In this document: positions 1-64,000 of the stretch, in pieces
Numbering within the stretch: the stretch's first letter is position 1
Layout: each line of letters begins with the position of its first letter
Assembly: GCF_003075095.1 (NCBI RefSeq)
Contig: NZ_QCZF01000004.1
Coordinates: 1-64,000, forward strand
Reading direction: 5' to 3'
From: Blastococcus litoris
GTDB lineage: Bacteria > Actinomycetota > Actinomycetes > Mycobacteriales > Geodermatophilaceae
Length of the DNA: 64,000 bases
Notes under the pieces: generated by a model
Database searches by the model: none
What the model was told of the DNA's origin: nothing
The model's input: the letters and a program-made list of their open reading frames with translations, nothing else
Made by a program: the position numbers and the translations under genes

Positions 1-325
1 GCTGCGCAATCCGTTGTGACCAGTAGCCGACGTCGAGGGGTGACAGGGTCTGGTCAGCTGCCTAACGGCAAGCCGCTCGGGGGCGTCACCGGCGCGCGAC
101 CCCTCGAAACGGATCGGTGCGCCTCTCGGCGGGGCGTTCCGCGCGGGCAGAGGGCGCTGCCGGATGTCACGTCGCTTGCGAGGACCAGTGGCGCGCCGGT
201 TGGGGTGACGTGGGGCCGGTCGGGTCGTCGCCGCCCCGTCACCCCGCTCCACGACGAAATGCCTGGACGCCACCGTCGACGCCGGTGCCTCACAGGAGCA
301 ATAAGGGAGCTCCGCCTCCGGGCGC
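1..325. other. stretch without a supported gene
   Basis: I see no credible gene here. The sequence is GC-rich and carries GGGGTGAC at 37 and 202 and its inverse at 238. Open frames exist on both strands but overlap each other and lack ribosome-binding sites. It is probably the inside of an element that continues to the left. Confidence 0.4.
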
Positions 326-814
326 TCAGGTGAGGTCAGGTGCGCCGCTCCAGCGCGCCCGCCGCCGGTAGGACCGCAGGACGGGCTCCAACGCCCGGCC
401 AAGGACGGACAAGTCCCGGTCGTAGACGTGGCCGTCATCCAATTGACCGGCGAGATCGCCGAGCAATCTCGGCCAGTCCCGGCGGGTCGGCTCGAGGGGG
501 ACACGAACCTCAACCCGCCGCTCCACCACCTGCACCGCCGCCCTGCCGGAGGTCGCCGCGCGGCTCTGCTCCCACGCTCGGTGGCGGCAGGTGGCCGAGC
601 ACCACTTGGGGATCGGACCGCGGCTGCGCGGGGTGATCGGTCCACCGCACCACCCGCAGGCCGTCGCGGCAGTGCGTCGTTCCCGCCCGTCCGCCGCGGG
701 GGCCGCCCGGTCCGTACGAGGGAGTTCTTCCGGGGTGCGACGTTGACGCTCGCGGCGTTGCTGCTCGCGCGCTCGCCGTCGGGCGCGGTACTCAGGGGTG
801 CCGCTGGTTCCCAT
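326..814 (-). CDS. small basic protein with treble-clef-like zinc motif
   Basis: A 162-residue protein of unknown function. The first 45 residues are very rich in Arg, Gln and Glu, as in nucleic-acid-binding tails. Residues about 53-76 hold a four-cysteine motif (CGWCGG, then WCSATCRHRAWE) that looks like a zinc ribbon or treble clef. The C-terminal third is a short helical domain. I chose the internal ATG at 814 because the upstream 21 codons have poor codon bias. Small proteins with this cysteine pattern occur in actinobacterial mobile elements, which fits the island context, but I cannot name a function. It is divergent from the gene at 1081. Confidence 0.55.
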   Translation of the reverse strand: MGTSGTPEYRARRRAREQQRRERQRRTPEELPRTDRAAPAADGRERRTAATACGWCGGPITPRSRGPIPKWCSATCRHRAWEQSRAATSGRAAVQVVERRVEVRVPLEPTRRDWPRLLGDLAGQLDDGHVYDRDLSVLGRALEPVLRSYRRRARWSGAPDLT

Positions 815-977
815 GTCCTCAGTCTGCTGGCGATCCTCCTGTAATCCGTCACCACGAGTTCCCAGCCCGAGATGCAAGACGTGTGTCGCCTCTTGTTCTG
901 GCTGCGCTCCAGTGTCGAGGGCATCGCGTCACGGGTCGCGGCGGACCAAACGTGATGACGATGGTCGCGGTGGGCGG

Positions 978-1003
978 TGTCCCAGAAGGCGGCTTTAGGG
1001 ACA
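978..1003. repeat. TGTCCC palindrome, subtype B (inverted orientation)
   Basis: Imperfect 26 bp palindrome with arms TGTCCC and GGGACA and the core AGAAGGCGGCTTTA. It matches, in reverse orientation, the copies at 13,652 and 9,677. It lies in the intergenic gap upstream of the gene at 1081. Confidence 0.6.
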
Positions 1004-1080
1004 GTGGAAGGGCGACATCGCGGGCGCGGGGTCGACCCTCATCCGGTAGGGGGAAGACAGTCGCGCCCCGGAACAACACG

Positions 1081-1533
1081 ATGTCGAGCGTGAGCAAGAA
1101 CTTCGTCTCAAAGGACACCATCGACGCCCTGGTCACCGCCGCTCTCCACTGGGGCTACACCAAGCCAGGAGAGTTCTGGTTTCGGCCGGTGGCCACGACG
1201 GACGTTCGCAGGATCGGTTGGAATCAGGCCACTCAGGTCGGCGAGATGCTCTGGCGGCAGAACTGGGAGACCACCGAGGGGTGGGTGGAACCGCTCGAGG
1301 TGAAGTGGCCGGGGTATGAATTCGACCGCTACCCCGGGGAGCCGGACCCGGTGGTGATCCTCAAGACGATCAGCTTCTACGAGTATCAAACGGAAACGGA
1401 TCCGGACATCTGGGACGTGAGCGAGGCGGCCGGATTCACCCGCTACCTCCGGCTGGTGGCTGAAAAGCAGCTCCCGGGTTGGGAAGACGCCCCGTGGGGG
1501 ATCGACGACCGCGCAGCATTCACGGCGTCCTAG
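1081..1533 (+). CDS. hypothetical protein, 150 aa
   Basis: A soluble acidic protein of 150 residues rich in Trp and Tyr (for example GYTKPGEFWFRP and WRQNWETTEGW). No signal peptide, membrane segment or catalytic motif is visible. I chose the ATG at 1081 rather than upstream alternatives because coding bias begins there and the preceding frame crosses a dispersed palindrome at 978-1003. The compact aromatic-rich make-up resembles small immunity or phage-encoded proteins, but that is only an impression. A palindromic repeat follows 12 bases after the stop codon. Confidence 0.6.
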   Translation: MSSVSKNFVSKDTIDALVTAALHWGYTKPGEFWFRPVATTDVRRIGWNQATQVGEMLWRQNWETTEGWVEPLEVKWPGYEFDRYPGEPDPVVILKTISFYEYQTETDPDIWDVSEAAGFTRYLRLVAEKQLPGWEDAPWGIDDRAAFTAS

Positions 1534-1544
1534 CTTCAGATCGG

Positions 1545-1570
1545 TGTCACTGAGTGGGCCGCTCAGGGGC
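1545..1570. repeat. TGTCCC palindrome, subtype A
   Basis: 26 bp copy: left arm TGTCACTGA, core GTGGGCCGC, right arm TCAGGGGC. It starts 12 bases after the stop of the 1081 gene. Compare 1984, 2293 and 9714. Confidence 0.6.
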
Positions 1571-1671
1571 GGTGCCCCGGGGCTAACGGAGAGGCCAGCT
1601 ATGCGGGAAAACGCCTCAACAGCTCTGCTCAGATGCGGGGCTCGGGCGAGCCTCTGACGAGGGTAGGTTCC

Positions 1672-1971
1672 GTGCCTGTGGCGAGTCTCCGAGTAGAGCG
1701 TCCTCACGATGGTGGGGGCCTGCTGCGTCGACTTCGCGTCGACGTCAATGGCCAGACGGTGGCTAGCCTCAAGCAGGGAGAGTCTGCGGATATCCCTCTC
1801 GCGTCGGGCACCCACACGGTGACCGGCCGAATGGATTGGACCAGTAGTCCGCCGCTTGCCGTCGACCTGGGAGAGGAAGAGCAGGTACGGGTGGAGGTCG
1901 CTCTACCGTTCTCCGCGCTCTGGAACATGGTTCTGCGTCCGCAAACGGCGCTCACGATCCGTCGCATCTAG
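1672..1971 (+). CDS. small PEGA-like beta-sandwich protein
   Basis: About 99 residues, cytosolic, unknown function. The body (LRVDVNGQTVASLKQGES, then IPLASGTHTV and RMDWTSSPPLAVDL) has the pattern of a small beta-sandwich with a conserved VDVNG turn and a G-x-H-x-V strand, as in PEGA-like domains and a widespread small actinobacterial family. I prefer the GTG at 1672, preceded by GAGGGTAGG, over an ATG at 1633 with no ribosome-binding site. A palindromic repeat begins 13 bases after the stop. Confidence 0.5.
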   Translation: MPVASLRVERPHDGGGLLRRLRVDVNGQTVASLKQGESADIPLASGTHTVTGRMDWTSSPPLAVDLGEEEQVRVEVALPFSALWNMVLRPQTALTIRRI

Positions 1972-1983
1972 CACGGACTCGCC

Positions 1984-2010
1984 TGTCCCATAGTGGGCCG
2001 CTCGGGGGCA
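1984..2010. repeat. TGTCCC palindrome, subtype A
   Basis: 27 bp copy: left arm TGTCCCATA, core GTGGGCCGC, right arm TCGGGGGCA. It starts 13 bases after the stop of the 1672 gene. Confidence 0.6.
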
Positions 2011-2071
2011 CCCGCGTCGCTCTCTCTCCGGGTGGCTAGGGACACTCCGGCCACGCCGGCAGGGGCGCTCC

Positions 2072-2260
2072 TCATCCCCTTCGGGACTGCCGCCGCTCCT
2101 GGTACCAGCGGATAGCGAACACGAGCGTCGCTATCACCATGAAGACGACGATCCACCAGCGGTCGCCCGTCAGGACCGACACGATGAACAGCGCGAGGGT
2201 GACAACGCCCGCGCTGACGGCCATCAGTGCCAGCGTGTCTTTGACCTGCGGATTGGCCAT
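2072..2260 (-). CDS. small two-helix membrane protein, 62 aa
   Basis: A 62-residue protein beginning MANPQVKDTL. It has two hydrophobic segments (about residues 10-30 and 34-51) separated by the short polar turn TGDRWW, and a basic cytoplasmic tail ending RRQSRRG. It is likely a two-pass inner-membrane protein with both ends inside. A longer frame upstream is not believable because it is Pro/Gly/Arg-rich and crosses the palindrome at 2293. No function can be assigned. Confidence 0.5.
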   Translation of the reverse strand: MANPQVKDTLALMAVSAGVVTLALFIVSVLTGDRWWIVVFMVIATLVFAIRWYQERRQSRRG

Positions 2261-3019
2261 GGCTGGGAACGGTAGTCGCGATCTGCCCCCGGTGTCCCTA
2301 GGTGGGCCGCTAAGGGACACGCAGCGCATCCCCGAGCTGCCCCGGCGACTGTTCAGCCGCTGAACAGTCGGTCGGGCCCCGCGGGTCGCTGAGCGGACCC
2401 CGGACCCCACGGCCGCGGCGCCCGGCGGGGTGTCCGTCTCACGCCGGCCACCCGGTAGCGCGGTGGTAGCTGGAGGCAGCGCGGAGGGGCTGAACCGACC
2501 GGGGGAGGGGGTCCCGAGACGTGTTCCCGAGGTGTTCCCCTGCAGGTCAGAGCGTTGGGACCCTCCCCGGAATCCGTGCGGGGGATGGCCCTCCGCTCTC
2601 ACTGCGCGACGCACCCCGCCAAACGGCCCCGGGAGACATGTTCCCGACCCGTTCCCGATGTGCTCCCGGGAACGGGTCGAGTCAGAGATGGAGACGGGGG
2701 TGACGTGTTCCCCACTCACGGACTGGTCCGCGACCCCTGGCCGGCGGATCGTTCCCTCGCCAAGTCGCGGCTGCGCAGGCGTTCCGTTTTCGTCCCTATC
2801 TCCGGGGGAGGACTTGGGTCGTCTCGCTGGTGCGCCTTCGTGCCTTGCTCCCACGGCCAACTGACAGCGGCCAGTCGGGGGCGTGGGGTCAAAAGGTCAG
2901 CGAAGGCAGAGCCTCCGGGCAGTGTCTGCCGGGCGCCGCTCTGCCGATACAGGGTGGTGATGGCCATGTGTCCAGCGGGCCCGGCCTGCGGCTAGTTTGG
3001 TCGTAGGTGTCAGGCATGA
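2261..3019. other. intergenic stretch with repeated TGTTCCC motifs
   Basis: No supported gene. It holds the palindrome at 2293 and, between about 2514 and 2713, several copies of an ACGTGTTCCC/ACATGTTCCC motif (near 2518, 2637 and 2703) with partial copies between them. Open frames exist on both strands but none has a ribosome-binding site or convincing composition. Confidence 0.4.
2293..2319. repeat. TGTCCC palindrome, subtype A, best-conserved copy
   Basis: 27 bp: TGTCCCTAG, core GTGGGCCGC, TAAGGGACA. The arms pair over 8 bp when flanking G/C bases are included (2292-2320). It lies just upstream of the small membrane protein gene. Confidence 0.7.
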
Positions 3020-3035
3020 TCGATCACATGTTCGA
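3020..3035 (+). promoter_or_regulatory. candidate LexA (SOS) box
   Basis: TCGATCACATGTTCGA matches the actinobacterial LexA consensus TCGAAC-N4-GTTCGA at 11 of 12 fixed positions. It ends 16 bases before the preferred GTG start of the dprA-like gene, so a bound repressor would block transcription of the dprA-like/phosphoribosyltransferase pair. Confidence 0.5.
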
Positions 3036-3051
3036 GAGAAGGTGTCGCGGG

Positions 3052-3948
3052 GTGAGTGAGTCAGCTGCACTGGTTGCACTGCTGCAAGCGCGCCCCCAAC
3101 GGCTGACATGGCCGGAGTTGACGGCCAGAGTCGTGGAAGCGGGGTCTGCGTCTGCCGTCTATGACGAGCTGGTGCCCGCTGTCCTCATGCCCGCCCCAGG
3201 GGAGGCCGATCCCCTCGCTGCTGCGGAGGCGCAGGTGCAGGGGTGGGCAGACGAGGGCCTGTCATTCGTGACAGTCCTGGACGATGCCTACCCGGCGAGA
3301 CTCCGGCAGGTGCACCAGGCGCCACCGTTCCTCTTCGCACGCGGTCGCCTGGTGTCCGACGACCCGGCTGTGTCGGTTGTGGGCTCGCGCAAGGCATCCC
3401 CTCAGGGCCTCCACATCGCTGCAGGCGTTGCGACAGCGCTGGCGCAGCGCGGAGTTACCGTGCTGTCCGGGCTGGCGGCTGGAATCGACGCGGCCGCCCA
3501 CCGGGCTGCCTTGGCCGCCGGCGGGCGCACAGTCGCCGTGATCGGCACTGGCATCCGTGGCTACTACCCAGCCGGGAATCGGAATCTTCAGGATCAGATC
3601 GCCCGTGACGGACTAGTGCTGTCGCAGTTCTGGCCAGACGGGCCACCGAGGGCTCAACACTTCCCGATGCGGAACGCCACCATGTCTGGCTACGGCGTGG
3701 CCACCTTGGTCGTGGAGGCAGGGGAGACGAGCGGCGCGCGCATCCAGGCAAGGGTTGCGGTCGAGCACGGACGCCCCGTCATGCTCACTGACCTGGTGGT
3801 GGAGCGAAACCTGTGGGCGCAGGCGCTAGTTGGCCGGCCAGGGGTGCACGTCGTTAAGGGCACGGAGCAGGTGCTGTCCCTTGTGGACGAGTTGCTCGCG
3901 GAGCCGGAGCGTGTGGAGGAGTTTCTGGCCCAGCTGCTGTCAGCGTGA
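3052..3948 (+). CDS. DprA/Smf-like Rossmann protein
   Basis: A 298-residue member of the DprA/Smf (SLOG superfamily) fold. DprA normally binds single-stranded DNA and loads RecA during transformation. Conserved motifs are VGSRKASPQG (about 110), SGLAAGIDAAAH (about 139), GTGIRGYYPAGNR (about 165) and FPMRNATMSG (about 204). No C-terminal winged helix is evident. I prefer the GTG at 3052 because AGAGAAGG lies 9 bases upstream; starts at 3007 or 3028 would overlap the candidate LexA box. Its stop overlaps the next start by four bases, implying coupled expression with a ComF-like phosphoribosyltransferase. The island setting suggests a stress or phage-defence role rather than the housekeeping dprA; that is inference. 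Confidence 0.75.
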   Translation: MSESAALVALLQARPQRLTWPELTARVVEAGSASAVYDELVPAVLMPAPGEADPLAAAEAQVQGWADEGLSFVTVLDDAYPARLRQVHQAPPFLFARGRLVSDDPAVSVVGSRKASPQGLHIAAGVATALAQRGVTVLSGLAAGIDAAAHRAALAAGGRTVAVIGTGIRGYYPAGNRNLQDQIARDGLVLSQFWPDGPPRAQHFPMRNATMSGYGVATLVVEAGETSGARIQARVAVEHGRPVMLTDLVVERNLWAQALVGRPGVHVVKGTEQVLSLVDELLAEPERVEEFLAQLLSA

Positions 3949-4688
3949 CCGGCGCCCAGATTCCCGCTCGGGTCCGGGACATACTCCGGCCGCGGGTGTC
4001 GGGCTACTTCCCGAACATCGTGCATGAGTCCGCGACGTGCCTGACTTGCGCTACGCCGGTCGATGGTTACGCGCGCTGCTACCGCTGCAACTCCGACCGC
4101 GGGCCGCTAACTGCTGACCATGTGGGCTCCTCCGTCTATGCCTGGCCGCGCCACCAGTCGGGTTACGCCATGCATGGCTACAAGGCGCCCCAGCCGCTTG
4201 CCGAGGCTGGCACGGCGGTGTCTCTCCTCCTCGGCGTGGCTTTCGCCTTCCACGCGGACTGTCTGGAGCGCGTGGCAGGACGCTCGGTCGAACAGTGGGC
4301 AACCGTGCCATCGGCCAGCGGCCGCACGGGCGAGCATCCTTTCCACCGCATCGTCGGTCGACTGAAGACAGTGCCCGGGGCAGAGGTGCCAATGCGGTCG
4401 CTCGTTCAGCAGGCGCCGAGGAACGTCGACCCAGCGATTTTCGCCGTTGACGGTGAGGTGCTGGCTGGTGGCCACGTGCTCCTGCTCGACGACACGTGGA
4501 CGACGGGCAGTCGCGCGCAGTCTGCTGCCGGAGCGCTGAAGCTTGCCGGTGCTGGGACTATCTCCGTCTACACCGTGGCGCGATGGTTGGACCCCGCCTA
4601 CAGCACCACGAAGGCCTTCATGCCTCGCCTTGCGCATCCAGACTTCGACCCCAGCCTGTGCCCCTGGACCGGCGGAGCCTGTCCGTAG
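3945..4688 (+). CDS. ComF-like phosphoribosyltransferase with zinc ribbon
   Basis: A 247-residue protein with an N-terminal zinc ribbon (CLTC at 32 and CYRC at 45) and a type I phosphoribosyltransferase core whose PRPP loop is VLLLDDTWTTGSRAQSAA (about 178-195). This is the layout of ComF, the competence protein that acts with DNA-uptake machinery. VPSASGRTGEHPF (about 121-133) is probably part of the active-site pocket. The GTG start overlaps the stop of the dprA-like gene (GTGA). The substrate is unknown. It could make or remove a nucleotide signal bound by the SLOG-fold partner, but nothing in the sequence proves this. Confidence 0.7.
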   Translation: MTGAQIPARVRDILRPRVSGYFPNIVHESATCLTCATPVDGYARCYRCNSDRGPLTADHVGSSVYAWPRHQSGYAMHGYKAPQPLAEAGTAVSLLLGVAFAFHADCLERVAGRSVEQWATVPSASGRTGEHPFHRIVGRLKTVPGAEVPMRSLVQQAPRNVDPAIFAVDGEVLAGGHVLLLDDTWTTGSRAQSAAGALKLAGAGTISVYTVARWLDPAYSTTKAFMPRLAHPDFDPSLCPWTGGACP

Positions 4689-4726
4689 CTTCGTTCGTAG
4701 GTCACCTGTGCGCTAGACCTATCTTT

Positions 4727-4906
4727 CGCCTGCGGGCGCCACTGCCCGACGTCGTCGCGATGCAGACCCGCCAGCCGAACCTGGAGGGCGCCGGGGAGAT
4801 CCCGCTGCGCCGGCTGGTGAAGGAGGCGCTGCGCATGCGGCCCTCGCGGATCGTCGTCGGCGAGGTCCGCCAGCAGGAGTGCCTGGATCTGACGCAGTCG
4901 GCCTGA
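4727..4906 (+). pseudogene. truncated cpaF/tadA pilus ATPase fragment, copy 1
   Basis: About 60 codons matching the middle of a CpaF/TadA-type secretion ATPase: LPDVVAMQTRQPNLEG, then GEIPLRRLVKEALRMRPS and IVVGEVRQQECLDL. The match breaks off before the rest of the ATPase and runs into a stop at 4904. No start or upstream ATPase sequence is present, so it is a non-functional fragment. A second, frameshifted copy with the same left boundary (TTCGCCT) lies at 9752. The repeated fragment is probably a trace of recombination or of a mobile unit. Confidence 0.65.
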
Positions 4907-4917
4907 ACGAATACCGG

Positions 4918-5925
4918 CTACTGCGAGCTCGCTGTGCTCGAAAGGTTGTTGAGCCACTCCAGGAGGCGCTCAGCCGTCAGTAGGCCTTCTCGCGCCTCTT
5001 CGGGAGCCACAGGTACACCGGTATGAACGACCCTGTTCCTCAGGTCGGTCAGTCGTCTAAGGGCCGAGCCCAGCTCCGCGTCGGCGCTCTTCAGCGTTGC
5101 CAGTCCCAGGGCGGCAAGCGGCCTATCGACGAGATCGGGCGCGCTGGACATCCGACTCATCACCAATGCCAAGAGATCCTGCTGCTCAAGTGAAGCCAGT
5201 GAGCGAACAACAATCTTTGCCTTTATCTCACAAGCCATAGCTGACACCAAAACGGCGCGCTGAGCATCAGGGACGTCTGATCCTTGGAGCATGTGCCGCG
5301 CGTCGGCCAGCAATGACTCAGCTACCGGAGGGTCCTCCTGTGCCGTCACCCCTCGGGTGACGGCAAGCCAATCATCTCTCGTAAGGGCCAACTTGGCTGA
5401 ACGCCATTCGACCTCCATTTGAGGGCCAAGACCCATCAATGGCTGGCCTGTGTCAGCGTTCAGAATGCCGGCCCGTCCGTACTGAGCAGGCGGCTCTTCA
5501 CTTAGACCCAGCCACCCCTGACGGCAGCTCACTCGCAACCACCGCAAGAAGTCGTGCCCGGCACGCTGGGCGATTACCAGGCCGGGCGCCGCCAACTCCT
5601 CCATGTGGGCGAAGAAGCTATCGGGTGCATCCGCCGGTTGCCGGTCAGGAACATCCGCGTCGTAGGTGACGGAAACGGAGAACAGTCGAACTGCCACAGC
5701 GAAGTCGGGGCCCGTCGGGTCATTGAAGGTGCGCGCCTGAAAGCACGCGGGGGTGGGTTGCACCTCCGTCGCCCCCGGACTTGGCTGAAAGTCCGTGGAG
5801 CTTTCCGGCAGGGCAATCCGGATGTCCGCATCGTCCCGCCTCAAGCTGAAGGCCGAGCCAAGCAGCTCGGGCAGCACCCACACGTCATGAGACAGATAGC
5901 GAACCTGGACCTCGACCCGTGACAC
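4918..5925 (-). CDS. hypothetical protein with C-terminal HEPN-like domain
   Basis: A 335-residue cytosolic protein with a GTG start. The N-terminal two thirds are mixed alpha/beta and not recognised. The C-terminal 140 residues are helical and contain LRNRVVHTG (R296 to H301), the R-x4-H pattern of HEPN ribonuclease or toxin domains, followed by a helix GLLTAERLLEWLNNL. This layout, a large unknown N-terminal sensor and a C-terminal HEPN, is typical of abortive-infection proteins such as ApeA, but I cannot claim that subfamily. It runs convergent to the cpaF fragment. The conserved motif and even codon use argue for a functional gene. Confidence 0.6.
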   Translation of the reverse strand: MSRVEVQVRYLSHDVWVLPELLGSAFSLRRDDADIRIALPESSTDFQPSPGATEVQPTPACFQARTFNDPTGPDFAVAVRLFSVSVTYDADVPDRQPADAPDSFFAHMEELAAPGLVIAQRAGHDFLRWLRVSCRQGWLGLSEEPPAQYGRAGILNADTGQPLMGLGPQMEVEWRSAKLALTRDDWLAVTRGVTAQEDPPVAESLLADARHMLQGSDVPDAQRAVLVSAMACEIKAKIVVRSLASLEQQDLLALVMSRMSSAPDLVDRPLAALGLATLKSADAELGSALRRLTDLRNRVVHTGVPVAPEEAREGLLTAERLLEWLNNLSSTASSQ

Positions 5926-5946
5926 GAGTCTGAAGCTACAGCGGTC

Positions 5947-6525
5947 CTAGAAGGTGACAGGCTCAGGCAGCCCATCATCTGCGCTGGCCACCGCTTCCAC
6001 GATCTGCGGCTGCTCGCTCACGGTCTTGCCCTTCTGGGCCGCACGGAGGTGCTGTGCAAACACACGCCGGACACGATCGCCGCCGGCGTCCAGTCCCAGC
6101 TCGCGGCGAGTCCCGACCAGCGCCAGTTCGACGGCTTCCACCCCTCGCTCGGTAAGGGCCGCCCGACGCTCACCCCCGTTGCTGCGGACCATCGCATCGG
6201 CCAGCTTCGCCAGGTGGTTGCGTTCGGCCGTGTAGACCGCGAGCAGGCTGGCGTCTTGCGGTCGGTGAGCGATCTGCGCAGCAAGCCAGTCGACGTGCCT
6301 GAGTCCTGTGCAGCTCCTCGGTGAGCGCGTCGATGGGGGAGACGTCGCGCGGACGCCGTAGTAGCGCGCGACCTCCATGATCGACGCCTCCGCGACGACC
6401 TCCGCGGCCTTCCGGCGAACCATCGGTGCGGAGCCGCCGTGAATGCGACAACGAGCGCCACCACGGACGGCTGCGTCCGTGGCGACGGTGGTTGCGGCGG
6501 CCAGCTTGGCGAAGTCGATGGTCAT
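5947..6525 (-). CDS. phage terminase-associated protein, locally frameshifted
   Basis: About 192 residues, beginning MTIDFAKLAAATT after a strong GGAAGAGGAA site. CRIHGGSAPMVRRKAAEVVAEA and the helical AERNHLAKLADAM region resemble a family found beside phage terminases in actinobacterial prophages and elements. Near 6300-6350 the frame is disturbed: a 2-base insertion in a CGCGCG run (about 6348) and a 1-base insertion before the HVDWLAAQ codons together restore the frame, leaving about 20 out-of-frame residues. The expected text DVSPIDALTEELHRTQ is visible in the neighbouring frame. No terminase lies nearby, so this is probably a decaying phage relic. Confidence 0.5.
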   Translation of the reverse strand: MTIDFAKLAAATTVATDAAVRGGARCRIHGGSAPMVRRKAAEVVAEASIMEVARYYGVRATSPPSTRSPRSCTGLRHVDWLAAQIAHRPQDASLLAVYTAERNHLAKLADAMVRSNGGERRAALTERGVEAVELALVGTRRELGLDAGGDRVRRVFAQHLRAAQKGKTVSEQPQIVEAVASADDGLPEPVTF

Positions 6526-6610
6526 GACGGTTCCTCTTCCGGTGCGGTCGAGGGCTGCTTGCTGCGGCAAGGGCCCCGATCGATGCCAACTGCACCGTTG
6601 CGCTCCATAA

Positions 6611-6638
6611 ACAACGATCGGACGTTCTGACAACGATC
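6611..6638. repeat. paired direct repeat ACAACGATC
   Basis: ACAACGATC occurs at 6611-6619 and again at 6630-6638, a 19 bp period, upstream of the terminase-associated gene. The spacing (nearly two helical turns) would suit an operator, but no regulator is identified. Confidence 0.3.
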
Positions 6639-6824
6639 TTGATGTCAATGCTGGTCGCCGGCTGTCGTGCCCGTGGCGCCCATGGTTAGGGATTGGGCTC
6701 GCTGAGCCACGGGGTCGAGCGGCCCTTAGCGTCGTACTCGCTGGGTAGCGTTCGGCACAAAGTCGCAGCTACCGGAGGCTGCGAGGATCGGGGGGGACAC
6801 TTCTTGCCGCTCAACTGGCCTCAG

Positions 6825-7721
6825 ATGCAGTCAATCGGGGGCAACATGCCCGACGGTGACCGGCAGGCTGTGCACAAGCAGCTGAACCAGTTCGCCGATT
6901 TCGTTGTCGCAGGCTTGGCGAAGCATGGCTTGCCTCAGCACGCGTCACCCCTCTGGCGGCCTTGGAGCGTGCTCGTTGTCAGGGACAGGGAGAAGGTCCT
7001 CTGTGCCTTCAGCCCACTCACCGGTGGCATCGCCAACGTGAACTGGCTCGACAAGCCAGGTGAGATGTGGAGCCCCGACGGGATGGCGCAGGCGGTCAGG
7101 AGCGAGCTCGGCCGTGAGGTCAGCACGGTCGTCGTGCTACCGCCCTCGGGCATTAGTGGAGAGGCAAGCTTCTTGGAGGCGGTTGCCGGGCAGCATGTCG
7201 ATGATGTTGAGAGAGCGAACCGGCTCGGACGCTTGGGCGACTTGAGCGGCGTCCGGCATCTTGAGCCGCAGTTGCGCCAGTTCTTGGAGGACCACCCAGA
7301 CCCGGAGCGCAACGTCTTCGTGATGATGCGCTTTCTGCAGTCCGCGCAGCTCGATGAGGCGCATACGGCGGTGAAGGAGACACTGGCGGCTCGCGGCTTC
7401 CACGCAGTGCGGGCAGACGACCGCGACTACACCGGCGAACTGTGGTCCAATATTGAGGTCTACCTCACTGGCTGCAAGTACGGCGTAGCGATCTTCGAGG
7501 ACATTGAGCAGCGTGAGCACAACCCCAATGTCGCTTTGGAGCTTGGTTACATGCTGGGACGGCGTAAGCGCTGCCTCATCCTCAAGGAGAAGCGACTGCC
7601 CACCTTGCCGTCAGACGTCATGCACCGTCTCTACAAGCCCTTCGACATGTTCGATGTCAAGGCGTCGGTGACTCGTGAAGTTGGCCGCTGGATTGACGTT
7701 GACCTCGGATTAGGGGCTTGA
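6825..7721 (+). CDS. TIR-like domain protein, putative NAD-targeting effector
   Basis: About 298 residues. The N-terminal 150 residues form an unrecognised alpha/beta domain. The C-terminal 130 residues have the TIR or nucleoside-deoxyribosyltransferase-like fold: strand NVFVMMRF (about 163), AARGFHAVRADD, YGVAIFED (about 219) and NPNVALELGYMLG (about 233), where the Glu (about 239) sits where TIR NADases keep their catalytic acid. LPSDVMHRLYKPFDMF follows, as in TIR-like effectors of bacterial defence systems. The start is uncertain: a TTG at 6804 has the best ribosome site (GGGGGGGA), and ATGs at 6825 and 6846 are alternatives. It stops 10 bases from a convergent lipoprotein gene. Confidence 0.6.
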   Translation: MQSIGGNMPDGDRQAVHKQLNQFADFVVAGLAKHGLPQHASPLWRPWSVLVVRDREKVLCAFSPLTGGIANVNWLDKPGEMWSPDGMAQAVRSELGREVSTVVVLPPSGISGEASFLEAVAGQHVDDVERANRLGRLGDLSGVRHLEPQLRQFLEDHPDPERNVFVMMRFLQSAQLDEAHTAVKETLAARGFHAVRADDRDYTGELWSNIEVYLTGCKYGVAIFEDIEQREHNPNVALELGYMLGRRKRCLILKEKRLPTLPSDVMHRLYKPFDMFDVKASVTREVGRWIDVDLGLGA

Positions 7722-7730
7722 AGCTCTCGT

Positions 7731-8570
7731 TTATGAAAGACCAGCCTGAGCCTTGCTGACCAGCACGTTGTTCTGGAAGATCAGTACTGCGTTGGCCCCC
7801 GGCTGTCCTTCACCTCGGCACGTGAGGCCCACCGTCGTGAATCCTCCGATAGATGACTCCGAGGATTTATCGCACGCTCGGTCGCCGACCAAGGCGTAAA
7901 GCTGATCCAGGGTCGTGCTTTCTGGGATGAGCTGCTGATAGTCGGCCATGGTCATGCGCGTCTTTACGCTAGAGGCACTCGGTGTGCCCAACACGCAGGC
8001 GGCGACACGGGTCCTGTCGTTGTTCCAGAAGTAGGGGCCCGTTTCGGCAGTGGGCGATAGCACGCCCTCAATCTTGTTCTCAAGGTCGAAGCGCTGGTCC
8101 CCATCGGTGTCCTTGGCCCACTGGACCCCGACGGGCGGCTGGCCGTCGGGAAGCGCCCACACCGCCACCGTCGTCAGCGCGCCGTCAATCGTGGGGCCGA
8201 TGCGTGCGGCAAGGTACGTCCACGAGTCGCCCTCGTATGTGGTGCGCAGGCCGACAACGCCGTTCAGCGCGAAAGTTGGGTCGTCCCACGGGGGCAGGAC
8301 TGTGGCCGCCAACTGCGACACGACCCCCTGATCGGTGACCGGCTCGCACTCATTGAGAACTGGCTGTGGGTCGAGAGTCGCGGTCGCGCTCGGGGGACTC
8401 GCACTTGTTCTCGGCGTGACGCTCGGCCTTGAGCTTAAAGATGTGGCCGAAGCTTCGCTTGGCGCTCGCGTGGACCTTGCATCGTCCGAACGGTCGCTGT
8501 CGCCGCTGCCGCACGCCACGGCCATCGCTAGGACAGCGGCCGCAATCCCGACTGATCCCCCCGTGCGCAT
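7731..8570 (-). CDS. lipoprotein with Ser/Thr linker and SmpA/BLIP-like C-terminal domain
   Basis: A 279-residue exported lipoprotein. The signal peptide ends in the lipobox AVAC (Cys20) and is followed by a Ser/Thr/Pro linker to about residue 70. A middle domain with two cysteines follows. The C-terminal 75 residues (MTMADYQQLIPESTTLDQL, CRGEGQPGANAV, NNVLVSKAQAGL) match the DUF3862/SmpA-OmlA-like fold, also seen in beta-lactamase inhibitory proteins, which binds partner proteins. Function unknown. It is divergent from another lipoprotein at 9005 of similar layout. Confidence 0.65.
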   Translation of the reverse strand: MRTGGSVGIAAAVLAMAVACGSGDSDRSDDARSTRAPSEASATSLSSRPSVTPRTSASPPSATATLDPQPVLNECEPVTDQGVVSQLAATVLPPWDDPTFALNGVVGLRTTYEGDSWTYLAARIGPTIDGALTTVAVWALPDGQPPVGVQWAKDTDGDQRFDLENKIEGVLSPTAETGPYFWNNDRTRVAACVLGTPSASSVKTRMTMADYQQLIPESTTLDQLYALVGDRACDKSSESSIGGFTTVGLTCRGEGQPGANAVLIFQNNVLVSKAQAGLS

Positions 8571-8630
8571 GAGACGGACTGTCTCACTGCGTTCGCTGAT
8601 CCGTCTACGAGTCGGCTGCCAGGAGAGAAG

Positions 8631-8759
8631 TCAAGCGCCGGTGACGTCCTCGGGCGTTAGGTCACCCGCGTCCATCGGCCAGTGAGCCACCCACGGCTCC
8701 TCGACGTCGAACATCGGCGCGTGCCAGGGACACCGGTAGGTGATGAGGCGTGTCTTCAC
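8631..8759 (-). CDS. short ORF, 42 aa, possibly a gene remnant
   Basis: A GTG-initiated frame of 43 codons reading VKTRLITYRCPWHAPMFDVE, then EPWVAHWPMDAG and LTPEDVTGA. Third-position GC and the Trp/Asp/Glu content are protein-like, but there is no ribosome-binding site and the frame closes just upstream. It may be the C-terminal end of a truncated gene. The rest of the 8571-9004 gap shows no other gene. Confidence 0.3.
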   Translation of the reverse strand: MKTRLITYRCPWHAPMFDVEEPWVAHWPMDAGDLTPEDVTGA

Positions 8760-9004
8760 CCCTGAGGCAGCACTCAGCCCACCCGGCCTAGATGGTCAGG
8801 TGGGCGTTGCAGGCCCGTACGGGGGTAATCAGGGCCTTGTAGGTACTGGACAGTAAGGCTCAATTGCGCGTGCATGAGACCCTCTCTGACGAGTTCTTGA
8901 TGCGGGCGACGCGCGGCGCCTCTTCCACGGTCGCGGCCTGCCGTTTCGAGAAGGCAAAGTCCCGTAGCCTCCCACCGCAACCTTCAATGACTCGGGGATG
9001 GCCA

Positions 9005-9616
9005 ATGACTCACCAGCGCTACGCGGCTCGTCAACTCGCCATCTTGGCGCTTATGCCGACAGTGCTAGCGGCTTGCAGCAGCGGCGGTGAGAGCGAGCAG
9101 CCGGCGGCCACCGTCACGGTGACCGAGACGCCGAGCGAGAGCGCGTCCCCCTCGCAGTCCTCGGAGGCACCCTCTACTTCCGTCGCTCCGCCGAACGTGG
9201 GTGGCAACGCGCTGCCGCTGGACGCTTGGCGAGAGGGCACGGCGGTCCGCACCCGGGTCCGCAGCGTCACCCAAGCTGTGGACGCTGCTCTTCCGTCCTA
9301 CTTGGTCGGTGACACCAGCGCGGAGGGTGCGGTGGCTCTTGTGGAGGTGTGTAACCGGGAGTCGGCGACTAGCCCGCTGGCGACCGAAGTTTTCACTTTG
9401 TTCTCCGCACATGACGGGAGCGGGGGGCAGTACACGCGGGCGAGCAGCTCGTGGGACGTCTGGCCGCCTCGGCCGCAGTTTCCCAGCGAGATCAGCGTGG
9501 CCCCTGGCGCTTGCGCCAGCGGCTGGGTGCTGTTTTCGGTTCCGCCAGATGTGCGGGTCGCTTCCATCACCCTCGACGACGGGAGCGTGACCCTCGCCGA
9601 GTGGCTCGTCGGCTGA
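9005..9616 (+). CDS. putative lipoprotein with Ig-like domain
   Basis: A 203-residue lipoprotein beginning MTHQRYAARQLAIL, with lipobox VLAAC (Cys23), then a Ser/Thr/Pro linker and a beta-rich domain from about residue 65. VEVCNRES, DGSGGQYTRASSSW, APGACASGWVLFSVP and a terminal strand ITLDDGSVTLAEW resemble DUF4352-type immunoglobulin-like domains found in cell-surface lipoproteins. GGGGATGG precedes the ATG. Function unknown. Two TGTCCC palindromes follow within 100 bases of its stop. Confidence 0.6.
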   Translation: MTHQRYAARQLAILALMPTVLAACSSGGESEQPAATVTVTETPSESASPSQSSEAPSTSVAPPNVGGNALPLDAWREGTAVRTRVRSVTQAVDAALPSYLVGDTSAEGAVALVEVCNRESATSPLATEVFTLFSAHDGSGGQYTRASSSWDVWPPRPQFPSEISVAPGACASGWVLFSVPPDVRVASITLDDGSVTLAEWLVG

Positions 9617-9676
9617 TAGTCCGCCGACCGACGGACGGCGGCCGGTGCTCGGCCAAGTCGTGGACTCGCCGGAAGC

Positions 9677-9702
9677 TGTCCTTGAAGCCGCCTTCGCGGC
9701 AC
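9677..9702. repeat. TGTCCC palindrome, subtype B
   Basis: TGTCCTTGA, core AGCCGCCTTC, then a degraded right arm GCGGCAC. It matches the subtype B copies at 13,652 and (inverted) 978. Confidence 0.5.
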
Positions 9703-9713
9703 GGTCGACCGGC

Positions 9714-9740
9714 GTCCTTGAGCGGCCCACTTAGGGACAG
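9714..9740. repeat. TGTCCC palindrome, subtype A (inverted orientation)
   Basis: GTCCTTGAGC, core GGCCCAC, TTAGGGACAG: the reverse complement of the 1545/1984/2293 type. It sits 11 bases upstream of the left boundary of the second cpaF fragment. Confidence 0.6.
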
Positions 9741-9751
9741 TCGATACGGAT

Positions 9752-9895
9752 TCGCCTCTGGGTGCCGCTGCCCGACGTCGTGGCAATGCAGACCCGCCAG
9801 CTTCAACCTCGAGGGCGCGGGTGAGATCCCGCTGCACCGGCTGGTCAAGGAGGCGCTGTGGATACGGCCCTCGCGGGTCGTCGTCGGCGAGGCGC
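9752..9895 (+). pseudogene. truncated, frameshifted cpaF/tadA fragment, copy 2
   Basis: The same internal piece of a CpaF/TadA ATPase as at 4727: LPDVVAMQTRQ, then after a +1 shift NLEGAGEIPLHRLVKEAL and RPSRVVVGEA. Homology starts at the same TTCGCCT boundary as copy 1 and ends near the GGCGAG of the VGE codons. One extra base after the QTRQ codons breaks the frame, so it cannot encode protein. Confidence 0.6.
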
Positions 9896-9930
9896 GGATT
9901 CCGGCGAGAGTGTCCCCGCGCGACCTGCGG

Positions 9931-10029
9931 CTCTCCGCCGACGGACACTGCCCGCGTCGTCCGACCACGGACACTGCTGGGGCGAACGGTTCCGCGGAAG
10001 GACACTTCGCTCCGCCGACGGACACTTCC
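9931..10029. repeat. four-unit imperfect GGACACT array
   Basis: Four units resembling TCCGCCGACGGACACT sit at about 9934, 9961, 9991 and 10,011, all in the same orientation. Multiple end-proximal repeats of this kind are typical of IS21-type transposon termini, but no transposase is present, so this may be a relic. Confidence 0.4.
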
Positions 10030-10176
10030 GGCGACGTACGAGCCCGGAGATGGCGCTCTCGAGCATGAGACTTGCGGCGACTGGCGGCCGCCACGTGGGC
10101 ACAGCGCTGCGGCCCGGACCGAGGTGGGTCCAGGCCGCGGAGGCTTTGGTGGTCGGGCCGCGCTCGGGACCCGGTG

Positions 10177-11115
10177 TCAGACGAGCTTGGCGGCCTTCGA
10201 CCGATTGCAGCGCCAGCACAACGTCTGGAGGTTCTCCGGCGTGGACAGGCCACCCTTCGACACCGGGATCATGTGGTCCACTTCCAGCAGCAGGTGGGGC
10301 TCGTCTGTCAGGGACACGGCGCAGCGCTGGCAGGTGTAGTTGTCGCGCGCCTTGATGTCATTGCGCAGCCTGGTCGTCATCAGGGCGCGCTGGCCGGCTG
10401 CGCTCCTCCTCCAGCGGATCTTCTGCCCGAGCGTCTCGACAAGTGCGTCGATAACCGGAGCGTTGAACGTGACGGTCGCCCTCTGCGAGCTGTTGCCACC
10501 GGCGCTGACGTACTCGAACACGTAGACGGGGTAGGGCACGGAGATCGGCGCGAGGTGCGCGCCGACCTGCGCCATCAACTCCCGCCAGTAGTGCTTACGG
10601 ATGAAGCTGGGCGGGTCGATCGACGCGGCGATGGCGGCCTCGCGCTCGTGGAGGTTGCCGACGGCTGCCTCGAGGCGGGAGATGCTCTCGCCGAGGCGCT
10701 CGACCTCCTCAAGGCTGGGCTCGTCGGCCCGGATGCCGAAGTACTTCATCACGTACTTCAGCGGGTCCGCGCTGGCGTTTCGGACGACCTGCAGGGAGCA
10801 GTTGTGCACATTCCGGGCCTGGTAGCTGGCCAGGTTCCGGTCGCGTCGGTAGTTCCACTGGCTGGTGTTCTGAAAGGACGCCAGGTGCGCCTGGGTCCCA
10901 GTGGTCGACGCACCGATTTGGAACGTGCCGCCGGACCGGATGTCGGCGGTGTACGCGCTGACTTCGTTGTGCTCGGCGACCACCGCGGCGACATCGGCCT
11001 TGTGGGCCCCGAACTCCTCGCTGGCGAAGTAGCGCTCCTTGCGGATGTAGCGGATGACGCGGATCAGCGCCCACGCGGCGAGGACCACAGCGACGAGCGT
11101 CAAGAAGTCGTTCAC
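10177..11115 (-). CDS. membrane-anchored HNH endonuclease
   Basis: About 312 residues. An N-terminal transmembrane helix (FLTLVAVVLAAWALIRVI) is followed by a basic stop-transfer RYIRKERYF, an unknown middle region, a helical/coiled segment (LEEVERLGESISRLEAAVG) and a C-terminal HNH nuclease: CQRC, LEVDHMIPVSKGG, NLQTLCWRCNRSK, with the catalytic His in DHMIP and a four-cysteine zinc site. I chose the GTG at 11,115, with GGAG 11 bases upstream. Tethering an HNH nuclease to the inner membrane would suit cleavage of incoming DNA, but this is inference. It stands alone, divergent from an EcsC gene. Confidence 0.65.
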   Translation of the reverse strand: MNDFLTLVAVVLAAWALIRVIRYIRKERYFASEEFGAHKADVAAVVAEHNEVSAYTADIRSGGTFQIGASTTGTQAHLASFQNTSQWNYRRDRNLASYQARNVHNCSLQVVRNASADPLKYVMKYFGIRADEPSLEEVERLGESISRLEAAVGNLHEREAAIAASIDPPSFIRKHYWRELMAQVGAHLAPISVPYPVYVFEYVSAGGNSSQRATVTFNAPVIDALVETLGQKIRWRRSAAGQRALMTTRLRNDIKARDNYTCQRCAVSLTDEPHLLLEVDHMIPVSKGGLSTPENLQTLCWRCNRSKAAKLV

Positions 11116-11516
11116 GGCTCGGCACACTCCGTGATCGGCCAGCGAAATGCCACCGACCGCGCCGCGCATGCGTCGCGTGAGGCCCGTGGGGTGCGGATGG
11201 CCGGGGGATGCGCCCCGCAGGTCGGGTCCGGCCCCGCGGCTGCGCTGCCGCCGGGGATGCACCGCAATCTCGCGCTTGGACGCCTCCGCGGTCTCGCCTC
11301 CTCACGCGGCAAGGGGACGCTCGCCGCCGTCGAACCACGCTTCCCGCTAGCCAACGTGCCGTGCACCAGCTGCGCCGGACATGCGCCGCGGCTGCTGGCG
11401 GGGCGTCTGTGACGGCAGTGAGAAGGGCCGCTTCCTGCGGCGGTGTCGGCGGCACGGTCCCGGTTCTCTCGTCGTCGATGACGAAGAGTGGAGGGACCGA
11501 ACGGGGAGGAAGACCG
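11116..11516. other. divergent intergenic region, no gene seen
   Basis: A 400-base gap between the divergent HNH and EcsC genes. It is very GC-rich; open frames run on both strands but lack start signals. It must hold both promoters; no convincing -35/-10 pair or dyad stands out. Confidence 0.3.
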
Positions 11517-12218
11517 ATGCAGCTGATCCGCAAGACCGAGGTGGTCGAGGACTACGACACCGATGAGCTGGTAGGCGAGGTGATGCCTACCCAGACGAGT
11601 CGGAAGGGCGCCGAGCTCGCCGAGAAGCTGGTCTCGAACATCCTCTCCGTCGGCGTGGACGGCGCCGGTCGGTTCAAGGGCGCCCGCGAGATCGCCGAGG
11701 AGCACCGGGCTCACCACGTCGACGTCGAGGTGGCCATCGCGAAGGTCATCGCCACGCATGCGCGCGTAGTCACGGCGACGGGATTCGCCACCGGGCTCGG
11801 CGGGATCGCCACGCTGCCGGTCGCGATCCCGACCGACATCGCGATGTTCTACGCCTACGCCGGCCGCTGCGCCGCCGCCGTCGCGTATCTCCGCGGGTAC
11901 GACATCGAGTCCGACGAGGTCCGGAGCGTCGTACTGCTGTCACTTCTGGGCGCAGGCGGTGTCGCGGCCGCGTCGAAGGTCGGCGTCGAGCTCGGCACCA
12001 AGACCGCGATGGCTGCACTCAAGAAGCTGCCCGGCAAGGTGCTCATCGAGATCAACAAGAAAGTCGGCTTCCGGCTCGTCACCAAGGCCGGCACCAAGGG
12101 AGTCGTCAACCTCGGCAAGCTCGTGCCGTTCGTGGGTGGGGGCGTCGGCGCCACGGTCAACGCGGTGGGGATGCGCACCGTGGCGACCTACGCGAAGAGC
12201 AACTTTCCGACTATCTGA
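11517..12218 (+). CDS. EcsC family protein
   Basis: A 233-residue protein of the EcsC type: polar N-terminus, EIAEEHRAHHVDVEVAIAKV, then Ala/Gly-rich amphipathic segments (ATGFATGLGGIATLPVAIPTDI; FYAYAGRCAAAVAYLRGYDI) and a basic C-terminal half with repeated GTK motifs. EcsC proteins are membrane-associated and of unclear biochemistry; they occur beside ABC transporters and in accessory loci. GGGGAGGA lies 7 bases before the ATG. A 66-codon frame follows 14 bases after the stop and may be co-transcribed. Confidence 0.7.
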   Translation: MQLIRKTEVVEDYDTDELVGEVMPTQTSRKGAELAEKLVSNILSVGVDGAGRFKGAREIAEEHRAHHVDVEVAIAKVIATHARVVTATGFATGLGGIATLPVAIPTDIAMFYAYAGRCAAAVAYLRGYDIESDEVRSVVLLSLLGAGGVAAASKVGVELGTKTAMAALKKLPGKVLIEINKKVGFRLVTKAGTKGVVNLGKLVPFVGGGVGATVNAVGMRTVATYAKSNFPTI

Positions 12219-12232
12219 CGAGGACCACTGCC

Positions 12233-12433
12233 ATGCTGTTTCGCCGCCGGCGGCCTGAGCCCCACGTCACCGCAGTCCGTTTCCTGCCGTTGCACCGAGC
12301 GTCGCATGGGAAGTGTGTTGCATACGGCCGAACCCCGGAGGAAGCGGTCGCGCGATGGAAACTGCGCCACAAGGCTCAGAGCTTCAGCGTCTGGGACGTC
12401 CCCGACGCGATTGCGCAGGCCGTCTTCTTCTAG
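12233..12433 (+). CDS. small hypothetical protein, 66 aa
   Basis: A 66-residue basic protein, MLFRRRRPEPHVTAVRF to VPDAIAQAVFF, starting 14 bases after the EcsC stop. GRTPEEAVARWKLRH resembles the conserved helix of small HicB-like or DUF proteins (TPEEAV...W). No strong ribosome-binding site. Probably translated with the upstream gene. Confidence 0.4.
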   Translation: MLFRRRRPEPHVTAVRFLPLHRASHGKCVAYGRTPEEAVARWKLRHKAQSFSVWDVPDAIAQAVFF

Positions 12434-12514
12434 CTTGGCGAGCCGTGCGCCGAGCTGGACGGGACAGTGTCCTAGGCGCCGGCAGTGACGGTGACAGGTC
12501 CTCGGACATCGCGG

Positions 12515-12697
12515 TCAGCTGCCTGCGGTGACGTAGCGGTCGAAGATGGTCAGGAGCGGGTAGTCGGCCGGGCCGTTGCACAGGATCGAGGCGGTGCGGT
12601 GCCGCAGCAGCGGCTTGCGCATGTGCGCCGGAACCGTGACCGGGCCGGCGGTCAGCACTAGCTGCGCTCCACCGACGGTCAGCATGTCGGCGTGCAC
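12515..12697 (-). CDS. short ORF, 60 aa, possible C-terminal remnant
   Basis: A GTG-started frame whose text (HADMLTVGGAQLVLTAGPV, HMRKPLLRHRTASILC, YPLLTIFDRYVTAGS) looks protein-like, with a hydrophobic strand pattern and a C-terminal YPLLTIFDRY. The same frame stays open about 25 codons further upstream (ALVELHPAKHRLND) to a stop without another start, which suggests a truncated gene. Function not recognised. Confidence 0.3.
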   Translation of the reverse strand: MHADMLTVGGAQLVLTAGPVTVPAHMRKPLLRHRTASILCNGPADYPLLTIFDRYVTAGS

Positions 12698-12840
12698 GTC
12701 GTTGAGGCGATGCTTGGCCGGGTGCAGTTCGACGAGCGCGTCCTGCTGATCGCGCTCAACTCCGGCCTACCCAGTGGTAATGGCGCATTGGGCGCGCGTG
12801 CGTGGCGAGATTGTCCGAGTTACCTGTGACGATCCTCGGC

Positions 12841-13527
12841 ATGGATGGGGAAGTTGTTGTAGCCATCGTGTCGTCGGCGATCGCCCTCGTGGCGTTGGTA
12901 GTCGCCATCATCACAGCGATCTTCGCCCGGTCTCAGACGCGCAGCGCGAAGGCGTCTGCTGACGCCGCCAAGGTGCAGGCAGAGCGAGCAGGCGAGCAAG
13001 TCGACGTGGCAAGGCAGTCAGCCGACTCAGCGCGCGAGCAGGTCGAGGCCGCGCGTCGACAGAACGAGCTGCAGGAGATGGTGCGCCAGGACCAGGCGCA
13101 GCCTTACGTCGTCGCCGATGTCGTCCCCAGCCCGGGGTCTGGGCACCTGCTGCAAGTTGCAGTCACGAACCACGGCTCGACCATTGCCCATAACGTCCGG
13201 GTCAAGTTCGACCCGCCGCTGATGTCTCGGTGGCAAGGTCGTCCAGTCGAGCCCTTCGCCGCACTTGACGAGGGCATCTCGTTCCTAGCGCCTGGACGAA
13301 GCATGAAGTACCACCTGGGCACGTCTCCCGACTACTTCGTCGGTGGCCAACTGCCCGAGGACAACAAAGTCACCGTGGACTGCGAAGGACCGTTCGGAGC
13401 GCTACCGCCGTTGACTTACACCCTGTCGCTGGCCGCACTCAGGAACAGCGAGGCGGCGGCCCCGGGGACGCTCGGTCGCATCGAGGACTCGATCAACAAG
13501 CTGACCAAGGTGATGAGTCAGCAGTGA
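12841..13527 (+). CDS. membrane protein with coiled coil and beta domain
   Basis: A 228-residue protein: an N-terminal transmembrane helix (VVVAIVSSAIALVALVVAII), a long Ala/Gln/Glu coiled coil (residues about 30-85, for example QVDVARQSADSAREQVEA), then a beta-rich C-terminal domain (QVAVTNHGSTIAHNVRV, ISFLAPGRSMKYHLG) like the Ig-like modules of membrane proteins of unknown function in actinobacterial accessory regions. The ATG at 12,841 is the best start by hydrophobicity; a GTG at 12,802 adds 13 residues. The domain would face the cytoplasm if the helix is inverted. Function unknown. Confidence 0.55.
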   Translation: MDGEVVVAIVSSAIALVALVVAIITAIFARSQTRSAKASADAAKVQAERAGEQVDVARQSADSAREQVEAARRQNELQEMVRQDQAQPYVVADVVPSPGSGHLLQVAVTNHGSTIAHNVRVKFDPPLMSRWQGRPVEPFAALDEGISFLAPGRSMKYHLGTSPDYFVGGQLPEDNKVTVDCEGPFGALPPLTYTLSLAALRNSEAAAPGTLGRIEDSINKLTKVMSQQ

Positions 13528-13899
13528 GCTTCGGGTACACCTTCGTCGACGTCGTCAGGGGGGCGTGCCCAGCTGAACCAACTCGTCGAGGAAGTGCGCC
13601 TGGACCACGAACTTGCGGATGTTCATCCCCATCGTGACGGCGGGTGATGTCTGTCTGTTAAGCCGCCTTCAGGGACACGCGGTCGCGGTCGTGCCCGTGG
13701 CCTCAGGCACACCGTCGGGACCGGCCACAGCCAAGCGACCCCAGCTCCTGCTGGTGGCAGTTTTGGTTGCAGTTGCTCTAATTCGATCTTGGTTCGCGGG
13801 CGTTCGCCGTCGTCCGGCGACGTGGTAAACCCGCTGCTCACCAGGCCTTTTGGGACGTTCGCGAACGTCAGCGAACGCCGTCAGGTCGGCCTGGCAGTG
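13528..13899. other. att-flanking stretch with dyads
   Basis: No supported gene. It contains the subtype B palindrome at 13,652, a patch of lower GC around 13,755-13,800 with GCAGTTTTGGTTGCAGTTGC, and the perfect palindrome ACGTTCGCGAACGT at 13,855-13,868 followed by a second GCGAACG. These resemble arm-type and core-proximal recombinase sites next to the tmRNA 3' end. Confidence 0.45.
13652..13677. repeat. TGTCCC palindrome, subtype B
   Basis: TGTCTGTTA, core AGCCGCCTTC, AGGGACA; 26 bp. It matches the reverse complement of the 978 copy at most positions and the 9677 copy. Confidence 0.6.
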
Positions 13900-14110
13900 T
13901 GGGGGTCAGGGGTTCGAGTCCCCTCAGCTCCACCCCGATGACCAGGCCGTCCTCCTCCGGGAGGGCGGCCTGAGTCGTCTCTGGTGCCACCGTGGTGGCC
14001 ACCGGAGCCAAGCCGGTGCCGGCTCGGTCCCAGAGAGCGCGGCCCATCCGGTCGGCCGCGTCGCGCCCCAAGGCAGGCATGACGTCGCTGTAGGTGTCCG
14101 TGTGGTCCGC
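13868..14110 (-). pseudogene. C-terminal remnant of a tyrosine integrase
   Basis: About 80 codons matching the C-terminus of actinobacterial element integrases: TDTYSDVMPALGRDAADRMG carries the catalytic-tyrosine position (the Tyr of DTYSDVMP), and the tail GVELRGLEPLTPTL is read from the reverse strand of the tmRNA 3' end, a common feature of integrases whose 3' end overlaps their att core. Upstream of about 14,110 the frame no longer matches an integrase, so the catalytic R-H-R part is gone. It shows that a tmRNA-targeting element once sat here. Confidence 0.6.
13900..13934 (+). other. tmRNA (ssrA) 3'-end duplicate, candidate att site
   Basis: The stem-loop AGGGGTTCGAGTCCCCT (13,908-13,924) followed by CAGCTCCACC is the T-arm and acceptor 3' strand of an actinobacterial tmRNA. 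No 5' half (GGGGCTG...) or tag-peptide region lies upstream, so this is a partial copy, as left by site-specific integration into ssrA. It could in principle be a tRNA 3' end, but the CAGCTCC acceptor is typical of tmRNA. Confidence 0.6.
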
Positions 14111-14386
14111 ATCGGTGCGGAACCGAGCACCTTCACAAGGACCGGGGGATGTGCTCGCCTCTCTGAACGAGCTCGCCGACCTGCGCCGGGGTGGAGAACT
14201 CGGACACGCTGCCGGAGAGCCTGGCCATGTGGGGTCGAGCAACGACGCCCCGCGCACGCAGCGGAGCGCATGACCCACTGAGAACACGGCCCGATTCCGC
14301 GACCCCCACGGGGGCGAGGAGGCAGAGTCTCGGTCGGTTGTCGCGCAGCCATGTCTGGCACCAGGCATCCCTTGCGTGCGCGGCCT

Positions 14387-14863
14387 TCAGTCGCCGAGTG
14401 CGTCCAGAAGCTCCCCGAGGCCGTGGCCGCCGATGGTCATCACCTCGAATTCGAGGGCCTTCCCGGTGGTGGTGTCGGTCAGCTCGATGACGCGGACGGT
14501 GCCGTGCTTGCGGCGCGTGACCTCGAGGTTCTGGCGTTCGATGTGGGCAACCGGGTGCAGGTGCTTCCAGCCACCGACGACGTCGGTGCGGCTGCGTCCG
14601 AGGACGTAGAGCCGGGTCGGCGAGAGGGCCAGGACGATGGAGGGGTAGCTGCCCTTGGCGGCGCTGTTCGCGCGCTGCGCGAGCATCCCGCCCGCGATGC
14701 CCCACGCCATCGTGGAGTTCGACGAGCCGGTGCCGACGCCGGCGGCGGCACCGAACACGCCGGCGAGCGTAGAGCCGCGTGGCATGACGACGGCGATGTC
14801 GAGGATCTCGTCGTCAGGGATCACGGCCTGCGCGCCTGCGCGGGCGTTGTCCTCACTGCTCAT
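14387..14863 (-). CDS. hypothetical protein, 158 aa
   Basis: A protein of 158 residues starting MSSEDNARAGAQAV. A Gly/Ala/Ser-rich middle (GVFGAAAGVGTGSSNSTMA) is followed by a beta-rich C-terminal half (IVLALSPTRLYVLGRSR, TRRKHGTVRVIELTD) resembling a PH-like or GRAM-like small domain. No signal peptide is evident. Start at 14,863 because the upstream frame is Arg/His-rich. Function unknown. The stretch between it and the integrase remnant (14,111-14,386) shows no gene. Confidence 0.6.
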   Translation of the reverse strand: MSSEDNARAGAQAVIPDDEILDIAVVMPRGSTLAGVFGAAAGVGTGSSNSTMAWGIAGGMLAQRANSAAKGSYPSIVLALSPTRLYVLGRSRTDVVGGWKHLHPVAHIERQNLEVTRRKHGTVRVIELTDTTTGKALEFEVMTIGGHGLGELLDALGD

Positions 14864-15102
14864 GCTGCCGTCCTCAGTGGCGAGTCCCGGGATCGTGCGG
14901 ATGTCGTGGTCCTCGCGGGAGCGGTGGCGCCCGGAGTGTCCGGCCTTGCCGCGCACGGTGAGGTGGATCAGACGATAGGGCGATACCGCCGATGCTGATC
15001 AGCAGCGCAAATCCGCAGACGATGCGACCAGCGTGACTGCCTTCCCCGTCGAGGGTCGGTTCCAGACATGTGGTGCCAGCGGGTGCGGCGCCGTCCAGCA
15101 GG

Positions 15103-16293
15103 TCAACTGTGCCGCCGCAGACGACCGATCTCGGCACGGGCGTGGAGCACCGCGGGGCTGTCGTCGCCGTCTGCTCGGGCAAGATCCTGGGCGAGATCGC
15201 GGGCGGCACGTAGCACGTGCTTCTCCCGGTGCCGGCCCATCCCCTCGGGCCTGTGCCGGACGGCGGCCTTGCGGTCGTGGCGGCGGCCGGCCACCGCCAC
15301 GAGCTCGTCCTCGGTGATCGTGCCGTTGGTGACCTCGGGGGCGAGGATGTCTCGCATCCAGCCGTGCTCGCGGTCCCGGGCCCAGCGCAGCGCGGCGAAG
15401 AGGATCACGACGCTGGCCACGGTGAGGCCGACCATCAGCAGGAGCGCGACCGCCACTGACCCGTCGGTGAGTGCGGAGGTGGCATCCCAGACGCCGTGGA
15501 TGACGATCGCGGCCAGCATCAGAGCGATGCCGCGGCCTGCGCGGCGCGGTTGAGCGGCGGTGCCGACCAGGTAGATCAGCCCGGCCGCGAACAGCGCGGT
15601 GTAGAGGGCATGGGAGGCGATGCCGGTGAGGGAGCGGATGACGAAGGTGTGCAGCACGCTGGGGGCCTGGTCGGCACCGAAGTGCTCGATGGCGGCGTTC
15701 TGCCCGTAGAGCATGTCCTCGAGGATCTGGAAGCCCAGGCCGACGTAGGCACCGACGATGAGCCCGTCGTAGACGGTGCGGATCACGAGCGGCGCGAGGC
15801 CCCAGACGAGCAGGAACGCCGCGCCCTTGGCGGTCTCCTCGACGAACGGCGCGCTCAACCCGGCCTGCCAGTCGGTGGCCCAGGACTGGCCGAACAGCTT
15901 GCTGTAGAGGGATGAGAGTGCAGCGTTCCCCGGGAGGGCCATCGCCCACGGCACCCCGAAGCCGCCGATGAGGAACGCCGCCAGCGCCAGCTTCGCCGGC
16001 GTCCGTTCGAACCGGTCGAAGCGGTGCAGGAAGTACAGGAAGACCAGCGCGAACAGCCCGGTGGTCAGCACCGAGGCCACGTAGGCCTGGGCGAACGCGC
16101 CGGCCGTGTCGGCAACGGTGTTCACGACGTACCAACCACCGGCGAACACCACCGCCAGGTAGACCCGGAAGCAGGCATTGCGCGGCTGGATGAACCGGAA
16201 GCGGGCTCCCCAACCACTGACCTCGATCGCGTGGCGACGGCGCTCCAGCTCATCGGCCGGAGGAACGGGAGCCGGGTCCACGGTGGCGGTCAT
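15103..16293 (-). CDS. PrsW family intramembrane metalloprotease
   Basis: A 396-residue multi-pass membrane protein of the PrsW/CPBP-related protease family, which cleaves membrane-bound anti-sigma factors in Bacillus. About eight hydrophobic segments span residues 40-320. The signature PFVEETAKGAAF (Glu152-Glu153), ILEDMLYG, SHALYTALFA and VIHGVWDA supply the conserved E, H and D positions. The C-terminal 80 residues are charged and cytosolic. It overlaps the upstream membrane-protein gene by four bases (ATGA), so the two are translationally coupled; that neighbour could be a substrate or partner. No sigma-factor gene is adjacent. Confidence 0.85.
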   Translation of the reverse strand: MTATVDPAPVPPADELERRRHAIEVSGWGARFRFIQPRNACFRVYLAVVFAGGWYVVNTVADTAGAFAQAYVASVLTTGLFALVFLYFLHRFDRFERTPAKLALAAFLIGGFGVPWAMALPGNAALSSLYSKLFGQSWATDWQAGLSAPFVEETAKGAAFLLVWGLAPLVIRTVYDGLIVGAYVGLGFQILEDMLYGQNAAIEHFGADQAPSVLHTFVIRSLTGIASHALYTALFAAGLIYLVGTAAQPRRAGRGIALMLAAIVIHGVWDATSALTDGSVAVALLLMVGLTVASVVILFAALRWARDREHGWMRDILAPEVTNGTITEDELVAVAGRRHDRKAAVRHRPEGMGRHREKHVLRAARDLAQDLARADGDDSPAVLHARAEIGRLRRHS

Positions 16294-16931
16294 GCCGCCT
16301 CCTCGTCGGTGAAGCTGGCGATCATGTCGACGATCTGATCCGAGTGCTGGCCGATCTGCTCGGGCGTGCCGAGGACCTCGATGAGGATCCCCTCCTCACC
16401 GAAGACGTAGGCGGCGGCGACGCCGTTGCCGCGGTTGGTGGTGAACCCCTGCCCCACGCCGACATCGCCGTCGATCGTGGTGATCGTGGTCGCGTCCCCG
16501 ACCAGGTCGACCTCCGTGTCCCCGAAGGTTCCGACCGTGGGGGCTTCCTCGACCTGTGCCAGCAGCTCGCCGGCCGTGCCGCTCCAGGGGCCGGGCTGGA
16601 CGGCGAACGTCACGCCGTCCTGGACGAGGACGACGTCGGAGGGAACGGCGCCGCTGCGCGTCGCCTCCGTGGTCCGGATCCCCTGCTGCAGGTCCCAGCC
16701 CGGGGTGGGCGTGAAGGTGACGCCCCTGGCGCTGACCAGCACCTCGTCACCGGCCTCGACCGGGTTGGTGTAGTCCACCTGGCTGTTGACCCATGGAAGG
16801 ACCACCGCCCAGAGCAGCCAGACCGCCAGGGCCACGGCCGCGAACGGGATGGTGCGCTTGTCGAGGCCGAGGAAGCGATGCTCGACCGGCACGCGATGCT
16901 GCGGCGCTGCCGGTACGGCGGGGGCGGTCAT
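16290..16931 (-). CDS. single-pass membrane protein coupled to PrsW
   Basis: A 213-residue protein: cytosolic N-terminal 28 residues, one transmembrane helix (TIPFAAVALAVWLLWAVVLP), then an extracytoplasmic beta-rich domain (VLVSARGVTFTPTPGWDL, VTFAVQPGPW, YVFGEEGILIEVLGTP). It ends in the four-base overlap with the PrsW gene. An exported domain on a single helix is what a regulated-proteolysis target would look like, but that is inference. The start ATG at 16,931 has a weak ribosome-binding site. Confidence 0.7.
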   Translation of the reverse strand: MTAPAVPAAPQHRVPVEHRFLGLDKRTIPFAAVALAVWLLWAVVLPWVNSQVDYTNPVEAGDEVLVSARGVTFTPTPGWDLQQGIRTTEATRSGAVPSDVVLVQDGVTFAVQPGPWSGTAGELLAQVEEAPTVGTFGDTEVDLVGDATTITTIDGDVGVGQGFTTNRGNGVAAAYVFGEEGILIEVLGTPEQIGQHSDQIVDMIASFTDEEAA

Positions 16932-17273
16932 GTGCGCTCCTGGTGCCGGCTTCGCTCACCGGCAGGTCATGCGTGGCACGGTGCCCACCCGCGACCGCCC
17001 CGGGCCCCCGCGCACCGGGTCGAAGTGGACGCGACCGGCGGTGCCAGCCGCTGCCCCCGGAACGTACTGGCGCGGTGCGCAACCGTGTAGGGCGTCATCG
17101 ATCCGAGGCTCCAGTCGCCGATCAGGATGCCCTGCGATCAGGCCGGGCCCGACCTGCCCGCGCAAGAAAACTGCAGGTACGCGCGGAGGACGGGCCGCCT
17201 CGCGGGTGGAGGGAAGCCGCCATGCGATATGTCATGCGCAGCTCGCATCGCGCCGGGATGTGCTCACTGCCGC
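16932..17273. other. intergenic stretch, no gene seen
   Basis: A 342-base gap between the PrsW operon and the LysR gene. It must contain the PrsW operon promoter. An imperfect dyad, ATGCGA...TCGCAT, lies near 17,222-17,252. I see no gene. Confidence 0.3.
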
Positions 17274-18164
17274 CTACGAGGAGACGGCGCCGGAGCAGCA
17301 CCGCACGAACTCCTGCACTGCCGGTCGAGAATCCTGATGCCGCCAGACGATGGCCAGTTCCCCGGGCGGGATGTTCGGTACCGGCCTCGTCGTGAACTCG
17401 GGGCGGCGGAACAGCTCAGCGTTCCCGGCTGCGATGAAGGCCACGCCGATGCCTCGGCCGAGGGCCTCGATCACCTCCTCCGGGCCGTGAACAACGGTCC
17501 CGATGCGGACTGGGTGACCCTGCCGTTCCTCCGTCGCCAGCCAGTAATCGCGCACTGGTCCGGCGGACTCCGGAAGGGCCAGGAACGGCTCGTCCAGCAG
17601 ATCGGTCATGGTGACTTCGGCTTGAGCCGTCAGGCGGTGCGTCGCCGGCAGAGCGATGTGTCGTGGTTCGGTCACCAGCACTCGGGCATGCAGAGGTGCG
17701 TCGTGCGGCAGGGGCAGCCAGCAGAGGGCGACGTCGGCGCGCCCCTCCAGGACAGCGGCCGCTTCACCGCCGAGCGGGACCTGTCGCACGTTGACGCGAT
17801 GGCCCGGACGGCGCTGCGAGAACGTCGTCGTGATCGCCGGCAGCAGCCCTCTGCCCACGCTGATGGTCAGGGCGACAACCAGGGTGCGACTGCTCTCGGA
17901 CTCGGCCTCCGCAACGGCCCGCTGGGTCTCGTCCCACGTCTGGATGACCCGCCTCGCGTGCTCGACGAGGGCCTGCCCGGCGGCTGTCAGGACCAGGCCG
18001 TTCGGCCGACGATCGAACAACGGCGCGTGGACCTGCAGTTCCAGCGCATGGATCTGCCGGCTCAGGCCGGGCTGGGAGATGAACAACCGCTGGGCGGCAC
18101 GTGTCAGGTGCAGCTCCTCGGCGACCACGAGGAAGAACCGGAGGTCGCGCAGCGACACGTCCAC
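17274..18164 (-). CDS. LysR family transcriptional regulator
   Basis: A 296-residue LysR regulator. The N-terminal winged helix (LRDLRFFLVVAEELHLTRAA, FISQPGLSRQIHALE) is followed by a linker helix and a two-lobe effector-binding domain from about residue 90. Family members bind T-N11-A dyads and are usually divergent from a target gene; here the LigM-like demethylase at 18,454 lies on the opposite strand across a 289-base gap. An inverted repeat CTACCC-GAT-GGGTAG lies 11 bases upstream of the start codon and is a candidate autoregulatory site. The effector is unknown. Confidence 0.85.
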   Translation of the reverse strand: MDVSLRDLRFFLVVAEELHLTRAAQRLFISQPGLSRQIHALELQVHAPLFDRRPNGLVLTAAGQALVEHARRVIQTWDETQRAVAEAESESSRTLVVALTISVGRGLLPAITTTFSQRRPGHRVNVRQVPLGGEAAAVLEGRADVALCWLPLPHDAPLHARVLVTEPRHIALPATHRLTAQAEVTMTDLLDEPFLALPESAGPVRDYWLATEERQGHPVRIGTVVHGPEEVIEALGRGIGVAFIAAGNAELFRRPEFTTRPVPNIPPGELAIVWRHQDSRPAVQEFVRCCSGAVSS

Positions 18165-18174
18165 GTCTCCGTTG

Positions 18175-18189
18175 CTACCCGATGGGTAG
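18175..18189. promoter_or_regulatory. inverted repeat, candidate LysR operator
   Basis: CTACCC-GAT-GGGTAG, a perfect 6 bp dyad with a 3-base centre, 11 bases upstream of the LysR start in the divergent gap. Confidence 0.4.
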
Positions 18190-18453
18190 GCGCCAACTCA
18201 ATCCCGCACCGCGTGATGCCGCTGTTTTCGCGACGGAACCGGCATGGAGCAGCGAGCTCCTCCTCTCCATGTCAGGAGGGCGTCTTGCGTGAGCTGGCCG
18301 GCCGGCACGCTGGTTGCGCATCCCGAGATCGCGGTCTTCATCGCACTGGGTCCAAGCCCCGGCCTTCGTCCTTACCGGTGCCGGTCGCGGTCCGGTCGGG
18401 GTGGTCCTAGCGTCCGACGGGACAGCACCCGCCGACGTCGGAGCGAGGCAGCA

Positions 18454-19734
18454 GTGGACTACTCGGTCAGCAGCATGCGCACGCCACCGGAGGGCTACGC
18501 CTGGAGCCGCTGGGGGCAGCCGGAGTTCACCGACTGGCTGGACGAGAGCCTGTCGTGGAAGCAGACCTGCTACATCGGCGACTGGTCGTTCCTCTGGCAG
18601 CACCGCTTCACCGGGCCCGACGTCCTGGCCATGCTGGGCGAGATCACGGTCAACAGCTTCGCGACCTTCGACGTCGGCCAGTCCAAGCACGCCATCCACA
18701 CCAACGCGGACGGCAAGGTCATCCACGAGGGCATCCTGACCCGGTTCGGGCCCGAGGAGTTCATGCTCCACGGCCGCGGCGGGTTCTGGGCCAGCCACCA
18801 CCTCGCCTCCACCGGCTACGACGTGCAGGTGGAGCGGGACGACTGGTTCATCCTCCAGGTGTCCGGGCCGCTCTCGGTCAAGGTGCTCGACAAGCTCGCC
18901 GGCCCGTCGCTGCGCGACACCGGTTTCATGCACGTCGCCACCGTCACCGTGGCCGGCCACCGGGTGCACGCCCTCCGCCAGGGCATGGCCGGTGAGATCG
19001 GCTTCGAGCTGCAGGGGCCGGTCGAGCACAAGCAGGAGGTGTACGACGCGGTCCTCGAGGCCGGCCGGGAGTTCGGGATCCGCAAGCTCGGCGGCCGGAC
19101 CGCACCGATCAACCACCTCGAGGCGTGCTTCCCGACCATCGCGACGGACTACATCCCGGCGATCTTCGAGCCCGAGACGGCCGACTACCTCGACTTCTTC
19201 ACCGCGTCCATGCCCGCCTTCGCCCAGCCCGCGTACGTCGCCGGCTCCTACGACGGGCAGGACATCTCCGAGTACTACCGCAGCCCCGTCGAGCTCGGCT
19301 GGGGCCGCAACATCCGGTTCGACCACGACTTCCTCGGCCGCGAGGCGCTCGAGGAGGAGAAGGCGAACCCGCGCCGGACCATCCGCACCCTGGTGTGGAA
19401 CGCCGAGGACGTCCTCGACGTGCAGGCCTCGCTGTTCCGCCCCGGGGAGCACTACCCCTTCATGGACATGCCCCGGGACCAGCGCGGGTTCATGTGGGCG
19501 GACAGGGTCACGCGCGACGGCGAGCTCGTCGGGGTGGCCACCTCGCGGGGGTACAGCTACTGGTTCCGCGAGATGCTCTCCCTCTGCACCATCGACGTCG
19601 CCCACGCCGAGGTCGGGACGCCGGTGATCGTGCACTGGGGCGACCCCGGGGGCCCGCAGAAGGAGATCCGGGCGACCGTGGCCCCCGCGCCGTACAAGAC
19701 CGACCGCAGGCGAGCGGACCTGCACAGCGCCTGA
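18454..19734 (+). CDS. GcvT-fold folate-dependent O-demethylase (LigM/DesA-like)
   Basis: A 426-residue protein of the aminomethyltransferase (GcvT) fold. It has the layout of LigM/DesA, which move the methyl group of vanillate, 3-O-methylgallate or syringate to tetrahydrofolate. Characteristic stretches are EGYAWSRWGQPEFTDW, RHRFTGPDVLAML-like text near residue 50, RQGMAGEIGFELQGP (about 183) and the C-terminal SRGYSYWFREMLSLCTID. The GTG at 18,454 has GAGG five bases upstream. The divergent LysR gene probably regulates it. The actual substrate cannot be told from sequence, and no folate-recycling or ring-cleavage genes are adjacent. Confidence 0.65.
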   Translation: MDYSVSSMRTPPEGYAWSRWGQPEFTDWLDESLSWKQTCYIGDWSFLWQHRFTGPDVLAMLGEITVNSFATFDVGQSKHAIHTNADGKVIHEGILTRFGPEEFMLHGRGGFWASHHLASTGYDVQVERDDWFILQVSGPLSVKVLDKLAGPSLRDTGFMHVATVTVAGHRVHALRQGMAGEIGFELQGPVEHKQEVYDAVLEAGREFGIRKLGGRTAPINHLEACFPTIATDYIPAIFEPETADYLDFFTASMPAFAQPAYVAGSYDGQDISEYYRSPVELGWGRNIRFDHDFLGREALEEEKANPRRTIRTLVWNAEDVLDVQASLFRPGEHYPFMDMPRDQRGFMWADRVTRDGELVGVATSRGYSYWFREMLSLCTIDVAHAEVGTPVIVHWGDPGGPQKEIRATVAPAPYKTDRRRADLHSA

Positions 19735-19755
19735 GCGCCGCCGGCCCGGGCGGGT

Positions 19756-20088
19756 TCAGTCGCCGCTGCGGGCGTGCACCTGGTTGTGCACCCAGCCGAT
19801 GAGGCAGTACAGCGCGGCGTGCCCCTCGGGGGAGGCGTACGCCTGCTCCGCCCGCGCCGCCTCGAGCAGCTCGGCGGTGTCCACGGAGCCCTTCCGGTAG
19901 AAGCGTTCCATCACCTTGCCCGTCGGGGTGGGGCTCCGGAACAGGCCGGCGATGCCGAGCGCGGTCGCGTCGGACACGGCCAGGGTGACCGGCGGGTGCT
20001 TCATCGCCCCCCGGCGCTCCAGCACGTCGGAGACCTCGGCCGCGACGGCCAGGTCCCCTGCGGCAACGGCCTTGTTGCTGACGATCAA
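19756..20088 (-). CDS. hypothetical helical protein, 110 aa
   Basis: A cytosolic helical protein of about 110 residues. The likely start is a TTG at 20,088 with a GGGGAGG site 7-8 bases upstream; longer versions begin in poorly coding sequence. IVSNKAVAAGDLAVAAEVSD, then VSDATALGIAGLFRSP and EGHAALYCLIGWVHNQVHA suggest a small helical bundle. Convergent with the demethylase gene. Function unknown. Confidence 0.5.
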   Translation of the reverse strand: MIVSNKAVAAGDLAVAAEVSDVLERRGAMKHPPVTLAVSDATALGIAGLFRSPTPTGKVMERFYRKGSVDTAELLEAARAEQAYASPEGHAALYCLIGWVHNQVHARSGD

Positions 20089-20281
20089 CGGACGGTCCTC
20101 CCCGTGCTGTGGTGCATCGGTCCGTTGGGTGAATCGGCACCCGATCGGCCGTTCTGAAGCCCGGCCGCCCTGTTCTTGCGGATCCCTTGCGCTTCCCCGG
20201 GCAGGACCGTGCGTTTTCCCCGGCACGGTCGAGTCGTCGCCGGGTGGAGGTCACCCGGCCCGGCACCTGAGGAGCTCCACC

Positions 20282-20902
20282 GTGCAGAACTCGAGCGTTG
20301 CCGCTCCGGCCCGGCGCCGTACCGCGGCGAAGGTCGTCGCGTCCCTCGGCATCGTCGGCGCCAGCGTGGCGATCGCCGGCCTGGGCACGTTCGGATCCTT
20401 CACCGAGACCACCGCCCCGGTCGAGACGAACGTCGAGACCGGCACCGTCTCCATCCGCCTGTCCCCGGCGGCCTCCTACGCGTCGGTCCCGTTCACGGCC
20501 GGCGGCCTGATGCCCGGTGACAGCACCTCGACGCCCTTCGACCTGGTCAACGACGGCGACGTCGCCTGGGACTCGGTGACGTTCACGTCCTGGGCGACCA
20601 GCTCCAGCCTGCTCGACACCGACCAGGTCAACGGCCTCCAGCTGACCCTCGAGTCCTGCCCGACGTCGTGGACCGTCGTCGGCAGCGGCTACGCCTGCGG
20701 CGGCGCGGTCCAGGAGTTCTACTCCGGGCCGATCATCATGGACGACGCCCTCGCCGGCGCCGCCAGCCTGCAGCCGGGCCAGGTCGACCACCTGCTCGCC
20801 ACCATCGACTTCCCGACGACGGCCGGTGAGGCGCACGAGAACAAGGTGAGCCAGCTGGCGTTCGCCTTCACCGCCGTGCAGCGCGACGGCGCCGCCCGCT
20901 GA
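20282..20902 (+). CDS. TasA/camelysin-like secreted fibre protein
   Basis: A 206-residue exported protein of the TasA/CalY (camelysin) family, which forms matrix fibres in Bacillus and is processed by the SipW signal peptidase. The N-terminus has the SipW-type export signal: basic residues, VVASLGIVGASVAIAGLG, then TFGSFTETTAPV. The mature part is a jelly-roll-like beta domain (GTVSIRLSP, PGDSTSTPFDLVNDGDVAW, QPGQVDHLLATIDFP). GAGGAG lies seven bases before the GTG start. The only SipW-like peptidase here is 15 kb away (35,202), beside a second TasA-like gene with a near-identical export signal. A strong hairpin follows. Confidence 0.7.
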   Translation: MQNSSVAAPARRRTAAKVVASLGIVGASVAIAGLGTFGSFTETTAPVETNVETGTVSIRLSPAASYASVPFTAGGLMPGDSTSTPFDLVNDGDVAWDSVTFTSWATSSSLLDTDQVNGLQLTLESCPTSWTVVGSGYACGGAVQEFYSGPIIMDDALAGAASLQPGQVDHLLATIDFPTTAGEAHENKVSQLAFAFTAVQRDGAAR

Positions 20903-20916
20903 CCGACCGCACCTGC

Positions 20917-20954
20917 ACCGCGGGGCGTCCTCCTTCCCGGAGGGCGCCCCGCGG
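20917..20954 (+). terminator. hairpin terminator after the TasA-like gene
   Basis: ACCGCGGGGCG and CGCCCCGCGGT arms extended by CCTCC/GGAGG around the loop TTCCC, with one mismatched pair. It starts 15 bases after the stop. Confidence 0.65.
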
Positions 20955-21005
20955 TCGTCCCGGCTCCGGGTGTCCGCGCAGGTCGAGCGGGCCTACGGTC
21001 GGGCC

Positions 21006-21566
21006 ATGGACTCCCACAGCAGCGCGGGAACGACGTCGATCGTGGTCATGGGGGTGTCGGGCTCGGGGAAGTCGACCGTCGCCGCCGGCCTCGTGGAGGA
21101 GCTGGGCTGGGAGTTCGCCGAGGGCGACGACTTCCACCCTCCGGCCAACGTGGAGAAGATGCGCAGCGGCACGCCGCTGGACGACGACGACCGGTGGCCC
21201 TGGCTGCGCCGCCTCGCCGACTGGATCGGGGAGCACGAGGCGGCGGGGACGTCCGTCGTCGTCACCTGCTCGGCGCTGAAGCGCAGCTACCGGGAGCTGC
21301 TCCGCGACGGGCACCCCTCGGTCTGGTTCGCGCACGTGACCGCCGACCGCGAGCTGCTGCGCGACCGGGTGGAGCACCGCAGCGGCCACTACATGCCGTC
21401 GTCCCTGCTCGAGAGCCAGCTGGCGACCCTCGAACCCCTGCAGCACGATGAGCCCGGCGCCGCCATCTCGGGGGCCGGAGCACCCGAGGACGTCGTCCGG
21501 CAGCTGCTCGCCGCGCTCGGGGCCGAGCGCGGCGTCCACCCCGAGAGCCGGGAGGCCTCGTCATGA
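21006..21566 (+). CDS. gntK: gluconokinase
   Basis: A 186-residue gluconate kinase (GntK family) that phosphorylates gluconate to 6-phosphogluconate with ATP. The P-loop is MGVSGSGKST (about residue 15); GDDFHPPANVEKMRSGTPL and DDDRWPWLRRL form the gluconate-binding lid; TCSALKRSYRELLR and HYMPSSLLESQLATLE complete the family signature. Its end overlaps the permease start by four bases (ATGA), so uptake and phosphorylation are co-expressed. No GntR regulator is adjacent. Confidence 0.92.
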   Translation: MDSHSSAGTTSIVVMGVSGSGKSTVAAGLVEELGWEFAEGDDFHPPANVEKMRSGTPLDDDDRWPWLRRLADWIGEHEAAGTSVVVTCSALKRSYRELLRDGHPSVWFAHVTADRELLRDRVEHRSGHYMPSSLLESQLATLEPLQHDEPGAAISGAGAPEDVVRQLLAALGAERGVHPESREASS

Positions 21567-23041
21567 GCCTGCTCGCCGCAGAGGAGACCATCGCGACGGG
21601 GAGCGACGGGCAGCTCGTGATCGCGGCGGTCCTCGGCATCGCCGTCGTCGTCGCGTTGATCACCTGGCTGAAGGTGCACCCCTTCCTGGCCCTGATCCTC
21701 GGCTCGCTGCTGCTCGGCGTCGTCGGCGGGCTGGCCTTCACCGACACCATCGCGAGCTTCCAGGCCGGGGTGGGCTCCACGGTCGGCAACGTGGGTGTGC
21801 TGATCGCCCTCGGCGCGATGATCGGCGGGATGCTCGCCGAGTCCGGCGGCGCCGACCGCATCGTCAACGCGTTCGTCGACCGGGTGTCGGCTCGCCGGCT
21901 GCCGTGGACGATGGCCGGCGTCGCGGCCCTCATCGGCATCCCGCTGTTCTTCGAGGTCGGCGTCGTCCTGCTCGTCCCGATCGTCCTGCTCGTCGCCCGG
22001 CGCACCCAGCTGCCGGTGCTGGCCGTCGGCATCCCCGCCCTGGCCGGCCTCTCGGTGCTGCACGGACTCGTCCCGCCGCACCCGGGTCCGCTGGTCGCGA
22101 TCGACGCCCTGGACGCCGACCTGGGCCGCACCCTGCTGTTCGGCCTCATCGCCGCGATCCCGTGCGTGATCATCGCCGGGCCGGTCTTCGGGTCGTGGAT
22201 CAGCCGGCGGCTCGACCTGCCGGTACCCGGGCCGGCCGGCAACGGCCCGGCCGACCCGGAGCCGCCCGCCGGCGGCAGCGGGTCCGTCCGCACGGGGACC
22301 GACCTGGGTGAGCCGACCGGCAGCGAGCAGCGGGCGACCGCGACGGCGACGGTCGCCGACGGCCGCCCCACGCGGCGGCCGGCGCTCGGCGCGACGATCC
22401 TGACCGTCCTGCTGCCCGTCCTGCTCATGCTGCTGCGCGCCATCGGTGAGCTCACCCTCGACGAGGGCAACGCCCTGCGGTCGGTGCTCGACGTCGCCGG
22501 TGCGCCGATGATCGCCCTCCTCGCCGGCGTCGTCCTGGCCATGTTCACGCTGGGCACCGCCGTCGGCTTCGGCCGGCAGCGGATCTCCGACACGCTCGGC
22601 GGCTCGCTGCCGGCGATCGCCGGCATCCTGCTCATCGTCGCGGCGGGCGGCGGCTTCAAGCAGGTGCTCGTCGACGCGGGCGTCGGTGACCTGGTCGGCG
22701 AGGCGGCGCAGGACTGGAACCTCAACGCGCTGGTGCTCGGCTGGCTGGTCGCCGTGGGCATCCGCCTCGCGACGGGATCGGCGACGGTCGCCACGATCAC
22801 CGCCGCGGGCATCGTCGCGCCGCTGGCCTCCGGGCTCGACGGCAACACGGTCGCCCTGCTGGCCCTGGCCGTCGGCGCCGGCTCGCTGTTCTTCTCCCAC
22901 GTCAACGATGCCGGCTTCTGGCTGGTGAAGGAGTACTTCGGGATGACGGTCGGCCAGACGATCAAGAGCTGGTCGGTGATGGAGACGCTGATCTCCGTCG
23001 TGGGTCTGCTCGCCGTGCTCGGGCTGTCCGTCGTCGTCTAG
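21563..23041 (+). CDS. gluconate:H+ symporter (GntP family)
   Basis: A 492-residue multi-pass permease of the GntP/GntT family importing gluconate or related sugar acids with protons. About 12-14 hydrophobic helices are visible. Conserved text includes LGALIGGMLAESGGADRI-like sequence near residue 90, LHGLVPPHPGPLVAI (about 170), and SATVATITAAGIVAPL and SHVNDAGFWLVKEYF near the C-terminus, a family hallmark. A hydrophilic 50-residue loop (about 225-270) is longer than usual. Translationally coupled to gntK. Confidence 0.9.
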   Translation: MSLLAAEETIATGSDGQLVIAAVLGIAVVVALITWLKVHPFLALILGSLLLGVVGGLAFTDTIASFQAGVGSTVGNVGVLIALGAMIGGMLAESGGADRIVNAFVDRVSARRLPWTMAGVAALIGIPLFFEVGVVLLVPIVLLVARRTQLPVLAVGIPALAGLSVLHGLVPPHPGPLVAIDALDADLGRTLLFGLIAAIPCVIIAGPVFGSWISRRLDLPVPGPAGNGPADPEPPAGGSGSVRTGTDLGEPTGSEQRATATATVADGRPTRRPALGATILTVLLPVLLMLLRAIGELTLDEGNALRSVLDVAGAPMIALLAGVVLAMFTLGTAVGFGRQRISDTLGGSLPAIAGILLIVAAGGGFKQVLVDAGVGDLVGEAAQDWNLNALVLGWLVAVGIRLATGSATVATITAAGIVAPLASGLDGNTVALLALAVGAGSLFFSHVNDAGFWLVKEYFGMTVGQTIKSWSVMETLISVVGLLAVLGLSVVV

Positions 23042-23049
23042 CGGGCGGC

Positions 23050-23397
23050 TCAGCCCTCGTCGGGGGACGTCTCCTCGGGCACCCGGCGGTCGGCCGCCGA
23101 CCGGCCGGTGTCGACGCTCCGGTCGTACTGCCGCCGCTCCACCCGGAGCGTCCCGTTCCGCACGTTCGTCGCGTGGTCGGCGATCTCCGCCGTCCCGCCG
23201 GCCAGCCGCTTCTGGACGACGGTGCGCGCGGCCCGGTGGTCGCGGATCGAGAGCAGCACCTCGTCGAAGCTCTCGTTCACCACGTACTTGGTGCCGTCGA
23301 CCAGGTGGACGACGGTGTCGGGGCGGGTCTCCACCCGCTCGATGTGCGTCGGGTCGACGGAGAAGTGCTCCCCGTTGCGGCAGGTGACACCGATCAT
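23050..23397 (-). CDS. FlbD family protein without a flagellar context
   Basis: A 115-residue protein whose first 60 residues match FlbD: MIGVTCRNGEHFSVDPTHIE, then ETRPDTVVHLVDGTKYVV and ESFDEVLLSIRDHRA. FlbD is a small protein of flagellar operons with unclear function; no flagellar gene occurs in this window. The C-terminal half is Arg/Asp-rich and disordered. GGAAGGA lies seven bases upstream of the ATG. Convergent with the gluconate permease, nine bases apart. It probably has a non-flagellar role. Confidence 0.65.
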   Translation of the reverse strand: MIGVTCRNGEHFSVDPTHIERVETRPDTVVHLVDGTKYVVNESFDEVLLSIRDHRAARTVVQKRLAGGTAEIADHATNVRNGTLRVERRQYDRSVDTGRSAADRRVPEETSPDEG

Positions 23398-23533
23398 GGA
23401 GCGGTCCTTCCGCTCGAGCGGGGCAGCGGACCCCGTTGGCGCCGGTGACGGCACCCTCTGCATCGGCGCGCGGGTGCCCCGGCTGTAGCCGAACCGCCTG
23501 GATCTCACCCCGACGGCGGGGGAGAGTCGCAGG

Positions 23534-24832
23534 TCAGAAGCCGAACAGCAGGCCCAGCCCGCCGAGCGTGAAGCACACCATGACCAGGACGAGGGGCAGC
23601 TGGTCGGAGGCGCGGGCCCGCCGGGCCGACAGCAGGGCGCGCTCGTGCGCCAGCGTGACGCCGGCGACGTGGCCGAGGATGATCGCGCCGACCTGCACCA
23701 GCGCGATCACGTCGGAGCTCACGGCGGTGAGGTCGACGCGGTTGCCGTAGGTGCCGAACAGGTCGACCCCCGCGACGCCGAACGGGTTGCTGGCCAGGAT
23801 CCAGGTCGTCTGGCCGTCCAGGGCGAGCAGGCTGAAGTAGTGCGCCACGGTGTACCCGAGGGCGATCGGGATGACGGTGGCGGCGTACCGGCCCGGCTGC
23901 ACCGCGGGGTCCTGGCCGGCCATCCGGCCCGAGAGCCGGGTGCCCAGCAGGTACAGCGCGCCGACGACGGCGATCATCGCCAGCAGGCCCAGCGTCCCGG
24001 ACAGCGTGTCGTTGGCCGACCCCGGGCCGCTCTGCCAGAACACCGTGCGGGAGAGCCCGTCGAACGCGGTGGAGCCGAGCAGCACCACGACGAGGGCGGC
24101 CAGCCCCGGCTGCTGGGGGGTGGCCATCGCGTTGGCCAGCGGGTTGCGCAGCACCAGCCGGCCGTCGTCCCGCCGCCCCCACGGGGAGAGCCGGGCGATC
24201 AAGGTCGAGTACGCCTCGAAGCCGTCGCCGTGGGCGAACCAGCGCTCCCCGAACCACAGCGACAGGGCCAGCTGCACGACCGCGTACGCGATCAGGAAGA
24301 CCGCCACGGTGGTGGGCTCCGAGCGGCCGGGGTAGACGAGCTCGAGCCAGACGAAGACCAGCAGCGAGCCGGCGGCCGGCCACAGCCCCAGCGCCGGCAG
24401 CCGGGTGGCGCCGGGCGCCCGGGGAGCGAGCACCCGCAGCCCGCGGTGCAGCAGGCGGAGCGGGTTGGCCACCCGGGCGACGGGTCCGAGCAGCAGGCTC
24501 AGCGGGACCAGGCCCACCCAGAACGTCACGTACAGGACCCAGGGGGCCAGGTTGCGGGACGTGTCGTCGGGCCCCCACAGGGCGACGGCGACGACGAAGC
24601 AGGCGACCACGAGCGCGAACGCCTGGAGCCCGCGCCGCAGCGGTGCGCCGTCGAGCACGCGCTGCAGCCCGGCCGGCAGCGGACGGCCGGAGCCGCCCAG
24701 CCGTGGCGTCCGCCAGAAGAGCAGCAGGACGGCGAAGCTGGCGAGGATCGCGGCGCCGGCGCCGTAGAGCGCGAAGCCGATCGGGATCGGCAGGTCCGTC
24801 CGGGAGCCCACACCGTGGGCGAGGACCGTCAC
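23534..24832 (-). CDS. multi-pass membrane protein (fenitrothion-hydrolase-like family)
   Basis: A 432-residue membrane protein with about 10 hydrophobic segments. Conserved-looking stretches are LWGPDDTSRNLAPWVLYVTFW (about 85), LSPWGRRDDG (about 215), ANDTLSGTLG, YTVAHYFSLLALDGQ and SDVIALVQVGAIILGHVAGV, with histidines inside predicted helices. Databases often label such actinobacterial proteins fenitrothion hydrolase; I know of no support for that activity here. It overlaps the upstream cupredoxin-like lipoprotein gene by four bases, which suggests a shared role at the membrane, perhaps with a metal or redox cofactor. Third gene of a leftward operon. Confidence 0.65.
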   Translation of the reverse strand: MTVLAHGVGSRTDLPIPIGFALYGAGAAILASFAVLLLFWRTPRLGGSGRPLPAGLQRVLDGAPLRRGLQAFALVVACFVVAVALWGPDDTSRNLAPWVLYVTFWVGLVPLSLLLGPVARVANPLRLLHRGLRVLAPRAPGATRLPALGLWPAAGSLLVFVWLELVYPGRSEPTTVAVFLIAYAVVQLALSLWFGERWFAHGDGFEAYSTLIARLSPWGRRDDGRLVLRNPLANAMATPQQPGLAALVVVLLGSTAFDGLSRTVFWQSGPGSANDTLSGTLGLLAMIAVVGALYLLGTRLSGRMAGQDPAVQPGRYAATVIPIALGYTVAHYFSLLALDGQTTWILASNPFGVAGVDLFGTYGNRVDLTAVSSDVIALVQVGAIILGHVAGVTLAHERALLSARRARASDQLPLVLVMVCFTLGGLGLLFGF

Positions 24833-25272
24833 CCGACCTGCAGCGAGAGCAGCACCGTGCCCGCCTCGTGCAGCTCCACCTCGAACACCCCGGGGATGGT
24901 GGCGTCGAACTCCACCGTGGCGGGCGTGCCCGGGGGGACTTCGGCCTCGAGGTCGTAGCCGTGCACGTGCAGCTCGTCGGCGACGTCGCTGGTGACGACC
25001 AGCGTGACGTGCTCACCGGCCGGCACGGGCACGCGGCCGGTGTCGCCGCTGACCTGGCCGCCGGTGACGGTCACCTCGATCCGCTGCCCGGTGGACGCGG
25101 TGGTCTCCGGGGCAGCGGACGAGCTGCTGCTCGTCGACGCCGGCGCCGACGAGCTGCTCGAGCTCGCCGACCCGGCCGACGCCGGCTCGTCGGTGCCGGC
25201 GCAACCGGCGACGGCGAGGGTCACGCCCAGGCAGAGCAGGGCAGCGGGGAACCGGGACGGTCGTGCGGTCAC
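24829..25272 (-). CDS. cupredoxin-like lipoprotein
   Basis: A 147-residue lipoprotein: signal peptide with lipobox AVAGC (Cys24), a Ser/Ala linker to about residue 60, then a cupredoxin-type beta barrel (RIEVTVTGGQV, GEHVTLVVTSDVADELHVHG, TIPGVFEVELHEAG). Two His positions (HVHG and ELHEAG) could bind metal, but the usual Cys ligand is missing, so copper binding is unproven. It lies between two multi-pass membrane protein genes in one operon. Confidence 0.65.
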   Translation of the reverse strand: MTARPSRFPAALLCLGVTLAVAGCAGTDEPASAGSASSSSSSAPASTSSSSSAAPETTASTGQRIEVTVTGGQVSGDTGRVPVPAGEHVTLVVTSDVADELHVHGYDLEAEVPPGTPATVEFDATIPGVFEVELHEAGTVLLSLQVG

Positions 25273-25298
25273 AGGAGTGCTCCAGGAGAAGAGGGGGG

Positions 25299-27140
25299 TC
25301 AGCGGGAGCCGAGCTCGCTGGCGGGACGGTCACCGGCGTCCGGCGCGTCGGCCGGGGCGTCGGGATAGGGCTCCCGGGACGCCGCGCGCCGCGAGTACCG
25401 GCCGACGCCCCACGACAGCGCCGCGATCAGGGCCAGCGTGCAGGCCAGCACCACCAGGTTCGACACCAGCCACAGGCCACCACCGGAGGCCTTCAGCTCC
25501 CGCTGCAGGATGTCGATCTCGGGGATCGTCCCGCGGGTCACGCCGTCGTCGGCCTCGATGGCGTCGGCCGGGATGGCCTCGTCCTCGGGGAGGTAGATCG
25601 GGACGGCGCTGAGCATCCGGCCGTCGTGGATGCGCAGCAGCGTCTTCCAGTCGCCGTGCAGCGGCACCGGCTCCGTCGTCCGGTAGCTGCCCTCGCCGGT
25701 CTCCTCGAGCGCGGTCACCACCAGCCCCTGGCCCTGCCACGAGGTGATCTGCACCCACGCGGGGTCGTCGAGGGCGTCCGCCGGCTCGAGCTGGACGCTG
25801 ATGTTCGCCGTCCGCGGGTCGGTGGTGACGTCCTCGATGGTGAAGGTGGCCTCGACGTCGTCCGGGACGGTGGCGACGAGCCCGTTGGTGACGCAGGCGG
25901 CGAGGACCAGGACCGAGCCGACCAGGACGCCGCGGGCGACCGCGGGACGCGGGAGGCGCCGGCGGAGTCCGGTCGCCAGCAGCGCACCGAGCAGCGCTCC
26001 CGCGACACCACCGGCGATCGCCATGAGCGTGCCCTCGACCAGGATGTCGCTGTCCCACGACAGGGTCTGGGTGAACTCGGTCCAGCCCCACTCGGTCGCG
26101 TGGCCCAGCGTGCCGATCGCGACCCCGAAGACGGTGGCCGACAGCAGCGGCCGGCCGGCGAGCGGCAGCACCAGCGCCAGCAGTTCGACGACGATCGCCG
26201 AGCCCAGGTAGAGGGGGAACATCGGCACGATCTCGCCGAAGGCCGGCCCCACGATCAGCGCGATGCCGCCGCGGACGACGAGGAAGAACGCGGTGGCGGC
26301 CAGGGCGCCGCCCTTGCCGATGAACAGCCGGGCCGCGACCAGCGCCAGGCCCGCGGCACCGGCGATCATGAACGGCTCCAGCACCAGGCGGAACTGGGGG
26401 ACGTCGAAGTCGTACTCGCCCTGGAAGACCGAGAGCCCGAGCAGCAGGCCGCCCATCGCCGCGGCCTGGCGGACGAACCGCGCCGTCTGGCCGACCTTGC
26501 GGTCGCCGTCGTCCGTCGACAGCCCGCCGTGGCCCTCCTGCTCGAGGATCAGCAGGCCGATGATGGACAGGCCGGCGCCGGTGATGAGCATCAGGTGCGT
26601 GGGGCCCCACAGCGTGACGTCCTGGCCGAAGAGCCGGTGCCAGACGTCGTCGAGGGGGAAGCCGAGGAGGGCGTAGAAGCCGGCACCGGTCAGCAGGATG
26701 CCGCCGACCGGCACGTCCCAGCCCCTGATGAAGCGCACGGCGGCCGGGCCGGGCTTCTCGTCCAGCGGCATCGCGCAGGCGAAGACGCCACCGGCGAAGA
26801 CGCCGAAGAGCCCGAAGAGGATGAGGTAGTGCGCGGGGTTGGCCAGCGGCCCCTCGTCGCGGCCGACGCCGATGTGCAGCGAGATGTCCCAGAGCATGCC
26901 CAGCAGGGCCACGAGCAGGGACGCCGTCGTCAGCACGGTGGGCAGGGCGACCCACGGCGGGACGCCGGTGGCCTTGCCCAGCTTCGTGCCGACCGCGGTG
27001 AGCACCGTCGTCCTGCGCGTGCGGTGCAGGAAGACCAGGCCCAGCAGCACCACGGTCAGGCCGAGGCCGATCCCGGTCGCCAGGATCACCTCACCGATCG
27101 CGGCGCCTCCGGCGGGACGTGTGTCAGCAGCGAGCAACAC
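25299..27140 (-). CDS. large multi-pass membrane protein of unknown function
   Basis: About 613 residues with roughly 12 transmembrane helices and a 130-residue extracytoplasmic domain (VEATFTIEDVTTDPRTANIS, WKTLLRIHDGRMLSA) before a last helix. Helices carry His/Asp/Glu (NPAHYLILFG, WGPTHLMLITGAG, LGHATEWGWTEF), consistent with metal binding or redox chemistry. I prefer the GTG at 27,140: AGGAGG lies five bases before it, whereas the ATG at 27,158 has no site and would put that motif inside the gene. First gene of an operon with the cupredoxin-like lipoprotein, divergent from a MerR regulator. Confidence 0.65.
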   Translation of the reverse strand: MLLAADTRPAGGAAIGEVILATGIGLGLTVVLLGLVFLHRTRRTTVLTAVGTKLGKATGVPPWVALPTVLTTASLLVALLGMLWDISLHIGVGRDEGPLANPAHYLILFGLFGVFAGGVFACAMPLDEKPGPAAVRFIRGWDVPVGGILLTGAGFYALLGFPLDDVWHRLFGQDVTLWGPTHLMLITGAGLSIIGLLILEQEGHGGLSTDDGDRKVGQTARFVRQAAAMGGLLLGLSVFQGEYDFDVPQFRLVLEPFMIAGAAGLALVAARLFIGKGGALAATAFFLVVRGGIALIVGPAFGEIVPMFPLYLGSAIVVELLALVLPLAGRPLLSATVFGVAIGTLGHATEWGWTEFTQTLSWDSDILVEGTLMAIAGGVAGALLGALLATGLRRRLPRPAVARGVLVGSVLVLAACVTNGLVATVPDDVEATFTIEDVTTDPRTANISVQLEPADALDDPAWVQITSWQGQGLVVTALEETGEGSYRTTEPVPLHGDWKTLLRIHDGRMLSAVPIYLPEDEAIPADAIEADDGVTRGTIPEIDILQRELKASGGGLWLVSNLVVLACTLALIAALSWGVGRYSRRAASREPYPDAPADAPDAGDRPASELGSR

Positions 27141-27183
27141 GGAAACCTCCTGAGCCATGAGGCCTATGCAACACCCATGACGG

Positions 27184-27203
27184 TGACATCGACAACTGAT
27201 ACA
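27184..27203. promoter_or_regulatory. imperfect dyad between divergent MerR and membrane operon
   Basis: TGACATC-GACAAC-TGATACA: imperfect inverted halves in the AT-richer centre of the divergent gap. A candidate MerR-family operator acting on one or both genes. Confidence 0.35.
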
Positions 27204-27249
27204 TAAACGAGCGGATTACCGTGGACGTCACGACGAGGAGGAGGTGGCG

Positions 27250-28020
27250 GTGGTCACGCCCGGCCAGACCCCGCACGAGGACGACGACGGCGACCGCGAG
27301 CTGACGGTCGACGAGCTCGCCGCCCGCGTGGGTGTCACGGTGCGCAACCTGCGTGCCTACTCGGCGCGCGGGCTGCTGCCGCCGCCGCGCATGGTCGGGC
27401 GCACCGGCTACTACGGCCGCGAGCACGTCGCCCGGCTGCTCCTCGTGCGCGAGATGCTGGCCGAGGGCTACTCGCTGGCGATGATCGAGCGCACCCTCGC
27501 CTCGGCCCCCGCCACCGCGAGCTCGGCCACCCTGGCGCTGCACCGCGCGCTGCTGGCGCCCTGGCTGCCGCCCGAGCCGGAGACGACGACCGGCGCGGAA
27601 CTGGCCGCGAAGGCCGGCGTGCCGGAGGACTCCGCCCTCGTCGACCGGCTGGTCGACCTCGGGCTGGTCCAGCGCACCGAGGACGGCGGCCTCCGGGTGC
27701 TCGACCCCGCGCTGCTCACCGCCGGCCTCCAGGTGGTGGGGCTGGGCGTCCCGCCGGAGGACCTGATCGAGGCGCAGACCCGGGTCAACCAGCACGTCCG
27801 CGAGATCGCGCAGACCTACGTCGGCATGTTCGTGCGGACCGGCTGGCAGGCGTTCCTCGACGCCGGGTCACCGCCCGAGCAGCTGGACGCGCTGCGCGAC
27901 ACCGTCGCGCGCCTGCAGCCGGCCGCGGCGCAGGCGGTGCTGGCCGCCTTCCGCACCGAGATGGCCGCCGCCGTCGAGGGGGCGCTGGAGACCGAGCTCA
28001 GTCGGCTGCAGGGGGATTAG
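27250..28020 (+). CDS. MerR family transcriptional regulator
   Basis: About 256 residues. N-terminal MerR winged helix: LTVDELAARVGVTVRNLRAY, RGLLPPPRMVGRTGYYG and HVARLLLVREMLAEGYSLA. The remaining 170 residues are helical with no cysteine-rich metal loop, so it probably senses something other than thiol-reactive metals. GAGGAGG ends five bases before the GTG at 27,250, which I prefer to the GTG at 27,244. Divergent from the cupredoxin/membrane operon, its likely target. Its end overlaps a convergent small membrane gene by 23 bases. Confidence 0.8.
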   Translation: MVTPGQTPHEDDDGDRELTVDELAARVGVTVRNLRAYSARGLLPPPRMVGRTGYYGREHVARLLLVREMLAEGYSLAMIERTLASAPATASSATLALHRALLAPWLPPEPETTTGAELAAKAGVPEDSALVDRLVDLGLVQRTEDGGLRVLDPALLTAGLQVVGLGVPPEDLIEAQTRVNQHVREIAQTYVGMFVRTGWQAFLDAGSPPEQLDALRDTVARLQPAAAQAVLAAFRTEMAAAVEGALETELSRLQGD

Positions 28021-28213
28021 GGATCTCCTCGCGCGCCATGGCGGCGCGGCGGGCGTCGTCGGCCTCCTCCCGGGCGCTCAGCCGGCGGTCGCGGACGACC
28101 GCGCCCACCACGAGCGCGACGAGGATGGCCGCCGGGACGAAGAAGCCGATCGTCCCCAGGACCTTGAGGCCGTCGGTCGCCAGGACGTCGAAGGCATCGG
28201 GCACGCCCTCCAT
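27998..28213 (-). CDS. small single-pass membrane protein, 71 aa
   Basis: 71 residues: short polar N-terminus, one transmembrane helix (TIGFFVPAAILVALVVGAVV), then a charged cytosolic tail (RDRRLSAREEADDARRAAM). The last 23 bases overlap the convergent MerR gene. Function unknown. Confidence 0.55.
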   Translation of the reverse strand: MEGVPDAFDVLATDGLKVLGTIGFFVPAAILVALVVGAVVRDRRLSAREEADDARRAAMAREEIPNPPAAD

Positions 28214-28254
28214 GTGACACCGCTCGATGTCAGGGTGTCAAACGGAAGCCCGGA

Positions 28255-29193
28255 TCAGTCGCTGACGCGGCCGTCCCGCCAGTAGCCCATGAAGGCGACG
28301 GAGCGGCGGTCGACGCCGCGCTCCTGCACCAGGTGCCGCCGCAGGCCCTTCACGACGCCGGCCTCGCCGGCCAGCCAGGCGTACACGCCGGACGAGCGGC
28401 GGGGGAGCGGCTCCTCCTCCGGGACCTCCCAGAGGATCCCGGCGTCCACGTCGACGTCCTCGAGCTGGACGCCCGGTGTCGGCGCGAGGACGTCGGACAG
28501 CTCCTCGACGGTGGCGACCACGGCCGCGGTCAGGAGTGCTCCCCGCGGTGCCGGGGCGCCGCCGTCGTCGGGCCAGCGGGGGAGCCAGGTGATGCGGACG
28601 CCGGCCGGAGCGGCCACGTTCAGCGCGTCGGCCGCCGTCGGCACCTCGAGGAGCACGTGTGCCCGCTGCCCCGCGGGCAGGGCCTCGACGATCGCGCAGA
28701 CGGCGGGGACGGCGGTCTCGTCGCCGGCGACGATCAGGCAGGACGCGTCGGCCGGGGGGTGCCACTCGAAGCCGCCGGTCGGGCCGGGGAACGGCCGGTT
28801 CGGGCCGATCAGGACGACCTCGTCGCCGACGGACGCGGTCTCCGCCCAGGCCGACGCCGGCCCGGTGGCGCCGTGCAGGACGAAGTCGACGTCCACCTCG
28901 CCGGCCTCGGGCCGCAGGGCGCGGATCGTGTACGTCCGGATCGGCATCTGCCGCTCGACCGGGAGGGCCCGCCAGGCGCCGTACCAGTCGGGATCGGCGG
29001 GGAAGTCGACGACGGCCTGGCCGGGGAGGGGCAGGACGACCTTGATCCGCTGGTCGAAGCCGTTGGAGGCGAAGTCGCCCATGTCCGGCCCGGTGAAGGT
29101 CACCCGCAGGAAGCTCGGGCTCAGCCGCTGCAGCCGCGCGACCTGCACGACGAACGGCCGGTAGACCGGGACCTGCAGTGCCTCGACGGTCAT
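28255..29193 (-). CDS. siderophore-interacting protein (ferric-siderophore reductase)
   Basis: A 312-residue FAD-dependent ferric-siderophore reductase of the SIP/ViuB family, releasing iron in the cytosol. The FAD-binding barrel (residues 10-130) includes RTYTIRAL (R-x-Y-T), the FAD-binding signature, and FVLHGATGPASAWAE. The C-terminal NAD(P)H domain has LIVAGDETAVPAVCAIVEAL and ends FMGYWRDGRVSD, as in the family. It is divergent from a siderophore-binding lipoprotein, with an IdeR-type box in between, so both are probably induced by iron limitation. Confidence 0.9.
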   Translation of the reverse strand: MTVEALQVPVYRPFVVQVARLQRLSPSFLRVTFTGPDMGDFASNGFDQRIKVVLPLPGQAVVDFPADPDWYGAWRALPVERQMPIRTYTIRALRPEAGEVDVDFVLHGATGPASAWAETASVGDEVVLIGPNRPFPGPTGGFEWHPPADASCLIVAGDETAVPAVCAIVEALPAGQRAHVLLEVPTAADALNVAAPAGVRITWLPRWPDDGGAPAPRGALLTAAVVATVEELSDVLAPTPGVQLEDVDVDAGILWEVPEEEPLPRRSSGVYAWLAGEAGVVKGLRRHLVQERGVDRRSVAFMGYWRDGRVSD

Positions 29194-29235
29194 GCGCCCT
29201 CTCCCGGTGGCCGGCAGGTGAGGGCCGGGAACCGA

Positions 29236-29254
29236 CTTAGGCTAGCCTCACCTG
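29236..29254. promoter_or_regulatory. IdeR/DtxR iron box
   Basis: CTTAGGCTAGCCTCACCTG resembles the IdeR consensus TTAGGTTAGGCTAACCTAA. It lies between the divergent siderophore-interacting and siderophore-binding genes and can repress both when iron is sufficient. Confidence 0.7.
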
Positions 29255-29340
29255 GCTTCGTGACGGAGTCTTGCACACCGTCGCGGACGGATCCAGAGGC
29301 ACGTCCCACCGAGGTGGCGTGCCCGTCCACGAGGAGAACG

Positions 29341-30288
29341 ATGAGACGCCCTGCCCTGACCGCGGCACTGCTCCTGGCCCTGTCCCTGACTGCGTGCGGG
29401 ACGTCGGACGACGGGGGGACTGCAGCCGAGGCCACGACGACCGAGGGCGCCGCCTTCCCGCGCACCGTCGAGCACGCCATGGGCAGCACCGAGATCCCCG
29501 AGCGGCCCGAGCGGGTCGTCGTCCTGGACACCGGCGAGCTCGACACGGCGCTGTCGCTCGGCATCACGCCGGTCGGCGCCGTCACCACCGCGGTGTCGGA
29601 CGACTTCCTGAGCTACCTGGCCGACGACGCGGCCGGCGTCGAGGTCGTCGGCACGATCGCCGAGCCGAACCTCGAGGCGATCGCGGCGGTGCGGCCGGAC
29701 CTGATCCTGTCGAACAAGACGCGGCACGAGGACATCTACGAGGAGCTCTCGCAGATCGCCCCGACCGTCTTCGCCGACCGCGTCGGCGCGGTGTGGAAGG
29801 ACAACCTCCGGCTGGACGCCGAGGCGCTCGGCCTCGAGGACGAGGCCGAGGAGCTGATCGACGCCTACGAGGAGGACGCCGCGGCCCTGGGGCAGGAGAT
29901 CGGCGACCCGGCCGGGACGACGGTCAGCACGATGCGGTTCGTCGAGGGGGCGATCCGCGTGTACACGGCCGAGTCCTTCATCGGCACGGTGATGGCCGAC
30001 ATCGGGCTGGACCACCTGCAGCTGCCCACGCAGGACGTCGCCACGTTCGCGGAGCTCAGCCCGGAGCAGGTCACCGAGGCCGACGCCGAGATCGTCCTGT
30101 ACTCGTCGTACGGGGCGGCCGCCGACTCCGGTGAGGACGCCGTCGTCGCCGGCCCGCTGTGGCCGCGGCTGGGTGCGGTCGCCGACGGGCGCGCCCACGC
30201 CGTGGAGGACGACGTGTTCTACACCGGCATCGGGCTGCGCGCCGCGACGCTCCAGCTGGAGGCGCTGCGCGACCTGCTGGCCGGGTGA
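29341..30288 (+). CDS. iron-siderophore ABC transporter substrate-binding lipoprotein
   Basis: A 315-residue periplasmic-binding protein of the FepB/FecB class. Signal peptide with lipobox SLTAC (Cys19), a short Thr/Ala linker, then two lobes: FPRTVEHAMGSTEIPERPER, VVVLDTGELDTALSLGI, NLEAIAAVRPDLILSN in the first and AESFIGTVMADIGLDHLQLP in the second, joined by one long helix. It captures ferric siderophore outside the membrane; the permease and ATPase genes are not adjacent. AGGAGAACG precedes the ATG. Under the IdeR box at 29,236. Confidence 0.9.
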   Translation: MRRPALTAALLLALSLTACGTSDDGGTAAEATTTEGAAFPRTVEHAMGSTEIPERPERVVVLDTGELDTALSLGITPVGAVTTAVSDDFLSYLADDAAGVEVVGTIAEPNLEAIAAVRPDLILSNKTRHEDIYEELSQIAPTVFADRVGAVWKDNLRLDAEALGLEDEAEELIDAYEEDAAALGQEIGDPAGTTVSTMRFVEGAIRVYTAESFIGTVMADIGLDHLQLPTQDVATFAELSPEQVTEADAEIVLYSSYGAAADSGEDAVVAGPLWPRLGAVADGRAHAVEDDVFYTGIGLRAATLQLEALRDLLAG

Positions 30289-30293
30289 GACGA

Positions 30294-30327
30294 CGAGGGC
30301 CGCTCCCCGGACGGGGAGCGGCCCTCG
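30294..30327. terminator. bidirectional hairpin terminator
   Basis: CGAGGGCCGCTCCCC and GGGGAGCGGCCCTCG arms, 15 bp, with a short GGAC loop, between the substrate-binding protein and the convergent bacterioferritin gene. Confidence 0.75.
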
Positions 30328-30344
30328 TGGCGATCAGCTGCGGA

Positions 30345-30827
30345 TCAGGGCGTCTCGGTCGCGATCTGGGCGGCGAGGTACTGCGGCGCGCCCACCCGCT
30401 CGATGGCGGCCAGCTGCGCCTCGAACCAGTCGGCGTGCTTCTCCTCGTCGCGCACCATCTCCTCGAAGACCGCGGCGGTGCCGTGGTCGCCGAGGTCGTG
30501 GCACTCCTTCGCGGAGGCGTTGAACTGCGCGACGGCGGCCTTCTCGCTGTCGAGGGCGAGGACGAGCATCTCCTCGGCCGTCTCGCCGACGCGGATGGCG
30601 TTCAGGCGCTGGACGTTGGGGTGGCCGTCGAAGAGCAGCACCCGCTGGATGAGGTCGTCGGCGTCGCGCATCTCGTCGATGGACAGGTCGTAGAAGACCT
30701 TGCCGAGCTTGGGCAGGCCCCAGGCGTCCAGCATGCGGGCGTTCAGGAAGTACGTGTTGGTGACGGTCAGCTCGAAGGTGAGCGCGTCATTGAGCAGTTC
30801 GACCACACGGGGGCTAACGGGCTGCAC
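30345..30827 (-). CDS. bfr: bacterioferritin
   Basis: A 160-residue ferritin-like four-helix protein storing iron in a 24-mer. ELLNDALTFELTVTNTYFLN, SIDEMRDADDLIQRVLLFDG, LALDSEKAAVAQF and VRDEEKHADWFEAQL mark helices A to D. The haem-ligand Met is present (DEM). The usual ferroxidase His of the E-x-x-H in helix B is Asp here (EMRDAD instead of EMRHAE), while the E-x-x-H of helix D is intact. The GTG at 30,827 with GGAG six bases upstream gives the family's normal length. It overlaps the bfd gene by 14 bases. Confidence 0.88.
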   Translation of the reverse strand: MQPVSPRVVELLNDALTFELTVTNTYFLNARMLDAWGLPKLGKVFYDLSIDEMRDADDLIQRVLLFDGHPNVQRLNAIRVGETAEEMLVLALDSEKAAVAQFNASAKECHDLGDHGTAAVFEEMVRDEEKHADWFEAQLAAIERVGAPQYLAAQIATETP

Positions 30828-31047
30828 CAGCCACTCCCACTTCTCGTTCTGCCGCGACTTGCTCGGTACGGCGCTCGGCACGGACCGGGCAATGCTGACA
30901 CACGAGGTCGCGGAGGGAGCTGATGCAGTTTCCGCAGGTCCGTCCGGCGCCGGTCTCCCGGGCGACGTCGGCGACGCACCGCGCACCGTTGGCGATCGAC
31001 TCCAGGACGTCGCGGTCGGTCACCACGTTGCAGTGGCACACGTACAT
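30814..31047 (-). CDS. bfd: bacterioferritin-associated ferredoxin
   Basis: A 77-residue Bfd-type [2Fe-2S] ferredoxin that donates electrons to bacterioferritin to release stored iron. Cluster cysteines are C4 and C6 (MYVCHC) and C38, C41 (RTCGNC). The C-terminal 25 residues are an unusual charged extension. First gene of an operon with bfr and preceded by an IdeR-type box at 31,114, consistent with control by iron. Confidence 0.88.
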   Translation of the reverse strand: MYVCHCNVVTDRDVLESIANGARCVADVARETGAGRTCGNCISSLRDLVCQHCPVRAERRTEQVAAEREVGVAGAAR

Positions 31048-31113
31048 GGCGGTCGCCTCACGGGTAGCGCTGACAAGGTCTGCCTCCCAGAGGCTCGACC
31101 CTGGGCACTGGAT

Positions 31114-31132
31114 GCAGGTTAGCCTGACCTAA
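31114..31132. promoter_or_regulatory. IdeR/DtxR iron box
   Basis: Read on the minus strand, TTAGGTCAGGCTAACCTGC matches the IdeR consensus at about 16 of 19 positions. It lies 67 bases upstream of bfd and 50 bases upstream of the divergent PEP-mutase-like gene, so it may affect both. Confidence 0.75.
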
Positions 31133-31181
31133 GTGGTCCTGGTCAAGTGTGCAGGTCAGCGTCCTGGCCTACGTTCGGGTC

Positions 31182-31964
31182 ATGCCTGATCTCGCCACTC
31201 GCGCCCGCACCATGCTCGAGCTGCACACCGCACCCGAGATCCTCGTCCTCGCGAACGTGTGGGACGTCGTCTCGGCCCGCGTGGTCGCCGCGACCGACGG
31301 GGTCCGGGCCCTGGCCACCGCCAGCCACTCGATCGCCGCGACGTTCGGCTACGAGGACGGCGAGAACATCCCGCTCGACCTCCACCTCGACATGGTCGGC
31401 CGCATCGTGCGGGCCGTCGACGTGCCGGTGACCATGGACTTCGAGGCCGGCTACGGCGACGCCGGCGAGACAGCCCGCCGCGCCATCGAGGCGGGCGCGG
31501 TCGGCGGCAACCTCGAGGACCAGATGAAGCCGCTCGACGAGGCGGTGGCCGCCGTGGAGGCGGTGGTGCGCGCCGGGCGGGACGCCGGGATCGACTTCGT
31601 GCTCAACGCGCGCACCGACGCCCTGCTCCGGGCGGGCCGCGACGCCGACCGCGGGCAGCTGCTCGAGGAGGCCGTCCGCCGCGGACGCGCCTATCTGGAG
31701 GCCGGTGCGCCCGTGGTCTTCGTCCCCGGGGCAGTCGGCCGCGAGGAGATCGCCGCCCTCGTCGAGGCGCTCGGGCGGCAGAAGGTGAGCGTCATCAGCG
31801 TGCCCGGGCACTCGCTGCCCACCCGGGAACTGCAGGAGCTCGGCGTCGCCCGGGTCTCGACCGGGCCGTTCACGCAGCGGGTGGCGCTCACCGCCCTGCA
31901 GGACGCGGCGGCGGAGGTGGTCGCCGGCGGCGTGCTGCCGGCCGGGACCCGCCCGCTGAACTAG
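31182..31964 (+). CDS. isocitrate lyase/PEP mutase family protein
   Basis: A 260-residue TIM-barrel protein of the isocitrate lyase/phosphoenolpyruvate mutase family. LANVWDVVSARVV (about 27), VPVTMDFEAGYGD (about 88, metal-binding acids) and VGGNLEDQ (about 110) are the family hallmarks; FVLNARTDALLR follows. The lyase KKCGH-type loop is absent, pointing to an oxaloacetate or methylisocitrate-related activity rather than isocitrate lyase. I chose the ATG at 31,182. Followed two bases later by a methyltransferase gene. Confidence 0.8.
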   Translation: MPDLATRARTMLELHTAPEILVLANVWDVVSARVVAATDGVRALATASHSIAATFGYEDGENIPLDLHLDMVGRIVRAVDVPVTMDFEAGYGDAGETARRAIEAGAVGGNLEDQMKPLDEAVAAVEAVVRAGRDAGIDFVLNARTDALLRAGRDADRGQLLEEAVRRGRAYLEAGAPVVFVPGAVGREEIAALVEALGRQKVSVISVPGHSLPTRELQELGVARVSTGPFTQRVALTALQDAAAEVVAGGVLPAGTRPLN

Positions 31965-31966
31965 CG

Positions 31967-32482
31967 GTGCCCGCGTCGGAGCGACTGGCCTGGACGGCGG
32001 GCCTCGTCGACCTCGGACCCGGTGAGCGGGCGCTGGAGGTCGGCTGCGGGCACGGCGTCCTGCTCGGGCTGCTGGCCGGCCGCCTGACGACCGGCGAGGC
32101 GGTGGGCGTCGACCGCTCGCCGACGATGGTCGCGGCGGCCGCGCGCCGCAACCGCGCCGCGGTCGAGGACGGGCGGGTCCGGCTGGCGGCGGCCGACCTG
32201 ACCGACGCCGAGCTGGGCGTCCGGCCCTTCGACGTCGTCGTCTCCTTCAACGTGCGCGCGTTCTGGACGCCACCGGCACCCGAGTGGGACGTGGTCGACC
32301 GGGTCCTCGCTCCGGACGGCCGGGTGCTCGTCGCCTTCTCGGTCATGGCGCCGGGCGCCGACGGGCCGGTCGAGGACGCGGTGCGGGAGCTGGCAGGGCA
32401 GCGCGGGCTGCGCCCCGTGCGCAGCCACCGGGGCGCGACCGCACCGATCGCGTCGGCCGCCGTCGAGCTCCGCCGCGGCTGA
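31967..32482 (+). CDS. class I SAM-dependent methyltransferase
   Basis: A 171-residue Rossmann methyltransferase. Motif I is ALEVGCGHGVLLG (about 23), motif II GVDRSPTMVAAA, motif III ADLTDAELG, motif IV FDVVVSFNVRAFW. It starts with GTG two bases after the stop of the PEP-mutase-like gene, so the two are co-transcribed. The substrate is unknown. Confidence 0.75.
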   Translation: MPASERLAWTAGLVDLGPGERALEVGCGHGVLLGLLAGRLTTGEAVGVDRSPTMVAAAARRNRAAVEDGRVRLAAADLTDAELGVRPFDVVVSFNVRAFWTPPAPEWDVVDRVLAPDGRVLVAFSVMAPGADGPVEDAVRELAGQRGLRPVRSHRGATAPIASAAVELRRG

Positions 32483-32551
32483 CCTCACCCGTCCGGGGGA
32501 GCCGGAGCCGGCCGGGGGCGCTCGGCTCAAGGCGGAGCCCCGGGCTGCCGA

Positions 32552-32567
32552 TCACCCGGTCAGGTGA
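32552..32567. promoter_or_regulatory. 16 bp palindrome upstream of response regulator
   Basis: TCACCCGGTCAGGTGA, 50 bases upstream of the GTG at 32,617. Nearly the same 16-mer (TCACCCCGTCGGGTGA) lies upstream of the response-regulator/kinase operon at 38,499. Confidence 0.5.
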
Positions 32568-32616
32568 ACGGAGGAGTCTGCCTCCGCACCGTCGCCGCTG
32601 GTGAGGAGGAGACGTC

Positions 32617-33321
32617 GTGCCCGCACAGTCCGTGCTCGTGGTGGAGGACACCGACGAGATCCGCGAGCTGGTGACCACCGTGCTGCGCCGTGCCGGGTTC
32701 GACGTCCGCGAGGCGGCCTCCGGGGCCGCGTGCCTCGAGGAGGTCCGGCGCTCGGCTCCCGACCTGATCGTGCTCGACCTGGGGCTCCCGGACGCCGACG
32801 GCACCGAGGTGTGCCGGCAGATCCGTGCCGAGACCCAGTGCTACGTGCTAATGCTCACCGCGCGCGCCGAGGAGGTCGACCTGCTCATCGGGCTGGCCGT
32901 CGGCGCCGACGGGTACATGGCCAAGCCGTTCTCCCCGCGCGAGCTCGTGGCGCGGGTGCAGGCGATGCTGCGCTTCCCCCGCACCGCCCCGGCCCCGGTC
33001 GAGACCGCGGCCGCCGACGAGTCGGTGCGCCGGCTCGCCGAGCTCGAGGTGGACGAGGAGACGCGGGAGGTACGGGTGGACGGCTCCGTCGTCGACCTGA
33101 CCCGCACCGAGTTCGACCTGCTCGCCGCCCTGGCGTCGCGACCCGGCCGGGTGCTGCAGCGCGAGACGCTGCTGCGCGAGGTCTGGCAGACCGACTGGGA
33201 GGGCAACCTCCGGCTGGTCGAGGCGCACATGTCCAACCTGCGCCGCAAGCTCGTGGCCGCCGGGCTCAACAGCCCGGAGATCCGGACGGTCCGGGGAGTG
33301 GGCTACCGGCTCGTCGCCTGA
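32617..33321 (+). CDS. OmpR/PhoB family response regulator
   Basis: A 234-residue two-domain regulator. The receiver (1-120) has the acidic pair ED (LVVEDTDE), phosphoacceptor Asp in LIVLDLGLPDADG, Thr in LMLTARAEE and Lys in MAKPFSPREL. The C-terminal winged helix (about 140-234) includes VDLTRTEFDLLAALASRPG, LLREVW and VRGVGYRLV. GAGGAGGAG precedes the GTG. No kinase gene is adjacent on this strand; the kinase at 36,735 is a possible partner because the two loci share an upstream palindrome. The gene's end overlaps the convergent receiver protein by 19 bases. Confidence 0.92.
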   Translation: MPAQSVLVVEDTDEIRELVTTVLRRAGFDVREAASGAACLEEVRRSAPDLIVLDLGLPDADGTEVCRQIRAETQCYVLMLTARAEEVDLLIGLAVGADGYMAKPFSPRELVARVQAMLRFPRTAPAPVETAAADESVRRLAELEVDEETREVRVDGSVVDLTRTEFDLLAALASRPGRVLQRETLLREVWQTDWEGNLRLVEAHMSNLRRKLVAAGLNSPEIRTVRGVGYRLVA

Positions 33322-34022
33322 GCCGCCGGCATCCGGCGGCGGCGCCCCTCGACGCGGGCGCAGGCGCCCACGAGCTCCATCAGCCGGCCCTGCGGGAGGA
33401 CCCCGCGGCGCGCGTCGTCCGCGACGGCGTGGGCGACCTCCGCCACCTCGAGGTGACCGAGCCGGTCGCTGACCGCGGCCAGGGACACGGCGTGGGAGGC
33501 CACCGCCTCCGCGTCGCCCTCCCGGGCGCCGGCGGCGATCATCGCGAGCCGGTGCGGCAGGGCGCTGACGAACATCTCGTCGAGCCGCGCGCGCTCGCCC
33601 GCGGCGAGCTCGGGGGCGGCGGGCTCGACCTCGACCCGGCGCAGCACCGGCGCGAGGCCGCGCATCACGTCCACGAACAGGCGGGGGTCCACCGGCTTGG
33701 CCAGGCACGCGACGGCGCCGGCGTGGGCGGCCAGCGTGCGCACCTGGTGGGTGCGGCGGGCGGCGACGACGAGGAAGCGGGCGGTGCTGCCGTTCTCCCG
33801 CAGCTTGCGCATCAGGGTGGCGCCGTGGCCGTTGCGCATGGCCATGTCGGTCACCACGAGGTCGAAGTCGACGACCGCGGCCATGCGGAGGGCGGCGTCG
33901 GTGCCGACCGCCTGGACGACCTGCCAGCCGCCGAGCTGCAGCAGCGTGGTGATGCGGGCGCGGGCGGCGGGGGAGTCGTCGACGACCAGGGCGGTCTGGA
34001 CGGCGGGGGTGGGCTGGGACAT
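33303..34022 (-). CDS. receiver protein with degenerate HPt domain
   Basis: A 239-residue protein. The receiver (about 8-125) keeps the acids VVDDSP, the phosphoacceptor LVVTDMAM and the Lys in ACLAKPVD. The C-terminal 110 residues align with the HPt domain of the paralogue at 34,061 (shared LGH--VA and ADDARRGV text), but at the phosphoacceptor His the paralogue's HTLAGTSGQLG reads VSLAAVSDRLG: His is replaced by Val. It can probably be phosphorylated on Asp but not relay through His. Start ATG at 34,022. Convergent overlap with the OmpR-type regulator. Confidence 0.75.
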   Translation of the reverse strand: MSQPTPAVQTALVVDDSPAARARITTLLQLGGWQVVQAVGTDAALRMAAVVDFDLVVTDMAMRNGHGATLMRKLRENGSTARFLVVAARRTHQVRTLAAHAGAVACLAKPVDPRLFVDVMRGLAPVLRRVEVEPAAPELAAGERARLDEMFVSALPHRLAMIAAGAREGDAEAVASHAVSLAAVSDRLGHLEVAEVAHAVADDARRGVLPQGRLMELVGACARVEGRRRRMPAAQATSR

Positions 34023-34060
34023 GGTCCGGACCTCCGTCTCTCGTTCGTGGGTGGTGGGCC

Positions 34061-34735
34061 TCAGGCCCGGGCGAGTTCCTGCAGTTCGACGACCTTCGCG
34101 TGGGACATGACCCCGCGCCGGGCGTCGGCGGCGATGGCCTGGCAGACCGCGGCGACGTCGGGGTGACCGAGCTGACCGCTGGTCCCGGCGAGGGTGTGCG
34201 CGGCGGAGACGACAGCCGGCGCGTCCCCGGAGCGGGTGCCGCTGGCGATGGCGCTCAGCCGGCCGGGGAGGGCGTCGAGGTACATCTCGTGCAGCCGGTC
34301 CATGAGCTCCTGGTCGACGTCCTCGTCGTGCAGGTCGATCCACTCGCGGAGCTCGGGGAGTTCGCCCTGCGCAGTCGGCCCCGTGGTCCGGCTGCGCAGG
34401 AAGTCCAGGAGGAGGCGTGCCTCGACGGGCTTGGCGAGGCAGGCCATCGCGCCGGCGGTGATCGCCTCGGCCCGCACCTCGTCGGTGGGCTCGTCGGTCA
34501 CGACCAGGAAGCGGGCGCGGGAGCCGTCGTGGCGCATCCGGCGGAGCAGCGCCGGGCCGCTCCCGCCGGGCACCGAGGCGTCGGTGACCACGAGGTCGGG
34601 GTCGTCGGCGGCGGCGACGCGGCGGGCGCTCTCGGCGTCGGCGGCCTCGCGGACCTGCCAGCCGCCGAGGCGGAGGAGGCCTGCCACGCGACGGCGGGCG
34701 GTGGGTTCGTCGTCGACGACCAGGGCGGTCAGCAC
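34061..34735 (-). CDS. receiver-HPt phosphorelay protein
   Basis: A 224-residue protein with a receiver (ALVVDDEPTARRRV, phosphoacceptor LVVTDASVPGG, Lys in ACLAKPVE) and a C-terminal HPt domain carrying the phosphoacceptor motif AAHTLAGTSGQLGH. It could pass phosphate between an Asp and a His in a relay. The GTG at 34,735 lies inside the end of the secreted-protein gene (7-base overlap), so it is the 3' gene of the tasA-sipW operon. Its paralogue at 33,303 has lost the HPt His. Confidence 0.8.
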   Translation of the reverse strand: MLTALVVDDEPTARRRVAGLLRLGGWQVREAADAESARRVAAADDPDLVVTDASVPGGSGPALLRRMRHDGSRARFLVVTDEPTDEVRAEAITAGAMACLAKPVEARLLLDFLRSRTTGPTAQGELPELREWIDLHDEDVDQELMDRLHEMYLDALPGRLSAIASGTRSGDAPAVVSAAHTLAGTSGQLGHPDVAAVCQAIAADARRGVMSHAKVVELQELARA

Positions 34736-35205
34736 GCCAGCACCGCCGTCCGGGGCGTCTCCGCCGTCCAGCCGTAGCTGGTGAGCGTGATGACCGAGAT
34801 CCGCGGCTGGTAGTTCAGGTAGCTGCGGTCGACGCGGGCGTTGGCCGTGCGGTTCGTGGTGCCGGTCTCGGCCATCACGATCGACTGGCCGTTGTTCAGG
34901 TGCGCCATGACCCGGTAGCCGACGACCCCGCGGGCGGTGGTGCTGGCCGGCCAGGTGACGGTGGCGTCGACCCAGTAGGAGTAGGTGGTGACCCACTGCC
35001 CCCAGGAGTTGTAGTAGCCGCCGTTCGCCGTCTGCCCGCAGTAGTCGTTCACGGTGACCGAGGCCGGGGCGGCGACGGTGCCGGTGGAGATGCCGGTGGC
35101 GACGGCGACGGTGTCGCCGAAGGTGGCCGAGGCCGGGATGGCGGCGCCGATCATGACGGCCACGGTGAGGCCGACCAGGACCAGGGCCCGACGGATGCCG
35201 GTCAT
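34729..35205 (-). CDS. secreted protein of the TasA/SipW operon
   Basis: A 158-residue exported protein: signal peptide ALVLVGLTVAVMIGAAIPASA, then a beta-rich mature part with a cysteine pair (DYCGQT and the C-terminal VLAC) and many Thr/Tyr/Asn. ATFGDTVAVATG after the cleavage region resembles the start of TasA-like proteins. It overlaps sipW by four bases upstream and the receiver-HPt gene downstream. Probably a matrix component or an accessory of the TasA fibre. Confidence 0.65.
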   Translation of the reverse strand: MTGIRRALVLVGLTVAVMIGAAIPASATFGDTVAVATGISTGTVAAPASVTVNDYCGQTANGGYYNSWGQWVTTYSYWVDATVTWPASTTARGVVGYRVMAHLNNGQSIVMAETGTTNRTANARVDRSYLNYQPRISVITLTSYGWTAETPRTAVLAC

Positions 35206-35810
35206 TCCGTGCCCTCCTCTTCCTCACGGGTGGGACGCCAGATGGTCATCAGCAGCCAGCCGGCGAGCAGTGCCGGGGCGCCGTAGAGCAGCACCTGGGT
35301 CACCACAGGGGTGCGCAGGGCCTGGATCAGGTGGCCGAGCTCGGGGACGACGACACGCACCTGGTAGGCGGTGTCGCCCTGCAGGGTGGCGGTCCAGGGG
35401 TCGACGGCGTCGTTCGCGTCGCCCTTGGTCTGGATCTGCACGGCGCCGTCGGGGCCGGTCTCGACCGACACGACCCGGTGGGTGACGAGCGCGTGGTCGT
35501 CGATGGGCTTGTGGTACGCGAGGACCATGCCCTCGGTGATCTCGGAGGTCGCGATCGGCGTGACGACGGTGACGTCACCCGGCTCGATCCCCGGGGCCAT
35601 GCTCGGCGTCAGCATGGTCATCGTGCGGTAGCCGAGCAGGTGGGGCCCGACGGCCAGGAGGAGGAACACCGCGACCGCGACGCCCATGACTCCGCGGACC
35701 AGCCACGGGGCCACACGGCCCACGATGCGGCCGGCGGTGGAGCGCGTGTCCTCGGCCGGGGGCAGCGCGGCGGCTGCCCCCGGGCGACGGACGGGGAGGA
35801 CGGCGGTCAT
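35202..35810 (-). CDS. SipW-like (ER-type) signal peptidase I
   Basis: A 202-residue membrane peptidase with two transmembrane helices (GVMGVAVAVFLLLAVGPHLL and TQVLLYGAPALLAGWLLMTI). The catalytic Ser lies in MLTPSMAPGIEPGD and the second catalytic residue is His in LVTHRVVS, where ordinary bacterial signal peptidases have Lys: the SipW/archaeal/ER class. In Bacillus, SipW processes TasA. Here it lies directly downstream of a TasA-like gene and overlaps the next secreted protein gene by four bases. Confidence 0.85.
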   Translation of the reverse strand: MTAVLPVRRPGAAAALPPAEDTRSTAGRIVGRVAPWLVRGVMGVAVAVFLLLAVGPHLLGYRTMTMLTPSMAPGIEPGDVTVVTPIATSEITEGMVLAYHKPIDDHALVTHRVVSVETGPDGAVQIQTKGDANDAVDPWTATLQGDTAYQVRVVVPELGHLIQALRTPVVTQVLLYGAPALLAGWLLMTIWRPTREEEEGTE

Positions 35811-35842
35811 GGCGAGATCTCCGTGTGGTCGTCAGGCCGTGA

Positions 35843-36439
35843 TCAGCGGGTGGTACCGGTGCGCTGGGTGCCCGTGAAGGTCAGGCTGAGCGCGGCGGTC
35901 TTGCCCTGGAAGGTGTTGTCGGCCGACGACGGCAGCGAGATGGTCAGCGCCAGGTTGTCCGTGGCACCGGCGGCCAGCGACGCGGGGTTGGTCAGGGTCA
36001 TCTGGCTGGTGACCGGACCGGCGGCCAGCAGACGCTCGGTGCCGCCGCAGGTGTAGGTGGCCGACCAGGCGACGCTGCAGGACTTGACGCTCAGCTGCAG
36101 GCCGTTCGTGATGTCGGTGGTGAGGACGCTCGGGGTGGTCACGGTCGTGTTCAGGACGACCGAGCCGAGTGCCGAGGTGCCGTCGTTGCTCAGGTTGACC
36201 GTCCGGGTGAGCGAGTCACCGGGGACGAAACCGGCGGTGGTCACCGGGATGGCGGTGCCGACCTGCGCGAGGTTGATGTCGACCGTGCCGGAGGCGACGG
36301 TGGTGGTGACGGGGGCGGTGCTGTCGGTGAAGCTACCGAAGGTGCCCATGCCGGCGACCGCGGCAGCGGCGCCGAGGACGCCCAGCGAGCCGACGACCTT
36401 GCGGGCGGTGGAGCTCTTGGCGATGGTCTTGGTGCTCAT
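35843..36439 (-). CDS. TasA/camelysin-like secreted fibre protein
   Basis: A 198-residue exported protein with the SipW-type signal KVVGSLGVLGAAAAVAGMGT followed by FGSFTDSTAPV, nearly identical in pattern to the TasA-like protein at 20,282. The mature part is a Thr/Ser-rich beta domain (GTVDINLAQVG, GFVPGDSLTRTVNLSNDG, ASLAAGATDNLALTIS). First gene of the operon with sipW, a secreted protein and a receiver-HPt protein. Start ATG at 36,439. Confidence 0.75.
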   Translation of the reverse strand: MSTKTIAKSSTARKVVGSLGVLGAAAAVAGMGTFGSFTDSTAPVTTTVASGTVDINLAQVGTAIPVTTAGFVPGDSLTRTVNLSNDGTSALGSVVLNTTVTTPSVLTTDITNGLQLSVKSCSVAWSATYTCGGTERLLAAGPVTSQMTLTNPASLAAGATDNLALTISLPSSADNTFQGKTAALSLTFTGTQRTGTTR

Positions 36440-36697
36440 GTCCGTTGTTCTCCCTGTGTCCGGTTCGTCGACCGGCGATCCGGGCGACAGGGAGAACTCT
36501 GCGGGCCCTACCGCAGGGCACCCGCGAGCGTTCCGCAAGGAATCCGCAAGGAATCGGCGAACCCGTCGCAACCGGGCTCTTCCCCCGGATCTGCAGGAGT
36601 TTCCGGCCCGTCGCCGGGCGCCGGCGGAGCTCTCGACCGGCGTCCTGGCTCAGCGTTCCGGGTCCTGCCTCACCGTCGACCGTGAGCCAGGACCCGG

Positions 36698-36720
36698 GAC
36701 GATCAGGAGACCTGATCGTC
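36698..36720. terminator. hairpin terminator downstream of the kinase gene
   Basis: GACGATCAGG-AGA-CCTGATCGTC, a perfect 10 bp stem 15 bases beyond the kinase stop (minus strand), before the tasA operon promoter region. Confidence 0.65.
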
Positions 36721-36734
36721 CGGGGCGGGGTCCG

Positions 36735-38018
36735 TCAGGCGGTGGCGAGCGGCAGGGTGAGGGTGAAGGTGGTGCCCTCGCCCTCCGCGCTCACGAGGTC
36801 CAGCGTCCCGCCGTGCGCGGTGGTGATGGCCTTCGTGATGGCCAGGCCGAGCCCGACCCCGGGGACGGCGTTGCGCTGCGCCGTCGAGGCGCGGAAGAAG
36901 CGGGTGAACATCTTCCCCTGCTCGCCGGTGGGGATGCCGATGCCGGTGTCGCTGACCGCCAGCCGGGCCACGGGGACGGCGCCGGGACGCGGATCGGTGC
37001 TCGTCGTGCCGTCGGGGGCGGCCCACGCCCGGTGGAGCGAGAGCGTCACGCGGCCGCCGGCCGGCGTGAACTTGACGGCGTTGGAGACCAGGTTGTCGCA
37101 GGCCTGACCGAGGCGCACGGCGTCACCGGGGACGACGAGGCCGCTGCCGGGGACGTCGACGACGATCTCGACGCCCGCCGCCGCAGCGCCCACCCGGGCG
37201 GTCTCCTCGGCCGCCCGCACCACGCCGGCCAGGTCGACGTCGTGCGGCTCCAGGCTGAAACGGCCGGCGTCCACCTGCGCGGTGAACAGCAGGTCGCCGA
37301 CGAGCCGCAGCAGCCGGTCGGCGTTGCGCTCCACGGTGGTCAGGTACTTCCGCTGCTCCTCGGTGAGCGGCTGCTCGTCGTCCTCGAGGACGAGTTCCAG
37401 GTAGCCCAGGATCGAGGTGAGGGGGGTGCGCAGCTCGTGGCTGATCAGGCTCACGAACTGGTCCTTCATCCGCTCGGTGGCGCGGGCCTCGGTCATGTCG
37501 GTGCCCACGAAGTTCCAGCCGGCGTGTGCGCCGTCGTCGTCGGTGCGCGGGGTGATGGCGACCGACACCGTCCGGTGCGACCCGTCGGCCGCGACGTAGG
37601 TCCAGTCGCGGACGTCGCTGCCGTGCTCCTGGGCCGCGTGCACCAGCGCCGCGAGCCCGGGCGCCGAGCCGCAGCTCTCGGCCTGGGCCTCGAGCTCCTC
37701 GGCGACGTGGAACTCGACGATCGACCGCTTCCGGACGACGTCGGGGCGGGGGAGGCCCAGCATCTTCTCCGCGCCCGGGTTCCAGACGCGGATCACGCCG
37801 TCGACGTCGGTGCCGATGATCGACTGCTCGGTGACCGCGTCGATGACGCTGGTCATGGTCTCGGCGCGCGCGGCGAGCATGCGCGTGGCGACGTCCAGCT
37901 CGTCGGCGCGGCGCTGCACCTGCGAGAGCAGGGCGGCGTTCTCCTCGCGCAGGCGGGCCAGCTCGACGTCGCGGCGGTCGGGCTGCCCGGCGCGCGGCCG
38001 GGGGACGACGGTCGTCAT
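36735..38018 (-). CDS. cytosolic PAS histidine kinase
   Basis: A 427-residue sensor kinase without transmembrane helices. A short coiled coil (ELARLREENAALLSQVQRRA), a PAS domain (about 55-180, IIGTDVDGVIRVWNPGAEKM), HisKA with His194 (FVSLISHELRTPLTSILGYL), and HATPase_c with N box LVSNAVKFTP, G1 VSDTGIGIP and G2 GVGLGLAI. It overlaps the receiver gene upstream by four bases. With no sensor outside the membrane it probably reads a cytosolic or redox/light cue through PAS. Possible partners are the single receiver next door, the OmpR-type regulator at 32,617 and the receiver-HPt proteins. Confidence 0.9.
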   Translation of the reverse strand: MTTVVPRPRAGQPDRRDVELARLREENAALLSQVQRRADELDVATRMLAARAETMTSVIDAVTEQSIIGTDVDGVIRVWNPGAEKMLGLPRPDVVRKRSIVEFHVAEELEAQAESCGSAPGLAALVHAAQEHGSDVRDWTYVAADGSHRTVSVAITPRTDDDGAHAGWNFVGTDMTEARATERMKDQFVSLISHELRTPLTSILGYLELVLEDDEQPLTEEQRKYLTTVERNADRLLRLVGDLLFTAQVDAGRFSLEPHDVDLAGVVRAAEETARVGAAAAGVEIVVDVPGSGLVVPGDAVRLGQACDNLVSNAVKFTPAGGRVTLSLHRAWAAPDGTTSTDPRPGAVPVARLAVSDTGIGIPTGEQGKMFTRFFRASTAQRNAVPGVGLGLAITKAITTAHGGTLDLVSAEGEGTTFTLTLPLATA

Positions 38019-38395
38019 GCCGGCTGCCGGGCAGTCAGCGCACGCACCTGGTGCACCAGGGCGGCGACCCCGAAGGGCTTGGCGAGGTAGGCGTCGGCGC
38101 CGGCCGCGAGACCGCGTGCGACGTCGTCCAGGGAGGCTCCGGCGGACAGCAGCAGGATGCGGATGCCGGCGGTCGCCGGGTCGGCCCGCAGGGCGGTGCA
38201 CACCTCGAGCCCGGTGGCTCCGGGCATCGACACGTCGAGGACGACGAAGTCGGGCAGCTCGGTGCGGGCGGTCGCCAGCGCGGTGCTGCCGTCGGCGACG
38301 GCGTCGGTGACGGTGCACCCGGCCTTGGCGACCGCCAGGCACACGAGCGCGCGGATGTCCTCCTCGTCGTCGGCGACGAGCACGCGGACGTCCAC
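38015..38395 (-). CDS. stand-alone receiver domain protein
   Basis: A 126-residue single receiver: acids in VLVADDEED, phosphoacceptor in FVVLDVSMPGATG, Ser/Thr position in LLLSAGASL and Lys in YLAKPFGV. It has no output domain, so it works as a phosphate sink or relay, or by binding a partner. Its ATGA overlap couples it to the PAS kinase. The 16 bp palindrome at 38,499 lies 104 bases upstream. Confidence 0.88.
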   Translation of the reverse strand: MDVRVLVADDEEDIRALVCLAVAKAGCTVTDAVADGSTALATARTELPDFVVLDVSMPGATGLEVCTALRADPATAGIRILLLSAGASLDDVARGLAAGADAYLAKPFGVAALVHQVRALTARQPA

Positions 38396-38498
38396 GGCGG
38401 GGCTCCTGTCGGTCGGCGGCTCCGGGGAGCCGAACGGCGTCGTCCACGAAGGACAACGGCCTCCCGAGCAGGGGCCTGCAGGGTCGCGACGGTCACCT

Positions 38499-38514
38499 CA
38501 CCCCGTCGGGTGAG
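38499..38514. promoter_or_regulatory. 16 bp palindrome upstream of receiver/kinase operon
   Basis: TCACCCCGTCGGGTGA, matching the 16-mer upstream of the OmpR-type regulator at 14 of 16 positions. Candidate shared operator. Confidence 0.5.
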
Positions 38515-38521
38515 CACAGCG

Positions 38522-38555
38522 CTGCGCCCCGCCGGGAGAACCCGGCGGGGCGCAG
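38522..38555. terminator. hairpin terminator
   Basis: CTGCGCCCCGCCGGG and CCCGGCGGGGCGCAG arms, a 15 bp perfect stem with loop AGAA, 33 bases past the stop of the DUF3618 gene. Confidence 0.75.
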
Positions 38556-38587
38556 TCGAGCGGGGTGGGTCGGTACGACCCGAGGGG

Positions 38588-39223
38588 TCAGGAGCCGGTT
38601 GCCTGGCTCTGCACCGTCTCCTTGGACTGCTGGGCCTGGCCCTGCACGTCCGCGGCGGAGGACTTCCCCTCCTCGGTCACCGTGGTGGCGGCGTCCTGGG
38701 CGGTGGACGTGACCGACTCGACCGCCTGCTGCGCCGCGGGCTTGAGCTGGTCACCGATCTCCTGGGCCGCCTGCTTGGCCGGCTCGAGGAGCGTGTCCTT
38801 GTGCTCCTTGACCGCGGTCTCGGCCTGCTGGGCCAGCTGCTTCTCCTTCTCCGAGGCCGGCAGGAGGCTCGACACGAGCCAGCCGACACCGAAGGCGATG
38901 AGGCCGGCGGCCAGGGGGTTGCCCTGGGTCTGCCGCATCACCTGGTCGGGAGCCTGCTGGACGGCGCCCACCGCGGTGGAGGCGGCGTTCGAGACGCTGT
39001 CCGCCGCGTTGGAGGCGGCCCCCTGCGCGTGGGCGGAGGTGTCCTGAGCGCTGCCCATGACCTTCTCCTTCAGGTTGGTCATGCGTCCCTTGGCCGCACT
39101 GACGCGACGGTCGACGACGCGGGCCGGGTTGACCTTCTCGTTGAGGGCGTCGACGTCGTAGCTGAGCTCGCGCCGGGTGTCCTCGATCTGGCGCCGGATG
39201 ACGTCCGGGTCACTGGTGGTCAT
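38588..39223 (-). CDS. DUF3618 family membrane-associated protein
   Basis: A 211-residue protein. The first 45 residues (MTTSDPDVIRRQIEDTRREL, VDALNEKVNP) match the DUF3618 domain. A transmembrane-like segment (GNPLAAGLIAFGVGWLVSSL) follows, and the C-terminal 90 residues are an Ala/Gln/Lys/Glu-rich helical repeat like stress-induced LEA or apolipoprotein-type proteins. Such proteins are linked with envelope or desiccation stress. Last gene of a three-gene operon with a holin-X-like protein. Confidence 0.75.
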   Translation of the reverse strand: MTTSDPDVIRRQIEDTRRELSYDVDALNEKVNPARVVDRRVSAAKGRMTNLKEKVMGSAQDTSAHAQGAASNAADSVSNAASTAVGAVQQAPDQVMRQTQGNPLAAGLIAFGVGWLVSSLLPASEKEKQLAQQAETAVKEHKDTLLEPAKQAAQEIGDQLKPAAQQAVESVTSTAQDAATTVTEEGKSSAADVQGQAQQSKETVQSQATGS

Positions 39224-39245
39224 CGGTACTCCTCGGGTCTCGTGG

Positions 39246-39779
39246 TCAGTTGGGCTTCAGGGCGCCGGGGACCTGCTGGAGGGTCTCCACGGTGCGCTCG
39301 GGCTTGGGGTTGACCTGCTGGAACTTCTTCTTGCCCATCACGAACGTGACGGCGGCGACGACGCCCCAGAGGATCGCGACGACGAGCGCCGCCAGGCCGA
39401 TGTCCATGACGTTGGCCAGGGCCCACCAGAGCGCGAAGGACAGGAACATCAGGACCATGTAGCCGGCGAAGCCGGCGGCTCCGAACATCCCGGCCCCCTG
39501 GCCGGCCTTCTTGGCCTCGACCTTGAGCTCGGCCTTCGCCAGCTCGAGCTCCTGGCGCATCAGCGTCGAGAGGTCCTTGCTCACCTCACCGAGGAGCTGG
39601 CCGACCGAGGTGCTCTCGACGTCCGGGCGACCCTCGGCCGTCGTGGGCGTGCCCATGCTGCCGCTGTAGTCGGCCGCGTAGTTCTGGCCGGTCGCCGGCT
39701 CCACCATGGGCGGCGAGGTGGGGCTCGCGTAACCCTGCGGGCTGCCCGCCGGGGTGGCCCCGGAGTAGGGGGAGCTCAT
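39246..39779 (-). CDS. phage holin family (holin-X, DUF1469-like) membrane protein
   Basis: A 177-residue protein: disordered Pro/Ser/Thr N-terminus, an amphipathic helix (VGQLLGEVSKDLSTLMRQEL, ELAKAELKVEAKK) and two transmembrane helices (GYMVLMFLSFALWWALANVM; GLAALVVAILWGVVAAVTFV) with a basic tail. This is the layout of the actinobacterial holin-X superfamily, which despite its name is a chromosomal envelope protein. It lies between the DUF3618 and coiled-coil genes. Confidence 0.8.
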   Translation of the reverse strand: MSSPYSGATPAGSPQGYASPTSPPMVEPATGQNYAADYSGSMGTPTTAEGRPDVESTSVGQLLGEVSKDLSTLMRQELELAKAELKVEAKKAGQGAGMFGAAGFAGYMVLMFLSFALWWALANVMDIGLAALVVAILWGVVAAVTFVMGKKKFQQVNPKPERTVETLQQVPGALKPN

Positions 39780-39782
39780 GGG

Positions 39783-40580
39783 TCAGCCCACCCCACCGGG
39801 CCGACGGGCCGGGTCGTCCCAGCCGGTCTGGCTGGCCGGCGGCACCATGCTGCCCTCGGGGGGCACCGTGCCGTAGGGCGGCGGCGGCAGGGGAGCGCCG
39901 CCGGTGGCCGCACCGGTGGTCGCGTAGGTGCTGGTGGCCGGGGCCGAGTAGTCGGAGTAGGCCGGCGCGGGGTCGACGTAGTTCGACTGGGCGGTGAGGC
40001 CGTTGCCGGAGCTGCTGTCGCTGTGGGCGGCCTTGACCCCGCTGGTCAGCCGGCCGGCGAGCACGCCGGCGGCGGCGGCACCGAGGAGGAAGAGACCCGG
40101 CTTGCGGCGGGCGAAGCTGCGGACGTCGTCGAGCAGCTGCGCCGGCTCGCGGTTCTGCAGCATGCCGGCGAAGTTCTCGACCTGGGTGGACGCCTGCTGG
40201 AGCAGGTCCCGTGCGGGGCCGGGGGCACCTTCGCTGCTGCCGTCGGCCAGGGCGCGCAGCTCCTGGGCGAGCGCGGACAGGCTCTGCCCGGCCTTGTGCT
40301 GCTGGGTGACGACCTGGTCCCTGACCTGGGTGCGGCCCTGGTCGAGCAGGTCCTTGGCCTGGCGCTGGGTCTCCTGCGCGACCTGCTTGGCCTGGTCGGT
40401 CGCGACGGAGGCGACCTGGCTGCCGGCCTCCGCCGCGGTCTGGCCGACGTTCTTGGCCTCGCTCACCGCGGTGTCCTTGGTCTCCTGGGCACGCCCGCTC
40501 GTGGAGTTCTCGGGCGTGGCGTGAGCTCCTGCGCCCGCGGTGGCGGGGGGCGGGAACGGGGCGTCGATGCTGTGCGTCAT
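39783..40580 (-). CDS. coiled-coil protein with one membrane helix
   Basis: A 265-residue protein with a long Ala/Gln/Lys helix (residues about 30-110, VATDQAKQVAQETQRQAKDL), a short transmembrane segment (GLFLLGAAAAGVLAGRLTSG) and a disordered Tyr/Pro/Gly-rich C-terminus. First gene of the envelope-stress operon. A SigF-like promoter and a strong hairpin lie upstream. Function unknown. Confidence 0.7.
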   Translation of the reverse strand: MTHSIDAPFPPPATAGAGAHATPENSTSGRAQETKDTAVSEAKNVGQTAAEAGSQVASVATDQAKQVAQETQRQAKDLLDQGRTQVRDQVVTQQHKAGQSLSALAQELRALADGSSEGAPGPARDLLQQASTQVENFAGMLQNREPAQLLDDVRSFARRKPGLFLLGAAAAGVLAGRLTSGVKAAHSDSSSGNGLTAQSNYVDPAPAYSDYSAPATSTYATTGAATGGAPLPPPPYGTVPPEGSMVPPASQTGWDDPARRPGGVG

Positions 40581-40723
40581 CGGTCCTCCTGGGCAGTGGG
40601 CTGTCTGGTCGTGAGGTCGGGTGGAGCGCTACCCCCACGCCGTTCGGCGACACCTGCCATCGCTGGCAGAGCGGGCGTGAACGGGGGCCTTCCGACCGGC
40701 GCATCCATGCGTCACGGGCGGGC

Positions 40724-40773
40724 GGGGAGACGAGCGGCGGCGTGGCTGCAGACCACGCCGCTCCCCGTCTCCG
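40724..40773. terminator. long imperfect hairpin
   Basis: Arms GGGGAGACGAGCGGC/GGCGTGG and CCACGCC/GCTCCCCGTCTCC around CTGCAGA. It probably terminates the enoyl-CoA hydratase operon read leftward; it would also lie in the 5' leader of a transcript starting at the SigF-like promoter. Confidence 0.55.
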
Positions 40774-40796
40774 GAGGAGAGCGCCGCAGACCTCTG

Positions 40797-40823
40797 GTAC
40801 CCCTACCGGCCCGAGAACGAAAC
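40797..40823 (-). promoter_or_regulatory. SigF/SigB-like promoter
   Basis: On the minus strand GTTT, a 17-base spacer, then GGGTAC: the general-stress (SigF/SigB) pattern of actinobacteria. It points toward the coiled-coil/holin-X/DUF3618 operon, about 215 bases away, though a hairpin lies between. Confidence 0.45.
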
Positions 40824-40831
40824 GGGAACGA

Positions 40832-41617
40832 TCACTTCTCGGCCCACGGGAAACGGGGGGGACGGCGCTCGGCGAACGCCGCGACGCCCTCGGCGAGCTC
40901 GCCGGCGGCGATCGTCTCCCGGTACCAGCGGGTTGCCACGCGCTCGCCGTTCCCGCCCTCGGTCAGGTCGGCGACGACCGCCTTGGTGGACCGCTGGGTC
41001 AGGGCCGAGCGGGAGGCGAGGACGTCGGCGAAGCGGCGGACCTCGTGCTCCAGGTCGTCGGCCGGGACCACCTGGTCGACCAGGCCGGCCCGCAGCGCCG
41101 TCGGGGTGTCGATCAGCTCGCCGCTGAACAGCAGGTACTTCGTCATCGCGGGGCCCACGAGGTCGATCAGCGCCTTCGTGGACGACGGGGTGTAGACGAT
41201 CCCGACCTTCGCGGGGGTGACCCCGAAGACGGCGGAGGGGTCGGCGAAGCGCAGGTCGCAGCAGGCCGCGATCTCGACACCGCCGCCGATGCAGTGGCCG
41301 CGGATCATCGCCAGGGTCGGCTTCGGGAAGTCGCGCAGCGCCGCCTGCGCGGCGAGGTTGTCCCGCCGGACGTCGGCCATGGGGTCGGCCGGGTCCGGCC
41401 CGCTCAGCAGGTCGGAGATGTCGGCCCCGGCGCAGAAGCTGGGTCCCGCGCCGGTGACGACGAGGACCCGCACGCCCGGATCGTGGGCGAGCGGTTCCAG
41501 GACGCCGGGCAGCGCGGCCCACATGGCCGCCGTCATGGCGTTGCGCTTCTCGGGGCGGTCGATCGTCAGCACGGCGACGGAGCCGTCCCGGGTGACCACC
41601 AGGGGCTCGCCGGTCAC
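40832..41617 (-). CDS. enoyl-CoA hydratase/isomerase
   Basis: A 261-residue crotonase-fold protein. VAVLTIDRPEKRNAM near the start, the oxyanion-hole FCAGADISDL (about 64) and the signature MIRGHCIGGGVEIAACCDLR (about 102-121) are clear. Of the two catalytic Glu of true hydratases, the position after the GGG is Glu in VEIAA and the second falls in VGIVYTP, where Glu is not evident, so it may be an isomerase or another crotonase activity. The GTG start overlaps the metallopeptidase stop by four bases. Confidence 0.85.
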   Translation of the reverse strand: MTGEPLVVTRDGSVAVLTIDRPEKRNAMTAAMWAALPGVLEPLAHDPGVRVLVVTGAGPSFCAGADISDLLSGPDPADPMADVRRDNLAAQAALRDFPKPTLAMIRGHCIGGGVEIAACCDLRFADPSAVFGVTPAKVGIVYTPSSTKALIDLVGPAMTKYLLFSGELIDTPTALRAGLVDQVVPADDLEHEVRRFADVLASRSALTQRSTKAVVADLTEGGNGERVATRWYRETIAAGELAEGVAAFAERRPPRFPWAEK

Positions 41618-42534
41618 CCGAGGTCGTCCGTGCCGAACGTGTCGCACGCGCGGAAGTCGCCGGTCTCGTAGCCGGTCGTGAACCACCGCTGCCGCTGCTC
41701 GGAGGAACCGTGGGTGAAGGCGTCCTGGTCGACCGTCCCGCTGCCCAGGTTCTCCTGGATGAAGTCGTCCCCGATGCGCGAGGCCGCGTCCAGGGCGCGG
41801 TCGAGGTCGTCCTGGGTGATCTCCTCGATCAGCGGCGCGCCGGACTCGTCGGGCACCGTCTCGGCGTGGTTGGCCCACGTGCCGGCGTAGCAGTCGGCCT
41901 GCAGCTCGAGCCGCACGGTGCCGCTGGCGGGCCCGGTCTCGCCCGGCGTGACGAGCCGGTTGGTGCCCAGCAGGTTCTGCACGTGGTGGCCGTACTCGTG
42001 CGCGATCACGTAGGCGTTCACGAACAGCCCGCCCTCGGCGCCGAACTGGCTCTGCAGCTGGTCGAAGAAGCTCAGGTCGATGTACACGAGCTGGTCGGCC
42101 GGGCAGTAGAAGGGTCCCGACCCGCTGGTCGCGCCGCCGCAGCTGGTCTGCGTCGAGCCGGAGAAGAACACGGTGCTCGTGGGCAGGTAGTCCTCGCCGA
42201 GCGTCGCCGACCAGTAGTCCTGGATGGAGTCGACGTCGGCGACGACGGCGCAGTCCACGGAGGTGTTCGCGTCGCCGCTGTCGTCGCACGCCTGTTCCAG
42301 CGCGCTGTTGTCCGCGGTCTCGCCCTGCCCGAGGCCGGCCAGGCCACCGAGCGCGGCGCCGGTGCCCCCGTCCCCGCCGCCGGCCAGCTGGAGGACGACC
42401 ACGATGATCAGGCCGACGAGGCCGAGCCCGCCGCCCCCGACCGCGATCCCGCGGCCACCGCCGAGCCCGCCGCCCCGGCCACGGCGGTCCTGGACGCTCG
42501 ACGTGTCCAGGCGGCCGCCCTCGCGATACCTCAT
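41614..42534 (-). CDS. neutral zinc metallopeptidase (YpfJ family)
   Basis: A 306-residue membrane-anchored protein. A Gly/Arg-rich cytosolic N-terminus and one transmembrane helix (LGLVGLIIVVVLQLAGGG) precede an extracytoplasmic peptidase with the zinc motif IAHEYGHHVQNLLG (about 179) and a downstream Glu in RLELQADCYAGTWA. Two cysteine pairs probably form disulfides. Coupled on both sides: four-base overlap with the SIMPL-domain gene upstream and with the hydratase downstream. The substrate is unknown. Confidence 0.88.
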   Translation of the reverse strand: MRYREGGRLDTSSVQDRRGRGGGLGGGRGIAVGGGGLGLVGLIIVVVLQLAGGGDGGTGAALGGLAGLGQGETADNSALEQACDDSGDANTSVDCAVVADVDSIQDYWSATLGEDYLPTSTVFFSGSTQTSCGGATSGSGPFYCPADQLVYIDLSFFDQLQSQFGAEGGLFVNAYVIAHEYGHHVQNLLGTNRLVTPGETGPASGTVRLELQADCYAGTWANHAETVPDESGAPLIEEITQDDLDRALDAASRIGDDFIQENLGSGTVDQDAFTHGSSEQRQRWFTTGYETGDFRACDTFGTDDLG

Positions 42535-43235
42535 CCTCCGAGGACCCTTCCTTCCTGCTTCCCGGTGCCGAAGAGCGCGGCGTCCGGCTCCGACATGGCG
42601 AAGCGGACCTCCACCGCGCCGTGCACCTCCTGACGGGGCGGGGTGAGGTCGAGGTGGACCTGGCCGTCCTCGAACCGTGCCATCGAGGTCATGGCTCCCG
42701 CGACTCGGAGCCCACCTCCGCCCAGCCCGGCGTCGCCGACCTCGAGCAGGGCGGTCAGCCGTGCCCCGAAGGCCGCGGCGTACTGCTGGGCCCGGCGCAC
42801 GGCGTCCCGGACGGCGTCCAGGCGCGCCCGCTCCTGCACCGGGCTGTCCGGCCGCAGCCGCCAGCCCGGGCCGGACACGTCGACGTCGTCGAGCCGCCCC
42901 AGCTCCACGACGAGGTCGCCGACGGCGTCCAGGCGGCCGACGGTCAGCCGGGTCTGCACGGTGGCGACCGGCTCACCGGGGGCCCGCCGGTCGCGCACCT
43001 CCAGGTGGACCGATGCGGTGCTGGTCTCCACGGCCTCGACGGCGTCGCCCGCCGCCGCGGCGACCGCGGTCACCTGCTGCTGCACCGACAGGCAGCGCTG
43101 CAGGGCCGACTCGCGGTCGCGGGCCCGGACGCGGACGGTCACCCAGACGTCGGCCAGTTCGGGCTCGACCTGCAGCAGGGCCTCGCCGCGGACGACGACC
43201 TGCGGCTCGGCGGTGCGGGGGGAAGAGCTGTTCAC
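42531..43235 (-). CDS. SIMPL domain protein
   Basis: A 234-residue protein of the SIMPL (BP26/OMP28) family: PQVVVRGEALLQVEPELADV at the start, STASVHLEVRDR, VQTRLTVGRLDAVGDLV, VRDAVRRAQQYAAAFGARL. Here it has no signal peptide, so it is cytosolic, unlike periplasmic members. Start GTG at 43,235 with GGAGG six bases upstream. Four-base overlap (ATGA) with the metallopeptidase gene. Confidence 0.8.
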   Translation of the reverse strand: MNSSSPRTAEPQVVVRGEALLQVEPELADVWVTVRVRARDRESALQRCLSVQQQVTAVAAAAGDAVEAVETSTASVHLEVRDRRAPGEPVATVQTRLTVGRLDAVGDLVVELGRLDDVDVSGPGWRLRPDSPVQERARLDAVRDAVRRAQQYAAAFGARLTALLEVGDAGLGGGGLRVAGAMTSMARFEDGQVHLDLTPPRQEVHGAVEVRFAMSEPDAALFGTGKQEGRVLGG

Positions 43236-43351
43236 GGTGACCTCCGGGAGGGTTCGGCGGAGGGACTCTGGCAGACCTCGCGGGGCGGGAGCGCGCACGG
43301 CGTGGCGGCGACGTCCTACTGTCGGGCGCAACCGAGGGAAGGGGAGTGGTC

Positions 43352-43753
43352 GTGGCGGTCTCCAACCGCATCCGTGCCGCCTTGACGACGACCGTGCTCA
43401 CCACTGCTGCCACCGGCTTCATGGCCGGCTGCGGCGTCGGCGGGGAGGACGAGGAGGAGCAGGTCGCGTACTGCACGGACGAGAACGGCGAGATCGTCGA
43501 CGAGGACCTGTGCGACGACGACCGCGTGGGTGGCGGTGGCGGGCTCTTCTTCCTGTACCTCGGCGCGTTCCGGCCCGGCCTGCCCGTGGGCACCGTGCTC
43601 CCGTCCGGTGGCACGCGGATCAACCCGACCGACTCCGCGGCCCGCCAGCGCGCCGGTCTGCCGGCCAGCGGCAAGGTCAGCGCCGGCCAGCGGGTGAGCG
43701 GCGGGATCGGCAGCGGCGTGGGCAACAAGGCCGGCAGCGGAGCCGGCAGCTAG
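43352..43753 (+). CDS. small YgiB-like lipoprotein
   Basis: A 133-residue protein with a signal peptide and lipobox FMAGC (about Cys27). The mature part begins acidic (GGEDEEEQVAYCTDENGE), has two further Cys, a short hydrophobic LFFLYLGAF segment and a Gly/Ser-rich end (GSGVGNKAGSGAGS). The layout recalls YgiB (DUF1190), whose gene in enterobacteria lies beside the ATP-grasp gene ygiC, as this one does. The preferred GTG at 43,352 has AAGGGGA six bases upstream. It stops three bases before the next start. Confidence 0.55.
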   Translation: MAVSNRIRAALTTTVLTTAATGFMAGCGVGGEDEEEQVAYCTDENGEIVDEDLCDDDRVGGGGGLFFLYLGAFRPGLPVGTVLPSGGTRINPTDSAARQRAGLPASGKVSAGQRVSGGIGSGVGNKAGSGAGS

Positions 43754-43756
43754 ACC

Positions 43757-44995
43757 TTGAGACGGATCGAGAGCGGGATCGTCCGGCCGGGCTGGGAGGC
43801 CGAGATCGAATCCCAGGGCCTGGTCTACAACCGGACCCACCTGCCCGGCGGCGAGGTGCGCAGCTACTGGCGCGAGGGGCCGTTCTACGACTTCACGATG
43901 GCCGAGGTCCAGCGGCTCGAGGGGGCGGTCGCCCAGCTGTTCGAGATGTGCGTGGCCGCCGGTGACCACGTCGTCGAGAACGAGCTGTTCGACCGGATGC
44001 GCATCCCGCCGATGGCCCGCCCGCCCATCCGGCGGACGTGGGAGGCCGAGCCGCCGAGCATCTACGGCCGGTTCGACCTGCGCTACGACGGCGAGGGCCC
44101 GCCGAAGCTCCTGGAGTTCAACGCCGACACCCCGACCGGGCTCGTCGAGTCCGCGGTGACCCAGTGGAACTGGCACCTGTTCACCGGGCAGGGCAGCGAC
44201 CAGTGGAACGCGCTGCACGACAAGCTCGTGGCGGCCTGGCAGCGCAACCTGGTCAAGTGGGAGCGGCGCACCGGGATCCGCCCGCGGGTGCACCTGGCCT
44301 GGACGAGCGAGGAGAAGTCCGGCGAGGACCGGATGACCGTCGCCTACCTGATGGACACCGTCGTGCAGGCCGGGTACGAGGCGATCGAGCTGGTCGTCGA
44401 GGACATCGTGCTCGACGACGGCGACGGCCGGTTCTACGACCCGCAGGGCCGCCATCTCGACGTCGTCTTCAAGCTCTACCCCTGGGAGTGGCTGATCGAG
44501 GACGAGTTCGGCCCGGCCGTGCTGGCCGACGGGATGCGGCCGGGCGGGACGACGTGGGTGGAGCCGGCCTACAAGATGCTGTGGAGCACCAAGGCGCTGC
44601 TGCCGGTGCTCTGGCAGATGTTCGGCACCGACCCCGTCCTCGGGGAGCTCCTGCTCCCGGCCTACTTCGCCGACGAGATGCCGTCGTCCTGGCGGGACTA
44701 CGTGCGCAAACCGCTGTGGGGTCGCGAGGGCGCCAACGTGGCCATCGTCCGGGGCGGGGCGGTCGCCGACGAGCTGCCCGGCCGCTACGGGACCGAGGGC
44801 TTCGTCGTGCAGGAGCTGGCGCCGCTGCCGGACTTCCCCGGCGTCGACGGGTCCCACCACCCGGTCCTCGGCGCCTGGGTCGTGGACGGCGAGCCGGCCG
44901 GCCTCGGCATCCGCGAGAGCGACGGCCTGATCACCGACAACCTGAGCTACTTCGTTCCCCACACGATCGACTACCGGCCTCCGCGCGCGCGGTGA
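43757..44995 (+). CDS. glutathionylspermidine synthase-like ATP-grasp protein (YgiC-like)
   Basis: A 412-residue protein of the GSP_synth/YgiC/YjfC family with a C-terminal ATP-grasp ligase fold. Hallmarks are IYGRFDLRYDGEG, LLEFNADTPTGLVESAVTQW (about 115), FKLYPWEWLIEDEF (about 240), RKPLWGREGANVAIV (about 315) and DNLSYFVPHTI at the end. The amidase domain of bifunctional glutathionylspermidine synthase is absent. It would join a carboxylate to an amine with ATP, but the substrate is unknown, and actinobacteria use mycothiol rather than glutathione. TTG start three bases after the YgiB-like gene: an operon. Confidence 0.8.
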   Translation: MRRIESGIVRPGWEAEIESQGLVYNRTHLPGGEVRSYWREGPFYDFTMAEVQRLEGAVAQLFEMCVAAGDHVVENELFDRMRIPPMARPPIRRTWEAEPPSIYGRFDLRYDGEGPPKLLEFNADTPTGLVESAVTQWNWHLFTGQGSDQWNALHDKLVAAWQRNLVKWERRTGIRPRVHLAWTSEEKSGEDRMTVAYLMDTVVQAGYEAIELVVEDIVLDDGDGRFYDPQGRHLDVVFKLYPWEWLIEDEFGPAVLADGMRPGGTTWVEPAYKMLWSTKALLPVLWQMFGTDPVLGELLLPAYFADEMPSSWRDYVRKPLWGREGANVAIVRGGAVADELPGRYGTEGFVVQELAPLPDFPGVDGSHHPVLGAWVVDGEPAGLGIRESDGLITDNLSYFVPHTIDYRPPRAR

Positions 44996-45019
44996 CCGGA
45001 GCCGTCCTAGGTTCGGGGC

Positions 45020-45466
45020 ATGCCGCTGGAGGGTGAGTACGAGCCGAGCGCCGCCGACTGGGTCCGCGAGCAGGTCGAGCGCTACGAGGCGACCGGGGGG
45101 CGGGAGGCCAACACCCTCCGCGACACCGGGCTGCCGATCGTCATCGTGAGCACGCGGGGGGCGACGAGCGGCAAGGTCCGCAAGCTCGGGCTGATGCGCG
45201 TCGAGCACGAGGGCGTGTACGCCATGGTCGGGTCGAAGGGGGGCGCACCGGAGGACCCCGCATGGGTGAGCAACCTCCGCGCCCATCCCGACCAGGTGGT
45301 GCTGCAGGACGGGCCGGAGCCGTGGGACGGCGTCGCGCGCGAGATCACCGGTGAGGAGCGGGCGGCCTGGTGGGAGCGGGCCGTGGCGGCCTACGCGGAC
45401 TACGCCGACTACCAGGAGAAGACCGACCGGGAGATCCCGGTCTTCCTCTTCGAGCGCCGGACCTGA
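45020..45466 (+). CDS. deazaflavin (F420)-dependent nitroreductase family protein
   Basis: A 148-residue split beta-barrel protein of the Ddn/F420-dependent family: LPIVIVSTRGATSGKVRKLG contains the cofactor-phosphate site (TRGATSGKVR), then LMRVEHEGVYAMVGSKGGAP, NPAWVSNLRAHP-like text and VAREITGEERAAWWERAVAAY. Members reduce quinones, nitroimidazoles and other substrates with F420H2. It may be co-transcribed with the ATP-grasp gene upstream (24-base gap) and runs convergent to the AlkZ-like gene. Confidence 0.88.
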   Translation: MPLEGEYEPSAADWVREQVERYEATGGREANTLRDTGLPIVIVSTRGATSGKVRKLGLMRVEHEGVYAMVGSKGGAPEDPAWVSNLRAHPDQVVLQDGPEPWDGVAREITGEERAAWWERAVAAYADYADYQEKTDREIPVFLFERRT

Positions 45467-45469
45467 CTC

Positions 45470-46534
45470 TCAGGGGAGCGCCGCGGCGAGCCCCGGGACC
45501 GCCGCTGCCACGCCCGGCGGCAGCTCGGTGTACGGCTCCAGGTCCACCGTGCGCTTGGCCCCCCGGCCGGCCCACCGCCAGACCGCGACCACCTGGCCGC
45601 GGTGGACGACGGTCGACCGGAACATCCCGTTGTTGCCCGGGACGATGCGGGTCGCGAACTCGGCGGGGACGACGGCGGTGCGGTCGGCGTAGCCGAGGAC
45701 GAACTCGTCGAAGCCGGGCAGCAGGAGCGGCCCCTCGGCCTCCGCGCGAGCCGCCGCGAGCCGATCGGGGGTCCCGGGGTCCATGAGGTACTCGGTGCCC
45801 TCGACGGTCACCGGCTCCAGCCGGTCGCGGACCGCGGCCAGGCCGGCCCGGACGTCGCGGACGGTGCTCCCGGCCCACCGCACGAGGTCGGCCACGGTCG
45901 CCGGACCGTGCCCGGTGAAGAAGCGCAGCGCGAGCTCGGCCAGGGCCTCGTCGCGGTCCAGCCGTCGGGGCGTGCGGATCCACTCGTCGAGCAGGACGAA
46001 CAGCTGCTCGCCCGCGCCGTCCGTGGGCCCCAGGCAGAGGGTGCCGGTCTGCGACAGGTACCAGAGCAGGTGGTAGCCGCGCTGGCCCGTGACCGGGACG
46101 CCGCCCTCGTCGATGGCCGCCAGCAGCTCGGCCCGCGTGGCGCGGCGCCCTCCGGTGAGTGCCCCGAGGACGACCTCCCGGGCCCGCTCGGCCTGCACCT
46201 CGTCCAGCTCGAGCTGCGCCCACCGGCGGCCGATCCCGTTCAGCGCCCGGACGCCGACGGTGTCGAGGAACCACGGCAGGTCCTCCGCCGCGACCAGGTG
46301 CAGGGTGCCCCGCATCGGCCACGACCGCACGACCTCGCCGGCGTCGAGCGCGGCCTCGACGTCCGCCCGCAGGCGGCTCTCCGTGCGCAGCGCCACCGAC
46401 ACCAGCGCACCGGGGTAGTCCTGCCCCTGGGCCGCGCCGAGGCGGTGGACGGCGGCGGCCGCGCTCGGCGCGCGCGGGCCGACCAGCCCGAGGGCGGCCA
46501 GGCGGAGCAACCCGAGGTCGCGGAGCGCGGTCAC
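45470..46534 (-). CDS. AlkZ-like DNA glycosylase (winged-helix domain)
   Basis: A 354-residue protein of the winged-helix DNA-binding family to which AlkZ belongs; AlkZ removes azinomycin-type interstrand crosslinks. LRLAALGLVGPRAPS and LGAAQGQDYPGALVSVALR (with the Q-x-Q-D equivalent of the AlkZ catalytic Q-x-D), VRSWPMRGTLHLVAAEDLPW, GYHLLWYLSQTGTLCLGP, LPGFDEFVLGYADRTAVV and NNGMFRSTVVHRGQVVAVW are family text. Start GTG 46,534; an ATG at 46,570 adds 12 residues. Divergent from a methyltransferase. Confidence 0.85.
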   Translation of the reverse strand: MTALRDLGLLRLAALGLVGPRAPSAAAAVHRLGAAQGQDYPGALVSVALRTESRLRADVEAALDAGEVVRSWPMRGTLHLVAAEDLPWFLDTVGVRALNGIGRRWAQLELDEVQAERAREVVLGALTGGRRATRAELLAAIDEGGVPVTGQRGYHLLWYLSQTGTLCLGPTDGAGEQLFVLLDEWIRTPRRLDRDEALAELALRFFTGHGPATVADLVRWAGSTVRDVRAGLAAVRDRLEPVTVEGTEYLMDPGTPDRLAAARAEAEGPLLLPGFDEFVLGYADRTAVVPAEFATRIVPGNNGMFRSTVVHRGQVVAVWRWAGRGAKRTVDLEPYTELPPGVAAAVPGLAAALP

Positions 46535-46573
46535 CCGCCCACCGTGGCAGGTGGGTGCGACAGACTGCACGGT

Positions 46574-47152
46574 GTGCAGGCCCGGGAGTGGGACGAGCGG
46601 TACGCCCAGCGGCAGCAGTGGTCGTCGGAGCCGAACGCGCTGGTCGCCGAGCTCCTCGCCGGTCTACCGGCCGGGGACGCCGTCGACCTCGCGGCGGGTG
46701 AGGGACGGCACGCGCTGTGGCTCGCCGCACGGGGGTGGCAGGTGACGGCGGTCGACTTCTCCGGCGTCGGCCTCGACCGCGGGCGGGCCCAGCCCGGAGC
46801 CGACCGGATCGCGTGGGTGGCGGCCGACGTCACGACCTGGACGGCGCCCGCGGAGAGCCTCGACCTGGTGCTGGTGGCCTACCTGCACCTGGCGGAGCCC
46901 GAGACCCTCGACGTCCTGACCCGTGCTGTCGGCTGGCTGCGGCCCGGTGGACGGCTGCTCGTCCTGGGCCACGACCTGGCCAACCTGACCCACGGGGTGA
47001 GCGGGCCCCAGGACCCGGCGCTGCTGCACAGCGTCCAGAGGCTGCAGCCGGTCGCGGACCTCCTGGAGGTCGACCGGCTCGAGCAGGTGCGGCGGGAGAC
47101 GCCGGCCGGCGTCGCGCTGGACACCCTGCTCTGGGGTCGCCGGCCCTCCTGA
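46574..47152 (+). CDS. class I SAM-dependent methyltransferase
   Basis: A 192-residue methyltransferase. It opens WDERYAQRQQWSSEPNALVA, has motif I AVDLAAGEGRHALWLAARGW, motif II VTAVDFSGVGLDRGRA and LDLVLVAYLHLAEPET, the TehB-like pattern. The substrate is unknown. GTG start; divergent from the AlkZ-like gene with a 39-base gap, so the promoters nearly overlap. Confidence 0.78.
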   Translation: MQAREWDERYAQRQQWSSEPNALVAELLAGLPAGDAVDLAAGEGRHALWLAARGWQVTAVDFSGVGLDRGRAQPGADRIAWVAADVTTWTAPAESLDLVLVAYLHLAEPETLDVLTRAVGWLRPGGRLLVLGHDLANLTHGVSGPQDPALLHSVQRLQPVADLLEVDRLEQVRRETPAGVALDTLLWGRRPS

Positions 47153-47182
47153 ACGGGCCGTTCCGGCTGTAGGTTGCCCGCC

Positions 47183-47308
47183 ATGACGAGGACGAGTGGG
47201 TACGGGCGCTCCCGGGCGGACCGGCGCCGACGGTTGATCGCGCTGGTGATCGTGTTCGGGATGGTCCTGGCGGCGGCGGCCACGATCATCTCGCTGATGA
47301 TCGGCTGA
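47183..47308 (+). CDS. small single-pass membrane protein, 41 aa
   Basis: 41 residues: basic N-terminus (MTRTSGYGRSRADRRRR) followed by one transmembrane helix (LIALVIVFGMVLAAAATIIS). ATG at 47,183. Fits the pattern of short actinobacterial membrane peptides; function unknown. Confidence 0.55.
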   Translation: MTRTSGYGRSRADRRRRLIALVIVFGMVLAAAATIISLMIG

Positions 47309-47318
47309 GCCGGTCGCG

Positions 47319-47759
47319 GTGGCCGACGACATCGAGGCCGACGACATCGAGGCCTGGTTCGATGCGGCCGGCCCCCGGGGTGAGGAGCTCCGCCGGGTCG
47401 ACGAGCTGGTGATGGCGGCCGCGCCCGGGATCGACCGGCAGCTGGTGCCGGTGGGGTCCGGGGCCATGCTGGGGTACGGGCTGATGCCCTACCGGCCGCG
47501 GTCGGCCAAGGAGACGACCCTGTGGCCGCTGATCTCGCTCGCGGCGCAGAAGCGGCACCTCTCCCTCTACGTGAGCGCCGTCGTCGACGGCGAGTACATC
47601 GCCGAGCAGCGTGCCGAGCGGCTGGGCAGGGTCTCCTGCGGCAAGAGCTGCATCCGCTTCACCTCCCTGGACGCGGTCGACACCGGTGAGCTCAGCGCCC
47701 TGGTCCGCGACGCCGTGGCCGTCACGAACGCCGGCGGGAACGCCTTCTCGTCGTCCTGA
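47319..47759 (+). CDS. DUF1801 domain protein
   Basis: A 146-residue cytosolic protein of the DUF1801 (YdhG-like) fold: RRVDELVMAAAPGIDRQLVP, MLGYGLMPYRPRSAKET, WPLISLAAQKRHLSLYVSAV and GRVSCGKSCIRFTSLDAVD. GTG start 10 bases after the small membrane gene. The family has no well-defined biochemical role. Confidence 0.8.
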   Translation: MADDIEADDIEAWFDAAGPRGEELRRVDELVMAAAPGIDRQLVPVGSGAMLGYGLMPYRPRSAKETTLWPLISLAAQKRHLSLYVSAVVDGEYIAEQRAERLGRVSCGKSCIRFTSLDAVDTGELSALVRDAVAVTNAGGNAFSSS

Positions 47760-47920
47760 GGCGCGCCACGCCGAGGGCGAACAGCGGCGGGGACCTTCGT
47801 CCCTGGATCACGCACGCCACACGCGCCACGGTGTTCCAGCACGACATCGGCCGCCTGGTCAGGTGGCCTCGGGGGGAACCATCACCGCCGCACCGCGGCC
47901 GCGCACCGGAGGACACGTCC

Positions 47921-48130
47921 ATGACGTTGGCCGTCCCGCCCATCGTCCCCGACCCGTCCGTCCGTTCCGCCATCGCCCGATTGCGGCAGGAGTTCCCCGA
48001 GCTGGGGCCCGAGCCGATCGTCCTCGTCGTCCGCACCTGCCGCGAAGAGCTGCGCGGCTCGCCCGCCGACGCGCTGCCCGAGCTCGTCGAGCGCCTCGCC
48101 CGCCAGCGGCTGCGGGTCTCCCTGGACTGA
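47921..48130 (+). CDS. three-helix bundle dimerization domain protein
   Basis: 69 residues, MTLAVPPIVPDPSVRSAIAR, then LRQEFPELGPEPIVLVVRTC and ALPELVERLARQRLRVSLD: the small actinobacterial three-helix bundle dimerization family. Start ATG at 47,921; the upstream frame is poorly coding. Precedes the ABC-F gene by 49 bases. Confidence 0.7.
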   Translation: MTLAVPPIVPDPSVRSAIARLRQEFPELGPEPIVLVVRTCREELRGSPADALPELVERLARQRLRVSLD

Positions 48131-48179
48131 GCCCGGACGCGAGCGGAAACGCGGTTGCCCGGACGGGGAGGATGTCCGG

Positions 48180-49799
48180 GTGGGGTACGTCGACGTCAGC
48201 GCGGTCCGGCACACGCTCTCCGACGGGCGGGTGCTGCTCGACGACGTCAACTTCCGCATCGGGGAAGGGGCGCGTGCGGCGCTGGTCGGTGAGAACGGCG
48301 CCGGGAAGACGACCCTCCTGCGCATCATCGCCGGCGACCTGACCCCGGAGGCCGGCGCGATCGCCCGGACCGGCGGCCTCGGCGTCATGCGGCAGTTCAT
48401 CGGTTCGGTGCGCGACGACACCACGGTGCAGCGGATGCTCGTCGACCTCTCGCCGCCCGCCGTCCGGGAGGCGTGGCACGCGGTCGAGGCCGCCGAGCTG
48501 GCGATGATGGAGGACGACGACGAGCCGACCCAGATGTCCTACGCCAACGCGCTCGCGCACTGGGGCGACGTCGGCGGCTACGACATCGAGGTCACCTGGG
48601 ACACCGTCACCGTCGCCGCGCTCGGCATCCCCTACGACGGGTGCAAGTACCGGGAGCTGAACACGCTCTCCGGTGGGGAGCAGAAGCGGCTGGCCCTCGA
48701 GGCGCTGCTGCGCGGGCCCGACGAGGTGCTGCTGCTCGACGAGCCGGACAACTACCTCGACGTGCCGGGCAAGAGGTGGCTGGAGGAGCGGCTGCTGGAG
48801 ACGCGCAAGACGGTCCTGTTCGTCAGCCACGACCGCGAGCTGCTGGCCCGGGTCGCCGACCGGGTCGTCACGGTCGAGGGCGGGACGGCGTGGGTGCACG
48901 GCGGCGGGTTCGCCAGCTACCACGAGGCGCGGACGGCGCGGCACGACCGGCTGGCCGAGCTGCGCCGCCGGTGGGACGAGGAGCACCAGCGGCTCATCGA
49001 CCTGGTGCGCACCCTGCAGCAGCAGGCCGCCAACTCGCCCGACATGGCCTCCCGGTACCGGGCGATGCAGACCCGCCTGGCGAAGTTCGAGGCCGAGGGC
49101 CCGCCGCCGGACCAGCCGCCGGAGCAGAAGGTGGCCATGCGCCTGCGCGGCGGGCGGACCGGCGTGCGCGCGGTGCTCGCCGAGCAGCTCGAGCTGTCCG
49201 GCCTGATGCAGCCGTTCGACCTCGAGGTCTTCTACGGCGACCGCGTGGGCGTCCTGGGCGCCAACGGCGCGGGCAAGTCGCACTTCCTGCGGTTGCTGGC
49301 CGGCCAGCAGGTGGCGCACACGGGCGACTGGCGGCTCGGTGCCCGTGTCGTCCCGGGGTTCTTCGCCCAGACGCACGCGCACCCCGACTGGCAGGACCGG
49401 ACGCCGGTGGACCTGCTGTGGCACGGCGAGCCGGGCCGGCCGGGCGTCGACCGCGGGCGGGCGATGGCGGCGCTGCGCCGCTACGGCCTCGCCGGGGCGG
49501 GGGAGCAGCCGTTCCGCACCATGTCGGGCGGGCAGCAGGCGCGGTTCCAGATCCTGCTGCTGGAGCTCTCCGGTGCGACGCTGCTGCTCCTCGACGAGCC
49601 GACCGACAACCTCGACGTCCTCTCCGCCGAGGCGCTGGAGGAGGCACTCGCCGCGTTCGACGGGACGGTCCTCGCCGTCACCCACGACCGCTGGTTCGCC
49701 CGCTCGTTCGACCGCTTCGTGGTCTTCGGCGCCGACGGGCGGGTGTACGAGTCGGCCGAGCCGGTGTTCGACGAGACGCGGGTCCAGCGCGCCCGTTAA
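48180..49799 (+). CDS. ABC-F family ATPase
   Basis: A 539-residue protein with two ABC domains and no membrane part, so a ribosome-associated ABC-F factor. First domain: Walker A GENGAGKTT, signature LSGGEQKRL, Walker B LLLDEPDNYLD. Second: GANGAGKSH, MSGGQQARFQ, LLLDEPTDNLD. The linker (about 235-320) is a helical hairpin rich in Arg/Gln/Glu. Members protect ribosomes from antibiotics or tune translation; this one cannot be assigned to a resistance class. Its stop overlaps the stop of the convergent deaminase gene (TTAA). Confidence 0.88.
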   Translation: MGYVDVSAVRHTLSDGRVLLDDVNFRIGEGARAALVGENGAGKTTLLRIIAGDLTPEAGAIARTGGLGVMRQFIGSVRDDTTVQRMLVDLSPPAVREAWHAVEAAELAMMEDDDEPTQMSYANALAHWGDVGGYDIEVTWDTVTVAALGIPYDGCKYRELNTLSGGEQKRLALEALLRGPDEVLLLDEPDNYLDVPGKRWLEERLLETRKTVLFVSHDRELLARVADRVVTVEGGTAWVHGGGFASYHEARTARHDRLAELRRRWDEEHQRLIDLVRTLQQQAANSPDMASRYRAMQTRLAKFEAEGPPPDQPPEQKVAMRLRGGRTGVRAVLAEQLELSGLMQPFDLEVFYGDRVGVLGANGAGKSHFLRLLAGQQVAHTGDWRLGARVVPGFFAQTHAHPDWQDRTPVDLLWHGEPGRPGVDRGRAMAALRRYGLAGAGEQPFRTMSGGQQARFQILLLELSGATLLLLDEPTDNLDVLSAEALEEALAAFDGTVLAVTHDRWFARSFDRFVVFGADGRVYESAEPVFDETRVQRAR

Positions 49800-51031
49800 C
49801 CGAAGGAACGGCCCTCGCCCCGGTACGTGCGCATCGTCCCGGTGAGCTCGTCGCCCGCCAGGGCGTGCAGCTCGTCGACGTGCTCGCACACCTCTCCCGC
49901 CTTGGCGTGCCGGAACCACACCCGGTCGCCGACGGCGAGCCGTGCTGCGGCCGCTCCCCGCAGCGGCGTCTGCACCTCGCCGACGCCCTCGGTCGGCAAC
50001 CAGCGCAGCCCGGCCGGGTAGGTGGGCACGGGCAGCCGGTCGGCCCCGGGCGGACCCGAGGCGATCCAGCCGCCACCGGCCACGGTCACGGTGCCCGGTG
50101 CCGGGAGCCGGGTGACCGGTGCGGCGAAGAACGCGGCCGGCCGGCCGGTGAAGGCGCGATAGCCGTCGAAGAGCACCGGGTTGTAGAGGCCCGACCCGGC
50201 CGCCACCTCGGTCACCGCGCCCTCGGCGGCGGTGCGCTCCACGCTGCCGGTGCCGCCGCCGTTGACGAACTCGAGGTCGGCGACCGACGAGACGGCGTCG
50301 ACGACGGCGGCCCGGCGGCCGGCCAGCTCGCGCCCGGACACCGCCTGCATCCGCCGCACGGCGAGGCCGCGGACCCTCCGGTTCGCCGGGGCGTCCTGCA
50401 CGCCGGCGATCTGCGCCTCGTAGACCATGACGCCGACCAGCCGGAAGCCGGGCCGGGACGCCACCGCATGCGCGAGGGCGACGGCTTCGGCAGGGGAGTG
50501 GACGGGGGACCGCCGGACGCCGACGTGCACGCGTCCCCCGGCCGCGCGCAGGGAGGCGTCGACGTCCAGGCAGATCCGCAGCTCCGCCCGCTGACCGGGC
50601 GGGACGACGGAGTCGATCAGGTCCAGGTGGGCCACCGAGTCGACCATGAGGGTCACCCGCGCCGCCCCCGTCGCGTCGGTGGCGAGCCGGCGCAGCGCCC
50701 CGCGGTCGGCCGACGGGTAGCCGACGACGACGTCGGTGCTGACCGGGTCGTCGCCCGAGGCGAGCCAGAGCGCCTCCGGGAGCGCATAGGCCAGGACGCC
50801 CGAGAATCCGGGACGGGCGAGCACCCGGCGGAGGACGTCGCGGTTGCGGACGGACTTGCTGGCCACGCGGATCGGTTTCCCCGCCGCCCGGCGCACCAGG
50901 TCGCCGGCGTTGGCGTCGAGCGCGTCGAGGTCGACGACGGCCAGCGGTGGGTCCAGCGACGCGGTGGCGCGGTCGAGGCGGTCGCGCGCCCGTACGGCGT
51001 CGTCGGGGGAGGAGGACGCCACGGAGGTCAT
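49796..51031 (-). CDS. PLP-dependent amino acid deaminase/aldolase (alanine racemase N-terminal fold)
   Basis: About 411 residues with the alanine-racemase/D-threonine-aldolase TIM barrel. The PLP Lys lies in RVASKSVRNRDVL (about 60); further text is LPEALWLASGDDPVSTDVVV, LRICLDVDASLRAAGGRVHV, GVMVYEAQIAGVQD, EFVNGGGTGSV (phosphate site) and AGSGLYNPVLFDGYRAF. Relatives are labelled amino acid deaminase/aldolase and often lie beside aldonolactone oxidase genes, as here (divergent, 124 bases apart). Start uncertain between ATGs at 51,031 and 51,046. Confidence 0.8.
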   Translation of the reverse strand: MTSVASSSPDDAVRARDRLDRATASLDPPLAVVDLDALDANAGDLVRRAAGKPIRVASKSVRNRDVLRRVLARPGFSGVLAYALPEALWLASGDDPVSTDVVVGYPSADRGALRRLATDATGAARVTLMVDSVAHLDLIDSVVPPGQRAELRICLDVDASLRAAGGRVHVGVRRSPVHSPAEAVALAHAVASRPGFRLVGVMVYEAQIAGVQDAPANRRVRGLAVRRMQAVSGRELAGRRAAVVDAVSSVADLEFVNGGGTGSVERTAAEGAVTEVAAGSGLYNPVLFDGYRAFTGRPAAFFAAPVTRLPAPGTVTVAGGGWIASGPPGADRLPVPTYPAGLRWLPTEGVGEVQTPLRGAAAARLAVGDRVWFRHAKAGEVCEHVDELHALAGDELTGTMRTYRGEGRSFG

Positions 51032-51155
51032 GGGCGGCAGCATCATGGGTCGACACCCGATGGGTCAACTGTCCCAGTCACTTGACCCGCACCGCGCCGG
51101 ACGCCAAGCTGCGCCGGAACCCGCGCGCACCGCGGCCGGACGACGAGGAGGACCC

Positions 51156-52475
51156 GTGGCGGGCACCCGCACCGACCGCTGGCGCAACTGGGCCGGCAAC
51201 CAGCGGGCGACCGGCATCGAGGTGGTGCGCCCCGCGGGTGCCGACGGGATCGCCGGGGAGGTGCTGCGCGCGGCCCGGTCGGGCCGCCGGGTCCGGCCGA
51301 TCGGCAGCGGGCACTCCTTCGCCGCGATCGGCCGCCCCGAGGACGTGCAGCTCGTCCTCGACCGCCATGCGGCGCTGGTCGACATCGGACCCACCGGCCT
51401 GGTGACCGTCCAGGCCGGCATGCCGCTGCACCGCCTCAACGCCGAGCTCGCCGCGCAGGGATGGGCACTCACCAATCTCGGCGACATCGACCGCCAGACC
51501 GTCTCCGGTGCGCTGTCGACGGGGACCCACGGCACCGGGGCGCGCTTCGGCGGGCTGGCCACGCAGCTGCGGGGGTTCGAGCTGGTGCTCGCCGACGGGT
51601 CGCTGATGCGGTGCTCGGCCACCGAGAACGCCGACGTCTTCGCCGCCGGCCGGATCGGCCTGGGGGCGCTGGGCGTGCTCAGCACGGTGACGCTGCAGGC
51701 CGAGCCCGCGTTCGCCCTGCGCGCCGAGGAGGGGCCGGGGCACCTGCCCGACCTGATCGACGGCTTCGCCGGGTTCATGACCTCGACCGACCACGTCGAG
51801 TTCTACTGGTTCCCCCACACCGACCGGTGCCTGACCAAGCGCAACACCCGGGTGCCCTTGAGCGAGGTGGCGCCGCTCGGTCGCTGGCGGGCGGTCTGGG
51901 ACGACGAGATCCTCGCCAACGCCGTCTTCGGCGGGGTCGTCGCCGCCGGGCGGAGGGTGCCGGCGCTCATCCCGCCGCTCGCCCGTGTCTCGGCACGCGC
52001 CCTCGGGCCGCGCACCTGGACCGACCGGTCGCACGAGGTCTTCGTCAGCCGGCGGCGGGTGCGCTTCCAGGAGATGGAGTACGCCGTGCCGCTGGCCGAC
52101 GCCCCCGGGGTCCTCGCCGAGCTCCGCCGCGTGCACCGGGCCAGCGACTGGCGGGCCGCCTTCCCCGTCGAGGTGCGCGTCGCCGCGGCCGACGACATCC
52201 CGCTGTCGACCGCCACCGGCCGCGACACCGCCTACATCGCCGCCCACGTCCCGGCCGGCACGGACCCGGGACCGTGGTTCGCGGCCCTGGAGTCGATCGC
52301 GGGCGAGGTCCAGGGCCGGCCGCACTGGGGGAAGCTGCACGGGCTGGACGCCTCGGCGCTGCGCGGGCGCTACCCCCGCTTCGACGAATTCACGGCGCTG
52401 CGCGACCGGCTGGACCCGGCCGGCGTCTTCACCAACGCCCACCTGGACCGCGTGCTCGGCCCGGCGGGGAGCTGA
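51156..52475 (+). CDS. D-arabinono-1,4-lactone oxidase family FAD oxidoreductase
   Basis: A 439-residue VAO-family flavoprotein. The FAD domain has VRPIGSGHSFAAIGRPEDV (about 46), NLGDIDRQTVSGALSTGT and HGTGARFGGLATQLRG; the C-terminal ALO domain ends with PHWGKLHGL, the HWxK motif of aldonolactone oxidases, and DPAGVFTNAHLDRVLG. It would oxidise a sugar lactone or alditol with oxygen. GAGGAGG precedes the GTG by about five bases. The TetR gene starts one base after the stop, then an MFS gene: a three-gene operon. Confidence 0.88.
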   Translation: MAGTRTDRWRNWAGNQRATGIEVVRPAGADGIAGEVLRAARSGRRVRPIGSGHSFAAIGRPEDVQLVLDRHAALVDIGPTGLVTVQAGMPLHRLNAELAAQGWALTNLGDIDRQTVSGALSTGTHGTGARFGGLATQLRGFELVLADGSLMRCSATENADVFAAGRIGLGALGVLSTVTLQAEPAFALRAEEGPGHLPDLIDGFAGFMTSTDHVEFYWFPHTDRCLTKRNTRVPLSEVAPLGRWRAVWDDEILANAVFGGVVAAGRRVPALIPPLARVSARALGPRTWTDRSHEVFVSRRRVRFQEMEYAVPLADAPGVLAELRRVHRASDWRAAFPVEVRVAAADDIPLSTATGRDTAYIAAHVPAGTDPGPWFAALESIAGEVQGRPHWGKLHGLDASALRGRYPRFDEFTALRDRLDPAGVFTNAHLDRVLGPAGS

Positions 52476-52476
52476 C

Positions 52477-53079
52477 GTGGCGCGGCGACCGGTCGAGGAG
52501 CGGCGTGCGGCGCTCGTCGACGCGGCTCTGCGGGTGATGGCGCGCGACGGCCTGGCCGCCGGGACGACGCGGGCGATCGTCGCCGAGGCCGGCATGTCGC
52601 TGGCCAGCTTCCACTACGCCTTCACCTCCCGCGACGAGCTGCTGCGCCAGCTCGTCCGGGGCGTCGTCGGCCGCGAGTTCGACGCGGCCACGGCGGGCAT
52701 GACCGCCGACGATGGGCTCGCCGGCTGCCTCCGGCAGGCGGCGGCCGGCTACCTCGACCACCTCGAGCGCGACCCGGGCCACGAGCAGCTGATGCTCGAG
52801 CTGACCCTCCACGCGCTGCGCAACCCGGCGCTGCGACCGCTGGCGGGGGAGCAGTACCGCGCCTACGCCGTCGCGGCGGAGCGGCTCCTGGAGCAGGCGG
52901 CCGAGCTGACCGGGGAGCGGTGGGCGCGGCCGGTGCCGGAGCTGGCCCGGCTGCTCATCACGATCGTGGACGGCGCCACGACCACCTGGCTGGTCGACCG
53001 CGACACCGCCGCCACGCGCGCGGCGCTGGATGCCGCGGTGGAGGCGTTCGTCGTCCGGCACGCGGCGCGGACGCCGTGA
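52477..53079 (+). CDS. TetR family transcriptional regulator
   Basis: A 200-residue TetR regulator: N-terminal HTH ERRAALVDAALRVMARDGLA, TRAIVAEAGMSLASFHYAF, SRDELLRQLV, then a helical ligand domain. It lies between the oxidase and the MFS exporter, overlapping the MFS start by four bases (GTGA), and probably controls the operon in response to a transported compound. Confidence 0.85.
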   Translation: MARRPVEERRAALVDAALRVMARDGLAAGTTRAIVAEAGMSLASFHYAFTSRDELLRQLVRGVVGREFDAATAGMTADDGLAGCLRQAAAGYLDHLERDPGHEQLMLELTLHALRNPALRPLAGEQYRAYAVAAERLLEQAAELTGERWARPVPELARLLITIVDGATTTWLVDRDTAATRAALDAAVEAFVVRHAARTP

Positions 53080-54308
53080 CCGAGCCCGCCCTGGTCCGTC
53101 CCGGCGTCCCGGTGACCCGCGCGTGGACCGCCCGCTTCGGCCTCGCCTGGCTGGGGCTGTGGGCCGCGCAGCTGGCCCCGATCCAGCTGCTGCTGCCGCT
53201 GCAGCTGGCCGAGGTCGACCCGGACCACAAGGTCCGCGACTTCGCGCTCGTCAACGGCCTCGCCGGGCTGGCGGCCCTGGTGGCGCTCCCGCTCTTCGGC
53301 GCGCTGTCCGACCGGTCCCGCAGCCCGTTCGGACGGCGGCGGGTGTGGGTGGCCGGGGGCGTGCTGGTCTACGCCGCCGGACTGCTGCTCACCGGCACCG
53401 CCTCGACGTGGCCCGCGGTGGCCGGGGCCTGGCTGGTCGCACAGCTCGGCATGTACGCGGCCATGGCCGGGCTGACGGCGACGGTCGCCGACCAGGTGCC
53501 CGTCGAGCACCGCGGCGCGGTCTCGGCGGCGATCTACGGACCCCAGGCGCTGGGCATCGTGGTGGGCCTCGGGCTCGTCGCCGCCTCGGGTGGGGAGCCC
53601 GGCGCCGGTTACCCGTTGCTGGCCGCGCTGCTGCTCGTCGCCGCGCTGCCCTGGGTGCTCAGGGCGCGGGACGCGCGGCCGACCGAGGGCGAGCGGCCCC
53701 GTTCGCTCGGTGCGGCGCTGCGCAGCACCTGGCGGGCGCCCTCCCGGCACCCCGACTACGGGTGGGCCTTCGCCGGCCGGCTGCTGGTCAACCTCGGCAA
53801 CGCGCTGGGGACCACCTACCTCCTCTACTTCCTCACCGACGGCTTGCGGGTGGCCGATCCGGAAGGGTCGCTGCTCGTCCTGACGCTGGTCTACCTCGTG
53901 GCCACGGTGGCCGCGACCTGGGGCGGCGGGGTGCTGTCGGACCGCACCGGCCGGCGCCGGGTCTTCGTCGCGGGGGCCGCCGTCCTGCAGGCCCTCGCCT
54001 GCGCCGTCCTGGTGCTCGCGCCGAGCTGGCCCGCTGCGCTGGTCGCCGGCGTGCTGCTCGGCGCCGGCTACGGCGCCTACACGTCGGTCGACCAGGCGCT
54101 GGTGACGCAGGTGCTGCCCGACGCCCGGACCGTCGCCGGCGAGCTGGGCGTCATGAACGTCGCCGTGGTGGCACCCCAGGCACTGGGCCCGCTGCTCGCC
54201 GGCCTGGTGATCGCGGAGCTCGGCGGCTACGACGTCCTGTTCACCGTCGCCGGGCTGGCCACGGTGCTCGGGGCGCTGACCGTCGGGCGGATCCGCTCGG
54301 TGCGCTGA
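53076..54308 (+). CDS. MFS transporter
   Basis: A 410-residue transporter with 12 predicted helices. The loop 2-3 motif is LFGALSDRSRSPFGRRR and its pseudo-repeat GGGVLSDRTGRRRVF; QVPVEHRGAVSAAIYGPQA marks helix 5. The GPH/sugar-like architecture with two acidic loops leaves the substrate open. Translationally coupled to the TetR gene. Confidence 0.85.
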   Translation: MTEPALVRPGVPVTRAWTARFGLAWLGLWAAQLAPIQLLLPLQLAEVDPDHKVRDFALVNGLAGLAALVALPLFGALSDRSRSPFGRRRVWVAGGVLVYAAGLLLTGTASTWPAVAGAWLVAQLGMYAAMAGLTATVADQVPVEHRGAVSAAIYGPQALGIVVGLGLVAASGGEPGAGYPLLAALLLVAALPWVLRARDARPTEGERPRSLGAALRSTWRAPSRHPDYGWAFAGRLLVNLGNALGTTYLLYFLTDGLRVADPEGSLLVLTLVYLVATVAATWGGGVLSDRTGRRRVFVAGAAVLQALACAVLVLAPSWPAALVAGVLLGAGYGAYTSVDQALVTQVLPDARTVAGELGVMNVAVVAPQALGPLLAGLVIAELGGYDVLFTVAGLATVLGALTVGRIRSVR

Positions 54309-54309
54309 C

Positions 54310-55203
54310 TCAGAGGTCGGGGTCCGGCTCGCCGGTGCCGCCGATCCGATCGAGCTCCTCGAGCTCGACCGGCCCCAGGACCCGGGCCGACGCCATGAGG
54401 TTCTCCTCGAGGTGCGCGACCGACGACGTCCCCGGGATGAGCAGCACGTTGGGGGAGCGGGCCAGCAGCCACGCGAGCGCCACCTGCATCGGCGTGGTCT
54501 CCAACCGGCGGGCCACGGTCTCCAGCGCCGCGGACTGGATCGGCGTGAAGCCCCCGAGCGGGAAGAACGGCACGTACGCGATGCCCTCGCGGGCGAGCGC
54601 GTCGACGAACGGGTCGTCGTGCCGGTGCACGAGGTTGTAGTGGTTCTGCACGCAGACCACGGGCGCGATGGCCTGCGCCTCGGCGAACATCTGCGTCGTC
54701 ACGTTGCTGATCCCGAGGTGGCGGATCAACCCCTCCTGCTGCAGCTGCGCCAGGGCCTCGAACGGCTCGGCGAGCGAGCGCTCCTCCGGCTCGGCGAACC
54801 CGGGCATCCGCAGGTTCACCACGTCCAGGACGTCGACCCCGAGGTGGTCCAGGTTGTCCTGCACGGCGCTGCGCAGCTCGTCGGGGGACAGCGCCTCCGG
54901 CCAGTGCCCGTCGGGGGTCCTTCGCGCGCCCACCTTGGTCACGATCACCAGGTCCTCGGGGTAGGGGTGCAGCGCCTCGCGGATGATCTCGTTGGTGACG
55001 TGCGGACCGTAGTAGTCGCTGGTGTCGATGTGGTCGACACCGAGCTCGACCGCCCGGCGCAGCACCGCGATCGCGGCGTCCCGGTCGGCCGGCGGGCCCA
55101 TCACGTGCGGGCCGGCCAGCTGCATCGCGCCATAACCGAGCCGGTGGACCGGCTGCCCGCCGAGGGTGAACCGACCTGAGCGCTCCGCGCCGATGACCGT
55201 CAT
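54310..55203 (-). CDS. aldo/keto reductase
   Basis: A 297-residue NADPH-dependent (beta/alpha)8 reductase. The catalytic tetrad positions are visible: Asp and Tyr in HIDTSDYYGPHVTNEI, Lys in VIVTKVGAR, His in GLIRHLGISNV. The coenzyme site LLIPGTSSVAHLEENL lies near the C-terminus. Close in style to the actinobacterial YdbC-like oxidoreductases. Convergent with the MFS gene, one base apart. Confidence 0.88.
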   Translation of the reverse strand: MTVIGAERSGRFTLGGQPVHRLGYGAMQLAGPHVMGPPADRDAAIAVLRRAVELGVDHIDTSDYYGPHVTNEIIREALHPYPEDLVIVTKVGARRTPDGHWPEALSPDELRSAVQDNLDHLGVDVLDVVNLRMPGFAEPEERSLAEPFEALAQLQQEGLIRHLGISNVTTQMFAEAQAIAPVVCVQNHYNLVHRHDDPFVDALAREGIAYVPFFPLGGFTPIQSAALETVARRLETTPMQVALAWLLARSPNVLLIPGTSSVAHLEENLMASARVLGPVELEELDRIGGTGEPDPDL

Positions 55204-55241
55204 GCCTCCCTCCTACCCGGCGGACGGCGGTCAACCCCGGG

Positions 55242-56453
55242 TCAGGCGGCGTCGGCCGCCTGCAGCCGGCCCGAGGGCACCGGCTCCACCCGGACGACGT
55301 CGGCGGCGGGCGCCCGCCGGTCGACCGCCCGGGCGAGCACCGCCAGGGCGGCGCCCACGAGCGCGAGGACAGCCCCGACCCACATCGGCGCCGTGTAGCC
55401 GAGTCCCTGCGAGATGACCAGGGCGCCCAGCGCGGCCCCGACGGCGTTGGCGATGTTGAAGGCGCCCTGGTTGGCGGCGGAGACCAGGCTGCCGCCCGGG
55501 ACCCGCGCGGCGTCGATGACGGCGTTCTGCACGACCGGGCCGAGCGCGAACGACAGCGTCCCGAACAGCACGAGCAGCGCGACCGCGGCGACGGTCGTCC
55601 GCGCCAGGAACGCGAAGGCGACGAGCACGCCGGCCATGGCGACCAGCCCGACGGCCACGAAGGAGAAGCCGTACCGGTCACCGAGCCGCCCACCGGCGAG
55701 CGTGCCGACCGTCGTCCCGGCGCCGAAGAGGGCCAGGACCGGGGTGACCCACTCCGTCGGGATGCCGCCCAGCTCGGTGAGGATCGGGCTGACGTAGCTG
55801 TAGACGGCGAAGAGCGCGGCGAAGCCGATCATGGTGAGCGCCAGCACGAGCCAGACCTGGCCCCGGCGGAACGCGTGCAGCTCGGACCGCAGGTCGCCGG
55901 GCTCGCCGGCGTCGCCGGGCATCCACGCCAGCAGCCCGGCGATCGTCGCGACGCCGATCAGCGCGATGGCGCCGAGCACGACCCGCCAGCCGAGGTGCTG
56001 GGCGACGAACGTGCCCAGCGGCACACCGATGACGTTGGCCAGGGTCAGGCCGGTGATCATCAGGGAGATGGCCCGGGTGGCCCGGTCCGGCGGCACGAGC
56101 CGGCGGGCGGCGACCGCCCCGACGCCGAAGAACGAGCCGTGCGCCAGGGCGGTCAGGACGCGGGCGGCGACCAGCAGCCCGTAGCTGGGGGCGAGCGCGG
56201 ACAGGGCGTTGCCGACCACGAAGACGACCATGAGCGCGACGAGGGTCTGCCGAGGGGTGAAGCGCAGCCCGATGGCGGTCAGGGTGGGCGCCCCGAGCAC
56301 CACGCCGATCGCGTAGGCGGAGATGAGGATGCCGACGGCGGACACCGAGACCCCGAGGCCCTCGGCGATCTCGGGCAGCATGCCCATGACGACGAACTCG
56401 GTGGTGCCGATGCCGAAGGCGCCGATGGCCAGGGCGAGCAGCGCGCGAGGCAC
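55242..56453 (-). CDS. MFS transporter (AraJ/Cmr-like exporter)
   Basis: A 403-residue 12-helix exporter: LALAIGAFGIGTTEFVVMGM, VSAVGILISAYAIGVVLGAP, TPRQTLVALMVVFVVGNALS, LAHGSFFGVGAVAARRLVPP and MITGLTLANVIGVPLGTFVA are typical of the AraJ/YdhP arabinose-efflux-like branch. The GTG at 56,453 has GGAG eight bases upstream; longer frames begin in Arg/Pro-rich non-coding text. The substrate is unknown. Confidence 0.88.
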   Translation of the reverse strand: MPRALLALAIGAFGIGTTEFVVMGMLPEIAEGLGVSVSAVGILISAYAIGVVLGAPTLTAIGLRFTPRQTLVALMVVFVVGNALSALAPSYGLLVAARVLTALAHGSFFGVGAVAARRLVPPDRATRAISLMITGLTLANVIGVPLGTFVAQHLGWRVVLGAIALIGVATIAGLLAWMPGDAGEPGDLRSELHAFRRGQVWLVLALTMIGFAALFAVYSYVSPILTELGGIPTEWVTPVLALFGAGTTVGTLAGGRLGDRYGFSFVAVGLVAMAGVLVAFAFLARTTVAAVALLVLFGTLSFALGPVVQNAVIDAARVPGGSLVSAANQGAFNIANAVGAALGALVISQGLGYTAPMWVGAVLALVGAALAVLARAVDRRAPAADVVRVEPVPSGRLQAADAA

Positions 56454-56639
56454 GAGGGGAACTCCAGGGGGGACACGGGTGCGCGGGCGGTCGGCCGGCG
56501 GACCTCGTCGTCCTTCCTGAGCCGGGTGGACTCTCCTCAGGGGCAAGCGCCCGACGCCGCCCGCCATGCCCCGGCAGCGGCGTGGGGATGCTCACAGCGG
56601 GGGTCCGGGGCGCCGGGCGGGCCGGCGCCCCGGACGCCG

Positions 56640-57821
56640 TCACGGCTGGAGCAGGACCTTGACGTGCCCGTCCTTCTTCTCGCGGAAGTTCATGTACGCC
56701 TGCGGTGCCTCCTCGAGCGGCACGTGGTGCGTGGCGAACTCGTCGACGCCGAAGGCGTCGCCCTCGGTCAGCAGCGGGAGGATGTCGGGCACCCAGCGCC
56801 ACACGTTGGCCTGGCCCATGCGCAGCTGGATCTGCTTGTCGAACATGCGCATGAGGGGCAGCGGGTCGGTCGCCCCGCCGTAGACGCCGGACAGCGAGAT
56901 GGTGCCGCCGCGGCGGACCGCCTCGATCGCGGTGTTGAGCGCCGCGAGCCGGTCGATGCCGGCGACCTGCATGACCTTCTCCATGATCGCGTCCGGAACC
57001 ACCGCGGTGGCCTTCTGGAGCGCCGATGCCACGGGGGAGCCGTGGGCCTCCATGCCGACGGCGTCGATGACCGCGTCGGGCCCGCGACCGTCGGTCAGGT
57101 CGCGCACCCGGGCGACGACCTCGGCCTGGTCGGTGCTCTCGATGACCTGGACGTCGTTGCGGCGGGCGCGGGCCAGGCGCTCGGGGACGACGTCGGAGGC
57201 GATGACCTGACCGGCGCCGAGGTGCTTGGCCACCCGGGTCGCCATGTCACCGATCGGCCCGAGGCCGAGGACGAGGACGCTGCCGCCCTGGGGGATGCCG
57301 GCGTACTGCACCGCCTGCCAGGCCGTGGGCAGGACGTCGGAGAGGTAGACGAAGCGGTCGTCCGGCACGCTTGCCGGCACCTTGATCGGCAGCGTGTTGC
57401 CGAACGGGACCCGCAGGTACTCGGCCTGGCCGCCGGGGACCTGCCCGTAGAGCTTGGTGTAGCCGAACAGCGAGGCGCCGAAGCCCTGCTCGCGGTTCTG
57501 GGTGGTCTCGCACTGGGAGAACAGCCCCTCGGAGCACATCCAGCAGGTGCCGCACGAGATGTTGAACGGCACGACCACCCGGTCGCCGGGCTTGACGGCG
57601 GTCACCTCCGGGCCGACCTCGCGCACGATGCCCATGGGCTCGTGCCCCATGACGTCGCCGACGGTCATGAACGGCGCCATGACCTCGATGAGGTGGAGGT
57701 CCGAGCCGCAGATGCCGGTCGACGTGATCTCGACGATCACGTCGGTCGGGTCCTGGATGACGGGGTCGGGAACGGTATCGACGCGGACGTCCGCCCGGCC
57801 GTGCCATGTCACTGCGCGCAT
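56640..57821 (-). CDS. zinc-dependent alcohol dehydrogenase (MDR family)
   Basis: A 393-residue medium-chain dehydrogenase. Catalytic zinc ligands are in TGICGSDLHL and GHEPMGIV; the structural zinc lobe has four Cys in CGTCWMCSEGLFSQC. The Rossmann motif is VLGLGPIGDMATRVAK, followed by VIASDVVPERLARAR, where Asp suggests NAD preference. An insertion around 260-290 (VASALQKATAVVPDAIMEKV) is characteristic of glutathione-independent formaldehyde dehydrogenase-like members. The upstream gap leads divergently into the M23 gene. Confidence 0.88.
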   Translation of the reverse strand: MRAVTWHGRADVRVDTVPDPVIQDPTDVIVEITSTGICGSDLHLIEVMAPFMTVGDVMGHEPMGIVREVGPEVTAVKPGDRVVVPFNISCGTCWMCSEGLFSQCETTQNREQGFGASLFGYTKLYGQVPGGQAEYLRVPFGNTLPIKVPASVPDDRFVYLSDVLPTAWQAVQYAGIPQGGSVLVLGLGPIGDMATRVAKHLGAGQVIASDVVPERLARARRNDVQVIESTDQAEVVARVRDLTDGRGPDAVIDAVGMEAHGSPVASALQKATAVVPDAIMEKVMQVAGIDRLAALNTAIEAVRRGGTISLSGVYGGATDPLPLMRMFDKQIQLRMGQANVWRWVPDILPLLTEGDAFGVDEFATHHVPLEEAPQAYMNFREKKDGHVKVLLQP

Positions 57822-57977
57822 GTGGAGATCTCCCTCGATCGGGTCGCGATTCGGCCCCTTCGGAGGGTGTCCTGCCCCGTCGTGACCTGGATCGCGCGAC
57901 TTTCAACAAATCGCTGCGTGGCGTTCACTCTCCGTAGCGCGGCACTTACGGACAGCGGAATCACACCTGTGCTGTCT

Positions 57978-57993
57978 TGTGGCCCAGGCCACA
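57978..57993. promoter_or_regulatory. candidate CRP/GlxR-type site
   Basis: TGTGGCCCAGGCCACA fits TGTG-N8-CACA with 7 bp inverted arms. It is 118 bases upstream of the M23 peptidase gene and could also serve the divergent dehydrogenase. Direct repeats ATCACGA at 58,023 and 58,035 follow. Confidence 0.4.
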
Positions 57994-58110
57994 GAACTGC
58001 AGCTCCTTACCCCCTTGTGCAGATCACGAAAACATCACGACGTGTTTACATGGGCCCCGCTCCTCTCCCCGGGAGTGCACGTGGAATGCCCGCAAACGGA
58101 AGTCAGGTGC

Positions 58111-59889
58111 ATGAGTCCGCTCCACAAGGACCGCCTCCACGAGGAGGGTTCGGAACCCACGACCGGGTTCCCGGCCACCCTCGTCCCGGCCCGCGAGACC
58201 TCGCGTCGGCCGGCCGCAGGGAAGGCGACCAGCACGGTCCCGACGCAGCGCCAGGGGACGGCGCAGCGATCCGGGTCCACCACGAACACCGCCGCTGCCG
58301 TGGCTCCCGCCACCCGGAACCGCCGCGCCACCGGTGCGAAGGCCGGGACGGGTGCGGCCGGGTCGATCGCCGCCCGCGCCAAGGCTGCCGGTAGCGCGAC
58401 GCGCAAGGTCGCCACGGGCAAGGCCGCGACGGCGACGGCGGCGACCGCCAAGGTCGCCACCGCCAAGGCCGCGTCCGCCGCGAAGGCCGCCACCGCCAAG
58501 GCCGCGTCCGCCGCGAAGGCGGCAGCCGCCGCCAAGTCCGCCCGGGCCGCCGCCCCGAAGACCCCGCGCACCCCGAAGCCGGCGACCGCCGCCAAGCCGG
58601 CGACCGCCGCCAAGGCCGCCCCGGCCGCGAAGCCGGCGACCGCTGCGAAGGTCGCCCCGCTCGCGAAGCCCGCGGCCGCCGCGAAGGCCGCCCCGGCCGC
58701 GAAGCCCGCGGCCGCCGCGAAGGCCGCCCCGGTCGCGAAGCCGGCGACCGCTGCGAAGGTCGCCCCGGCGAAGCCGGCCACGGCGAAGCCCGCCTCTGCC
58801 AAGGCCGCCGCGTCCGCGACCGCTGCGACCAGCAAGGCTGCGACCGGCAAGCCGGCGACCGGCAAGCCCGCGACCGCCAAGCCTGCGACCGCCAAGCCTG
58901 CGACCGCCAAGCCCGCGAAGGCGGCCACGGCGAAGCCCGCCACCACCAAGGCCGCCCGGACCGCCACGCCGGCCACCGCGGCCGAGGCCGCCACGACCCC
59001 TGTCGTCGCCGTCGCGACCGAGGCGCCCGCCGTCGAGGCGCCCCGCGTCCGGCCGACGCCGCACAAGCGCACCGTGCCGGCCGCCCTGATCCTGGCGGCC
59101 CTGGCAGAGCCGGCCGCCACCGCCGAGGCCGTGCCGGCCGTCGCCGAGGAGGGTCGCCGGGCTCGCTTCCTGCGCTTCCGCCCGCCGTCGATCAGCCGCC
59201 GTCCCGGCGTGTACCTCGCCGCCGGCCTCATCGCCGCGCTGAGCGTCAGCTCGGTCACCACCAACGACCCCCGTGCCCAGGCCACCGACACCATGAGCTC
59301 GTCGGTGAGCGTGGCCGAGGAGCTCGGGATCGAGGCGGCCCCGACCGAGGCGATCATCGACACCGACGCCGCCGCCCGCCTCGGCGAGCTCGTGGTGAGC
59401 CGCAACGCCCGTGACGCCGAGCAGGCGGCGGCCGTCACGGTGCAGGCCGAGGCCGACCGCGCCGCCGCCGAGGCTGCTGCCGAGGCCGCCCGCCCCAAGG
59501 CCGTGCTGCCGGTGCAGGGCGCCCGCCTGACGAGCGGCTTCGGCGCCCGCTGGGGCACGCTGCACGCGGGCATCGACCTCGCCGCACCGATGCAGACCCC
59601 CGAGTACGCCGCCATGGACGGCGTCGTGCTCGAGGCCGGGCCCGCCAGCGGCTTCGGGCTCGCCGTCTACATCCAGCACGAGAACGGCGACGTGACCGTC
59701 TACGGCCACATGGACTCGATCCTGGTCCAGGCCGGCCAGGTGGTGAAGGCCGGCGACACGATCGCCCTGCTGGGCAACCGCGGCCAGTCCACCGGCCCGC
59801 ACCTGCACTTCGAGGTGCACGTCGGTGGCCTGAACGGCCAGAAGATCGACCCGCTGCCCTGGCTCCGGGAGCGCGGCGTCCAGATCTGA
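58111..59889 (+). CDS. M23 peptidase with histone-like Lys/Ala/Pro/Thr tract
   Basis: About 592 residues. Residues 90-290 are a low-complexity tract of KPAT, KAAPAAKPA and AKAA repeats resembling histone-H1-like or HU tails. A single hydrophobic segment (VYLAAGLIAALSVSSVTT, about 370) then leads to a short coiled coil and a LytM/M23 domain (about 465-592) with zinc ligands in HAGIDLAAP and HLHFEVHVGG. The domain probably cuts peptidoglycan outside the membrane while the basic tract stays cytosolic and could bind DNA. Start ATG at 58,111 with GGAAG about 10 bases upstream; longer starts cross the CRP-like site. Confidence 0.78.
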   Translation: MSPLHKDRLHEEGSEPTTGFPATLVPARETSRRPAAGKATSTVPTQRQGTAQRSGSTTNTAAAVAPATRNRRATGAKAGTGAAGSIAARAKAAGSATRKVATGKAATATAATAKVATAKAASAAKAATAKAASAAKAAAAAKSARAAAPKTPRTPKPATAAKPATAAKAAPAAKPATAAKVAPLAKPAAAAKAAPAAKPAAAAKAAPVAKPATAAKVAPAKPATAKPASAKAAASATAATSKAATGKPATGKPATAKPATAKPATAKPAKAATAKPATTKAARTATPATAAEAATTPVVAVATEAPAVEAPRVRPTPHKRTVPAALILAALAEPAATAEAVPAVAEEGRRARFLRFRPPSISRRPGVYLAAGLIAALSVSSVTTNDPRAQATDTMSSSVSVAEELGIEAAPTEAIIDTDAAARLGELVVSRNARDAEQAAAVTVQAEADRAAAEAAAEAARPKAVLPVQGARLTSGFGARWGTLHAGIDLAAPMQTPEYAAMDGVVLEAGPASGFGLAVYIQHENGDVTVYGHMDSILVQAGQVVKAGDTIALLGNRGQSTGPHLHFEVHVGGLNGQKIDPLPWLRERGVQI

Positions 59890-59900
59890 CCGCGACCCTC

Positions 59901-59935
59901 GACGCCCCCTGCCGGACATTCCGGCAGGGGGCGTC
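59901..59935 (+). terminator. hairpin terminator after M23 gene
   Basis: GACGCCCCCTGCCGG and CCGGCAGGGGGCGTC arms, a perfect 15 bp stem with loop ACATT, 11 bases past the stop. Confidence 0.8.
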
Positions 59936-59974
59936 GTCGTCGGGGCAGACTGTGCCCAGGAGAAGGGAGGGCCG

Positions 59975-60892
59975 ATGGGGCACGGGCACGCGCACGCTCC
60001 GGGAACCGCCGCGGGCGGCCACCGCCGGCGCCTCGTCGTCGTCCTGGCCCTGACCCTCGCCGTCATGGCGGCGGAGATCGTCGGCGGTCTGCTCTCCGGC
60101 TCGCTGGCGCTGCTGGCCGACGCGGGGCACATGGCGACCGACGCCGCCGGGATCGGGCTCGCGCTCGGCGCGGTCACCCTCGCCCAGCGACCGGCCCGGG
60201 GGCGCCGCACGTTCGGCTGGCAGCGGGTCGAGATCCTGGCCGCCGTCGCGAACGGGCTGCTGCTCCTCGCGGTCGCCGGCTACGTCCTCGTCGAGGCGGT
60301 GCGCCGGATCGGGGAGCCGCCGGAGATCGGCTCCGGGCTGATGCTCGTCGTCGCCGGCGTCGGCCTGGTCGTCAACCTGGGGTCGCTCGCCGCCCTGCAC
60401 CGGGGGCGCGACGCGTCGCTCAACCTGCGGGGCGCGTACCTCGAGGTGCTGGCCGACGCCCTCGGCTCGGTCGCGGTCATCGTGGCCGCCGTCGTCATCC
60501 TCACGACCGGGTGGACGCCGGCCGACATCATCGCGTCGGTGGCCATCGGCTGCCTCGTGGTGCCCCGGGCCTGGCACCTGCTGCGCGAGGCGTTCGACGT
60601 CCTCCTCGAAGCCGCCCCCAGGGGCGTCGACCTCGACGCAGTGCGCGCCCACATCCTCGGTGTCGACGGCGTCCTCGGTGTCCACGACCTGCACGCCTGG
60701 ACGATCACGTCCGGCCTGCCGGTGCTCTCCGCCCACGTGGTCGTCACCGACGAGGCGCTCGACGCCGGGCACGGCGGCCGCGTGCTCGACGCGCTGTGCG
60801 CCTGCCTGGGGGAGCACTTCGACATGGAGCACTGCACCTTCCAGCTCGAGGCCGAGGCGCACGCCGGGCACGAGGCGCCGGTCCACGACTAG
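59975..60892 (+). CDS. cation diffusion facilitator (zinc/divalent metal exporter)
   Basis: A 305-residue CDF protein exporting Zn2+ or similar ions by proton exchange. N-terminal MGHGHAHAPG is His-rich. Six helices follow; the metal site pairs HMATD in SLALLADAGHMATDAAGIGL (helix II) with LEVLADALGSVAVI (helix V, D-x3-D). The cytosolic C-terminal domain has VDGVLGVHDLHAWTITSGLP and a final His-rich tail. CzcD/ZitB-like. Terminators precede and follow the locus. Confidence 0.92.
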   Translation: MGHGHAHAPGTAAGGHRRRLVVVLALTLAVMAAEIVGGLLSGSLALLADAGHMATDAAGIGLALGAVTLAQRPARGRRTFGWQRVEILAAVANGLLLLAVAGYVLVEAVRRIGEPPEIGSGLMLVVAGVGLVVNLGSLAALHRGRDASLNLRGAYLEVLADALGSVAVIVAAVVILTTGWTPADIIASVAIGCLVVPRAWHLLREAFDVLLEAAPRGVDLDAVRAHILGVDGVLGVHDLHAWTITSGLPVLSAHVVVTDEALDAGHGGRVLDALCACLGEHFDMEHCTFQLEAEAHAGHEAPVHD

Positions 60893-60946
60893 ACCGGTCG
60901 GTGGGACAGTGGTGCCCGCACGGACGACTCGGATCGGAGGCAGCTG

Positions 60947-61915
60947 GTGGACCACGGGCACCACTCGGGCATGTGGGTGCCCTCAGTGCCTCCGACCTGG
61001 GCGCGGATGTTCATCCCGCACCTGGAGGCCTGGTCGGTCCTCGCCGTGCTCAGCGTCGTCGGCCTGGTGCTGTACCTGGCCGCCGTCGTGCGCCTGCGTC
61101 GCACCGGCGTCGCCTGGCCCTGGTGGCGGGTGCTCGCCTGGATCGGCGGGACGGCGTCGCTGTTCGCCGTCACCGGCACCTGGCTCAACGGCTACAGCAT
61201 GGTGCTGTTCAGCGTCCACATGACCCAGCACATGGTGCTGTCGCTGATCACCCCGCTGCTCCTGCTGCTGGCCGCCCCGGTGACGCTCGCCCTGCGCACC
61301 CTGCCGCGCGGTCAGGGGGCGGCCGGGGCGCCGCGGGCGCTGCTGCTCAACGGCCTGCACAGCCGGTTCGCGCGGTTCGTCGCGCACCCGGGGTTCTCGA
61401 TCCCCCTGTTCATCGCGAGCCTCTACGGCGTCTACTTCACGCCGCTGTTCGACGCGCTCATGAGCAACCCTGCCGGGCACCAGCTGATGCTGGCCCACTT
61501 CGTCGTCACCGGGCTGCTGTTCTTCGGGCCGATCGTCGCCCAGGACCCCTGGCCGCGGACCCTGAGCCACCCCGGCCGGATGCTCGAGCTGTTCCTGCCC
61601 GTGCCGTTCCACGCCTTCTTCGGCGTCGCGGTCATGATGGCCGGCTCCCTGGTGGTCGAGACGTTCGCGAACCCGCCGGCCGGCTGGGGCATCGACCCGC
61701 TCCGGGACCAGGGCGAGGCGGGCGGCATCGTCTGGGCGTTCGGCGAGCTGCCGACCGTCCTGGTGCTCGCCGTCGTCTTCTTCTCCTGGGCGAGCTCCGA
61801 CGAGCGCCGCGCCCGGACCCTGGACCGCGCCGCCGACCGCAGCGGTGACGCCGAGCTCGCCGCCTACAACGCCCGGCTGCGCGCGCTGGCGGAGCGGCAG
61901 CAGCAGAAGGCCTGA
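60947..61915 (+). CDS. cytochrome c oxidase assembly protein (CtaG/Caa3 type)
   Basis: A 322-residue protein of the caa3_CtaG family, which helps deliver copper to oxidase subunits. MDHGHHSGMW is His-rich; seven or so helices follow with FSVHMTQHMVLSLITPLLLL, GHQLMLAHFVVTGLLFFGPI and PVPFHAFFGVAVMMAGSLVV holding conserved His/Met. GGAGG precedes the GTG start. It follows a metal exporter gene, though the oxidase genes are not in the window. Confidence 0.88.
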   Translation: MDHGHHSGMWVPSVPPTWARMFIPHLEAWSVLAVLSVVGLVLYLAAVVRLRRTGVAWPWWRVLAWIGGTASLFAVTGTWLNGYSMVLFSVHMTQHMVLSLITPLLLLLAAPVTLALRTLPRGQGAAGAPRALLLNGLHSRFARFVAHPGFSIPLFIASLYGVYFTPLFDALMSNPAGHQLMLAHFVVTGLLFFGPIVAQDPWPRTLSHPGRMLELFLPVPFHAFFGVAVMMAGSLVVETFANPPAGWGIDPLRDQGEAGGIVWAFGELPTVLVLAVVFFSWASSDERRARTLDRAADRSGDAELAAYNARLRALAERQQQKA

Positions 61916-61918
61916 GAA

Positions 61919-61964
61919 CCCGTCAGGCGCCCTCTCCCGGTACGGGGAGAGGGCGCCTGACGGG
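61919..61964. terminator. bidirectional terminator
   Basis: A perfect 20 bp stem between CCCGTCAGGCGCCCTCTCCC and its complement, with a 6-base loop GGTACG. It sits exactly between the convergent CtaG and DHA2 genes. Confidence 0.85.
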
Positions 61965-61975
61965 CGGTGGTGGGC

Positions 61976-63574
61976 TCAGCCGACGTGGACGACGGCGTCG
62001 CCCTCGGCGGGCAGGTCCTCCTTGGTCGCCTTGATCAGCAGCCCGGCGACCAGCGCGCCGAGCACGAGGAGCGCGGCCGCCCACGTGAACGCGGTGGTGT
62101 AGCCCTCGACCTGCGCCGTCAGGCCGACCGACGGGTCCTGCGGGTTCGCCCCCGAGGTGAGGGCGTCGGCGGTGTAGGCGCTGATCGCCGCCACCGACAG
62201 GGAGGCGAGGACGGCGGTGCCGATGGAGGCCCCGACCTGCTGGGTGGCGTTCAGCATCGCCGAGGCCGCGCCGGCGTCGTGCTGGCCGGCGCCGACCAGT
62301 GCCAGGTTCGACAGCGGCACGAAGGTGAAACCGAGGCCCAGGCCCAGCAGCAGCTGGCCGGGGAAGGGCAGGGCCCAGAAGCTCGTGTCCAGCCCGACGA
62401 ACGACAGCGTGAACAGCCCGCTGGCGGCCAGCAGCCCACCGAGCACCATCAGCGGCTTCGGCCCGACCCGCGGCACCAGCGCACTGGCCGCTCCCGCGGA
62501 GATGAAGACGCCGAGCGTCGTCGGCAGCGAGGCGAAGCCCGCTTCGATCGGCTCGTAGCCCAGCACCTGCTGGAAGTACAGGCTGAGGAAGAAGAACGCC
62601 CCGATCAGCCCGGCGCCGACCAGCGTCGAGGTCAGGTAGGCCCCGCCCCGGTTGCGGTCGAGCACGATGCGCATGGGCAGCAGCGGGTTGCGGGTCCGCA
62701 TCTCGAGCAGCACGAACAGCGCCACCAGGACGAGGCCGACGACGATGAACACCCAGGCGAGGCCGTCGGTCCAGCCGCTGTCCGGGGTCAGCAGGGTCGG
62801 GTTGCCCTGCGCGGCGGACTCGGCGTTGGCTGCGGCGGTCTCCGCCGCGTTGGTCTGCGACGCCTCGGCGACCCGGGTGAAGCCGTAGACGATCGAGGCG
62901 AGGCCGAGGGTGATGAGGACCGCCCCGGGGATGTCGTACTTCGTGTCACCGGGGGCCTTGCTCTCCGGCACGATCGGGATCGCGAGCGCGATGGCGAGCA
63001 GCGCCACCGGCAGGTTCACCCAGAAGCACCAGCGCCAGTCGGCGTACTCGGTGAGCACGCCACCCAGCAGCAGGCCGACCGCCGAGCCGCCGCCGGCGAT
63101 GGCGCCGTAGACGCCGAAGGCCTTGGCCCGCTCCTTGGGGTCGGTGAACAGGACCGTCAGCAGCGCCAGGGACGCCGGCGCGAGCAGCGCGCCGAAGACG
63201 CCCTGCAGTGCCCGGGCGCCGAACAGCATGGCCTCGTTCTGCGCGACGCCCCCGAGCGCGGAGGCGAACGCGAACCCGCCGGCGCCGACGAGGTAGGTGC
63301 GCTTGCGGCCCCAGAAGTCGGCGATGCGGCCGCCGAGGAGCAGGAAGCCACCGAAGGTCAGCGTGTAGGCGGTGACGATCCACTGCTGCGACGCCGCGCT
63401 GATGCCGAGGTCCTCGGTCACGGCCGGCAGGGCGATGTTGACGATCGTCGCGTCGAGGATGACCAGCAGGACGGTCATCGCGATGACGCCCAGCGCCAGC
63501 CAGCGCTTCTCGTACGGCTCGTCGGCGGGGGTCGCCGCGCCGGCGGCCGAGGTCGTGGGACGGGGTTCGGTCAC
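61976..63574 (-). CDS. DHA2 family MFS drug exporter (EmrB/QacA type)
   Basis: A 532-residue, 14-helix drug:H+ antiporter. Motif D1 LVILDATIVNIALPAVTEDL, WIVTAYTLTFGGFLLLGG, loop GRIADFWGRKRTY, RALQGVFGALLAPASLALL and motif C GSAVGLLLGGVL are all present. A 25-residue Ala/Asn/Thr-rich extracytoplasmic loop (EASQTNAAETAAANAES) is notable. Start GTG at 63,574 with GAGGA nine bases upstream. No regulator is adjacent; a phosphoesterase gene is divergent. Confidence 0.9.
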   Translation of the reverse strand: MTEPRPTTSAAGAATPADEPYEKRWLALGVIAMTVLLVILDATIVNIALPAVTEDLGISAASQQWIVTAYTLTFGGFLLLGGRIADFWGRKRTYLVGAGGFAFASALGGVAQNEAMLFGARALQGVFGALLAPASLALLTVLFTDPKERAKAFGVYGAIAGGGSAVGLLLGGVLTEYADWRWCFWVNLPVALLAIALAIPIVPESKAPGDTKYDIPGAVLITLGLASIVYGFTRVAEASQTNAAETAAANAESAAQGNPTLLTPDSGWTDGLAWVFIVVGLVLVALFVLLEMRTRNPLLPMRIVLDRNRGGAYLTSTLVGAGLIGAFFFLSLYFQQVLGYEPIEAGFASLPTTLGVFISAGAASALVPRVGPKPLMVLGGLLAASGLFTLSFVGLDTSFWALPFPGQLLLGLGLGFTFVPLSNLALVGAGQHDAGAASAMLNATQQVGASIGTAVLASLSVAAISAYTADALTSGANPQDPSVGLTAQVEGYTTAFTWAAALLVLGALVAGLLIKATKEDLPAEGDAVVHVG

Positions 63575-63650
63575 GGGGGTTGTCCTCGCTTCGTACGGAT
63601 CGGCCGGATCGCCGGCCGGAGAGAACGTAGCGGCCTGCAACGATGTCGTC

Positions 63651-64000
63651 GTGCCTGTTCCGCTGGTGTTCACCTCCGACACGCACGTACCGAAGCGGGC
63701 GCGTGACCTACCTCATTCCCTGTGGGCGGCGATCGCGGACGCCGACGTCGTCGTGCACGCCGGTGACTGGGTCGACGTCGCGCTCCTCGACCTGTTCGAG
63801 GCACGGTCCCGGCGGCTGGTCGCGGTGCACGGCAACAACGACCACGGCGCCCTGCGGGACCGGCTGCCCGAGATCGCCCGCGCCGAGATCGAGGGCATCC
63901 GCTTCGCCGTCGTCCACGAGACCGGCGACGCCAAGGGCAGGGAGTCGCGATGCGCGGCACGGTTCCCGGACGCCGACGTCCTGGTGTTCGGCCACAGCCA
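63651..64000 (+). CDS. metallophosphoesterase (YfcE/MJ0936 family), partial at window edge
   Basis: A GTG-started gene that runs off the right edge after about 116 codons. Metal ligands of the calcineurin-like phosphoesterase fold are visible in order: SDTHVPKRA, HAGDWVDVALL, HGNNDHGALRDRLPE, VVHETGDAKG and VFGHS, all typical of the YfcE/MJ0936 phosphodiesterase group. Divergent from the DHA2 exporter, 76 bases apart. Confidence 0.85.
   Translation, partial: MPVPLVFTSDTHVPKRARDLPHSLWAAIADADVVVHAGDWVDVALLDLFEARSRRLVAVHGNNDHGALRDRLPEIARAEIEGIRFAVVHETGDAKGRESRCAARFPDADVLVFGHS

Follow-up and report, generated by a model that had tools for sequence, protein, structure and literature searches.

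The closest known relatives of the locus treated here are two-gene systems in which a DprA homologue is the partner of a toxin. Protection against T7 and lambda has been shown in E. coli for a pair of DprA and phosphoribosyltransferase (PRTase) genes from a P2 phage, and the antitoxins of shosTA, syrTA and rqlHI are DprA homologues (PMC9122126). According to a review, ShosT acts by upsetting purine metabolism, accompanied by duplications of DNA and cell death, and its partner ShosA is a DNA-binding protein that is likely to promote recombination (PMC12593503, citing Pu et al. 2025). ShosTA comes in a long form, found in P2-like phages of E. coli (PDB 8zva, 8zvb-d), in which ShosT has 424 aa and an N-terminal HAD-like stretch with weak Pfam matches, and in a short form (PADLOC PDLC03961/PDLC03962), found in Burkholderia phage Mana, Pseudomonas phage Riah and relatives on alphaproteobacterial plasmids. 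The proteins of HigAB and yafN-yafO are unrelated to the DprA-like/PRTase pair. The likeness lies in the regulation, as Caulobacter HigAB and E. coli yafN-yafO are toxin-antitoxin pairs under SOS control (PMC9578287).

The window analysed here consists of the first 64,000 nucleotides of contig NZ_QCZF01000004.1 of the actinobacterium Blastococcus litoris. It contains a DprA-like gene and a PRTase gene, both starting with GTG, behind a LexA box (Table 1). A preliminary description had already pointed out the overlapping genes and the position of the box, and both were recovered when the reading frames and the upstream region were read again. It had also mentioned couplings of SLOG/DprA proteins with PRTases as proposed conflict systems, which is borne out by ShosTA as a phage defence of E. 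coli (PMC9122126). Its suggestion of nucleotide signalling was dropped, as no support was found for it at the locus; the known analogue is described as a toxin acting on purine metabolism (review PMC12593503). We consider it probable that the pair is a ShosTA-like toxin-antitoxin or defence operon with a compact ComF-like PRTase as toxin, repressed by LexA and released upon DNA damage.

Table 1. Features of the DprA-like/PRTase locus, with positions counted from the first letter of the window
Feature	Position	Strand	Remark
PafBC (RecA-NDp)-like motif TGTCA-N11-TCACAT	3008..3029	+	1 mismatch; overlaps LexA box; tentative
LexA/SOS box TCGATCACATGTTCGA	3020..3035		11/12 fixed positions; ends 16 bp before dprA-like GTG
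DprA-like (ShosA-like) protein, 298 aa	3052..3948	+	proposed DNA-binding antitoxin/sensor
GTGA stop/start overlap (4 bp)	3945..3948	+	translational coupling possible
ComF-like zinc-ribbon phosphoribosyltransferase, 247 aa	3945..4688	+	proposed toxin/effector
Zinc ribbon C32xxC35...C45xxC48	4038..4088	+	invariant in 52 sequences
PRPP-binding loop VLLLDDTWTTGS	4476..4511	+	D183, W185, G188 invariant (52-sequence alignment)

The gene pair, its distribution and its surroundings

The DprA-like protein matches Pfam DNA_processg_A (E 2.2e-59) and the ShosA profile PDLC03961 (E 5.2e-59), and the PsyrA profile with E 1.1e-28. As the product of a separate housekeeping dprA in the same genome (C11) also matches PDLC03961 (E 3.4e-48), the ShosA match is non-discriminating and proves little, and a name taken from PADLOC alone was rejected. 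By sequence the family is nearer to a DprA of solved structure, that of S. pneumoniae (3uqz; E 6.9e-53), than to ShosA (E 1.6e-35). The structural model and the length of the protein suggest a SAM-like and a Rossmann/SLOG domain, the C-terminal winged helix apparently being missing.

The PRTase is identified by an intact PRPP loop (HVLLLDDTWTTGS) that is conserved in 52 aligned relatives, and by its predicted fold, for which ComF is the top match. Its match to Pfam Pribosyltran (E 0.07) stays under the Pfam cut-off. The ShosT profile PDLC03962 is matched only weakly (E 0.0083; three relatives gave 3.2e-6, 1.6e-5 and 0.0052), as against about 1e-41 and 1e-44 for true short ShosT proteins, and the match to the PsyrT profile (E 0.0052) is confined to positions 629-683 of 689. 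The protein combines the PRTase fold and PRPP loop of ShosT with the CxxC...CxxC zinc ribbon of ComFC; H103, C106 and C239 are also invariant and C246 nearly so in a smaller set. Because of the weak ShosT profile match the pair is not classed as strict ShosTA but as a member of the DprA/PRTase (ShosTA-like) kind with a variant effector.

Compared with long ShosTA, the PRTase is short, carries a zinc ribbon and has no Pfam match to HAD, and the genes follow a LexA box, which none of the E. coli loci tested has. Short ShosTA likewise has a compact PRTase (225 aa in Mana) and the identical gene order, with perfect LexA operators of its own type in Mana and in five of six alphaproteobacterial loci; the PRTases of Mana and Riah, however, score 141-151 bits to PDLC03962 and lack the CxxC...CxxC zinc ribbon. 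PsyrTA and rqlHI likewise have a DprA homologue as antitoxin (PMC9122126, as syrTA and rqlHI), but the toxin here consists of a PRTase with a zinc ribbon alone, whereas the PsyrT profile spans 689 positions. The PRTase differs from ComFC in its DprA-like partner gene, in the damage-type operator that often precedes the pair, in its frequent location on mobile DNA and in the additional invariant residues named above.

When 84,980 species were scanned with one genome each, 93 PRTase relatives were found, and the best 80 of these all carry actinobacterial names. A DprA-like ORF lies upstream on the same strand, at a distance of up to about 0.54 kb, in 70 of the 80, so that window and relatives share the E. 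coli ShosTA order of adjacent genes with the antitoxin first. This co-occurrence had been set as a check by the preliminary description. In 32 of the 70 the genes can also be read with the GTGA overlap, by a script that favoured a PRTase start at a 4-bp overlap wherever one was available. Among the ten partnerless relatives, the ORFs surrounding three (L066, L083, L114) showed no DprA-like one. The 298 genomes scanned from the host's order include 28, the present genome among them, with a PRTase relative (E <= 1e-3), which in 23 of these adjoins a DprA-like gene belonging to this family. Relatives also occur in 8 of 72,556 plasmid records and 4 of 50,697 phage records, the latter representing two distinct Gordonia phages (Bosnia and Vasanti), and a DprA-like gene is annotated beside the PRTase in all eight mobile records inspected (two of the four phage and six of the eight plasmid records). 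A count with profile A3, matched by 358 of 396 genomes, was discarded and yields no prevalence for the phylum, as its matches are probably for the most part housekeeping ComF.

The ORFs at about 0.3-13.5 kb have a third-position GC of 0.69-0.83, with one HNH gene at 0.90, and those past 14 kb mostly reach at least 0.9 (range 0.73-0.99; both by a crude gene finder). In a DNA search of 15 same-genus genomes, the matches listed hit the pair only in two short stretches (3438-3539), presumably the housekeeping dprA. From this composition and patchy presence we infer an integrated island, as had been described before; the composition shift speaks for it, and Pfam recognised no integrase in the 10 neighbouring ORFs. 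The absence of other competence genes, claimed together with the island, held for the same 10 ORFs, in which none was recognised, and a competence locus of the ComFC kind was therefore rejected.

A fragment at 4725-4865 has a copy at 9751-9892, 88-90% identical and 5.03 kb away; a further relative lies at C1:807097, and most same-genus genomes contain one too. It resembles what we take to be a TadA/CpaF ATPase gene, and module insertion or recombination may have left the two copies behind. Repeat-flanked integration was rejected, as this fragment, which recurs within the window and in the genus, could not be shown to mark an island boundary. A TIR-domain protein resembling CAP12/Pycsar effectors (6693-7721; E 2.7e-5, which narrowly misses the Pfam cut-off) is possibly a further defence gene near the pair, and at 10177-12218 an HNH endonuclease gene stands beside an EcsC-family gene that matches the PADLOC candidate PDC-S29 (E 1.7e-71).

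LexA and PafBC sites upstream of actinobacterial pairs

The actinobacterial type of LexA box has the consensus TCGAAC-N4-GTTCGA. This consensus holds in the host, as its 4.63-Mb genome contains 30 sites that deviate from it in one position or none (about 0.13% per 200 bp), against 6 for the reversed pattern, and two perfect boxes and one with a single mismatch precede the host lexA match (C10:116061) by about 180-275 bp. The box at the locus fits it and lies near the start of the operon.

LexA boxes were first noticed in some relatives; the count was then made on the genome-contig set. Within 200 bp of dprA, a box with no more than one mismatch is present in 29 of 66 pairs (44%), these being the 70 pairs minus four with less than 260 bp of upstream sequence. 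Six control palindromes were found in 0 or 1 of the 66, other windows had a box in 0.5% of 1,245 cases, and flanking coding-like ORFs in 1 of 307. Conservation of the box, which had also been named beforehand as a check, is therefore seen in divergent relatives far above the controls. The LexA label requires 15 changes on a tree built from 77 DprA rows (two of the 70 pairs, L096 and L123, excluded for truncated DprA and nine loci added), compared with 25 when shuffled; it is clustered in groups and also scattered across distant ones. In three Micromonosporaceae a palindrome TCGTAC-N4-GTACGA lies 76-89 bp before dprA, perfect in L088 and altered in L081 and L115, which is possibly a family-specific LexA box.

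A second damage regulator is suggested by the PafBC promoter consensus tTGTCRgtg-8 nt-TannnT (PMC5656591), a motif (RecA-NDp) tied to PafBC (PMC8223512, PMC6789036). Among 76 upstream regions (68 of the 70 pairs and eight plasmid or phage loci), the exact core TGTCR-N11-TANNNT occurs in ten, six of which are Mycobacteriaceae and one Nocardiaceae by name. With other spacings there were 0-2 matches, the rest of the loci gave 6 in 620 kb, and flanking ORFs 3 of 307. No region has both the exact core and a LexA box, and 34 have neither; the eight plasmid or phage loci, the first that were taken, include two with a LexA box and two with a PafBC core. When one mismatch is allowed, spacing 11 is found in 32 of 76, ten other spacings in 3-18 and five anagrams in 2-6; within the LexA-box group the figure is 9 of 32, not clearly over other spacings (0-8 of 32). 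One mismatch is also the level of the site at 3008-3029, which 18 of 307 flanking ORFs reach as well, so that this site alone is weak evidence. In L077, L079 and L069 a similar one-mismatch site abuts the LexA box, and to judge from the sequence this arrangement could give dual control.

Because the PafBC motif had been spotted by eye in the upstream sequences and first scored on those very loci, it was retested on loci from other searches. Of 54 loci examined, 12 had no pair and were removed, as were 19 that counted as duplicates at a DprA identity of 90% or more; the remaining 23 comprise seven with a LexA box, six with the exact PafBC core and none with both. Ten of the 23 had earlier been inspected for LexA boxes, and the 13 new ones include two with LexA and five with PafBC sites. 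Two of the 23 share 87-88% DprA identity with earlier loci (L017 with LexA, L026 with PafBC), without which six LexA and five PafBC loci are left of 21.

A proposed mechanism and its alternatives

LexA bound at its box would hold expression of the operon low, and the DprA-like protein would restrain the PRTase under normal conditions. Repression would be lifted through RecA once a phage attacks, a prophage is induced or DNA is damaged in another way. We propose that the PRTase would then be not only derepressed but also released, because ssDNA or recombination intermediates may pull the DprA-like protein off it. By analogy with ShosTA, the freed enzyme would consume PRPP or purine nucleotides, growth would halt, and damage made by the toxin would feed back to keep the SOS response on. 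In this way a pair controlled by LexA or PafBC would be supplied upon DNA damage, and the ensuing DNA structures would release it. This order of events, this chemistry for a ComF-like enzyme and, as a possible outcome, protection against phages are what we would expect of such an operon.

Control like that of repair genes would also suit an accessory repair or recombination module of mobile elements, in which the DprA-like protein loads RecA or shields ssDNA after damage and the PRTase is a helper and no toxin; the proximity of the family to 3uqz rather than ShosA and the ComF fold also point in this direction. Such a repair pair is nevertheless unlikely, since copies are carried by phages and plasmids, the pair is missing from the matches listed in the same-genus genomes, and the coupling to a PRTase is that of characterised toxin-antitoxin pairs (PMC9122126). 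The mobile copies themselves, in Bosnia and Vasanti (the latter boxed), in Mana with its perfect box and on plasmids, could mean that the box serves the element, by timing the module with prophage induction or transfer under SOS, and not the defence of the host. We regard this as quite unlikely, given that most actinobacterial boxes lie on genome contigs that bear no phage or plasmid label (draft contigs, whose chromosomal location is unproven) and that a LexA box was present in two, and a PafBC core in two, of the eight plasmid or phage loci first taken.

That the box arose by chance or was inherited, and has no function at the locus, is very improbable. It has one mismatch, and the 34 relatives with neither site would fit such a view, but boxes are present at 44% where about 0.5% is expected and recur in the further set, they lie on various divergent branches in the tree of DprA, and loci that lack the LexA box are enriched in a different damage promoter. 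A defence or toxin-antitoxin operon under damage control probably accounts best for the pair, its predicted PRTase fold and its upstream sites.

Operators beyond Actinobacteria

Short ShosTA-type relatives of other phyla were compared with the SOS box of Caulobacter, GTTCN7GTTC, and the terminal portions of its E. coli counterpart, TACTG-N10-CAGTA (PMC9578287, Table 1). On alphaproteobacterial plasmids a perfect GTTCN7GTTC lies 92-95 bp before dprA in five of six loci, which amount to about two lineages, as four are Rhizobiaceae with DprA 88-94% identical; the sixth, Agrobacterium L235, has a broken PRTase frame and no box. The anagram CTTG-N7-CTTG matched three of the five box-positive loci, and a GTTCN7GTTC match at -12 in Enterobacter L227, where it is not the operator expected for the group, shows that such matches can arise by chance. 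Phage Mana and the related viral contig L208 have the TACTG-N10-CAGTA operator, perfect in Mana. No operator was found at the E. coli long ShosTA loci (L200, L216-L219, L221-L224), at L225 and the E. coli plasmid L226, or at the Pseudomonas loci L202, L206 and L209-L213 and at L214 and L215; the P. aeruginosa pattern gave none either. L220 (DprA not found) and L228 and L231 (DprA not annotated) were excluded, and one viral scan with a Sinorhizobium PRTase gave no match.

Taken with the LexA and PafBC counts, these operators and the loci that have none make DNA-damage control by different regulators look like a recurrent, not a universal, trait. It is quite possible, and we put it forward tentatively, that damage control has been selected and repeatedly re-invented in DprA/PRTase defence modules, through LexA or, where its box is absent, PafBC in Actinobacteria, GTTCN7GTTC in Alphaproteobacteria and TACTG-N10-CAGTA in Mana and its related contig. 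The module would then be a damage-amplified suicide switch whose toxin is supplied by SOS and released by recombination intermediates, the ComF fold having been made an effector in Actinobacteria. As far as the literature searches reach, with most subscription papers and bioRxiv outside their scope, no published statement of damage control on such modules was found; in the part of it consulted, an AbpAB paper matching both LexA and ShosTA draws no link between them. The generalisation therefore appears new, and the PafBC sites and the Proteobacteria were absent from the preliminary description. If unrelated damage regulators recurrently control these modules, the question of their trigger becomes directly testable, and a ComF-like effector may help to explain the function of ComFC proteins. 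Defence-gene models built on present ShosT profiles would likely overlook the actinobacterial branch, judging from its weak profile scores.

Three alphaproteobacterial plasmids (L229, L232, L234) carry two adjacent DprA/PRTase pairs in convergent orientation; the second, with a PRTase of 414 aa, has no GTTCN7GTTC within about 200 bp, and the motif stands at the first pair only, the one with the short PRTase.
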